Source: Candidatus Anoxymicrobium japonicum
Lineage (GTDB): Bacteria > Actinomycetota > Geothermincolia > Fen-727 > Anoxymicrobiaceae
Assembly (NCBI GenBank): GCA_002843005.1
Contig: PHEX01000008.1
Span: 1 to 37,919, forward strand
DNA: 37,919 nt
Reading direction: 5' to 3'
The position numbers and the translations under genes were made by a program. A model generated the notes under the pieces. It made no database searches. It was not told the origin of the DNA and saw only the letters and a list, made by a program, of their open reading frames with translations. Below, one piece after another: positions 1 to 37,919 of the stretch. How positions within the stretch are numbered: position 1 is the first letter of the stretch; every line of letters starts with the position of its first letter.

Positions 1-129
1 CGAGATTCGTTCCCCGGGACAAAACAATTTCTACCTAAGAACATTAACTCGAAAATACTGTAGCACATTATCAATCGTTGCGCTAGTCGGATGTCAATGT
101 GCCAGGCGCAAGACGGATATTTCGTGAAT

Positions 130-158
130 TTGACAGATGCGAAGCGAGCGCCTACAAT
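130..158 (+). promoter_or_regulatory. trp operon promoter (sigma70-type)
   Basis: A perfect -35 box TTGACA (130-135) is followed by a 17-base spacer and a near-perfect -10 box TACAAT (153-158). Transcription should start about 7 bases after the -10 box, at 165-166. That is the A of the leader-peptide ATG, so the mRNA is probably leaderless. It drives the attenuator and the seven trp genes. Confidence 0.85.
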
Positions 159-165
159 CATATTC

Positions 166-225
166 ATGTATTACTATGTGAAAGGGAAAGAGAAACTCAA
201 CAACTGGTGGTGGGGCATCCCATAG
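166..225 (+). CDS. trpL: trp operon leader peptide (attenuator sensor)
   Basis: This 19-codon ORF reads MYYYVKGKEKLNNWWWGIP and stops at TAG 223-225. It has three consecutive Trp codons (TGG, 205-213) near its end, the usual sign of a ribosome-sensed trp leader. It also starts with three Tyr codons. No SD precedes the ATG. The predicted transcription start falls on the ATG, so initiation on a leaderless mRNA is likely; leaderless trpL transcripts are known in Actinobacteria. The frame stays open upstream to a GTG at 124, which could start a longer 33-residue form if transcription begins earlier. Its role is to make ribosomes pause when charged tRNA-Trp is scarce, which selects the RNA fold of the following attenuator. 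Too short for ordinary gene finders. Confidence 0.85.
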   Translation: MYYYVKGKEKLNNWWWGIP

Positions 226-329
226 AGGGTTGCCCGAGAAGCGCTTTTCGCAGATAGCACGAGCGCAACCGTGACCCTCATGAGCAGGGTCGCGGATTTT
301 TTTACCGCGACGAGGTCGCGGTTTTTTTT
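226..329 (+). terminator. trp attenuator with mutually exclusive hairpins
   Basis: The terminator stem is ACCGCGAC (304-311) / GTCGCGGT (315-322) with loop GAG and eight T (322-329). A second copy of GTCGCGG at 289-295 can pair instead with CCGCGAC 305-311, giving an antiterminator. The 286-291 part of that copy can also pair with GACCCT (273-278), which frees the terminator. Upstream, AGGGT 226-230 could pair with ACCCT 274-278, and GGTTGC 228-233 with GCAACC 265-270. Proposed logic: a ribosome stalled on the Trp codons frees 226-233 and favours the antiterminator; a ribosome reaching the stop codon covers it and favours termination. The 289-295 / 305-311 / 315-321 core is clear in sequence. 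The upstream pairings are a model. Confidence 0.8.
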
Positions 330-359
330 GTTTTCTAATGCTCCGTTCCGTATATAGAT

Positions 360-430
360 CACAGACAGGAATGTCTGTGCTACATAAAGACTTAGAAAGT
401 GACAGCGTGACACAGGCATTCTTGCCTGTG
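360..430 (+). repeat. paired palindromic repeats in the trpE leader
   Basis: Two related perfect 8-bp hairpins with 4-base loops occur here: CACAGACA/TGTCTGTG (360-367, 372-379) and CACAGGCA/TGCCTGTG (411-418, 423-430). Their stems differ by compensating changes, which suggests a REP-like element made of two half-units. They lie between the attenuator and the trpE SD. No other copy was noticed in the window. Confidence 0.7.
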
Positions 431-496
431 GAGTGGATGCATCGAGGTTCGAATGTCAGGATATCTATGGGACGGAGCCCTGAAGGAGATGTTGAC

Positions 497-2083
497 ATGG
501 ACACAGTGGCACAGAACGAGAACGCAAGGGCGCGTCGCGTGAACAGAGGCATGGTGGTCTTGCCGCCGCGAGAGGAGTTTATGTCGATCGAAGGATATAC
601 ACACGTGTGCGTGTCGAGTGAGTTGTCGAGCGATCTCGAAACACCTATCTCCACATTCATGAAGCTTCGCGCAAGCGGAGAAGAACCGTGTTTCATGCTG
701 GAGAGCGCGGAAAACGGCAAGACGTGGGGACGGTACTCGTTTCTCGGCTTCGCGCCTACGGCAATCGCGCGGGTGAAAGACGGGAAACTGGCGATCGCGA
801 CATCCGGCATAGAGAGCCAGGTCGAATGCGCCTGTTCACTCGAGGCTTTGTTCAGGCTTGTCGAGGAAGCGCGCGTGTTTGTTCCGCGTGCGGGTGGTGG
901 AACAGAGGTGGGTGTTTTGCCATTTGACGGGGGCGCTGTGGGGTATTTCGGCTACGGCACTTTTGAGTTCATCGAGGATGTGCCCCTCCGAAAAGAGCTC
1001 GGTGTCGCCGAATTGCCGGAGATGATGTTTATGTTTCCGAGAAGGCTCGCGGTCTTCGACCACCTGCTCTCGCGCATGCGGTTGTGTGTCGTTGCCGGGC
1101 TTCCGGATGAGGCAGCGGAACGCGAGCGGATCTACGATAACGCGCTTGGCGAGCTGGAGGAGATGGCAGGGCGCATCCGGCAACCTCTCACCAGTGGTTG
1201 CGGGATCGATATATCGAACGCGCCGGCGGCGCCGCGCGACGATTTCACTTCTGTGGAGAGCAACGTCACTCGTGAGTCTTTTGAGGGAATGGTGAGTCAG
1301 GCGCTCGAACATATTTTCGCGGGCGACGTGTTCCAGGTTGTCGTCTCGCAGAGGCTTTCGATGAGCTTTGAAGGCGATCCGCTGTTGATTTACCGCCACT
1401 TGCGCGCGGAGAATCCTTCGCCGTATATGTTTTATCTCCAACTGCCGGACGTAACGCTCGTGGGATCCTCGCCGGAGCCCATGGTGACAAACCGCGCCGG
1501 GCACGCGGTGATCAGGCCGATAGCCGGGACCAGGCCCCGAGGCGCCGACGCTGATGAGGACACCGCGTTCGCCCTCGAGCTTGGAACCGACACAAAGGAG
1601 CGCGCGGAACACATCATGCTGGTCGATCTTGCGAGGAATGACCTTGGGCGTGTTTCCGTGCCAGGCACTGTCAAGGTGACGCGCTTGATGGATATCGAGA
1701 AGTACTCGCATGTCATGCACATGGTGAGCGAAGTCGAAGGGCAACTCACGGAAGGCTCTGGCAACTACGAGTTGTTGCGCGCGTCGTTTCCCGCGGGAAC
1801 CGTTATTGGGGCGCCAAAGGTGAGGGCGAGCCAGATCATTGATTCTCTCGAGCCGGATGGTCGCGGGGTGTACGCGGGAGCGGTCGGGTACTTGAGCTAC
1901 TCGGGGGACATGGACACGTGCATAACAATAAGAACCGTTGTAATCCGGGATGGCATGGCTTACGTGCAGGCGGGAGCGGGCATTGTGGCTGACTCGGATC
2001 CGGGATGTGAGTATGAGGAGACGTTAAACAAGGCGCGCGCGGTGATAAGGGCGGTGCGCGCCGCGGGGAAGGAAGTGACCTGA
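497..2083 (+). CDS. trpE: Anthranilate synthase component I
   Basis: Converts chorismate to anthranilate using ammonia supplied by TrpG, the first step of tryptophan synthesis. The C-terminal chorismate-binding domain shows GTRPRGADADEDTAF, LVDLARNDLGRV and SFPAGTVIGAPKVRA. The N-terminal LES motif near residues 68-70, followed by ENGKTWGRYSF, is the region that binds feedback tryptophan in this family. The frame is open upstream to 338. I chose ATG 497 because GAAGGAG (482-488) sits 8 bases before it, and the upstream extension is translated repeat and terminator. That gives 528 residues, normal for the family. It ends in a TGATG overlap with trpG and is first in a seven-gene operon controlled by the attenuator. 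Confidence 0.95.
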   Translation: MDTVAQNENARARRVNRGMVVLPPREEFMSIEGYTHVCVSSELSSDLETPISTFMKLRASGEEPCFMLESAENGKTWGRYSFLGFAPTAIARVKDGKLAIATSGIESQVECACSLEALFRLVEEARVFVPRAGGGTEVGVLPFDGGAVGYFGYGTFEFIEDVPLRKELGVAELPEMMFMFPRRLAVFDHLLSRMRLCVVAGLPDEAAERERIYDNALGELEEMAGRIRQPLTSGCGIDISNAPAAPRDDFTSVESNVTRESFEGMVSQALEHIFAGDVFQVVVSQRLSMSFEGDPLLIYRHLRAENPSPYMFYLQLPDVTLVGSSPEPMVTNRAGHAVIRPIAGTRPRGADADEDTAFALELGTDTKERAEHIMLVDLARNDLGRVSVPGTVKVTRLMDIEKYSHVMHMVSEVEGQLTEGSGNYELLRASFPAGTVIGAPKVRASQIIDSLEPDGRGVYAGAVGYLSYSGDMDTCITIRTVVIRDGMAYVQAGAGIVADSDPGCEYEETLNKARAVIRAVRAAGKEVT

Positions 2084-2673
2084 TGGCGCCGGCGATGGCC
2101 GTACTGATCGACAACTACGATTCATTCACATACAACATCGCGCAGTACCTCGAGGAGCTTGGCGCGCGTGTTGTGGTGGCGCGGAACGATCGCATAGATG
2201 TGGCGGGGATAAAAGCGCTCGCGCCCACGCATCTCCTTATCTCACCTGGGCCCGGCAGGCCAGAGGAATCCGGTATCTCTTGCGAGGTGGTGCGTCGGCT
2301 CACGGGCGAGACGCCGATCCTTGGCGTCTGTTTGGGACACCAGGTCATTGGGCACGTGATGGGGGCCAGGGTGGACAGGGGGCCGAGGCCGGTTCACGGT
2401 TCCACCTCGCGCATCTACCACGATGGAAAGAGCATTTTCAAAGGGATTGAGAGCCCGTTTGAGGCGACAAGGTACCATTCCCTCGTGGTAATGAGCGAAA
2501 ACGTGCCCGATTGCCTCGAGGTTTCGTGCAGGACGGAGGATGGCCTTGTGATGGGAGTTCGTCACAGAGAGGCGCTTGTGGAGGGCGTGCAGTTTCATCC
2601 CGAATCGATTCTCACAAATTGCGGCAAGACGATACTGGCAAACTTTCTCGAAATGGAAGGCGGGTGGCGTTGA
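2083..2673 (+). CDS. trpG: Anthranilate synthase component II (glutamine amidotransferase)
   Basis: Class I glutamine amidotransferase that hydrolyses glutamine and passes ammonia to TrpE. The catalytic Cys83 lies in GVCLGHQ, and the His/Glu pair in VQFHPES near the C-terminus. The N-terminal LIDNYDSFTYN and LISPGPGRPEESG segments are typical. It has 196 residues, a stand-alone TrpG rather than a fusion to TrpE or TrpD. The start overlaps the trpE stop by one base (TGATG), and the end overlaps the trpD start in the same way, which points to translational coupling. The same subunit could serve folate synthesis (PabA) if a pabB lies elsewhere; that cannot be judged here. Confidence 0.95.
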   Translation: MAPAMAVLIDNYDSFTYNIAQYLEELGARVVVARNDRIDVAGIKALAPTHLLISPGPGRPEESGISCEVVRRLTGETPILGVCLGHQVIGHVMGARVDRGPRPVHGSTSRIYHDGKSIFKGIESPFEATRYHSLVVMSENVPDCLEVSCRTEDGLVMGVRHREALVEGVQFHPESILTNCGKTILANFLEMEGGWR

Positions 2674-3695
2674 TGCTGAGTGAAGCAATAGAAAAAATCG
2701 CGAGAGGTGACGGCCTGGATCGTGAGGAGGCGCGGCGCGCGGCGCATGTGATCCTCAGTGAGGATGTGCCGGAGTCCGTCATAGGCGGCCTGCTGATAGG
2801 GCTCAAGACAAAAGGTGAGACAGAGGAAGAGATCGCCGGTTTCGCGCAAGGCATGCGCGAGGTGGGGGTTAGAATCGCGCCTTCCGTTTCCACGCTGGTG
2901 GATACCTGCGGCACGGGAGGGGACAGGAGCGGCACATTCAACATCAGCACCGCCGCTGCTATCATCACCGCCGCGGCGGGGGTGCCAGTGGCGAAACATG
3001 GGAACCGGGGGGTTTCCTCGAAGTGTGGAAGCGCGGACGTTCTCGAGGCTCTTGGCGTGAACATAGAGATAGGGCCTGAAAGTGTATGCCGGTGTATCGA
3101 GGAGGTAGGGATAGGGTTCATGTTCGCCCCCGCGTTCCACCCGGCGATGCGTCGCGTGATGCCCGCCCGGCGCGCTCTTGGCGTGGCAACGATTTTCAAC
3201 ATACTTGGGCCGCTGACAAATCCCGCCGGCGCTCACGCGCAGGTGCTTGGGGTCAGCCGGTCTGAACTGGCGCCTCTCATTGGACGGGTTCTGTGCTCGC
3301 TGGACTGCGAGAGAGCGTTTGTCGTGCACGGCATGGACGGACTCGACGAGTTCAGTCTTTCGACGGAAACAGAGGTTTGCGAGGTTGCCGGCGGTTCGAT
3401 GATCGAGTACGTGATGACTCCCGAGGATCTTGGATTGAGCCGCGTTGACAAAGAGAGCCTCAAAGGCGGTGATGCGCGGATGAACGCCTCGATCATCAGG
3501 AGCGTGCTTTCCGGGGAGAAGGGCCCCGCGCTCGAGATATGCCTGGCCAACGCCGCTTTCGCGATTCTGGCGGGAGGCGTGGTTCAGAGCGCCGCCGACG
3601 GGGTTGCCGCAGCGAGAGCCGCCGTCGATTCCGGCAAAGCCGCCGACACGCTCGACCGCCTGGTGTCGTTTGGCGGAAAGATTACTCCCCCCTGA
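2673..3695 (+). CDS. trpD: Anthranilate phosphoribosyltransferase
   Basis: Transfers the phosphoribosyl group from PRPP to anthranilate. The PRPP-binding DTCGTGGDRSGTFNIS motif, AKHGNRGVSSKCGSADVLEALG and GPLTNPA are all present. ATG 2673 overlaps the trpG stop (TGATG); the longer open frame from 2511 lies inside trpG and is not used. It has 340 residues. The last residues, GGKITPP, and the TGA stop are encoded by a C-rich/G-rich palindromic repeat starting at about 3685, so the natural C-terminus was probably replaced by a few repeat-encoded codons. This is the only trp junction that is not a TGATG overlap. Confidence 0.95.
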   Translation: MLSEAIEKIARGDGLDREEARRAAHVILSEDVPESVIGGLLIGLKTKGETEEEIAGFAQGMREVGVRIAPSVSTLVDTCGTGGDRSGTFNISTAAAIITAAAGVPVAKHGNRGVSSKCGSADVLEALGVNIEIGPESVCRCIEEVGIGFMFAPAFHPAMRRVMPARRALGVATIFNILGPLTNPAGAHAQVLGVSRSELAPLIGRVLCSLDCERAFVVHGMDGLDEFSLSTETEVCEVAGGSMIEYVMTPEDLGLSRVDKESLKGGDARMNASIIRSVLSGEKGPALEICLANAAFAILAGGVVQSAADGVAAARAAVDSGKAADTLDRLVSFGGKITPP

Positions 3696-3720
3696 CAAGG
3701 GGGGCGAGGGGGTTTTCCCC
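3685..3720 (+). repeat. C/G-run palindromic repeat after trpD
   Basis: CCCCCC (3687-3692), loop TGACAA, GGGGGG (3699-3704) forms a perfect 6-bp stem. It is followed by a second small hairpin, GGGG TTTT CCCC (3709-3720). The trpD stop TGA lies in the first loop. The structure could slow or terminate part of the transcription between trpD and trpC. Confidence 0.6.
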
Positions 3721-3740
3721 TGATGAGTGAGGTGGATGAG

Positions 3741-3765
3741 AAAAGTGGAAAGTGATCGACGCCTC
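3741..3765 (+). repeat. 25-bp interspersed repeat, copy 1 (before trpC)
   Basis: The reverse complement of this stretch matches 8934-8958 and 13810-13834 over 25 bases with one mismatch; those two copies are identical. The shared core on the opposite strand is GAGGCGTCGGTCACTTTCC. It lies just upstream of the trpC ribosome-binding site, in the same relative position as copy 2 before the LOG-like gene. Confidence 0.8.
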
Positions 3766-3787
3766 GGAGGCGCTAAAGGAGTGGAAA

Positions 3788-4585
3788 GTGTTTCTTGATG
3801 ATGCGATGGAAGTGGGGCGCCAGGCGGCGCGCGAGCGCGCGCGAGCCGTCACGGAGTCGATGCTCGAGCGGCGGATAAAGGAAAGAGAAAAAGAGGTCCG
3901 TCCATCGTTCAGGAGGGCCGTCACGAGGGGCGATGGGCCTGTCAAGGTCATATCTGAAATCAAAAGGACGTCCCCTGTCGCGGGCGTGATACGCCTGAGC
4001 GCGGACGTGGGGGATATGGCGCGGCGCTACGAGCGTTCGGGCGCGTCGGCGATCTCGGTGCTGACGAGCGAGTTCGGGTTTGGTGGCCGGCCGGAGGATT
4101 TGCTCGACGCCGCGCGCTCCTGTGCGTTGCCGTTGCTTCGCAAGGACTTTATCTCGTTGGGGTATCAGGTGCTGGAGGCGCGGGCTTACGGCGCGTCGGC
4201 CGTGCTTTTGATATCTGAGGCGCTGGACGCGAAGGAAATCGAAACGCTGAGCGGTCTGGCTTTCGATCTCGGCATGGACGCGCTGGTGGAAGCGCATTCG
4301 CGCCCGGGAGTTGCCCGCGCGCTCGCGGCCGGCTCACGCCTGATCGGGATCAACAACCGCGACCTGTCCACTTTACAGGTGGATATTCAAACGACCGAAC
4401 GGCTGCGGAGCTTCGTTCCGGATTCCATCACACTGGTGAGCGAGAGCGGGATCAGAACTCGTGAAGAGTTTGACCGCGTCGCGTCGCTCGGCGTGGACGC
4501 GGTTCTCATTGGTGAAGCGCTCATGAAAGCCCCGGATCCGGGAAAGCGGCTCCAGGAACTGGCTGGATTGGATGGTGAGTTCTGA
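3788..4585 (+). CDS. trpC: Indole-3-glycerol-phosphate synthase
   Basis: Closes the indole ring from CdRP. The beta/alpha-barrel markers are VISEIKRTSPVAGVIR (catalytic Lys and substrate loop), LRKDFI, GINNRDLSTLQVD and LVSESGI. I place the start at GTG 3788 because AAAGGAG (3775-3781) lies 6 bases before it and the 265-residue product has the usual length. The frame is open to GTG 3752, but that codon lies inside the interspersed repeat and has no SD. The gene is separated from trpD by 92 bases of repeats instead of the overlap seen elsewhere, so it has regained its own ribosome-binding site. It overlaps trpF by one base. Confidence 0.93.
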   Translation: MFLDDAMEVGRQAARERARAVTESMLERRIKEREKEVRPSFRRAVTRGDGPVKVISEIKRTSPVAGVIRLSADVGDMARRYERSGASAISVLTSEFGFGGRPEDLLDAARSCALPLLRKDFISLGYQVLEARAYGASAVLLISEALDAKEIETLSGLAFDLGMDALVEAHSRPGVARALAAGSRLIGINNRDLSTLQVDIQTTERLRSFVPDSITLVSESGIRTREEFDRVASLGVDAVLIGEALMKAPDPGKRLQELAGLDGEF

Positions 4586-5226
4586 TGTGGGTGAAGATTT
4601 GCGGGATAACGAAGCTCTCAGACGCGATCCAGGCGGCGAAGTTCGGCGTGGACGCGGTTGGCTTCGTGTTTGCCGATAGCCCGCGGCGCGTTACGCGCGA
4701 GGAGGCAAGGGAGATATCGCGTGGCATGCCAGATGGCCCGGCAAGGGTAGGAGTTTTTGTGAACAGCGCCGTAGATGAAGTTCGAACGATTATCAAATAT
4801 TGTGGACTGGACATCGTGCAGCTTCACGGGGAGGAATCGTACGATTACTGCCTGGAGCTCGGCGAAAACATTATCAAGGCGTTGCGTGTGAACGGTACAC
4901 TCGATATCGCAAAGGCTACGAGGTACGCGCAGGAAGGGGGAGTCATGGCGCTTCTGCTGGACGGCTTTGACCCTTTGACGCGCGGTGGGACGGGCCGCGT
5001 TTTTGACTGGACCATGGTCAGGCTCATAGAAGGAAAGCCGAAACTGATCATCGCCGGCGGATTGAACCCGGGGAACATCGCCGACGTGGTGAAAATCGCG
5101 CGTCCGTACGGGGTTGACGCTTCGAGCGGCGTGGAGAAATCCCCGGGCGTAAAAGACGCCAGACTGATGTACGAGTTCATCGAGAATGCAAGAAAAGCTG
5201 ATTATATTACGGAGGCGAATTACTGA
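4585..5226 (+). CDS. trpF: Phosphoribosylanthranilate isomerase
   Basis: Amadori isomerisation of PRA to CdRP, the step before TrpC. The N-terminal KICGIT carries the catalytic Cys (residue 6). [42 protein letters not shown] (the Asp region) and [10 protein letters not shown] are all family hallmarks. It has 213 residues. The start codon overlaps the trpC stop and the stop overlaps the trpB start (both TGATG). It is a separate protein rather than a TrpC-TrpF fusion. Confidence 0.95.
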
Positions 5227-6434
5227 TGCTGGATGATTTCATGGCAGCTTCTAAGACACCGCCCGACGCCGGCAGAGCCGGGCACTACGGGGAGTTCGGT
5301 GGGCGTTTCGTGCCGGAGCCGCTTATCGCCGCGCTCGATGAATTGGAGGCGGCTTTTGAGAAAGCAATGGGAGATCCGGAATTCTCTCGAGAGCTGTCAC
5401 TGCTCTCCAGGGATTACGCGGGGAGGCCGACGCCTCTTTATTTCGCGGAGCGTCTGACACGCGAAGCAGGTGGCGCCCGCATCTATCTCAAGCGCGAGGA
5501 TCTGTGCCACACAGGCTCGCACAAGATAAACAACACACTGGGACAGTGCCTGCTCGCTCGCGCGATGGGCAAACAGCGGATAATCGCGGAGACGGGTGCC
5601 GGCCAGCACGGTGTGGCGTGCGCGACCGCGGCGGCCCTCTTCGGGCAGGAGTGCGTGGTGTATATGGGTGATGTCGACATCATCAGGCAGGCGCCGAACG
5701 TCGCCCGGATGGAGCTGCTCGGCGCGGAGGTTCGGCCGGTTCACGCGGGCAGCCAAACGCTCAAGGATGCGATAAACGAAGCTCTCCGCGACTGGGTCAC
5801 AAACGTGCGTACGACGTATTACTGTCTGGGGTCGGTTGTCGGGCCGCATCCATACCCTAAGATGGTCAGGGTATTTCAGTCGGTTATCGGGCAGGAAACC
5901 CTCGAGCAGTGCATGGAGCGCGAGGGGCGGCGTCCGGACTTGATTGTGGCTTGCGTCGGGGGCGGCAGCAACTCTCTTGGCATGTTCGCCCCGTTTATAA
6001 GTCAGGGCCCCAGGCTTGTGGGGGTCGAGGCGGGCGGGCGCGGGACCGGCCGCGGAGAGCACGGCAGAACTTTGTGCATGGGAGATGTGGGCGTGCTCCA
6101 CGGAGCGAAAAGCTATCTTTTGCAAGATGAGAACGGCCAGGTGCTCGAGACCCACTCGGTGTCCGCGGGCCTGGACTATCCGGGGGTCGGGCCCGAGCAC
6201 TCTTACCTCAAGGAAAAAGGGCTTGCGGAGTACACCGCCGTGGAGGACGGGGAAGTGCTCGACGCCGCGCGCTTTCTTTCGAGGATTGAAGGCATAATTC
6301 CCGCGCTCGAGAGCGCGCATGCGGTCGCGTACGCGATAGAGGCCGCGAAGACGATGGACAGCGATGAATTCCTGGTGGTGTGCCTGTCCGGCCGCGGCGA
6401 CAAAGATCTCGAAGAGTTGGGGAGGTGTGTGTGA
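5226..6434 (+). CDS. trpB: Tryptophan synthase beta chain
   Basis: PLP enzyme that joins indole to serine. The PLP-binding Lys100 lies in HTGSHKINN. The GRFVPEPL N-terminus, [11 protein letters not shown] and the phosphate-binding GGGSNS loop are present. It has 402 residues. ATG 5226 overlaps the trpF stop; an alternative ATG at 5241 is in frame. This is the ordinary TrpB1 type, next to trpA, so it should form the alpha2beta2 complex with indole channelling. Its stop overlaps the trpA start. Confidence 0.96.
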
Positions 6435-7243
6435 TGACCGGTGATGGCGGAAGGCTTTCAAAGATGTTCTCGAGTCTGCGCGGCCGGCGCCCTGCGCTCA
6501 TCGCGTATGCGACCGGCTTTTTCCCCGACAGGGAGAAGAGCCTGGAGGTGGTCATGTCCATTCTTGGGGCTGGCGCCGACGCGGTTGAGATAGGCATGCC
6601 GTTTTCCGACCCGGTGATGGACGGACCTGTCATTCAGAAATCGAGCGCGGCCGCGCTGGAGGCCGGCGCGACACCTGATGGCATCCTCGAGATGGTCTCC
6701 GAGCTTCGCGGGCAGACCGATCGCCCGTTGCTCGTCATGACCTACTACAACCTCGTGTTCAGGTTTGGGCCCGAGCGGTTCGCGCGTCGCGCCGCCGAGT
6801 GCGGCGTTGACGGCATCATTATCCCAGACCTGCCTGCTGAAGAGATGGCGCCTTTCAAGGACGCGTGCGGCGGCGCGGGTGTTGACACCGTGGCGTTCTG
6901 CTCAGTTACGACCTCACCCGCGCGCATCCGCGAGGCGGTCGCTATGTCAACAGGGTTTCTTTATTGCGTGTCGTTGCTCGGCCCCACTGGAGCGCGCTCG
7001 GCGATCTCCGACGAACTGCCGGGTTTCTTGACGAGGGTGAGGGAGAACGCTGATTGCCCTATCGCGGCGGGTCTCGGGATATCGACGCCCGAGCAGTGCG
7101 CAATCGCGGGCAGTATGGCCGACGGTGTGATAGTCGGAAGCGCGCTGGTCAAAGCGGCGGATCAGGCTGACGGCAACCTCTCACAGCTCACAGCTCTCGT
7201 TGCGTCCATGGCGAAAGCGCTGCGTGGCGATTTTTCGGCATAG
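6434..7243 (+). CDS. trpA: Tryptophan synthase alpha chain
   Basis: Releases indole from indole-3-glycerol phosphate for TrpB. The catalytic Glu is in DAVEIGMPFSDP and the catalytic Asp in FSDPVMDGPVIQ; GVDGIIIPDLP follows. ATG 6434 overlaps the trpB stop, with GGGAGG a few bases upstream; the open frame from 6380 lies inside trpB. It has 269 residues. The TAG stop (7241-7243) runs into the palindromic repeat that begins at 7242, so the element lies immediately at the end of the gene and may end transcription of the operon. Confidence 0.95.
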   Translation: MTGDGGRLSKMFSSLRGRRPALIAYATGFFPDREKSLEVVMSILGAGADAVEIGMPFSDPVMDGPVIQKSSAAALEAGATPDGILEMVSELRGQTDRPLLVMTYYNLVFRFGPERFARRAAECGVDGIIIPDLPAEEMAPFKDACGGAGVDTVAFCSVTTSPARIREAVAMSTGFLYCVSLLGPTGARSAISDELPGFLTRVRENADCPIAAGLGISTPEQCAIAGSMADGVIVGSALVKAADQADGNLSQLTALVASMAKALRGDFSA

Positions 7244-7303
7244 GGGTCAGGCACCGTCTACCGCTAAAGCGGTAGACGGAGAGGTAGACGGTGCCTGACC
7301 CCT
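7242..7303. repeat. 62-bp palindromic repeat (GGGGTCAGGCACC family), copy 1
   Basis: Perfect 21-bp inverted arms lie at 7242-7262 and 7283-7303 (each with GGGGTCAGGCACCGTCTACC or its complement). A nested perfect 11-bp hairpin, CCGTCTACCGC / GCGGTAGACGG, lies at 7254-7264 and 7269-7279. The inner and outer pairings compete, so two folds are possible. It supplies the last bases of the trpA stop. A related copy lies at 18851-18942. Confidence 0.9.
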
Positions 7304-7360
7304 AATCTGATTGGAGTAAACGCGATCAGGGAAAAAGCTATCAAAGCAATCAACAGGGCG

Positions 7361-8401
7361 GTGGACGCCGCGCGCGCGTTGCGGACGCGTCAGGCACTTA
7401 GGGTCGCGTTCGCCTGGAGCGTGCTGGCGCTGGCGGTTGTTCTTGTTGTGGGCGCGGGCCTCGAGCTTGCCGCCAGTGGCAAGATCAACAAGGGCGTGAC
7501 TATTGACGGTGTCCTGGTAGGTGGCATGACCAGGGCCAGGGCGCGCGAGCTGGTCGAACGGAAAGTCAAGCCGTTGAAATCGGACGTCCTGCTGTCTTGT
7601 GAGGGAAAGCGGCACACGATCAACCTCGAAGGAGTCAATTTCCGCCTGGATATAGACGGCATGGTTCGTGAGGCTTTTTACAAAGGGAAGCGCGGCCCCG
7701 CGCTCTTGAGGATCGCCAGGCGGCTCCTTGGCGCGGGTGTGACAGGCGATGTCCCTGTGATGTGTGACTGTGACAGAACCAGGCTCGAGGCCCGCCTTGC
7801 CACGATAGCGCGCGCGATCGATCGGGATTCAAGGAGTGTCAGCATAAGCGTGGCTTCGGGGTCGCCGAAGATCATCTCTTCCCGAAGCGGTATAAAGGTC
7901 AGGATCGACGACACCGTCAGGGCGGTTCGCAAAGCGTTGCCGACAGAGAATCGCCTGGTGGACATCGTGGCCGACACGATAAAGCCCAAGATTGTTGAGG
8001 CTGATGTAGGGAAGATAGTTGTCATCCACCAGAAGCAGTTCGCGCTTTACCTGTACGACCACGAAGAAGAGATAAACAGCTTTAAGATCGCGGTGGGGAT
8101 GCAGGAGTACCCGACCCCCAACGGGCGCTTCCACATAACTTTCAAGGAGAAAAACCCGACCTGGCTTCCCACGTCGGAGTGGGCAAAAGACAAGAAGGGG
8201 ATTCCCCAGCCCCCGGGGCCGGATAACCCGCTGGGCGGCTACTGGATGGATCTGGGAGGAGGCATCGGCATCCACGCGACGCCTTTCCCCAAGTCGCTTG
8301 GCGATCAGGCTTCCCACGGCTGCATAAGGATGGCCCCATCCGACGCCGCGGCGCTTTTTAACGCGGTAAAGGTTGGGACACCGGTTTTCATAATCGACTG
8401 A
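7361..8401 (+). CDS. L,D-transpeptidase with putative peptidoglycan-binding domain
   Basis: Probably makes 3-3 peptidoglycan cross-links, or attaches proteins to peptidoglycan, outside the membrane. There is a short basic N-terminus, a transmembrane anchor at about residues 12-35, a VanW/PGBD4-like domain at roughly 45-205 (starting KGVTIDGVLVGGMTRARA) and a C-terminal YkuD domain. The YkuD domain contains IGIHATPF and SHGCIRM with catalytic Cys321. It has 346 residues from GTG 7361. The SD is weak, and the frame is open further upstream without a standard start codon, so the start is uncertain. It follows the trpA repeat with the same orientation but is unrelated to tryptophan synthesis. Confidence 0.88.
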   Translation: MDAARALRTRQALRVAFAWSVLALAVVLVVGAGLELAASGKINKGVTIDGVLVGGMTRARARELVERKVKPLKSDVLLSCEGKRHTINLEGVNFRLDIDGMVREAFYKGKRGPALLRIARRLLGAGVTGDVPVMCDCDRTRLEARLATIARAIDRDSRSVSISVASGSPKIISSRSGIKVRIDDTVRAVRKALPTENRLVDIVADTIKPKIVEADVGKIVVIHQKQFALYLYDHEEEINSFKIAVGMQEYPTPNGRFHITFKEKNPTWLPTSEWAKDKKGIPQPPGPDNPLGGYWMDLGGGIGIHATPFPKSLGDQASHGCIRMAPSDAAALFNAVKVGTPVFIID

Positions 8402-8414
8402 GCGCAAAAATTCT

Positions 8415-8915
8415 TCAGTTCACTCCCAGGTCAGGGCTGTGTGGGGGAGACAGGCTTCCAAGCCTCGAAGCCAGCGCAACCGCTTCCCGCGGGGTGGAGG
8501 CTGGCGCTATCTCCAGTTTTTCATACTGGCATTTCCCGAGTTCCCAGGTGTCGAGTCCCACCACCGGCTTCCCCATCTTCAGGCCAAAGGCGACCTCGGA
8601 GAGCGTTCCGTACCCGCCGGCGATCGCGATTATCGCGTCCGCGGCAAGAGCGACAAACGCGTTTCTCGCGTGCCCCATGTCAGTAGGTAGAGACACTGTA
8701 AGCCAGCGACTCGCATGAGATCGATCCGGCCCGGGCAATATGCCGATCGCTATGCCGCCGCCGTCATGAGCGCCATGGGACACCGCGTCCATGACACCAC
8801 CAAGGCCGCCGCAGACGAGAACGTGCCCACTTCTTGCGATCTCTATCCCAACCTCGTAGGCGAGCTTTGTAATTTCAGCATCGCACTCAGAACTTCCGCA
8901 AACTGATATGTACAT
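8415..8915 (-). CDS. LOG-like Rossmann-fold protein (TIGR00725-type)
   Basis: Nucleotide-binding Rossmann fold related to the LOG/DprA group: VCGGLGGVMDAVSHGAHDGGG, GHARNAF and GGYGTLSEVAFGLKMGKPVVGL. The usual LOG phosphoribohydrolase motif PGGxGTxxE is here GGYGTLSE, as in the conserved TIGR00725 family whose role is not settled. ATG 8915 has GGAGG five bases upstream and gives 166 residues. The frame extends to 8954, but that extension is translated repeat. The start overlaps the stop of the truncated response regulator (TGATG). Last gene of the minus-strand operon. Confidence 0.8.
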   Translation of the reverse strand: MYISVCGSSECDAEITKLAYEVGIEIARSGHVLVCGGLGGVMDAVSHGAHDGGGIAIGILPGPDRSHASRWLTVSLPTDMGHARNAFVALAADAIIAIAGGYGTLSEVAFGLKMGKPVVGLDTWELGKCQYEKLEIAPASTPREAVALASRLGSLSPPHSPDLGVN

Positions 8916-9394
8916 CAAATCCTCCATGAAGATGAGGCGTCGGTCACTTTCCACTTTTCTATTCGATGTTCTTCGGGCCAGATGACGAGCGGGCCACGCG
9001 CGATGCGATTCGCGCGAGAATCGGTCGTAGCCTTATGTCTTCTCAGCACCGCTCGAATCCTCGCGACCAGCTCGCGCGGGCTGAATGGCTTGGTCATGTA
9101 GTCGTCCGCTCCCAGCCCAAGGCCCTCAAGTTTGTCGTCCTCTTCGAGCTTCGCCGAGAGGATGATGATCGGGGTTCTCGAGGTCTGGCGTACTCGCCTG
9201 CAGAACTCGAAGCCGTCCATGCGGGGCATCAGTATGTCGAGTACTACCAGGTCGGGGCGTTCCTCGCGGAAAAGCTCGAGCGCCGCCTCGCCGTCACTTG
9301 CTTCCAAAACGACGTAACCCTCATTTTCGAGGGTGTTTTTGACCATCTTCACTATCTTCTTCTCGTCATCGACCACGAGTATTTTTTCGTTCAT
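8915..9394 (-). pseudogene. Response regulator, receiver domain only (C-terminus lost at a repeat)
   Basis: OmpR/PhoB-like receiver domain with the acidic pocket D9-D10, phospho-acceptor D53 (LVVLDILMPRMDG), Ser80 and Lys102 (MTKPFSPRE). After the linker, at ARGPLVIWPEEHRIE where a winged-helix DNA-binding domain normally begins, the frame runs into the 25-bp repeat (KWKVTDAS) and stops six codons later. The product has 159 residues instead of about 225-235. The start ATG has GGAGA seven bases upstream. No histidine kinase is adjacent. Either the domain was deleted when the repeat arrived, or the stand-alone receiver keeps a signalling role. I favour a degraded gene, though the receiver itself looks intact. 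Confidence 0.75.
8934..8958 (-). repeat. 25-bp interspersed repeat, copy 2 (in response regulator)
   Basis: Identical over 25 bases to 13810-13834. On the minus strand it is translated as KWKVTDAS at the end of the response regulator. It sits just before the SD of the LOG-like gene. It marks the point where the regulator's DNA-binding domain is lost. Confidence 0.85.
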
Positions 9395-9448
9395 CGACGA
9401 TTCTCCGATCTGCTCGGGGATATCATATATCTTGTGCTTGTGCGTGGG

Positions 9449-10918
9449 TCACAGTTGGCACGTATGCCAGGCGACGCGATCCAGGAGCTTTCGATTCATC
9501 GAAGAGTCCACACAGTACATGAGCGCTTTCTTGCCGTTGAAGATTGAGGAAGGAAACTCAATCCATATCCTTTTCTCAAGAACGTGAGCACGCATTCCGG
9601 CGCCACACGCGAGGCTGTTGTGAGTGTCCCGCAAGCACCGGACTGTTCCACGCGTGAACTCCATATCCACCTGATCCACGCGCGACACACCGAATATGCG
9701 CATGCGGAAAGAATACTTGATTTTATCTGAGATATTGCCCGCTGTTTCGACGCCGGCATATGCCGTGTTTTTGCTTATGCAAAAAGATACTCTGTCAAGG
9801 TCGCCGCTGTTTCCCGGCGACGATCTTACGCGGTCGGATGGCGGATCAATGCAGGTCTTGTACGGCATCACGGGGGCGTCGAACTTCGGTGGCGTGTTCA
9901 CGCGCCTGACATGTCTGACAACGGTTTTTCCCACGAGCTCGTTGGTTCGCACGAAAGACTCGATAAAGCGTTGTTTGACGAGCGCTGGTATCTTGTACAC
10001 GGCAAGCGCCTCTCCCTTGACGCGCTCGTTGTCGCTTGAGAGCCGCAACGATTCCCAATCGCTCATCTGACGGGCGAACGCTGTCGGTGGATCGAGTGGA
10101 TACGACGGTTCGTCTCCGGCGGGAAAAGGAAAATCGCGTTTGTGTACGAGGTATATGTATTTGTTGGCGCGATACCCTGTCTTTGTCAGGACGTACTGCA
10201 TAAACGCGTTAGCGGCCCAGTGATCGTGGTGGTTGTCCTGAGTGTCAGGGAAAACGATCCCGGTGGGCTTGTAATCATTGATGATCGAAGTGAGATTCTT
10301 CACTACATTTTCACCGCAATAGGGCGCGTTTTTCTGGTACGCGAAACTGTAAGGCGCGTGATCGTGCCCGTTGAGCCCACGGTGCAGATTGTCGTAGTCC
10401 CAATTGTAATCCCACAGAGAATTGAGCCCGCCGTCAGGATAAGCGAGGAGCGTGAGGTCACCTTCGGTCAGCCCGAGCCGGGCCAGGGCGTTTTTACTTT
10501 CCCGTATCCGCACCTTCCCAACCAGACGAAAATCGACGGGGGTGACATTGTTTTTCTTTGTGTACGCGCGCACGATCCCGGCGTTCCCGTCGCCACATGT
10601 CATGATGACTACCTTGACCTTTCTGTGTTCCGAGAGAGCCTGCTGGATCAAGCCACCCGTGGCAAGAGTTTCGTCGTCCGGGTGTGGAGCGATCACCAGG
10701 AGTCTTTCTCCGATCGGGGAGAAACGGAGTTGAGAGAGTCCTTTGATTACAGGTGGCGTTTTGATGTTTCCCAGGTTTTGGACAACCACCATGTACAGGG
10801 TGAGCAGGATAATAGCCGTGCCCAGCATCGCCTGGATGATGCTGCCTGGCGGTTTGTTTGCAGAACGATTGAGCATGAATCTCTGTCTCTTATTATTCGT
10901 GTTCGGTTGAGTGTTCAC
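9449..10918 (-). CDS. Membrane-anchored PIG-L (LmbE-like) deacetylase
   Basis: Zinc-dependent N-deacetylase family acting on N-acetyl-sugar compounds. LLVIAPHPDDE (residues 73-83) gives the metal-binding His-Asp-Asp, and NHHDHWAA gives the later His. A transmembrane segment at about 31-47 puts the enzyme on the outer side of the membrane. The C-terminal 150 residues form an extra Cys-containing region that I do not recognise; it may be a beta-rich binding domain. It has 489 residues from GTG 10918; ATG 10876 is an alternative start. It lies 11 bases after the unknown anchored protein in the same operon. The substrate is unknown; cell-wall or surface polysaccharide is plausible. Confidence 0.8.
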   Translation of the reverse strand: MNTQPNTNNKRQRFMLNRSANKPPGSIIQAMLGTAIILLTLYMVVVQNLGNIKTPPVIKGLSQLRFSPIGERLLVIAPHPDDETLATGGLIQQALSEHRKVKVVIMTCGDGNAGIVRAYTKKNNVTPVDFRLVGKVRIRESKNALARLGLTEGDLTLLAYPDGGLNSLWDYNWDYDNLHRGLNGHDHAPYSFAYQKNAPYCGENVVKNLTSIINDYKPTGIVFPDTQDNHHDHWAANAFMQYVLTKTGYRANKYIYLVHKRDFPFPAGDEPSYPLDPPTAFARQMSDWESLRLSSDNERVKGEALAVYKIPALVKQRFIESFVRTNELVGKTVVRHVRRVNTPPKFDAPVMPYKTCIDPPSDRVRSSPGNSGDLDRVSFCISKNTAYAGVETAGNISDKIKYSFRMRIFGVSRVDQVDMEFTRGTVRCLRDTHNSLACGAGMRAHVLEKRIWIEFPSSIFNGKKALMYCVDSSMNRKLLDRVAWHTCQL

Positions 10919-10929
10919 TCGTGATGCGG

Positions 10930-11622
10930 CTACGTTACGGGGAACTTCATTGGTTCTCCGAAAAGGACAAACGGTACGGGGCTCAAATGTCCTCCGGGAA
11001 CTGTCATGTAGCCGACTCCTATATAAAGGTTATCGTTGATCCGGCGCACCTCGTCATGCAGGGTTTTTGTCAAGTCGGTGTTGAAAGCTCCGTAGTCGAG
11101 GTGAAAAGAATCCTTGCCATCTTTTCCTATGGCGGTAGGGCCTGTGTAGATTCTCATCTTTCTTTCATAGAAGACTTTCTGGTCTTGCTTTTCACCTTTC
11201 CTGCTAAAAACGTTGATTCCCCACCCGCTGTTGTTCTCCTCAGCGTTGAAAGCCTTGCCATGCCACCGCGTCCCGATGGTCAACGTGCCCGTTGGAAATA
11301 CGTGATCCGCGAAATATGCCATGGCGCCTCCAAATATCCCACTTCTAAGAATCTTTCCATGACGCTCGCCGTTCAACGACTCGAATGCGGGCGCTTCCGC
11401 GGCGTAGAAAAGTTGCATCATATCCGCGCGGCTCAGCGTTTCGATATTGTCGCACGTTGCTTCCTCCGGATTCTTCTCGAGAATATCTTTCACGTCGCGG
11501 CCGTCCGGGTTTCGTTTTCCCGCCTGAATGATATTGATCGCGCTCAATGTCGTGGCAACGAAAACCAACGCCCCGATGCCCTTCAGCAACTTTTTGAATA
11601 GATTCAGAACTCGCAATCTCAT
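10930..11622 (-). CDS. Unknown N-terminally anchored protein
   Basis: I do not recognise this family. A 230-residue product starts with a basic stretch (MRLRVLNLFKKLLK) followed by one hydrophobic segment (about 15-32), so it is likely anchored with the rest outside. The body contains ESLNGERHGKILRSG, TIGTRWHGKAFN and a conserved-looking DEVRRINDNLYIGVGYMTVPGG, alternating in a way that suggests a beta-barrel or lipocalin-like fold. ATG 11622 overlaps the stop of the zinc-ribbon gene (ATGA). TTG 11616 is another possible start, with GGGAGG six bases upstream. The open frame to 11790 is overlap only. Second gene of the operon. Confidence 0.65.
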   Translation of the reverse strand: MRLRVLNLFKKLLKGIGALVFVATTLSAINIIQAGKRNPDGRDVKDILEKNPEEATCDNIETLSRADMMQLFYAAEAPAFESLNGERHGKILRSGIFGGAMAYFADHVFPTGTLTIGTRWHGKAFNAEENNSGWGINVFSRKGEKQDQKVFYERKMRIYTGPTAIGKDGKDSFHLDYGAFNTDLTKTLHDEVRRINDNLYIGVGYMTVPGGHLSPVPFVLFGEPMKFPVT

Positions 11623-12113
11623 CCTCCCTGTTTTTGTTCGGGCTTTATCGGGGCGTAGTACTCGATCTTGCTGGTCGAGCGCTTTGAGGTGATCATGAGG
11701 ACCGCGCCGGACGCGAACAAACCGGCGCTGCTCAGCGCGATGAGCGCTATCAGCCAGGCGCCGCCGATGAACACGAGCAAGATGCCGCAACCGATCAGGG
11801 TAGCCAGTGATGCCGAGCCTCCCGCCATTGCGATTGTTTTGACACGCTTGTATTTATCCGCGTCCTCGAACACGATGATCGGATGAGGCATGTTCTTTTT
11901 GATGCATTCTTCACACACTGTCTTTCCCGTTTCCTCGAGCACGGGGGCGTCGCACTTTTCGCAGGGGATGAATTTGTCGGGTGGAAAGAGAGTTCCGCTT
12001 CCGGCAATGGGTCGCTGAATCGAGCCGCATTTGTCACAGATTCGCCCGTACGGGCCGAGATTATGCCCACATACGATGCACAATCTGTCCATTACGCGCC
12101 TTACGTGTGTCAT
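11619..12113 (-). CDS. Zinc-ribbon membrane protein
   Basis: The N-terminal half has four CxxC knuckles (CIVCGH, CDKCGS, CEKCDA, CEECIK), which fit two zinc ribbons. The C-terminal half has two transmembrane segments (about residues 100-145) and a short polar tail. Function unknown. The start is ATG 12113 or, with AAGGCG seven bases upstream, ATG 12092 (MDRLCIVCGH). Its end overlaps the next gene (ATGA), so translation is probably coupled. First gene of the five-gene minus-strand operon; the 200-base gap upstream separates it from tRNA-Arg on the other strand. Confidence 0.7.
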   Translation of the reverse strand: MTHVRRVMDRLCIVCGHNLGPYGRICDKCGSIQRPIAGSGTLFPPDKFIPCEKCDAPVLEETGKTVCEECIKKNMPHPIIVFEDADKYKRVKTIAMAGGSASLATLIGCGILLVFIGGAWLIALIALSSAGLFASGAVLMITSKRSTSKIEYYAPIKPEQKQGG

Positions 12114-12312
12114 CTACCCACTCCCGTGTCTTTTCGGGCTATCCCAGGAGACCCGTTTTCAGACTTTGCATTTATCATATCATCACAGTTGCCGCGCGAT
12201 TATCATTCAACAGTCACAAGGTATGTTATATTCGCAATGATGACACACGGGATACCGGCGCAATAAGTTTTTCAGTTAACGTTTTGGTGTCGGAGAGCGC
12301 ATTATTTGATTC

Positions 12313-12389
12313 GCCCCCGTAGCTCAATTGGATAGAGCAGCGGATTTCTACTCCGCAGGTTGCAGGTTCGAGTCCTGCCGGGGGTGCCA
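12313..12389 (+). tRNA. tRNA-Arg (anticodon TCT)
   Basis: Complete cloverleaf: acceptor GCCCCCG / CGGGGGT, anticodon stem GCGGA/TCCGC with loop TTTCTAC (anticodon TCT), T-loop GTTCGAGTC, and encoded CCA at 12387-12389. It reads AGA codons. A 22-base imperfect inverted copy of its 3' part lies 28 bases downstream at 12411-12432. Confidence 0.95.
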
Positions 12390-12410
12390 CTTTACATGGC
12401 AATTACTCTG

Positions 12411-12432
12411 TCCCGGAAGGGCTCGAACCTGC
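12411..12432 (-). other. Inverted fragment of the tRNA-Arg 3' end
   Basis: Read on the minus strand, these 22 bases match tRNA-Arg 12362-12383 at 19 positions, including the GCAGGTTCGAG T-arm. It has no acceptor or anticodon part, so it is not a tRNA. It could be a remnant attachment site or an inverted duplication, and it could pair with the tRNA 3' end in the primary transcript. Confidence 0.55.
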
Positions 12433-12434
12433 CG

Positions 12435-12448
12435 CCATTATGCGTTTT
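12435..12448 (+). repeat. Fragment of the CCCCATTATGC repeat family
   Basis: CCATTATGCGTTTT is identical to 23982-23995 in the palindromic element after ndk. Fourteen identical bases are unlikely by chance, so this is probably a decayed partial copy. Confidence 0.5.
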
Positions 12449-12460
12449 CTATCTACCGAA

Positions 12461-12490
12461 TTGGAAGTGCGCGACTCCAGATGTTATCTT
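12461..12490 (+). promoter_or_regulatory. Possible promoter for tRNA-His
   Basis: TTGGAA (12461-12466), an 18-base spacer and TATCTT (12485-12490). This would start transcription about 50 bases before the tRNA-His gene. Moderate match only. Confidence 0.35.
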
Positions 12491-12546
12491 TATATGTGCT
12501 CGCGGAAGCCACACGCGGGCAACGGCAATCTAAAAGGACGTTCGAG

Positions 12547-12623
12547 GTGGACGTAGCTCAGTTGGTTAGAGCGCCGGGTTGTGGCCCCGGAGGCCGGGGG
12601 TTCAAGTCCCCTCGTTCACCCCA
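12547..12623 (+). tRNA. tRNA-His (anticodon GTG)
   Basis: Acceptor GTGGACG / CGTTCAC, anticodon stem CCGGG/CCCGG with loop TTGTGGC (anticodon GTG), T-loop TTCAAGT, and encoded CCA 12621-12623. The base before position 1 is G (12546), and the discriminator is C (12620). This is the G(-1):C73 pair that is the identity mark of tRNA-His. Confidence 0.95.
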
Positions 12624-12692
12624 TGTCAGAGGTAGTCCAACCCACCGGCCCAACTCACAATGTGGTGGCATGAACCGTACTGGAGAACTGAT

Positions 12693-13802
12693 TTGACAAA
12701 AGAGCGGAAGAATCTGTCCGACACCAGGGCGATGGAGGCGTCACGTAGAATAGCGCGCGAGGCGCGAGAGCGCATCGCGCTCATGGCGGCTCGAATACCC
12801 GGCGCCCGTGCTTTCTTGCGACCTTTCACTGAGCGCCCCAGGCAGGTCGAAAAGTTAGTTGTAATCTCTGACACGCACTTCGGCGACCCGAACGAATTAC
12901 TGGTGCACCCGAAGGCAATCCAGGATATGACAGACGCGATCGCGGAGATGGGCACTGTTGATGAACTCGTATTGCTCGGAGACGTCTTCGACCTGTGGCA
13001 GGCGCCGTTGCACGAGGCGATCGCGCGCGGGCGCGACTGCATGGCGGCTTTGTTCTCACTTGATAATGTCAAGCGCATGGTCTACATGGTCGGGAATCAC
13101 GATCATCACATCTTTCGCATGTGGTACGAAGAGGAAGTTGGAAGGAGGCTGCGGGCCGGTGACCTTGAGCAGCCCGAGCTCGCTATCCCATTGACGTCCG
13201 ACTGCCCGGCGATGGCGCCTTTGAAGCTCGAGGGGACCAAGGTGCCGCTCTACATGACCTATCCGATGTATCAGGTGCAGGTGAAGGACAAGGTTGTTCT
13301 GCTGACCCACGGGCACTTGCTGGGCTTCTTCGAGCGCTCGTTGTGGGGGCCGAAGAAGCATTCGCGGCTCCGCTCGCTGATGCTGAACAAGTCGGACAAA
13401 CTCGATCTCGATGACATGGAGAGGTTCATGTCGCCTTACTACGAGATGACCGCGTTGGGCACATGTGTCCCAGGTGTGGCGGAGGGCAGGTACTGGGTGT
13501 ACCGGATGGTGAGTCGGACATCGAAGATGGTGGGTGTGTCAAGTCACACGAGGACTTCGTTATATCGTGGCAACACAATCGAGGAAAACGCCGTCGAGAT
13601 AGAAGCTCTGCTCAACCACTTCTGCCCTGAAATGCCGGACTACTTCGTGTACGGGCATACTCACAGGTCGGGGCGTCTTGTTCTTCCACTGTCGAACACA
13701 ATCGCTATCAACAGCGGTTGCTGGATCGGCGGGCAAAGTGACCCCGACGCTCGAAACACCATCGTCGATATCTCCGACGAGGCCCGTATCATCAAGGTCT
13801 AA
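12693..13802 (+). CDS. Calcineurin-like metallophosphoesterase
   Basis: Has the full set of two-metal phosphoesterase motifs: SDTHFGD (about residues 59-65), LLGDVFDLW, VGNHDHH, LTHGHLLG and YGHTHRSG, then NSGCWIGG. This resembles the LpxH/YfcE-like calcineurin superfamily; the substrate is unknown. TTG 12693 has GGAG seven bases upstream and gives 369 residues. The open frame begins at ATG 12660 without an SD, so the TTG is preferred. The region between DTHF and the end is longer than in simple phosphodiesterases and includes a Lys/Arg-rich insert (WGPKKHSRLRSLMLNKSDKLD). Seven bases after the stop is copy 3 of the 25-bp repeat. Confidence 0.82.
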   Translation: MTKERKNLSDTRAMEASRRIAREARERIALMAARIPGARAFLRPFTERPRQVEKLVVISDTHFGDPNELLVHPKAIQDMTDAIAEMGTVDELVLLGDVFDLWQAPLHEAIARGRDCMAALFSLDNVKRMVYMVGNHDHHIFRMWYEEEVGRRLRAGDLEQPELAIPLTSDCPAMAPLKLEGTKVPLYMTYPMYQVQVKDKVVLLTHGHLLGFFERSLWGPKKHSRLRSLMLNKSDKLDLDDMERFMSPYYEMTALGTCVPGVAEGRYWVYRMVSRTSKMVGVSSHTRTSLYRGNTIEENAVEIEALLNHFCPEMPDYFVYGHTHRSGRLVLPLSNTIAINSGCWIGGQSDPDARNTIVDISDEARIIKV

Positions 13803-13809
13803 CGGAGGA

Positions 13810-13834
13810 GAGGCGTCGGTCACTTTCCACTTTT
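13810..13834 (-). repeat. 25-bp interspersed repeat, copy 3
   Basis: Identical to 8934-8958. It lies just after the metallophosphoesterase stop, in inverse orientation to that gene. The minus-strand reading again gives KWKVTDAS. Confidence 0.85.
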
Positions 13835-13866
13835 TCCACCTCGCCACTTCCTGGGGCTTCAATAAT

Positions 13867-13893
13867 GCATAATTTGGTTTGACCCCATTATGC
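13867..13893. repeat. Palindromic repeat (GCATAAT...CCCCATTATGC), copy 1
   Basis: Arms GCATAAT (13867-13873) and ATTATGC (13887-13893) enclose TTGGTTTGACCCC. The same core, GGTTTGACCCCATTATGC, recurs at 23973-23990 after ndk. It lies between the converging metallophosphoesterase gene and tRNA-Lys. Confidence 0.75.
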
Positions 13894-13913
13894 CTTAAGG
13901 CTAAACATCTTGC

Positions 13914-13989
13914 TGGTGGGCCGTGCAGGGATCGAACCTGCGACCTTGGGATTAAGAGTCCCCTGCTCTACCGGCTGAGCTAACGGCCC
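13914..13989 (-). tRNA. tRNA-Lys (anticodon CTT)
   Basis: On the minus strand: acceptor GGGCCGT / ACGGCCC, D-arm TAGCTCAGCCGGTAGAGC, anticodon loop CTCTTAA (anticodon CTT) and T-arm GCAGGTTCGATCCCTGC. The discriminator is A, and CCA is encoded (13914-13916). It reads AAG codons. Confidence 0.95.
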
Positions 13990-14030
13990 GTATCGCTTGA
14001 TTGCAAGCGACTACCTACTGAACAAAGCGC

Positions 14031-14059
14031 AGTGTAGCACTGTCCGGCAGGCGTGACAA
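14031..14059 (-). promoter_or_regulatory. Promoter of tRNA-Lys
   Basis: Minus strand: TTGTCA (14054-14059), 17-base spacer, TACACT (14031-14036). Transcription would start about 14024, some 35 bases before the tRNA. A 7-bp hairpin, TCGCTTG/CAAGCGA (13993-14010), lies in the 5' leader. Confidence 0.7.
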
Positions 14060-14114
14060 TTATCTCCGACAAGGGCTCGCACTTGCGGTGCTTGAAGAAA
14101 AAGCCGTCTGAGAA

Positions 14115-14136
14115 ACGCGCATCCGCGCGCTTTTTT
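14115..14136 (+). terminator. Terminator-like hairpin before pfk
   Basis: CGCGC (14116-14120), loop ATCC, GCGCG (14125-14129), then TTTTTT (14131-14136). No plus-strand gene ends nearby. It may block readthrough or belong to an untranslated leader. Short stem, so modest confidence. Confidence 0.4.
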
Positions 14137-14163
14137 GCGGAAACGTCGAAGTTCGCATAGTAT
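14135..14163 (+). promoter_or_regulatory. Possible pfk promoter
   Basis: TTGCGG (14135-14140), 17-base spacer, TAGTAT (14158-14163). It is about 65 bases before the pfk start and is the best candidate in the gap. Confidence 0.4.
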
Positions 14164-14228
14164 CTAACACTGTCGGGGCGAAAACGCCGCGAAAAACAGG
14201 TCACAGGATTCAAGGAGGGAAGGTCAAG

Positions 14229-15254
14229 ATGAGGATCGCATTGGTCACGGGTGGAGGAGATTCTTCGGCAATCAACGCGGCGATACGGGCTGTCGTGCAC
14301 AAGTGCCACGCTGGCGGTCACGAGTGCATAGGCATCAAGAGGGGCTGGAGAGGGCTTCTCAGGGATGAGGTCGAGCCCCTTTTTATTGGTTCGGTCGCGG
14401 GTATTTTGCAGAACAGCGGGACGATCCTCGGCACCTCGCGCACCAATATTTTCAATATTGAGAACGGCCTGGAGAACGTCATGGTAAACCTGCGCAAGCA
14501 CGGAATCGAGGCTATCATAGTCATAGGAGGGGAAGACACAAACAGCATCGCGTCCCGCCTCGGCGAGCACGGAGTCAAGTGCGTTGGAATCCCGCAGACG
14601 ATTGATAACGACCTTCCGGGAACTGATTACTCAATCGGTTTTGATACCGCGGCGGCGGTGGCGATGGATGCTCTCGACAAGCTGCATACGACAGCGGCCT
14701 CGCACCACCGTGTCATGATCCTCGAGGTCATGGGAAGGGACGCAGGGTGGATAGCGCTCATCGCCGGCATCGCCGGTGGCGCCGATACCATCATCGTGCC
14801 GGAGTTTCCTTGCGCTATCGAGAAAATTGAGGAGCGCATCGAGCGGCGCCACAAGATGAACAAGGAATTCAGCATCATAGTGATCTCGGAAGGCGCGAAG
14901 CTCCTCGGCATGGATGAACAGTTTGTCCAGAGCCAGAAGAAAGATGAATTCGGGCACGTTAGATTGGGCGGCGTCGGCGAGTGGCTGGCACAGGAAATCG
15001 AGAACAGGACAGGGGACGAGACAAGAGTAACTCACCTCGGACACCTGCAGAGAGGAGGGGTGCCCACAGCATTCGATCGTGTGCTTGCGACCAGGCTCGG
15101 CGTCTTCGCGGTGGACATGGTTGTGACTGGCAAGTTCGGTCAAATGGCATGCATGCGTGGGAACAAGATCGTCGCTGTTCCTTACGAGGAGGCGCTAAAC
15201 GGAACCAAGACTATCGATGTCGAGCTTTTCGAGCTGGCGAAGTCGTTTTATTGA
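14229..15254 (+). CDS. 6-phosphofructokinase (donor specificity uncertain, PPi-like Asp)
   Basis: Phosphorylates fructose 6-phosphate. The catalytic TIDND (Asp126), EVMGRDAGW and THLGHLQRGG (substrate site) are all present, so the enzyme looks functional. The donor site is unusual. GGEDT carries Asp103, the residue typical of pyrophosphate-dependent enzymes (E. coli Gly104), but the second diagnostic position, in IPQTIDND, is Gln123. ATP enzymes have Gly there and PPi enzymes have Lys. The N-terminal loop is GGGDSSAIN instead of the usual GGD-x-PGxN. It has 341 residues, group III (actinobacterial) size. ATG 14229 has AAGGAGG ten bases upstream. Single gene between tRNA-Lys and tRNA-Leu. Confidence 0.9.
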   Translation: MRIALVTGGGDSSAINAAIRAVVHKCHAGGHECIGIKRGWRGLLRDEVEPLFIGSVAGILQNSGTILGTSRTNIFNIENGLENVMVNLRKHGIEAIIVIGGEDTNSIASRLGEHGVKCVGIPQTIDNDLPGTDYSIGFDTAAAVAMDALDKLHTTAASHHRVMILEVMGRDAGWIALIAGIAGGADTIIVPEFPCAIEKIEERIERRHKMNKEFSIIVISEGAKLLGMDEQFVQSQKKDEFGHVRLGGVGEWLAQEIENRTGDETRVTHLGHLQRGGVPTAFDRVLATRLGVFAVDMVVTGKFGQMACMRGNKIVAVPYEEALNGTKTIDVELFELAKSFY

Positions 15255-15311
15255 GGTGAGCGGCCACGGCGCGAGAACCATGGCGCCACGCCCGTTGAGA
15301 CCCGGTTCCTG

Positions 15312-15320
15312 TGGTATAAT
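15312..15320 (+). promoter_or_regulatory. Extended -10 promoter of tRNA-Leu
   Basis: TGG followed by a consensus TATAAT (15315-15320), 20 bases before tRNA-Leu. TTGAGA at 15295-15300 is only 14 bases upstream, too close for a normal -35, so the extended TGn probably compensates. Confidence 0.6.
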
Positions 15321-15340
15321 ATTCAAGGGCCGCAAGCCGG

Positions 15341-15428
15341 GCGAGAGTGGCGGAATTGGTAGACGCGCGGGGCTTAGGACCCCGTGGTTCATGGAACCGT
15401 GGGGGTTCGAGTCCCCCCTCTCGCACCA
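15341..15428 (+). tRNA. tRNA-Leu (anticodon TAG)
   Basis: Class II tRNA with a long variable arm (TGGTTCATGGAACC). Acceptor GCGAGAG / CTCTCGC, anticodon stem CGGGG/CCCCG with loop CTTAGGA (anticodon TAG), T-loop GTTCGAGTC, and encoded CCA 15426-15428. Confidence 0.95.
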
Positions 15429-15533
15429 ACTTTCAGTTCATTTAAAGCATGTGCGCGAATGTTTTTTCTTGTGAGTAGTTTACCTGCCGAGCGGATTTGA
15501 TTTTGCGCATTCAAAACACGGGAGGAGAGTCAC

Positions 15534-16904
15534 CTGAAGAGTGAAGTTATCAGGGGAGAAGGTCATTCGGCAACCCTCAAAGTGGAGGTGGATCCCGAAG
15601 AGCTGGCGGAGATGCTCGAGCAAACCTACAAAGATATCAGTCGGAAACTGAAGATCCCTGGGTTTCGCAAGGGTAAGATACCGAGAAAGGTCATCGATAG
15701 CCACCTGGGACCCGAGCACGTTCGGATCGAGGCGATCAAGAGTGGGTTGCCGGGGCTGTATGTGAAAGGCGTCAGGGAGTCCGGAATTTTTCCGGTGTCC
15801 GATCCGGAGATCAAACTCATCGAGGCTGGAGAAAATGGCAAAGTCATCTTTGAGGCAAAAGTGGACGTGAAGCCCGAGATAGAGATCAAAGATTACAAAG
15901 GTCTCGAGATAAAGGCGCCTGAGTCCAAGGTAACAGAGGATGACGTAAACGATGCGCTCGACGAGGCGCGCAACCGCTTTGCCACACTCGAGGTTGTTGA
16001 GACGCGGCCCGCCGGCAGTGGCGACTTCGTGATGTTCGATTACAAGGTTTTTGCCGATGGTGAGCCGCTCGAGGGCAAATCCGGCGCCGACCGCATGATC
16101 GAGATCGGCGCGGATGATTTCCTTCCTGGTTTCGACGAGCAACTGGAGGGCGCGCGAAAGGGCGACATCCTGGACGTGGTGGTGACGTTCCCGCCCGAGT
16201 ATGGCGAGCAATCTCTCGCCGGGAAGCCCGCGACTTTCCGAACAATGGTGAAAGAAGTAAAAAAGAAAGTGCTCCCCGCGCTTGATGACGACCTCGCGAA
16301 AAATGTCAGTGAGTTTGAGACCCTGGTCGAGTTCAAGGATGACTTGCGAAAACGCATAGCGCTCATCAAGGAGAGGACGGTAAAGCGCGCGATAAGAGAG
16401 CGGGTGACGCAGGCTCTCGTGGACAGGACGTACATCGATCTCCCGGACTCGATAGTCGAACGCCAGGTTCAGCGCGAGATAAAGAAGATATCAGATGAGC
16501 TTTCCGGACGCGGGATTTCTCTCGATGACTACCTGGCGGCGCTGAAGGAAACCAGGTATCAACTGGAGAAGGTTATCCGAGATAATGTAGTGGATGAGTT
16601 GAAGACCGAGTTGGTAGTAGACGCGGTGGCGAAGGCGGAGAGCATCGAGGTCTCCGACGAGGAGGCCGTAGAGTACATCAAAGAGAATGCGCTGGCGGGG
16701 GGCGAAAACCCCGCCACAGATAAGGATGAGATTTACTCGGACGACATGATATCGGGCGTAAAGGCCAACCTGAGACTATCTAAGGGAATTGATTTACTGG
16801 TAGAGAACGCGGTCATAACATGCGAGTCGCCGGCATCGCCGCTGACGGTGGCGTCGGTGGAGGACGTTGAAACTGGCGATCTCGAGCGCCGGGGAGGAGC
16901 CTGA
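15534..16904 (+). CDS. tig: Trigger factor (ribosome-associated chaperone and PPIase)
   Basis: Binds the ribosome exit tunnel and shields nascent chains. The ribosome-docking signature GFRKGKIPR is in the N-terminal domain. The FKBP-type PPIase domain starts at GDFVMFDYKVFADG and includes FLPGFDEQLEGARKGD. A long helical C-terminal arm region follows. The start appears to be a rare CTG (15534): GGAGG (15521-15525) lies 8 bases upstream, and translation from there gives the expected N-terminus (KSEVIRGEGHSATLKVEVD). The first GTG, at 15582, would cut off the first 16 conserved residues and has no SD. It has 456 residues. It precedes clpP and clpX, the usual order. Confidence 0.92.
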   Translation: MKSEVIRGEGHSATLKVEVDPEELAEMLEQTYKDISRKLKIPGFRKGKIPRKVIDSHLGPEHVRIEAIKSGLPGLYVKGVRESGIFPVSDPEIKLIEAGENGKVIFEAKVDVKPEIEIKDYKGLEIKAPESKVTEDDVNDALDEARNRFATLEVVETRPAGSGDFVMFDYKVFADGEPLEGKSGADRMIEIGADDFLPGFDEQLEGARKGDILDVVVTFPPEYGEQSLAGKPATFRTMVKEVKKKVLPALDDDLAKNVSEFETLVEFKDDLRKRIALIKERTVKRAIRERVTQALVDRTYIDLPDSIVERQVQREIKKISDELSGRGISLDDYLAALKETRYQLEKVIRDNVVDELKTELVVDAVAKAESIEVSDEEAVEYIKENALAGGENPATDKDEIYSDDMISGVKANLRLSKGIDLLVENAVITCESPASPLTVASVEDVETGDLERRGGA

Positions 16905-16910
16905 AAAATA

Positions 16911-17522
16911 ATGAGCAGTATCGTATCGCAATTAGTGCCAATCGTGGTCGAGCAAACTCCTCGAGGGGAGAGACAGTTCGATATTTACTCGCGCTTGCTA
17001 AAGGAGCGCATCATATTTGTGGGGATGGAGATAGATGACCATCTCGCGAACCTCGTTATGGCGCAGTTGCTCCATCTGGAGAGCGAGAACCCGGAGAAAG
17101 ACATCAACATGTACATCAACTCACCTGGTGGCGTCGTTACAAGCACTCTGGCGATATACGACACCATGCAATACGTGCGTTGCGACATCTCGACACTGTG
17201 TGTCGGGCAGGCGGCGAGCGGCGCGGCGGTGTTGCTGGCGGCGGGAACCAAAGGAAAGCGGTTCGCGACGCCACATTCGCGCATTTTGCTCCATCAACCG
17301 AGCGGCGGGACGAGCGGGCAGGCGATTGATGTCGATCTGCAGGCGAAGGAAATAATCCGCACGCGTGAGATGCTTGACGCGATCCTTGCCGATCACACCG
17401 GGCAACCTATCGAAAAAGTGCACGAGGACACCGACAGAGACTTTATCCTGGTGGCGGAGTCCGCCAGAGAGTATGGCCTTATCGACGAGGTTATCGAGCG
17501 CAGGCGGAACGCCAGCGAGTAA
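16911..17522 (+). CDS. clpP: ATP-dependent Clp protease proteolytic subunit
   Basis: Serine protease chamber that partners with ClpX. Catalytic triad Ser103 ([14 protein letters not shown]), His128 (ILLHQP) and Asp177 ([13 protein letters not shown]). The position after the catalytic Ser is Gly, where most ClpPs have Met. It has 203 residues. The start ATG is 7 bases after the tig stop, and GGAGGAG in the end of tig is the likely SD. Streptomyces has two clpP genes here; only one is present. Confidence 0.96.
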
Positions 17523-17572
17523 GCGGCGCGCCCGAATTTGCCAAAAGGCAGAGCGTGCAATGGAGGTAAGAA

Positions 17573-18853
17573 GTGGCTAAGTTCAGTGATGGCAGCGATC
17601 TCTTAAAATGCTCTTTCTGCGGAAAGACGCAGCGGCACGTCAAGAAGCTCATCGCCGGCCCGGGAGTGTACATCTGTGACGAGTGCATCGAGCTTTGCAA
17701 CGATATAATCGCCGAGGAGCTGACCGAGAGCCCGGAGATACAGATAGGCGATCTCCCGAAGCCCAAGGATATCTATGCGTTTTTAGAAGAGTATGTGATC
17801 GGGCAGGAGCGCGCCAGGACAGTGCTTTCGGTCGCGGTCTATAACCATTACAAACGAATTCAAATTGGCGCCATGTCAAGCGATGGCGTCGAGCTCCAGA
17901 AGAGCAACATCATGCTCATTGGCCCGACCGGTTGCGGGAAAACATTGCTGGCGCAAACGCTGGCTCGGCTTCTGAATGTGCCGTTCGCCATTGCCGACGC
18001 TACCAGCCTGACAGAGGCGGGCTACGTCGGTGAAGACGTTGAAAACATTCTCCTGAAACTGATTCAGGCCGCCGACCTGGATGTAAAGAAGGCCGAGACG
18101 GGAATTATCTACATCGATGAGATTGACAAGATAGCGCGCAAGAGCGAGAGCCCGAGCATAACGAGGGACGTGTCAGGCGAGGGTGTGCAGCAGGCGCTCT
18201 TGAAGATCATCGAGGGAACCGTCGCGAGCGTTCCGCCGCAAGGTGGACGCAAGCATCCTCACCAGGAGTTTCTCCAGATTGACACGAGCAACATCCTTTT
18301 CATTTGCGGCGGGGCGTTTTCTGGCGTCGAAGACATCATAGAGGAGCGTGTCGGCAAGAAGGGCATCGGCTTCGGGGCAGAGGTGAAGTCGAAGGATGAG
18401 ATCGACCTGGGGAGCATTTTAGCCAACGTCATGCCCGAGGATCTGCTGAAATTCGGGCTTATTCCGGAGTTCGTGGGAAGGTTGCCGGTCGTCACGACTC
18501 TGCATACGCTAACCAAAGAGCACTTGATCGACATCCTCATGAAGCCGAAGAACGCGCTGTTGAAGCAGTATCAGAAGTTTTTTGAGTTTGACGGCGTCGA
18601 GTTGATTTTTACGGATGGAGCGCTGGAACAGATAGCGGAAAAGGCCCTGGCGCGCCAGACCGGCGCTCGCGGGCTTCGCGCGATCATGGAGGAAGCGTTG
18701 CTGGGAACCATGTTCGATTTGCCGTCGAGATCGGATATCGTGAAATGCGTTGTGACCCGCGAGGTCGTCGCGGAAAACTTCAAGCCAACTCTTCTTACCT
18801 CACGCTCGGGGGCGAAAGTTCAAAAGGACGACGAAGAGGAAGAGACCGCCTGA
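17573..18853 (+). CDS. clpX: Clp protease ATP-binding subunit ClpX
   Basis: AAA+ unfoldase feeding ClpP. The N-terminal zinc-binding domain has Cys13, Cys16, Cys35 and Cys38. Walker A is GPTGCGKT (117-124), Walker B is [11 protein letters not shown], and the pore/sensor region includes [11 protein letters not shown] and [12 protein letters not shown]. It has 426 residues. GTG 17573 has GGAGG six bases upstream. The TGA stop (18851-18853) is the first bases of a palindromic repeat, so the acidic tail (KDDEEEETA) ends exactly at the element. Confidence 0.96.
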
Positions 18854-18942
18854 CCCCGTTCCGTCTACCGCTTTAGCGGTAGACGGAAAGGTAGACGGTG
18901 CCTGACCCCTCTACGCAGTAAAGGTAGACGGTGCCTGAACCC
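18851..18942. repeat. Palindromic repeat array (GGTAGACGGTGCCTGA family), copy 2
   Basis: Contains the same nested 11-bp hairpin as copy 1 (CCGTCTACCGC 18861-18871 / GCGGTAGACGG 18876-18886). The right arm AAAGGTAGACGGTGCCTGACCC follows, and then a second right arm at 18919-18942 ending GTGCCTGAACCC. The left arm is diverged (TGACCCCGTT). It fills the gap between the converging clpX and the small membrane-protein gene, providing the clpX stop, and may act as a terminator in both directions. Confidence 0.85.
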
Positions 18943-18946
18943 TGTG

Positions 18947-19267
18947 CTACTTGAAGCGGGTTGCCAGGCGCGCCAGCTTGATTACGGGGGAGTTGGTCGC
19001 CTCTGAGATGGTTTGGGTTATGAACGCCCAGCGGCCGCCGATCTCTTCGAAAGCTTCTGCAAGTTTCTGACCACGGTCTGAGAAGCTGAGCCCTTTCTCT
19101 TGCGCGCTCGCGGCTTTCTTGGAGAGGTCGCTGATGCACGGCTTGAGATCAGCGTACGTCCGCTTCGCCGTGCGATATGTTTTCATGCCGGCGGCGCCGA
19201 TCATAAAGACGATCAGCAACACGAAGGCAACGGGCAGGCAATAGATAAGGATAATCGCCAATAGCAT
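18947..19267 (-). CDS. Small membrane protein of unknown function
   Basis: 106 residues. An N-terminal transmembrane segment (about 3-27, rich in I/L/V) is followed by a basic, mostly helical cytoplasmic or periplasmic part (KTYRTAKRTYADLKPCISDL). ATG 19267 has GGAGG six bases upstream. It converges on clpX and diverges from valS, so it is a single-gene unit. I do not recognise the family. The shape resembles small DUF948-like helical membrane proteins, but there is no motif to confirm it. Confidence 0.6.
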   Translation of the reverse strand: MLLAIILIYCLPVAFVLLIVFMIGAAGMKTYRTAKRTYADLKPCISDLSKKAASAQEKGLSFSDRGQKLAEAFEEIGGRWAFITQTISEATNSPVIKLARLATRFK

Positions 19268-19419
19268 CTAATTCCTCCAGTCGTGTTTCAATATTGCAAT
19301 TATTTATGAATTCGAGAGCAATTGGAAGCGCCTGTGTCGCCGACCACCGCGCATGAAACAGTCAACCGGGTCGACTTGATGTAGAATCTGATGAAATTCC
19401 TTACAGGTGGTGAAGACGC

Positions 19420-22110
19420 GTGCCCGACAATCAGACTGATTTTGAGTTGTCCTCCAGATACGACCCGCGAGCGGTGGAGGGACGCTGGTACGAGCTGTGG
19501 GAGAATCGTGGCTACTTCCACGCCGACCCGGATTCAGGCCGCCCGCCTTTTTCACAGGTGATACCGCCACCGAACGTGACCGGCGTGCTGCACATGGGAC
19601 ACGCGTTGAACAATACACTCCAGGACATCATCGCGCGGAGGCGGCGCATGCAGGGCTACGAGGTTCTGTGGATACCCGGGACGGATCACGCCGGCATCGC
19701 GACGCAGAATGTCGTGGAGAGGCGTATCGAAGAGGAAGGCGCCAACCGCCACGAGATGGGACGCGAGGAGTTTGTGGATCGCGTCTGGCGGTGGAAAGAG
19801 GAGCACGGCGGCGTCATCATCAGCCAGTTGAAACGCCTGGGGTGCTCTTGCGATTGGGAGCGAGAGCGCTTCACGATGGATGATGGCTGCTCGCTTGCCG
19901 TGCGCACGGTCTTCAAGGAGTTGTACGACCAGGGTCTCATTTACCGGGGAAAGTACATCATCAACTGGTGCGTGCGCTGCCATACCGCGCTCTCCGACAT
20001 CGAGGTCGAGCACGAGGACAAGACCAGCCACCTCTGGCATATCCGTTACCCGCTTGCGGATGGCGCCCTTGACGTGGTTGTCGCCACTACCCGCCCGGAG
20101 ACGATGCTGGGCGACACTGCCGTAGCCGTCCATCCGTCGGACGAGAGATACGCGGCCCTGGTTGGAAAGTCGGTCATGCTGCCTCTCACGGGTAGGCGCA
20201 TTCCTGTAATCGTCGACAGGTTCGTGGATCCGGAGTTCGGCACCGGCGCGGTCAAGGTTACTCCCGCCCACGACCCCAACGACTACGAGATCGGCTTGCG
20301 GCACGACCTGGAGCGAATCAATATACTCAACCCGGATGGAACCATCAATGAGAACGGCGGCCGGTACGCCGGCATGGATCGGTACGAGGCCCGCGATTCC
20401 GTGGTTCGCGACCTGGATTCCGAGGGCCTGCTTGTCAAGAGGGAGGAGCATCTCAACGCCGTCGGCCACTGCTACCGATGCGGCACGGAAGTCGAGCCCT
20501 ACCTGTCCACGCAGTGGTTTGTGAAGATGGCGCCGCTCGCGGCCGAGGGCATCAAGGCGGTGCGTGAAGGACGCGTCAAGTTTACTCCCGAGCGCTGGGA
20601 TAAAATCTATTACGATTGGATGGAGAACATCCGCGACTGGTGCATCTCGCGTCAACTCTGGTGGGGGCACCGCATCCCGGTCTGGTACTGCGACGAGTGC
20701 GGCGAGCAGATCATCGAGATAGAAGCGCCGGCGGCGTGCCCGTGCGGCTCGAGCAACCTGCGTCAGGACGAGGATGTTCTTGACACCTGGTTCTCGTCAG
20801 CCCTCTGGCCTTTCTCGACCATGGGCTGGCCTGAAAAGACGCGGACACTCGATGTGTTTTATCCGACAACGGTGCTGACCACGGCTTTCGACATAATATT
20901 TTTCTGGGTCGCGAGGATGGTCATGTTCGGCCTGCGCTTCATGGATGACGTTCCGTTTCGCGAGGTGTTTGTGACGGCGCTGGTGCGCGACTACGAGGGC
21001 AAAAAGATGTCGAAATCAAGTGGAAATGTGATCGACCCGATCGACGTAATCGAGGTGTACGGGACGGACGCGCTTCGGTTCACGCTTGGTTCGATAGCGA
21101 CGCCGGGTCGCGATATCAACCTCGCCGAGGAGCGCATAGAGGGCAATCGCAACTTCGTCAACAAGATATGGAACGCCGCGCGGCTGGTGATCGCGAATCT
21201 CGAGGATTACGAGGTCGATGGCGCGGCCCCAATCTCGACCGTTTCTACCCGGATGAAAGAGGGCGATCTCGAGCTCGCAGATCGCTGGATACTGAGCACT
21301 CTGGCGGGAGTCATCGAGCGTGTCGACGCCGGCATGGACGCGAACAACTTCAGCGTCGTGGGCAAGGCGCTCCACCAGTTCTTCTGGGGAGAGTTCTGTG
21401 ACTGGTACCTCGAGCTGGTGAAACCAAGGCTTTATCACGGCGCGCGTGAGCAGAGGCGCGTTGTCCAGGAAGTAGCCTGCCGTGTGCTCGAATGCTCGCT
21501 CCGACTTTTGCACCCGTACATGCCTTTTGTGACTGAAGAACTGTGGCAGAAACTCCCCGGGACCGGCGAGTCTATCATGATTGCGCCCTGGCCTGATGCG
21601 GTCGAATTTCCGATTGACGATGAAGCTGAGCGAGAGATGAAACTACTGCAATCCGTGATCGTTGGCATAAGGGCCGCGCGCTCGGAGCACGGCATACCGC
21701 CCTCGGGCAAGGTAGAAGCCAGAATCGTATGCGGACATTTGTGGGCGCGAGAGGTTCTGGAGCGGCAGATCGGATATCTCGTGTCGATGGCGGGCCTCTC
21801 GGGCGTCGATTTCAGTGATGCGCCGCCGGCGGAAGGCTTTGGGATGCGAGTCGTGATCGAGGATGTAGAGGCTTATCTCTCCTGGGAGCGTGGGGTCGAC
21901 CCGAAGGAGGAGATCGACCGACTCGCGCGGCGTCTCACACACGTCGAAGCAGATTTGACGCGCACGCTCGCGAAACTGGCGAGTGAGGGCTTTGTCTCGA
22001 AAGCGCCTCCCGCTATCGTCGCGAAAGAGCGAGAGAAGGAGAGAGAGCTCACGCAGAGACGCCAGAAGCTGGATGAGCAAATAAGAACGCTCGGGCGCCA
22101 GGCGCCTTGA
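19420..22110 (+). CDS. valS: Valyl-tRNA synthetase
   Basis: Class I synthetase charging tRNA-Val. HIGH motif as PPPNVTGVLHMGHALNNT; KMSKS motif as GKKMSKSSGNVIDP. The editing domain contains TTRPETMLGDTAVAVHP. A C-terminal coiled coil (about residues 825-896, rich in K/E/R) is typical of ValS. It has 896 residues. GTG 19420 has AGGTGG nine bases upstream. The 150-base upstream gap contains no T-box sequence that I can see. A weak -10, TAGAAT, is at 19382. Confidence 0.96.
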   Translation: MPDNQTDFELSSRYDPRAVEGRWYELWENRGYFHADPDSGRPPFSQVIPPPNVTGVLHMGHALNNTLQDIIARRRRMQGYEVLWIPGTDHAGIATQNVVERRIEEEGANRHEMGREEFVDRVWRWKEEHGGVIISQLKRLGCSCDWERERFTMDDGCSLAVRTVFKELYDQGLIYRGKYIINWCVRCHTALSDIEVEHEDKTSHLWHIRYPLADGALDVVVATTRPETMLGDTAVAVHPSDERYAALVGKSVMLPLTGRRIPVIVDRFVDPEFGTGAVKVTPAHDPNDYEIGLRHDLERINILNPDGTINENGGRYAGMDRYEARDSVVRDLDSEGLLVKREEHLNAVGHCYRCGTEVEPYLSTQWFVKMAPLAAEGIKAVREGRVKFTPERWDKIYYDWMENIRDWCISRQLWWGHRIPVWYCDECGEQIIEIEAPAACPCGSSNLRQDEDVLDTWFSSALWPFSTMGWPEKTRTLDVFYPTTVLTTAFDIIFFWVARMVMFGLRFMDDVPFREVFVTALVRDYEGKKMSKSSGNVIDPIDVIEVYGTDALRFTLGSIATPGRDINLAEERIEGNRNFVNKIWNAARLVIANLEDYEVDGAAPISTVSTRMKEGDLELADRWILSTLAGVIERVDAGMDANNFSVVGKALHQFFWGEFCDWYLELVKPRLYHGAREQRRVVQEVACRVLECSLRLLHPYMPFVTEELWQKLPGTGESIMIAPWPDAVEFPIDDEAEREMKLLQSVIVGIRAARSEHGIPPSGKVEARIVCGHLWAREVLERQIGYLVSMAGLSGVDFSDAPPAEGFGMRVVIEDVEAYLSWERGVDPKEEIDRLARRLTHVEADLTRTLAKLASEGFVSKAPPAIVAKEREKERELTQRRQKLDEQIRTLGRQAP

Positions 22111-22155
22111 CGCAATCCGACCCCGATGTTGTGTTGTAAATAGCAGGGAAGACAC

Positions 22156-23496
22156 TTGAAGTATTCCGAGGCGATAGATTATCTGGACAGCAAGGTGGTG
22201 CTCGGCGTAAAGCCGTCGCTGGATCGTATCCGAGTGGCGTGCCGCCTGATGGATGATCCGCAAAACGAGTTCGACTCTATCCAGGTGACCGGCACGAACG
22301 GCAAGACCTCTGTCTCCAGCATGATCGCGGGAATACTCAAAGAGTGCGGGCTCAAAACGGGGCTTTTTACTTCTCCCCACCTGGAGACGGTTCGGGAGCG
22401 TGTATCTGTCAACGGACGGCTGATACCGGCGAACAGGTTCGCGGAAACGATGACCGACATCCGGCCCGTAATCGAGAAAGCGGAGCGTGAGGTTGGCGAG
22501 AGGCTCTCGTACTTCGAGCTTGTGACGGCGGTGGCCTATTATTACTTTCAGCGGGAACGCATCGACGTCGCTGTTCTCGAGGCGGGCATGGGCGGGCGAT
22601 GGGACTCGACCAACGTGGTCGATTCCGATGTTGCCGTAATAACGAATATCGAGCTCGAACACGTAAACGAACTTGGCCGCACGAGGGAGAAGATTGCTTT
22701 CGAGAAGGCGGGCATAATCAACGAGGGAGCGGTGGTCGTTACCGCGGAGGGCACGCGTGACATACTGATGGTTCTCGCGGAGAGGTGTCGTGAAGCGGGC
22801 GCGGAGCTCAAAGTTTTTGGCAGGGATTTCAAGCTCGATTACCTTCTGCCGTACCGTGTCGCGGGCGAGCCTCTTGCTCAGTACATGTCAGTGCGCGGGT
22901 TGGAGGAGCGAGAGTTCAAGGACATCAAACTTCACCTGCTTGGAAAGCACCAGGCGGTGAACGCCGCCTGCGCGGTGGCGGCCAGCCAGGCGTACGCGGG
23001 CCCGCGAGAGAAAACCGATGTCGATGCGTTCAGGCGCGCGCTCGAGGCGAGCAACGTTTCAGGGAGGCTGGACGTGCTGTCGAAGCTTCCACTGATTGTC
23101 GCTGACGGCGCGCACAACGTGTCGGGAGTGGACAGGCTCGCGGCCACGCTCCCCGATGAGTTTGATTACGATTATCTCGTGGTTGTCGTCTCGATTCTCG
23201 AGGACAAAGACGCGCGAAGCATGCTCAAGCTGCTCGGCGCGGTCGCGGATGAACTTATACTCACCGAGAACCGAAACGCGCGCTCGATCAGAGCGGAAAA
23301 ACTTGGTAACTACTGCAGAATGGATAAGATAAAACACAGAATCGAGCCGGATTTCGTGAAAGCGATGAGCGCCGCGCGCGACATAGCGGGGCGGGGCGGG
23401 ATGGTTTGCGCAACCGGCTCTCTGTACACAGTTTCAGAGGCGCGCATTTATTTCAGGCGCCAGTCGGCATCGCGCGAAATGAAACAGGACAGGTAA
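22156..23496 (+). CDS. folC: Folylpolyglutamate synthase / dihydrofolate synthase
   Basis: Adds glutamate residues to folates (and may join dihydropteroate to glutamate). P-loop GTNGKTSV at residues 46-53, FTSPHLETVRERVSVNG, EAGMGGRWDSTNVV, and the C-terminal ADGAHN motif of the Mur-ligase-like fold. It has 446 residues from TTG 22156, with AGGGAAG upstream. It follows valS by 45 bases, the conserved actinobacterial order. Its last codons and the gap to ndk contain an 11-base direct repeat (GGACAGGTAAG at 23487 and 23536). Confidence 0.93.
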   Translation: MKYSEAIDYLDSKVVLGVKPSLDRIRVACRLMDDPQNEFDSIQVTGTNGKTSVSSMIAGILKECGLKTGLFTSPHLETVRERVSVNGRLIPANRFAETMTDIRPVIEKAEREVGERLSYFELVTAVAYYYFQRERIDVAVLEAGMGGRWDSTNVVDSDVAVITNIELEHVNELGRTREKIAFEKAGIINEGAVVVTAEGTRDILMVLAERCREAGAELKVFGRDFKLDYLLPYRVAGEPLAQYMSVRGLEEREFKDIKLHLLGKHQAVNAACAVAASQAYAGPREKTDVDAFRRALEASNVSGRLDVLSKLPLIVADGAHNVSGVDRLAATLPDEFDYDYLVVVVSILEDKDARSMLKLLGAVADELILTENRNARSIRAEKLGNYCRMDKIKHRIEPDFVKAMSAARDIAGRGGMVCATGSLYTVSEARIYFRRQSASREMKQDR

Positions 23497-23546
23497 GTGC
23501 CCCGTCCCATATATTGAGCCGCGTTTCGACCGCGCGGACAGGTAAG
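23487..23546. repeat. 11-bp direct repeat flanking 38 bases
   Basis: GGACAGGTAAG occurs at 23487-23497 (spanning the folC stop) and at 23536-23546 (upstream of ndk), with 38 bases between. It could be a small duplication or the footprint of a lost insertion. Confidence 0.4.
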
Positions 23547-23554
23547 GGGGAGAA

Positions 23555-23959
23555 ATGGAGATCGAACGTACGCTTCTCATAATCAAGCCGGATGGAGTGG
23601 AAAGAGGTCTGGTGGGCGAGATATTGATGCGCGTGGAGCGGAAAGGATACAGGATCGAGCGCATCTGTGAGATGACGATCAGCCACGAGCTGGCCCAGAG
23701 GCATTACGCCGAGCACAAGGGCAAGCCGTTCTACGACGACCTCATCGATTACATCACAGGTGGGCTTTCAATTGTCGCTATCATCCGCGGCGAGAACGCG
23801 ATTGAGAATATGCGCATCATAATGGGCGCGACCGACCCGCTCGACGCGACTTCCGGCTCGATCCGTGGCGGCTATGCCACCAGCGTGACACACAACTTGG
23901 TGCACGGATCGGACTCCGCCGAAAGTGCCACGCGAGAGATAGACCTGTTTTTTGGATAA
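23555..23959 (+). CDS. ndk: Nucleoside diphosphate kinase
   Basis: Transfers phosphate between nucleoside tri- and diphosphates through His117 (NLVHGSDSAES). The N-terminal LLIIKPDGVERGLVGEI is conserved. The RGD(Y/F) segment before the active site reads RGGY, and the next residues (ATSVTHN) differ from the usual GVDVGRN. It has 134 residues. ATG 23555 has AAGGGGGAG just upstream. The stop TAA (23957-23959) overlaps the edge of a palindromic, T-tailed repeat. Confidence 0.93.
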   Translation: MEIERTLLIIKPDGVERGLVGEILMRVERKGYRIERICEMTISHELAQRHYAEHKGKPFYDDLIDYITGGLSIVAIIRGENAIENMRIIMGATDPLDATSGSIRGGYATSVTHNLVHGSDSAESATREIDLFFG

Positions 23960-23998
23960 AAACGCATAAAATGGTTTGACCCCATTATGCGTTTTTTT
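23958..23998 (+). terminator. Palindromic repeat acting as a likely ndk terminator
   Basis: A 12-bp stem, AAAAACGCATAA (23958-23969) / TTATGCGTTTTT (23985-23996), with inner TGG/CCA pairing, is followed by a T run to 23998. It shares GGTTTGACCCCATTATGC with the copy at 13867-13893 and a 14-base piece at 12435. It therefore looks like a repeat recruited as a terminator. Confidence 0.65.
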
Positions 23999-24075
23999 GG
24001 GATGAAGGCAAGGATTGCCATCTTTGTGTTGCGTAAAGCGGTTACTGTTCTTGCTGTAAAGTTGTGTTAAAATAA

Positions 24076-24109
24076 TAGACGAACTCGGTTGCGTTCGGAT
24101 ATAATCCGA
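24076..24109 (+). promoter_or_regulatory. Probable mre operon promoter with embedded palindrome
   Basis: A perfect -10, TATAAT (24100-24105), has TAGACG (24076-24081, 4 of 6 matches) 18 bases upstream. The -10 box sits in the palindrome TCGGAT-ATA-ATCCGA (24095-24109), which could be an operator. It lies about 50 bases before the mreB start. Confidence 0.5.
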
Positions 24110-24157
24110 GTTTCAACTGTTTGGGCACTTAAGAATCAGGATAGGAGTCGGGTGTAG

Positions 24158-25210
24158 TTGTCGTTTCTATCTGAAACATTTGGGGCCGGATCCTTCGGGA
24201 AAGATATGGCCGTGGACCTGGGAACAGCAAATACGCTGGTGTACGCCAAGAGTGAAGGAATCGTCCTCAATGAACCTTCCGTGGTCGCGGTAAACACGAG
24301 AACGAACGCGATCATCGCCGTTGGCGAAGAGGCGAAGCGAATGGTCGGGCGGACACCGGCCCACATCATCGCTATCCGCCCGTTGAAAGACGGCGTCATC
24401 GCCGACTTCGACGTCACCGAAAAGATGTTGCGCTACTTTATCCAGAAAGTCCACCAGCGCAGGGCCCTTGCCAGACCACGTGTGGTCGTAGCCGTTCCCA
24501 GCGGGATAACCGGTGTCGAGCAGAGAGCGGTCGAGGAGGCCACTATCCAGGCGGGCGCGCGCGCCGCGTTTATCATTGAGGAGCCGATGGCCGCCGCGAT
24601 CGGGGCCGGATTGCCCATACACGAACCTATCGGCAACATGGTGGTAGACATAGGCGGTGGCACGACCGAGGTCGCGGTAATATCCCTCGGGGGCATCGTC
24701 ACGAGCCAGTCGCTGCGTGTTGGCGGCGACGAGATGGACGAGGCTATCATCAATTATATCAAGCGGGACTACCAGCTCATGATAGGGGAACGGACTGCCG
24801 AGGCCTTGAAGCTGAAGATTGCCTCAGCGTTTGAGATGGATGACGATGACGAACTGGAGGGGGAGATAAAAGGCAGGGATCTCGCGTCAGGCCTGCCGAA
24901 GACCGTGGTTGTTACTGCCGTAGAGATCAGGCAGGCCATCGAGGAGCCCGTCAGCCAGGTTGTTCAGACGTTGAAAGAGGCGCTCGATCGTACTCCGCCA
25001 GAGCTCGCGAGTGACATAATGGAAGAAGGAATTATTCTAGCCGGTGGTGGCGCGCTCTTGCGTGGCCTCGAGGAGAGGATCCGAAACGAGACCGGCATGC
25101 CGGTGCACATGGCAAAGGATCCCCTGCTTTGTGTTGCTATAGGTTCTGGGAAATGTCTTGAAGAATTCGACATAATGAAGAAGGTGTTGATTTCGTCTGC
25201 TGGCCATTAA
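24158..25210 (+). CDS. mreB: Rod-shape-determining actin homologue MreB
   Basis: Forms membrane-bound filaments that guide side-wall synthesis. The N-terminal [27 protein letters not shown] is the phosphate-1 loop. [33 protein letters not shown] (phosphate 2) and [17 protein letters not shown] (adenosine) follow. It has 350 residues. TTG 24158 has AGGAG ten bases upstream. First gene of the mre operon, preceded by its own promoter and the ndk terminator-like repeat. Confidence 0.95.
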
Positions 25211-25228
25211 CGGTCAGCCGGATCAGCT

Positions 25229-26086
25229 ATGCCTGTTTCTCCTGGAAGCGACAGAAGCCGCACTATCCTGATAATCATCATTGTTGTGTGTATATCGGTC
25301 GTGACCCTTTACTCGAGAGAAGGTGACAGGGGCCCGTTGCACAAGGCTCAGGGCTTTTTCCTCGATATGACAGCGCCGGTTTCCAGCGTTTTCGCGAAGA
25401 TGTTCCGCCCTGTAAAGGACGGCGTCGTCAATCTGATTCACCTGCCGACACTGTCAAAGGAAAAGGCTGATCTCCAGGAAGAAATAGTGGAACTCAGAAG
25501 GGAGCGCATCGAATCAAAAAAGATGGAGAATGAGTTGAGAGAACTGAAATCCTTGTTGCGCTGGCAGGAGAATCAGGCCGAGTTTGAGAATCTGGGGGCT
25601 GATATCATCGGCCAGTCCCCGAATAACTGGCAAAGGTTGATGATTGTAAACCGCGGCGCGGACAGCGGTGTCAAGAAGTACATGTCCGTCGTTACGGCAG
25701 AGGGGCTTGTCGGCAGGATCATTTCAGCAGGCTCGCGTTCGTCTGTCGTGCAGCTCATTACGGACTCGCGCGCGAGCATTGGCGCGCGTGATCAGCGCTC
25801 GCGCGAGACGGGCATCATCGAGGGAAAGAACGACAACACGATCAGGTTCACCACCATGAGGGAGGACGCCATCCTGGCGGTCGGAGACGTTATCGAGACC
25901 AGCGGCCTGGGTGGCACCTGCCCGGCGGGGATAGCGGTAGGGGAGATCGTCAAGGTGCGGAAGCGCTCGAGCGGCCTGGCCAGATTCGTGGAAGTCAAGC
26001 CTTTCGTCAAGTTTTCCAGGTTAGACAAGGTGTTGATAATTATCGTCCCCGAGCCTGAATCGATAATCCTCAAGGAAGCGCAGTGA
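25229..26086 (+). CDS. mreC: Rod-shape-determining protein MreC
   Basis: Bitopic elongasome scaffold. One transmembrane segment (about 12-28), a coiled coil (about 73-112, KEKADLQEEIVELRRERIESKK region) and the paired beta-domains with NRGADSGVKKYMSVVTAEGLVGRI and DVIETSGLGGTCPAGIAVG. It has 285 residues. It sits 18 bases after mreB and overlaps mreD (GTGA). Confidence 0.93.
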   Translation: MPVSPGSDRSRTILIIIIVVCISVVTLYSREGDRGPLHKAQGFFLDMTAPVSSVFAKMFRPVKDGVVNLIHLPTLSKEKADLQEEIVELRRERIESKKMENELRELKSLLRWQENQAEFENLGADIIGQSPNNWQRLMIVNRGADSGVKKYMSVVTAEGLVGRIISAGSRSSVVQLITDSRASIGARDQRSRETGIIEGKNDNTIRFTTMREDAILAVGDVIETSGLGGTCPAGIAVGEIVKVRKRSSGLARFVEVKPFVKFSRLDKVLIIIVPEPESIILKEAQ

Positions 26087-26607
26087 GCCGGAACCATCAG
26101 ATATTTTTGATGGTCGTAGTGGCGTTCGCCTTTGTGCTGCAACTATCCGTGATACCACAGCTCAATCTTTTGAGCGTAGCGCCGGATCTGATACTGGTTG
26201 TGGCCGTTGTCGTGGCCGTTCAGGAAGGGCCGATTGCGGGTGCGATCGTTGGCTTTGCCGGCGGAATGCTTCAGGATATAGCGAGCCCGCAGGTCATGGG
26301 GATGAGCGCCCTTACCAAGGCTCTTGCCGCGTTCACGGTGGGGATGATGAAGGACTTGTTCATGACCTATTCGATTTTGCTTCCTGTGCTGCTCGTGTTT
26401 CTGGCGACAGTCTTTGAGATATTGCTGCACCATGGCGCGCTGATAATTCTTGGGCAGGAGCAGCTACCACCTTTCAAATTGGACGCGGTTTTTGCCGAAT
26501 CGTTTTTCAACGTTTTTGCCGTGCTGATCGTTTATCCATTTATTCGGCGTTTCAAGTTTTTACAGAAGGATGAGTCTGTCATCTTTGCCAGGCCGAATCG
26601 GAGATAA
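26083..26607 (+). CDS. mreD: Rod-shape-determining membrane protein MreD
   Basis: Polytopic protein of 174 residues with about five hydrophobic segments. PQLNLLSVAPDLILV near the N-terminus and AIVGFAGGMLQDIASPQVMGMSALTKAL are typical of MreD. GTG 26083 overlaps the mreC stop by four bases, indicating coupled translation. Works with MreC and RodA/PBP2. Confidence 0.9.
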   Translation: MSRNHQIFLMVVVAFAFVLQLSVIPQLNLLSVAPDLILVVAVVVAVQEGPIAGAIVGFAGGMLQDIASPQVMGMSALTKALAAFTVGMMKDLFMTYSILLPVLLVFLATVFEILLHHGALIILGQEQLPPFKLDAVFAESFFNVFAVLIVYPFIRRFKFLQKDESVIFARPNRR

Positions 26608-26622
26608 CGGGAGGATGGTTGC

Positions 26623-26709
26623 GTGTACTCACACAATAATCGATCCACACCCGCTGTTGAACGGTCAACTACACGACGGCAACCAGTGATCATGGTGGTG
26701 GGCGAATGA
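26623..26709 (+). CDS. Small ORF coupled to PBP2
   Basis: A 28-codon frame begins at GTG 26623 with a strong GGGAGG (26609-26614) eight bases upstream and ends in an ATGA overlap with the PBP2 start. Its product (YSHNNRSTPAVERS... ending VVGE) has no recognisable motif. PBP2 itself has only a weak SD, so this ORF may deliver ribosomes to it by termination-reinitiation. It could also be chance. Confidence 0.45.
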   Translation: MYSHNNRSTPAVERSTTRRQPVIMVVGE

Positions 26710-28667
26710 GGTTCGTAACAAGGACAAGATTGAAGATCAGGCCGGATGAGACGACATCCCGGCGGTCAGACACTACTGATGAGAACTTGCAGCGCAGGGT
26801 CGCAATCCTCGGCCTCGTAATGCTCGTGGCATTCGTGATTTTGTTTACGCGCCTGTGGTTCATGCAGATAGTTTCCGGCAACGAGTATCAAAAGAGAGCG
26901 GAGGGCAACCGTATCCGCGAGATATCGGTCGACGCGCCCAGGGGTCGAATACTCGACCGTAACGGGCGGGTTCTGGTCAAGAACCGCGAGACTCTCACAA
27001 TATCGGTCGTCCCCGCCGAAGTAGGCGAGGAGAAGTCGATCGTTATCGCGAGGCTGTCGCGTCTGCTCGGCATAGGCCAAAAGGAAATACTCTACAAGAT
27101 CGAAAAGTCGCAAGACCCAAACCGGAGAGCCGTTCTCATCAAGAGCGATGTGGATGAAGAGATATTCGCCTACGTCCATGAGCACCAGCGGGAATTCCCC
27201 GGCGTAGACGCCGCGGCCAGGCCGGTTCGTGAGTACCCGCGCCGGGACCTCGCCGCTCACGTCATCGGTTACCTCGGAGAGATAAACCCGGAAACGCTCA
27301 AGGAGAAAAATAAGAAAGGTTATCGGGCGGGAGACGAGATCGGCCTGTCCGGGGTAGAGTCGACCTATGACGAGGATCTTCGCGGCAAGGTCGGCAAATA
27401 CAGGATCGAGGTGGATGCCGGCGGAAACTTTAAACGTGAAATATCGCGCGTCGAAGCGAGAGCCGGTTTGAACATGCGAACGACTATCGACCAGGACATT
27501 CAGACGCTGATCGAGTCCGCGCTCGAGAGTGGAGTCAAGGCATCGCGGACGAGGCAGAATCCTGAGGGTCCTGGCAAGTACCAGGCGACCGGCGCGTCAG
27601 CAGTGGTGATGGATCCAAAGACCGGCGAGATTGTCGCTATGGCCAGCTACCCGACTTTCGATCTGAACGACTTCACCGGCGGAATAGACGAGAAGACCTG
27701 GAAGGCGCTCAACGATCCCAAAAACATGTATCCTCTAAACAACCGGGCGATCATGAGCGAGTTGCCACCGGGTTCGGTTTTCAAGGTAGTAACGGCGATT
27801 TCCGCGATGGATCAGAAGATGTTTCAGATACGCTCTCCCTTTAACTGCGTCAACGTGTTCACGAAGGGGCCTTTCAAGGAGTACCCCAAGTACTGCTGGA
27901 GTACGCACAATCACGTCGACCTCTTTAGCGGGATCGTGCAGTCTTGCGACATTGTTTTCTACGAGATCGGCTACGCGTTTTACGAGCGGCAGTTGCAGGC
28001 GCAGGGCAAGCCGCTCTGGGAGTGCGCTCGCGACTTTCATCTTGGCAGGCGTACCGGCGTTGATCTTACAAGTGAGATGAACGGGCGTATACCGAGTCCT
28101 GAGTGGAAGAAGGAGTTCAATAAGAACAACAAGGGCGATCAGGTCTGGTACCCCGGGGACACGGTAAACATGGCCATTGGTCAGGGCGATATCCTTACCA
28201 CACCTTTGCAAATCGCGTACCTGTACGCGGGAATTGCCAACGGCGGCAAGTTTATCAGGCCGCATGTGGTGAAATCTTTCGAGGACGAGGATGGCAAGGT
28301 GGTCAAGAAAACCGGGATAGAGACGGTAGCGGAGATGTCGCTCGATCCGCAAATAGTAGCCGACGTGACGCAGGCTCTTACTGGAGTTGTTCGGGGCAAG
28401 GGAACCGCGGCGGCTACCTTTGAGGGGTTCCCGATCGATTTGATACCGGTGGCCGGCAAGACCGGCACCAGCGAGATAGCGGGCAAGCAACCTACCGCGT
28501 GGTTCGCCGGCTTCGCGCCGGCTGGTGATCCGAAGTATGTTGTGACAGTCGCTATCGAGCAGGGAGGTCACGGCGGCGAGAGCGCGGCGCCCGTCGCGCG
28601 CCGTATTCTGGAGAGGTTGTTCAACTTGCCGGCGCAAGGTGAGATAAGGTCAAGTCCCGGTGACTAG
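26706..28667 (+). CDS. mrdA: Penicillin-binding protein 2 (elongasome transpeptidase)
   Basis: Class B PBP that cross-links peptidoglycan with RodA. A transmembrane anchor (about residues 33-53) is followed by the dimerisation domain with APRGRILDRNGRVLVKN. The transpeptidase domain has Ser357 in GSVFK (SxxK), QSCDIVFY (SxD/N motif) and AGKTGTSE with Lys585 (KTG). It has 653 residues. ATG 26706 overlaps the small upstream ORF by four bases. A 98-base gap separates it from mreD. The order mreD-PBP2-rodA is conserved in rod-shaped bacteria. Confidence 0.95.
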   Translation: MRFVTRTRLKIRPDETTSRRSDTTDENLQRRVAILGLVMLVAFVILFTRLWFMQIVSGNEYQKRAEGNRIREISVDAPRGRILDRNGRVLVKNRETLTISVVPAEVGEEKSIVIARLSRLLGIGQKEILYKIEKSQDPNRRAVLIKSDVDEEIFAYVHEHQREFPGVDAAARPVREYPRRDLAAHVIGYLGEINPETLKEKNKKGYRAGDEIGLSGVESTYDEDLRGKVGKYRIEVDAGGNFKREISRVEARAGLNMRTTIDQDIQTLIESALESGVKASRTRQNPEGPGKYQATGASAVVMDPKTGEIVAMASYPTFDLNDFTGGIDEKTWKALNDPKNMYPLNNRAIMSELPPGSVFKVVTAISAMDQKMFQIRSPFNCVNVFTKGPFKEYPKYCWSTHNHVDLFSGIVQSCDIVFYEIGYAFYERQLQAQGKPLWECARDFHLGRRTGVDLTSEMNGRIPSPEWKKEFNKNNKGDQVWYPGDTVNMAIGQGDILTTPLQIAYLYAGIANGGKFIRPHVVKSFEDEDGKVVKKTGIETVAEMSLDPQIVADVTQALTGVVRGKGTAAATFEGFPIDLIPVAGKTGTSEIAGKQPTAWFAGFAPAGDPKYVVTVAIEQGGHGGESAAPVARRILERLFNLPAQGEIRSSPGD

Positions 28668-28688
28668 TGCCAGGCTGGTGAGTTTACG

Positions 28689-29855
28689 ATGATTGGCAAG
28701 AGCAGAACGGCCGAGTTCTCTCCCGGTCTCGTAAAGAGTGGCGTCGCCAGGGAGATTGCGAAGCGGCTGCCTCTTCGCAACATAGACAAGCTACTTCTTT
28801 TCTCGGCGCTGACGCTGGGCGCATTCGGCGTGCTCATGGTGTTCAGCGCAACCAGAGCGAATGAACCCTCAACCTACTATCTCAAGCGCCAGTTGATGTT
28901 CTTCATTCTTGCGCTCGTCGGGATGCTGCTTGCGGCAAGTTTTGATTACCGCAAAGTAATGCCTTACTCGAAAATACTGTACGTGGCGACGCTGGGTCTT
29001 CTCATCGTCGTTCTCGCGTTCCCCGCGCGCGGTGGCTCTCACCGCTGGATATCTTTGAGTTTCTTTGATTTTCAACCTTCGGAGATAGCGAAAGTTGTGG
29101 TATTGCTGACGCTGGGCACTTTTCTGGCGGACAGGCACATGGAGATATGCTCGAACAAAGAGTTCCTGCAGGCGCTTTCCATAAGCGGAGGGGCGATGTT
29201 TTTCATCTTTCTCGAGCCGAATCTCGGGATGACGTTCATGGTCTTCGCAATAACGATTGGAATGCTGCTGGTTGGTGGAGCGAGGTGGAAGCAGATGATG
29301 GCTCTCGCCGGAGGCACAGTGGTCGCGGCGTCGGCGGGGATGATCTTCGGGCTGATCAAGGCTTATCAGATGTCCAGATTGCTTGTCTTTATCAAGCCGA
29401 ACGTTGATCCGTTGCACGCCGGGTACAACCTCATGCAATCAAAGATAGCCATTGGCTCGGGACAACTTATCGGCAAGGGGATATTCCGTGGGACGCAGAC
29501 TCGTCTCGAGTTTATTCCCGAGCATCATACTGATTTTATTTTCTCGGTGGTGGGAGAGGAGCTTGGCTTCATCGGGAGCGCGATATTGCTGATTCTTTTC
29601 GCCATGCTGTTATGGAGGGCGCTCAAGATAGCGATAACCGCGCGCGACCCGTTTGGAACTATTGTGGCGATCGGGATCGTGGTTATGTTCTTTTTCCAAA
29701 TACTGATCAACGTGGGCATGACGATGGGCATTATGCCCATCACTGGCGTGCCATTACCGTTCATGAGTTACGGTGGCACATCGCTCATTGTGAACTTCAC
29801 GTGCATCGGTCTGCTTTTGAACATCGGGATGCGAAGGTTCCCTCAGGGAGTCTGA
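28689..29855 (+). CDS. rodA: Peptidoglycan glycosyltransferase RodA (SEDS family)
   Basis: Polymerises lipid II glycan strands together with PBP2. About ten transmembrane segments; the SEDS hallmarks are GSHRWI, FQPSEIAKVV, EPNLGMT, QTRLEFIPEHHTDFIFSVVGEELGF (containing the catalytic-site Asp) and the C-terminal GVPLPFMSYGGTSL. It has 388 residues, of which the first 30 are a polar N-terminal extension. ATG 28689 is 21 bases after PBP2. Confidence 0.95.
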   Translation: MIGKSRTAEFSPGLVKSGVAREIAKRLPLRNIDKLLLFSALTLGAFGVLMVFSATRANEPSTYYLKRQLMFFILALVGMLLAASFDYRKVMPYSKILYVATLGLLIVVLAFPARGGSHRWISLSFFDFQPSEIAKVVVLLTLGTFLADRHMEICSNKEFLQALSISGGAMFFIFLEPNLGMTFMVFAITIGMLLVGGARWKQMMALAGGTVVAASAGMIFGLIKAYQMSRLLVFIKPNVDPLHAGYNLMQSKIAIGSGQLIGKGIFRGTQTRLEFIPEHHTDFIFSVVGEELGFIGSAILLILFAMLLWRALKIAITARDPFGTIVAIGIVVMFFFQILINVGMTMGIMPITGVPLPFMSYGGTSLIVNFTCIGLLLNIGMRRFPQGV

Positions 29856-29905
29856 CAGACCCGAGAGGCGTCACCCGAGGTGGCGCATAGACAAAAGGAG
29901 TATTT

Positions 29906-30808
29906 TTGAGTCAGGAGCAAGAGTACAGGTCAGGATTCATCGGACTCGTGGGCCGGCCGAACGTGGGTAAGTCGACGTTATTGAACAGGCTCGCCGGGAG
30001 GAAGCTCGCGATTACGTCCGACAAGCCTCAGACGACCAGAAATCGCATCCGCGCGGTAGTTACAGGTGACAGGGCTCAACTTGTCTTCGTTGACACGCCC
30101 GGTTTTCATAAGCCCCGTGAGGCGCTGGGGGAGAAGCTCAACGCTATGGTTCTCTCCACGTTGCGCGATGTCGACGTCATCGCCTTCATCCTTGACGGCG
30201 CTCAGATGATTGGCAAGGGGGATTTGTTCATCGCGCGAGAGCTCGGTCGTGTGGACACGCCCGCGGTGGGCGTCATTAACAAGGTGGATTTACTGGATGA
30301 GGAGAAAGTGCTCTCGCAGGTTGAAGTGGCGCGGCATTTGTACTCCTTTGCGCAAGTTGTCGGGGTTTCTTCGAAGCACGGAACAGGGACAGAGGAGCTT
30401 GTGAGTCTCTTTGAACGCTTTCTCCCTCCGGGCCCGAAGTACTTTCCGGTGGACATGGTAAGTGACCAGCCAGAGAGAGTGCTGGTCGCCGAGCTTATCA
30501 GGGAGAAAGCCCTCGAGCTGACACGGGATGAGGTTCCGCACAGCGTTGCGGTACTGATAGAGAGCGTCAAGCCGCGCGAGAACCGTGATGACCTCATCGA
30601 TATCGAGGCCGTGATTTATGTCGAGCAGGAGTCGCAGAAGGGCATCATCGTGGGGAAGGGTGGCCGGATGATCAAGGAGATAGGCACGAGGGCGCGTCAT
30701 GAGATCGAGCCGCTCCTGGGAAACAAAGTATTCCTCGACCTCCGGGTAAAGGTAGAAAAAAACTGGTCGAAGAACCCGGAGTTTATAAAGAGACTCGATT
30801 ATCAGTAA
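29906..30808 (+). CDS. era: GTPase Era (16S rRNA maturation)
   Basis: Binds GTP and the 3' end of 16S rRNA during small-subunit assembly. G1 GRPNVGKST (16-24), G3 DTPGF, G4 NKVD, and a C-terminal KH domain with IIVGKGGRMIKEIGTRARHEIE. It has 300 residues. TTG 29906 has AAAGGAG six bases upstream. It is followed by mgtE and recO in the same direction. Confidence 0.95.
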   Translation: MSQEQEYRSGFIGLVGRPNVGKSTLLNRLAGRKLAITSDKPQTTRNRIRAVVTGDRAQLVFVDTPGFHKPREALGEKLNAMVLSTLRDVDVIAFILDGAQMIGKGDLFIARELGRVDTPAVGVINKVDLLDEEKVLSQVEVARHLYSFAQVVGVSSKHGTGTEELVSLFERFLPPGPKYFPVDMVSDQPERVLVAELIREKALELTRDEVPHSVAVLIESVKPRENRDDLIDIEAVIYVEQESQKGIIVGKGGRMIKEIGTRARHEIEPLLGNKVFLDLRVKVEKNWSKNPEFIKRLDYQ

Positions 30809-30829
30809 GACTACCAGGAAGAAGTCGTC

Positions 30830-32182
30830 ATGGAAGAACGCAACAAAGTAATTCTTGACACAGTTTCCGATATGCTTGCGCGCGGAGATCTGGAGCGGGC
30901 GGTTCGGACTATCGCCGATCTGCATGCCGCTGACAGCGCTAACGTGCTCACCGGGCTCGTGGCGCAAGACGAGATCGAGATACTCATCACTCTGGATCCC
31001 GCCGCCGCCGCCCGTATCCTTCTGGAGATGGAAGAATCTCACCAGGTTGAGGTTGCCGCCCGATTGAGGACAGGGGAGTTGCACGAGTTGCTTGACAGGA
31101 TGCCTGTAGATGAGGCGGTAGACCTTCTTGGCGACGTTCCCGCGGCCCGAATGGCGCGGTTGTTGAGGTTGTTCGGGCGTCAGGAGGCCTTTGATCTCGA
31201 AGAGCTTCTTTCGTACGAGGACGACACGGCGGGTGGTCTCATGACGACCGACTATTTCTCCGTGTCCCCGGACGCGACTGTCGAGGAGACGATTGAGCAA
31301 CTGCGGCGGGTTTCTCCCGACGTCGAGACGATCTACTACGTGTACGTGGTGTCCGAGGAAGGCTTGCTCGATGGCGTGCTCTCACTTCGTGAGCTTATTG
31401 TCTCCGGGCCGGACAGGCGGGTGGGAGACATGATTTCTGAAAATGTAATCACTCTCAAGCCACTGCAGGATCAGGAGGAAGTGGCGGAAATTATCAGCAA
31501 GTACGATCTCCTGGCGGCGCCTGTTGTCGATGACAGGAAGAGGATGCTCGGCATTGTCACCGTTGACGACGTGATGGACGTCTTTACCGATGAGGCCGAC
31601 GAGGACATCATGCGCTTCGCCGGCGCGACAGGGCTCGAGGAGGATGCGGATCCGGGCGGGCTGATGGCTAACTTCTGGCGGCGAACGCCATGGTTCGTAG
31701 CAGCCGTAATTATTGAGATGCTGGTGGCCGGAGGCGTTCTCAAGCTTTCCTTCCCACTGTTTGGCAAGTTTGTCGCGCTTGTGTTTTTCATCCCGTTGCT
31801 GGTTACCATGGGGGGCAATATCGCGGTGCAATCCTCGACGATAATGGGCCGTTGGCTCTCGACCGGCGCTCCGCTCAAGCGGACGACGTTGCGTCACGTG
31901 TCGAGCGAGATGGGCTGGGGTGTCATGGTTGGCCTCCTCACCGGCGGCATCGTAGCGGGAGCGAGCTTCGCGTTTCACCAGGATGCCTGGGTGGGCATTG
32001 TGGTGGGGCTGTCGTTAGCGCTTACCGTGATTGCCGCCGCGCTGGTCGGATGCGCATTCCCTGTCACGATGAAAGTTCTCAAGCGTGACCCGGGCGCGAT
32101 ATCGGGACCTCTTATTGGGACAACGATGGATGTGCTGAGCCTTGCTATATACCTCGGGATCGGAAGATTGCTCATATGGTAG
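30830..32182 (+). CDS. mgtE: Magnesium transporter MgtE
   Basis: Gated Mg2+ channel. The N-terminal helical domain is followed by paired CBS domains (about 135-260; GVLSLRELIVSGPDRRVGDMI, GIVTVDDVMDVFTDEADEDIM). About five transmembrane helices follow from residue 285 (LVTMGGNIAVQSSTIMGRWL is the pore region). It has 450 residues. ATG 30830 has AGGAAG upstream. Its stop overlaps the recO start region by 7 bases. Its insertion between era and recO is a less common arrangement. Confidence 0.93.
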   Translation: MEERNKVILDTVSDMLARGDLERAVRTIADLHAADSANVLTGLVAQDEIEILITLDPAAAARILLEMEESHQVEVAARLRTGELHELLDRMPVDEAVDLLGDVPAARMARLLRLFGRQEAFDLEELLSYEDDTAGGLMTTDYFSVSPDATVEETIEQLRRVSPDVETIYYVYVVSEEGLLDGVLSLRELIVSGPDRRVGDMISENVITLKPLQDQEEVAEIISKYDLLAAPVVDDRKRMLGIVTVDDVMDVFTDEADEDIMRFAGATGLEEDADPGGLMANFWRRTPWFVAAVIIEMLVAGGVLKLSFPLFGKFVALVFFIPLLVTMGGNIAVQSSTIMGRWLSTGAPLKRTTLRHVSSEMGWGVMVGLLTGGIVAGASFAFHQDAWVGIVVGLSLALTVIAAALVGCAFPVTMKVLKRDPGAISGPLIGTTMDVLSLAIYLGIGRLLIW

Positions 32183-33030
32183 AGCTTCCGATGGCGCGAG
32201 AGATGGACCCGCTCGCTTCGAGCGCCGCGGCTTCGCGGAAGCGGATCAAGCGCGGCAGGCCCGAGTACAAGGACGAGGGCATTGTGTTGCGGAGTTACAA
32301 GCTGGGCGAATCCGACAAGATCCTTCGGGTATTCACAAGGGAGAACGGCAAGCGCTCGGCGGTCGCCAGAGGAGTTCGCAAGACCTCGAGCAGGTTCGGC
32401 GCGCGGGTCGAGCCGCTTACGCACACCATGCTGTTTCTGCATCGCGGTCGAAGCATGGATACCGTAAAGCAAGTCGAGATACTGACCTCGTTTGAGGAGT
32501 TGCGCGAAGACCTGCGTCTCTTTGTGAGCGCGTCGGAGATGGTCGAGTTGATCGACAGCATCACAACCGAGGACGAGCCCAACCCGCGCCTTTTCGATCT
32601 TGCGCTGTTGGGCCTGCGCTTGCTCAAAGAGCGCCCCGCGAAAGCCGGTTTCACACTGGCCTTTTTCGAGTTCAAGGTAATGGGCGCGGAGGGCTTTGAA
32701 CTGATGGTTGGAGGTTGCGCGTGTTGTGGCGGCGAGCTCGAAAAGGAAGGTTCGTTTTCGCTGCGCCTTGGAGGGTTGATATGCGCGGCATGCAAGTCGG
32801 GCCGCTCTATGGACACGGGCAAGCTTGTGAGGATAGACACGAAGAGTGTTGAGTTGATGTTGTGGATGGCTTCACACGGGCTCGGCGAATGGCCGGAGGA
32901 GCTAAAGGAGAGGACGTCACAGGAGATGGAGTTGCTGATGGGCAATGTTCTCGAGCACTGGATGGAGAGAGAGTTTCGATCTCACAGGGTTGCCAGGAGC
33001 GTGTCGGATGTCCAGGGATACGAATATTGA
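32176..33030 (+). CDS. recO: DNA repair protein RecO
   Basis: Loads RecA by displacing SSB in the RecFOR pathway. The N-terminal OB fold (KDEGIVLRSYKLGESDKILRVFTRENGK) is followed by a helical domain and a zinc site with GCACCGGE and ICAACKSG. It has 284 residues from ATG 32176, which overlaps the mgtE stop. Before the OB fold there is a basic 31-residue N-terminal extension (ASRKRIKRGRP). ATGs at 32191 and 32203 could give shorter forms, so the start is uncertain. Confidence 0.9.
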   Translation: MVELPMAREMDPLASSAAASRKRIKRGRPEYKDEGIVLRSYKLGESDKILRVFTRENGKRSAVARGVRKTSSRFGARVEPLTHTMLFLHRGRSMDTVKQVEILTSFEELREDLRLFVSASEMVELIDSITTEDEPNPRLFDLALLGLRLLKERPAKAGFTLAFFEFKVMGAEGFELMVGGCACCGGELEKEGSFSLRLGGLICAACKSGRSMDTGKLVRIDTKSVELMLWMASHGLGEWPEELKERTSQEMELLMGNVLEHWMEREFRSHRVARSVSDVQGYEY

Positions 33031-33044
33031 GGAACGGTGATTAA

Positions 33045-33764
33045 ATGTCAAACACGACAAACGAACTCGTGATACCGCTCAGGATAGCGATAATCATGGA
33101 CGGCAACGGCCGCTGGGCGACACAACGCGGGATGCCCAGGATCGAGGGGCACAAAGAGGGGGAGAAAGCGGTTGCCGCGACTGTGCTCGCGGGGGCTGAG
33201 TTGGGCCTGGAGGCGCTCACCCTTTACGCGTTTTCGACAGAGAACTGGAAGAGGCCGGTTGACGAGGTTCGTTTTCTCATGAACTTCAACAGGGAGCTTC
33301 TCGACCGCCGGGTGGCGGAGTTCCACTCGAAGAACATCAAGATAAGGTTCATCGGAAGGCGCGGCGGTCGTGTGCCCCGGTCACTTGCGCGCAAGATGGA
33401 TTCCTCGGAGAAACTGACGCGCAAGAATACCGGAATGAAGCTCAATATCGCGTTCAACTACGGGGGAAGGGCGGAACTGGTAGATGCGATGCGATTGATA
33501 GGCGAGGAGATCGCCGCTGGGAAGATGAAGCCCGGCGCGATAACCGAGAGAACAGTCGCCGCTCGCCTCTACGCCCCGGACATAACAGATTACGACCTGA
33601 TGATAAGAACCGCCGGCGAGATGAGAATAAGCAACTTTCTCCTGTGGCAGATCGCGTACGCGGAGCTCTACGTAACGCCGGTAACATGGCCGGAGTTCCG
33701 CAAAGAGCACCTGCTGGAAGCAATCGCTGAATTCAACCGCAGGACACGCAGGTTCGGCGCTTAA
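33045..33764 (+). CDS. uppS: Isoprenyl (undecaprenyl) diphosphate synthase
   Basis: Cis-prenyltransferase making the polyprenyl carrier for peptidoglycan precursors. The catalytic Asp19 is in IIMDGNGRWA. GHKEG, TLYAFSTENWKRP and LNIAFNYGGR are conserved, and the C-terminal RTAGEMRISNFLLWQIAYAELY replaces the usual RTSGE/GGE-QR by AGEMR. It has 239 residues. ATG 33045 is 15 bases after recO. The chain length of the product cannot be read from sequence. It is the last gene of the core block before the restriction-modification cassette. Confidence 0.93.
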   Translation: MSNTTNELVIPLRIAIIMDGNGRWATQRGMPRIEGHKEGEKAVAATVLAGAELGLEALTLYAFSTENWKRPVDEVRFLMNFNRELLDRRVAEFHSKNIKIRFIGRRGGRVPRSLARKMDSSEKLTRKNTGMKLNIAFNYGGRAELVDAMRLIGEEIAAGKMKPGAITERTVAARLYAPDITDYDLMIRTAGEMRISNFLLWQIAYAELYVTPVTWPEFRKEHLLEAIAEFNRRTRRFGA

Positions 33765-33959
33765 CTTTGGGGTCAGTCCCACATGGCCCTCTGTGCCAAC
33801 ATCAGTGAGACACCTGCCGCTGCTCTCGTCCATGCCTGCGCTCCTTTCCTTCCGAGGGGTATCTTACCCCCCTTCCTGGGAGCGTCTTCAAAGGAGGCAA
33901 ACACTAACACATGGTGATAGGATTTTGTCCGGAATGTTCAGAAACAATCCGAACCACCG
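33765..33959. other. Gap between core chromosome and restriction-modification cassette
   Basis: This 195-base stretch lies between two converging transcription units. It begins with GGGGTCAGTCCCAC (33769-33782), which shares the GGGGTCAG core of the palindromic repeats, and contains a 6-bp hairpin GGGGTA TCT TACCCC (33856-33870) without a T run. The base composition changes across it. It may hold the remnant of a mobile-element end, but I cannot identify one. Confidence 0.5.
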
Positions 33960-34814
33960 CTAAGAAAACAAGGCTTGTTTCTTCGAAGGGAAAACCCTTT
34001 CTTCTCTTGTCTCATGGACCACGAGAGGAAGGTCGGTCGCAAACTCCTCTTGGTACCGTTTGATTGCCATCTCAATGTAGGACTCATCGGTCTCAATGCC
34101 AATCCAATTTCTGTGATAGCGTTCCGAAATCACCGCTGTCGTTCCGCTGCCCAGAAATGGATCGAGTACGAGATCTCCCTCATTTGAAGAAGCAACCACA
34201 ATACGTTTAAGCATTTCTTCGGGTTTTTGTGTTGGATGAGCAGCTCTTCCATCTTCTCCATGTAGTCTTTCGCTGCCCTGTACCAAAGGGATTGTCCAAA
34301 GATCTCTCATTTGTTTAGTGGACCCATCTTTCTGGCGCTCGGGGTTAATATCTTTCACGTCTTCATAGTTGAAAATCCACTTAGGGCCATTTACCGCACA
34401 GACAACATATTCCGTGCTATGCGTGTAGACACGTTTGGTCATGTTTGGCATTGCATTTGGCTTATACCAGGTGATTATGTTGTTTATCTTCATGCTCACT
34501 TTTCTAATAGCGAGAATGACATCTGCGACATTGTGATACGTGCAAGAAACATACAGCGAACCATTCTTTTTTAAAACACGATGTGCCTCTGCAATCCACT
34601 CGTCGGTAAAAGCTGAATATACCTCGGGAGGCATTTGGTCCCAATCCTCGTTCATCTTGAACCAATCCCCACCCGTTTTGTTGCCTAACCATTGCAGTGT
34701 ATTTCCTGAAAGATTATATGGGGGATCTGCGTACACAAGGGAAGTGCTTCTGTCCGCTACCTCACTTCTCATAACTTCTATACAATTCCCAAGGTAGATG
34801 ATGTTGTGCCTCAC
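33960..34814 (-). CDS. Beta-class DNA adenine methyltransferase (DPPY type)
   Basis: Modifies DNA of a Type II system. Motif IV is ADPPYNLSGNTLQWLGNKTGG near the N-terminus; motif I, LDPFLGSGTT, is near the C-terminus. This beta order fits PF01555 (N6/N4) enzymes, and DPPY favours N6-adenine. HPTQKPEEML and WIGIETDESYIEMA follow family practice. GTG 34814 has GGAG eight bases upstream and overlaps the preceding stop by four bases (GTGA), giving 284 residues; the open frame begins at 34835. Last gene of the cassette. It resembles DpnA-like enzymes, but the endonuclease partner is of another family. Confidence 0.87.
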   Translation of the reverse strand: MRHNIIYLGNCIEVMRSEVADRSTSLVYADPPYNLSGNTLQWLGNKTGGDWFKMNEDWDQMPPEVYSAFTDEWIAEAHRVLKKNGSLYVSCTYHNVADVILAIRKVSMKINNIITWYKPNAMPNMTKRVYTHSTEYVVCAVNGPKWIFNYEDVKDINPERQKDGSTKQMRDLWTIPLVQGSERLHGEDGRAAHPTQKPEEMLKRIVVASSNEGDLVLDPFLGSGTTAVISERYHRNWIGIETDESYIEMAIKRYQEEFATDLPLVVHETREERVFPSKKQALFS

Positions 34815-35347
34815 GCGAAACACTCCGCCCGCCATTGCTCGATTATGTCGGGAATTGTATTTATCCAGTTATACGCGGATTCAGCGTCGTCTTTCAAAGC
34901 TATGACTAAGTCCATGAGATACTTAATCTGCTCATGTGTCAGTTTCCTACCATCACCTCGAAGGTCAAGGTAAATCTCAATCAGGTTAATTAACTGAGGT
35001 ATCGTAAAGGGCACTACGTTTTGCCTTTTTCCTTCATGAAGAGTTCTCAACTGATACAGAAAATGGTCTGCAGTGTCTTCATGGATAACCGGTGCCACAA
35101 AAAGCAAATACGAAGATTCAAGGTTGTCTCTTGGTTTCGCGAAGTCACGAAGGTGCCGGATAACCGGATGCCCTTCGTAGTAATATTGGTCTCTTCCCCG
35201 AATTGTCGTTACTTCACAAATAGCCTCATAATCCTCGTAATAACATTCGATGTCCGGCATGTTCCCGCCAGCAGTCATTAACGGTTCGCCGTCATCACCA
35301 ACGGGATAGTTTGGTTTGATTCTCAATGCATCGTCCAGGATGTTCAA
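34811..35347 (-). CDS. AlwI/BspD6I-family endonuclease, C-terminal catalytic part
   Basis: Catalytic domain of a Type IIS endonuclease. It contains PDIECYYEDYEAICEVTTIRG and EGHPVIRHL, with the acidic spacing D-13-EV-13-E (DIEC, CEVT, YYYEG) that I recall from Nt.BspD6I (Asp456, Glu469-Val470, Glu482). The first active-site Glu lies 38 residues before the Asp, again as in BspD6I. It falls upstream of the TTG at 35347, in LEKYATVA (Glu at 35366-35368). The frame is open from 35377, and CTG 35371 could start a 186-residue product. No good SD is present. I read this as the second half of the upstream ORF, split by a one-base frameshift. Confidence 0.8.
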   Translation of the reverse strand: MNILDDALRIKPNYPVGDDGEPLMTAGGNMPDIECYYEDYEAICEVTTIRGRDQYYYEGHPVIRHLRDFAKPRDNLESSYLLFVAPVIHEDTADHFLYQLRTLHEGKRQNVVPFTIPQLINLIEIYLDLRGDGRKLTHEQIKYLMDLVIALKDDAESAYNWINTIPDIIEQWRAECFA

Positions 35348-36588
35348 AGCAACTGTGGCATATTTCTCCAGGGCTCTTCAATGACCTCTGCGTCTTGTGA
35401 TTCAAGGATTTGTTGGGATAGCTGCAGTTCTCGTCTGTAAGACCGAAGAAGCTCTATGTAATCTTCCAGCTGTCCTTCTGACATACCGCTTGGATCCTCT
35501 TCGGGAGCTTCATCAAAGGAACCCCCGCGATCCGTAATCAGATGTTGGATTACCTTGATATCGTCGACAACAGTCTGCGCAATAGCAGTAAGAGACTCGA
35601 CATTTATCCACGGAAGACGAGGCAAGTTCATATTGACCATATAGTCTGTATAGGCCTCCACGGAAGGAAAGGCGTCTGCTGAGCCATCAAACTCACTGAG
35701 GAGTGGGGTTATTTCCGCTGTTCGTAATGGCTCAAGGTCTACGAAATGGCCCTTTCCGCGTATGTGAAGATACTGGCTCAATCGGAATAATCTGCGTGCG
35801 TTATCACCGTAGTCCCGCAGATTGTCGATCTGCGTTCTTATCGCGGATTCATCATTGATGTCGAAATGTGCTGCCACGAAATCGTGTTTGTACTGTTCCT
35901 TAAAAGCAGGTTGTTCTCTACCGGGACGGCTTCGCACGGCTTTCCGATATTCGATAAGACGTTGAGCCTGAGACTCGATGTCCTCGTAGTTGATTAGTGT
36001 CGCGGTGAACATGTTAAATTCGTCGTTGCTTAGTCCTACAGGTTCATTCCCTTCCTCAGCCCACAACTCATTCACACGCTTGATTAGGTGGAGAGTAACG
36101 AGAAAAGGCTTCACGTTAAAACCACGTACTTCCGAAAAATGGGTACTCAAAGGGTTTGGATATTGCCATTTGATAAGAAAGCGGAGAAATACTTTGCTGA
36201 TGTCGTAGTCCTCAGAAAGGAAGTATTTTCCAAGCTCTGAGATGCGGATAAGCCTCTCGTCGTCAACATAGGCGAGGCCCATCTCAACAAGAGGCGCGAA
36301 AGATGTGCGGCCACGCATAGGTGGATCTTCATATCCCTGTCTGTTAAATATCTCGCTCGCTTGTTCCTCCGAAAATGCTACATCGGGGTCTTGGCAGACA
36401 GTCTTCTCTTCCTCCGTTAGATTGGTCGGTCGATACTTCTTCTCTTTAATCAACAGGGTCTGAAAACGAACCTGCGATTCCTGGTCGTATTCAACTCCTT
36501 CAAGCATCTTGAGCACATGGAGAAAACCTCGGATTCTCTCAGGCGCTCGTATTGTTGTTGAGAAGCTCCACACTTTAGGAGAGGGCAT
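35344..36588 (-). CDS. AlwI/BspD6I-family endonuclease, N-terminal DNA-recognition part
   Basis: 414 residues matching the recognition domains of AlwI/BstNBI-type enzymes (PF09491 family). MPSPKVWSFSTTIRAPERIRGFLHVLKMLEG at the start and FLRFLIKWQYPNP resemble BspD6I (VFLKQLVKWQYP). It stops at 35344 after an off-frame tail (WRNMPQLL). Adding one C to the CCC run at 35371-35373 (sense strand) joins EVIEEP to LEKYATVALNIL and restores a protein of about 592 residues, close to the 604 of Nt.BspD6I. ATG 36588 has GAGGT eight bases upstream and overlaps the preceding methylase by 14 bases. Alone it should bind DNA but not cut. Confidence 0.8.
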   Translation of the reverse strand: MPSPKVWSFSTTIRAPERIRGFLHVLKMLEGVEYDQESQVRFQTLLIKEKKYRPTNLTEEEKTVCQDPDVAFSEEQASEIFNRQGYEDPPMRGRTSFAPLVEMGLAYVDDERLIRISELGKYFLSEDYDISKVFLRFLIKWQYPNPLSTHFSEVRGFNVKPFLVTLHLIKRVNELWAEEGNEPVGLSNDEFNMFTATLINYEDIESQAQRLIEYRKAVRSRPGREQPAFKEQYKHDFVAAHFDINDESAIRTQIDNLRDYGDNARRLFRLSQYLHIRGKGHFVDLEPLRTAEITPLLSEFDGSADAFPSVEAYTDYMVNMNLPRLPWINVESLTAIAQTVVDDIKVIQHLITDRGGSFDEAPEEDPSGMSEGQLEDYIELLRSYRRELQLSQQILESQDAEVIEEPWRNMPQLL

Positions 36589-37627
36589 GTTTGGTTACCT
36601 CGCAGAAGAATACACGCTCTTTGTTGTCTGAAATACTTGTCTTGCCTGTCGTAAACATACGGTAGTCGCGTTCAAAGATTTCAACGCGGCCTCTGCTTTT
36701 GAGAATCTCAATAATCTCAGCGTCGGCTATTCGAGCGTTTGACCGAGGGTCCCCCTTACTTCCCATATTGTTGTACGAGAGCAATATGTACCTTGTTTTT
36801 GCTCGGGAGATGAGGTCCGCCATCGCCCTGCTGGCCTCTTTGCAGTTGTATTTGCTCTTTAGGGTGCAACGATCAAACTTTTTCGCTTTCCCATAGACAG
36901 CAGGTTTCTCCCAACGAATCACGTTTTCAAGAACGTGGTAAAGGTCGCAGTATTGCCTGGAATTGTAGGGGGGGTCTAGATAGAGAACGTCGCAATCGAC
37001 TTGTCTTATCAGGGTATTTGCATCCAGATTATAGACCTCATTTCCAATGTTGTTTATGTCTTGGATCTGCGGCATTCTGAGTTCAAGGGGCTTGAAAGAG
37101 TCCATCTTTGCCCGATATGCATCATAATGGCCGACGGTGTTGGCTACCTTGTCCATGGCATACAGTAACGATGACAGCAAAACGGCCTTTTCTTTAAAGC
37201 TCGTCGTCACTCCCTCAATTGCTTCCCTTATTTCTCCAATCTTTATAGCATTATCAAGACTGAAGAATGCATTGCCGAAATGGCGTGAGACGTAGTTCTC
37301 GCCAATAGGTTCGATATCGTTGAGCACGTCAATCATGTCGGCAATTCTTCCCCAGTTGCATTTCTCAGGTGACAGCCACGCATAAAGGGGAACATAATTG
37401 CTGAACAGAATATCGTTTGAGAGTATCTTTACGACATTAGAGTTAAACCGTTGGCTAACAGTACCGGTTCCAGCGAAGATATCGCAGAACGAGCAATATG
37501 GACCAACCGCTGACTGTAGGACCTCACCTATAAGGTCGAGTACTCCAATCTTGTTTCCGAGATACCTTCGTTGGAAAATCTCGACCGTCTCTTGAACCTC
37601 AACGGTGGTTTTGGGCAAACAGTACAT
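36575..37627 (-). CDS. Alpha-class (D12) DNA adenine methyltransferase
   Basis: N6-adenine methylase. YLGNK near the N-terminus (motif X), CDIFAGTGTVSQRF (motif I) and YLDPPYNSRQYCDLYHVLENV (motif IV) are in the alpha order of the D12 family (PF02086), seen in methylases such as M.FokI. ATG 37627 has AGGGGG eight bases upstream and gives 350 residues; the open frame begins with a TTG at 37645. Together with the beta-class methylase at the other end, it probably protects the two strands of an asymmetric site. Confidence 0.87.
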   Translation of the reverse strand: MYCLPKTTVEVQETVEIFQRRYLGNKIGVLDLIGEVLQSAVGPYCSFCDIFAGTGTVSQRFNSNVVKILSNDILFSNYVPLYAWLSPEKCNWGRIADMIDVLNDIEPIGENYVSRHFGNAFFSLDNAIKIGEIREAIEGVTTSFKEKAVLLSSLLYAMDKVANTVGHYDAYRAKMDSFKPLELRMPQIQDINNIGNEVYNLDANTLIRQVDCDVLYLDPPYNSRQYCDLYHVLENVIRWEKPAVYGKAKKFDRCTLKSKYNCKEASRAMADLISRAKTRYILLSYNNMGSKGDPRSNARIADAEIIEILKSRGRVEIFERDYRMFTTGKTSISDNKERVFFCEVTKHALS

Positions 37628-37646
37628 TCGATGATCCCCCTGCAAA

Positions 37647-37907
37647 CTATACCGACTTTAGACTGTCTTTTCCTGCTATAAACCCGGTGAAAGCCATCAC
37701 CTGAGACTGCTGTTCGGGACTGAGGCTCAGAAATAGTTTCAAGAAATCTTGAAGTGACCAGTCGATCTCACGCGCATCCCACGTCTTGCCTTCCTCACCG
37801 GTTAAAAGGTAAGCTCCTCGCAAGAATCTGTGGGTGGTCGAATGGCTAATAATCCTTTGGTAGCGGGCTTTCTGGGTCGTTTTTACCTTGCTGTATTTGA
37901 ACATCAA
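37647..37907 (-). CDS. Small unknown protein, possibly incomplete at window edge
   Basis: 86 residues from TTG 37907 (the next codon is ATG). The frame stays open to the window edge, so the true start may lie outside. The N-terminus is basic (KYSKVKTTQKARYQR); the C-terminal half is helical and hydrophobic (DFLKLFLSLSPEQQSQVMAF). No helix-turn-helix is obvious, so I do not call it a controller protein. It ends 20 bases before the D12 methylase start and is probably the first visible gene of the cassette. Confidence 0.5.
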   Translation of the reverse strand: MMFKYSKVKTTQKARYQRIISHSTTHRFLRGAYLLTGEEGKTWDAREIDWSLQDFLKLFLSLSPEQQSQVMAFTGFIAGKDSLKSV

Positions 37908-37919
37908 ATAGGGAACCCC

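Follow-up and report, generated by a model that had tools for sequence, protein, structure and literature searches.

Leaderless attenuation of trp genes has already been published for TrpL1 of Streptomyces lividans (PMC8079986) and trpL of Sinorhizobium meliloti (PMC7298713). In both cases, the transcript starts at the AUG of a peptide with Trp codons, as it would at the locus described here, and the attenuator is situated before trpE. An earlier note on this DNA had stated that such regulation is known in Actinobacteria, and the Streptomyces case bears this out. Classical trp attenuators are known in Corynebacterium and Streptomyces (PMC1262725); these and the E. coli trp leader share with our locus the Trp codons and the logic of the 1:2, 2:3 and 3:4 pairings. 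The leader of Corynebacterium ilvBNC, like ours, has a leaderless peptide with an antiantiterminator, an antiterminator and a terminator (PMC11857589). Finally, the enterobacterial his attenuator is an alternation of six segments, with the pairings AB, CD and EF and the alternative pairing DE (PMC10989985).

We considered a stretch of 37,919 nucleotides (hereinafter, the window) from Candidatus Anoxymicrobium japonicum, whose assembly (G000, the window being part of contig C8) comprises 1.77 Mb in 130 contigs. All features of the window discussed below lie on the forward strand. Family models identify a complete operon that follows the attenuator and extends to 7243: trpE (497-2083, with an ATG start and a Shine-Dalgarno sequence GGAG), trpG (2083-2673), trpD (2673-3695), trpC (3752-4585), trpF (4585-5226), trpB (5226-6434) and trpA (6431-7243); the operon thus has all seven genes, as stated in the earlier note. 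The spacer between the attenuator and trpE contains a pair of REP-like palindromes, CACAGACAGGAATGTCTGTG and CACAGGCATTCTTGCCTGTG (360-430); the genome has 22 sites of this kind, some of them likewise paired. The palindromes lie outside the switch and make the distance between the attenuator and trpE longer than in related genomes.

The promoter is of the sigma-70 type, TTGACA-17-TACAAT (130-158), with the -35 box at 130-135 and the -10 box at 153-158 (11 of 12 consensus matches). It is the only promoter-like match in positions 1-1000, where 0.6 matches are expected from shuffled sequences. Seven nucleotides separate TACAAT from the ATG (166-168) of trpL, a gene of 19 codons (166-225, stop codon TAG at 223-225) that encodes the peptide MYYYVKGKEKLNNWWWGIP, lacks a Shine-Dalgarno sequence and carries three successive Trp control codons, TGG TGG TGG (205-213). 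The promoter, the 19 residues, the three Trp codons and the missing Shine-Dalgarno sequence agree with the earlier note.

Candidatus Solincola and Candidatus Geothermincola are among the relatives that share this leader, and thus the class is Candidatus Geothermincolia (NCBI taxonomy). From TrpE-anchored loci, that is, from the class genomes with a full-length trpE, we obtained 25 leaders, the window included. All of them have the same promoter box in the same place, TTGAC(A/T/G) and TANNNT with a spacer of 16-18, followed by a peptide, 15-20 codons long, that carries WW or WWW close to its end. The peptides are alike in little but the Trp codons, and the residues flanking WW or WWW vary. Given the choice of the ATG start, the distance between the -10 box and the ATG is 6-10 nt in all 25 members. 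As a start at the usual distance from such a promoter would fall at the AUG or within a few nucleotides of it, leaving no place for a Shine-Dalgarno sequence, the promoter geometry would put the trpL transcript start at the AUG, and the peptide would be leaderless, throughout the class. This conservation strongly supports the leaderless trp attenuation that had been proposed for the window.

The leader is highly structured, as the region 166-330 folds at -63 kcal/mol compared to -46.5 (sd 4.0) for shuffled sequences (z = -4.2). In the MFE and centroid folds, segment 1 (213-221) pairs with positions 227-235 of segment 2 (221-235), forming an anti-antiterminator. The other possible partner of segment 2 is segment 3 at 271-282, the 2:3 pairing in the window comprising 12 bp between 221-233 and 271-282. 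Segment 3 (269-278) and segment 4 (286-295) form a 10-bp hairpin, terminator T1 (269-295), followed by an A and seven T (296-303, with T at 297-303). Segment 5 (304-311) and segment 6 (315-322) form terminator T2 (304-329), which ends with eight T (322-329). Since the hairpin at 269-295 has its own T-tract, there are two tandem terminators rather than a terminator and a decoy. The T-tract of T1 sits in the loop of yet another hairpin, 4:5 (289-311), in which GTCGCGG at 289-295 pairs with CCGCGAC at 305-311, acting as a putative anti-terminator of T2. The earlier note had correctly seen that CCGCGAC is complementary to both copies of GTCGCGG (289-295 and 315-321), the latter followed by eight T, and had proposed a three-way switch; it had missed that the copy at 289-295 belongs to a terminator of its own, the two copies serving as 3' arms in T1 and T2, respectively. 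Thus, the alternative pairing of 305-311 is borne out in all 24 leaders that have T2, while its role is likely to be the coupling of two terminators rather than a switch of one.

Both terminators are retained in 24 of the 25 class leaders; the remaining one (L100) has T1 only. In each of these 24, the 3' arm of T1 is complementary to the 5' arm of T2, the 4:5 helix comprising at least 7 bp and reaching, in the weakest case and with flanks, -13.4 kcal/mol. The weakest 3:6 helix, a functionless cross-pairing, reaches only -6.0 kcal/mol and is thus much less stable than this floor. When own partners were compared with permuted ones, partner-specific covariation was observed for 2:3 (z = -3.9), 3:4 (-6.5), 4:5 (-6.1) and 5:6 (-9.7), with 0 of 5000 permutations reaching the observed mean in each case, compared to z of only -1.6 for the control pairing 2:5; as relatedness of the leaders inflates such tests, they are support and not proof. 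In the 4:5 helix, double changes are seen at four of the seven pairs, at most 12 of 500 shuffles attain any of the measures, and the pairing is lost on sliding by 1-3 columns. The mean complementarity of 3:6 is about that of 4:5, but conservation of 3:6 is implied by the other three pairings; the comparison of 3:6 with 4:5 as a test for duplication proved not to be discriminating and was set aside. Judged by sequence complementarity, the conserved pairings 2:3, 3:4, 4:5 and 5:6 would form mutually exclusive antiterminators and terminators. The comparison of related leaders, suggested in the earlier note as a check, thus recovered the Trp codons in 25 of 25 leaders and the alternative pairing in 24 of 24, and the layout, which the note had considered new for an operon with all seven genes, turned out to be common to the whole class.

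The class leader is almost certainly a ribosome-mediated transcription attenuator responding to Trp. We are less sure of the part with the two-terminator relay, which we consider fairly likely, and as the best explanation overall we favour, with good though not full confidence, a leaderless-peptide Trp attenuator that acts by relay on two tandem intrinsic terminators. The sequences directly show the elements, their conservation throughout the class and a complementarity that covaries between own partners; the transcription start, the stalling of the ribosome and the order of folding are inferred. If Trp-tRNA is ample, the ribosome would reach the stop codon, covering or releasing segments 1 and 2, so that 3:4 (T1) and next 5:6 (T2) would pair and transcription would stop, with T2 stopping the read-through past T1. 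Without initiation, 1:2, T1 and T2 would pair as well. Under Trp-tRNA shortage, the ribosome would stall at 205-213, and segment 2 (221-233) would take segment 3 (271-282) ahead of the emergence of segment 4, so that T1 would be lost. Segment 4 (289-295), being left free, would in turn take segment 5 (305-311), T2 would be lost too, and, with both terminators disabled, trpEGDCFBA would be transcribed. Coupling of this kind is to be expected, since a strong uncoupled T2 would leave the operon shut in starvation.

In most leaders, equilibrium folding favours T1 over 2:3 (-31.0 vs. -24.8 in the window), the gap between the two states being a few kcal/mol in many of them, and the window leader retains P(T1) = 0.96 despite a ribosome mask. 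Folding with and without the mask had been suggested as a check in the earlier note; it confirmed that the leader is highly structured, but with the mask T1 remained dominant in most leaders, and masked equilibrium folding was therefore rejected as proof of switching. As T1 exceeds 2:3 in equilibrium stability, the switch must be kinetic. In a crude co-transcriptional simulation of 24 leaders (a growing chain with a barrier threshold), at barriers of 7-10 kcal/mol T1 was formed in 18-23 leaders when the ribosome had reached the stop codon vs. 3-4 when it was stalled at Trp, and any terminator, in 20-23 vs. 9-11, respectively. The window leader formed both terminators in the former case and neither in the latter. 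At barriers of 5-6 kcal/mol the simulation is ragged, and the window leader has no clean switch. Complementing T2 in silico, so that 4:5 was destroyed and 5:6 kept, increased T2 formation only slightly (e.g., from 6 to 8 and from 9 to 12 of 24 leaders); due to this weak effect, the swap was not accepted as proof of coupling. Thus, the simulation supports the switching of T1 and says little about the need for 4:5.

T1 alone could govern the leaderless attenuator, T2 being a leaky duplicated back-up and its match to the T1 arm, a remnant of the duplication. We consider this rather unlikely: the 4:5 floor is present in 24 of 24 leaders and missing for 3:6, 4:5 covaries with its own partners, and the 4:5 match persists in trpB2 leaders whose T2 stem differs (see below), although the similar mean complementarity of 3:6 and 4:5, the relative that carries T1 without T2, and the small change upon complementing T2 would fit such a scheme.

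Other alternatives concern the transcript start and the nature of the signal. It is very improbable that transcription starts further upstream and gives trpL a normal 5' UTR for its translation, as the near-consensus promoter lies 6-10 nt from the ATG in 25 of 25 leaders and a Shine-Dalgarno sequence cannot fit; the f7 family of trpB2 leaders, where the promoter is further upstream and there is room for such a sequence, provides a contrast. The earlier note had also asked whether tyrosine is sensed, as the window peptide has three Tyr codons in succession (169-177). For a joint sensor of Tyr and Trp the chances appear slimmer still: the Tyr run is found in 0 of the 24 relatives, 15 of which have no Tyr codon at all, and its position is wrong, since with a ribosome stalled at codons 2-4 the 1:2 pairing could still form, which would favour termination. 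We therefore rejected tyrosine sensing. Control by a T-box or another non-peptide device in place of the leader peptide has a negligible probability, as the Trp-codon ORF is conserved, the leader has no Rfam match at the gathering score, and the T-box and Trp_leader (RF00513) covariance models do not match it even at E up to 5; a T-box-like element does occur before trpE, but in a more distant actinomycete.

The covariance model of the leader (R1, see below) also picked up leaders at other loci. In one genome (G001), a similar attenuator is found before a stand-alone trpF (L222 on contig C11), identified by its N-terminal sequence and not by a family search. The leaderless leader, MKMISGTHGFYFWSSL, has T1, T2 and an 8-bp 4:5 pairing. 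Its peptide, FYFW, has a single Trp codon, with the putative two-terminator relay being the same as at trpE.

A gene for a TrpB2-type enzyme (TIGR01415, NF009057) has a WWW or WW leader ahead of it in three genomes (G001, G002 and G009). In a search starting from TrpB2, 26 regions upstream of trpB2 were readable, and 20 of them contain Trp-codon leader ORFs; counting G002, this makes 21 of 27 class genomes. At these loci (L231-L256 and L223) the leader ORFs come with terminators. The genome of the window itself has trpB2 with no Trp-codon leader ORF before it. The leaders of families f1 and f2 are leaderless and have two hairpins, the second with a different stem (CCCGGT...ACCGGG), and GTCGCGG of this second hairpin pairs with the 3' arm of T1 by 7-9 bp in 7 of 7 cases, the leaders being related and the shuffle fractions for single leaders mostly 0.01-0.1. 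As T2s with an unrelated stem still match the 3' arm of T1, 4:5 need not stem from hairpin duplication. The f7 leaders have a promoter further upstream, a conserved peptide WWW-x-x-RRGG-x-CPP, apparently led by a Shine-Dalgarno sequence, and a single terminator, with weak T-tracts in some of them. These observations suggest that TrpB2 is regulated by Trp. On balance, we lean towards a class-wide relay (2:3, then 4:5) that was also put to use at trpF and, after its second hairpin had been remodelled, at trpB2, with Trp controlling the latter.

Two decayed attenuators (L225 and L226) were found in G012, a genome of 1.4 Mb in which no trpE was found; at L225, the place expected for trpE is occupied by a tRNA-like gene. 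These attenuators are possibly relics or a surviving small RNA.

Among 397 Actinomycetota genomes, strong matches to the leader covariance model R1 were observed in the class alone, in 28 of its 31 genomes. Five weak matches outside the class (E from 0.002 to 0.01) were judged to be due to chance; the promoter-plus-Trp-leader arrangement was absent in the four that were inspected, and one (L230) lies within a coding region. None of the 90 trpE loci sampled from other Actinomycetota has a WW leader peptide immediately ahead of trpE, some few of the sequences being cut short by contig ends. Of the 64 more distant trpE loci, no more than two (L029 and L031, both from deltaproteobacterial MAGs) have a plausible Trp leader, in which a peptide of 33 codons that includes EWWW lies ahead of trpE. 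In the more distant actinomycete mentioned above (L013), the peptide leader before trpE is replaced by a T-box-like element (GGGTGGCACCGCGG and a terminator, approximately 4700-4990 of that locus).

In the open-access library searched, we came across no report of a leader-peptide attenuator whose two terminators are coupled via a common arm, and none of trpB2 being attenuated by Trp. The novelty thus seems to lie in the tandem coupled terminators and their reuse at other tryptophan genes, the principle of attenuation being classical. Tandem terminators usually serve as an unconditional stop, whereas here they apparently form a two-stage gate opened by one ribosome, which would combine low leakage with retained inducibility. 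The design rule is simple, one 3' arm sequence being used twice. The Trp-codon leaders of trpB2 (21 of 27) bear on the debated role of TrpB2 where trpB1 coexists, and argue for a role in Trp supply; if true, the reused relay would place this enzyme under Trp control.

For S. lividans and S. meliloti, a single attenuation site is described, located ahead of trpE or trpE(G); our seven-gene operon, in contrast, is preceded by two terminators that are probably coupled. The trp leaders of Corynebacterium, Streptomyces and E. coli have four segments and one terminator, without the 4:5 and 5:6 pairings found here. The ilvBNC leader of Corynebacterium differs in having three hairpins with one terminator and in responding to branched-chain amino acids, compared to two terminators and Trp in our case. 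The his attenuator is similar in that it has six segments and one stall is relayed through a chain of alternative pairings, BC also being an alternative pairing there. However, its U tract is on EF only, whereas the class leaders have terminators at 3:4 as well as at 5:6 and would sense Trp.
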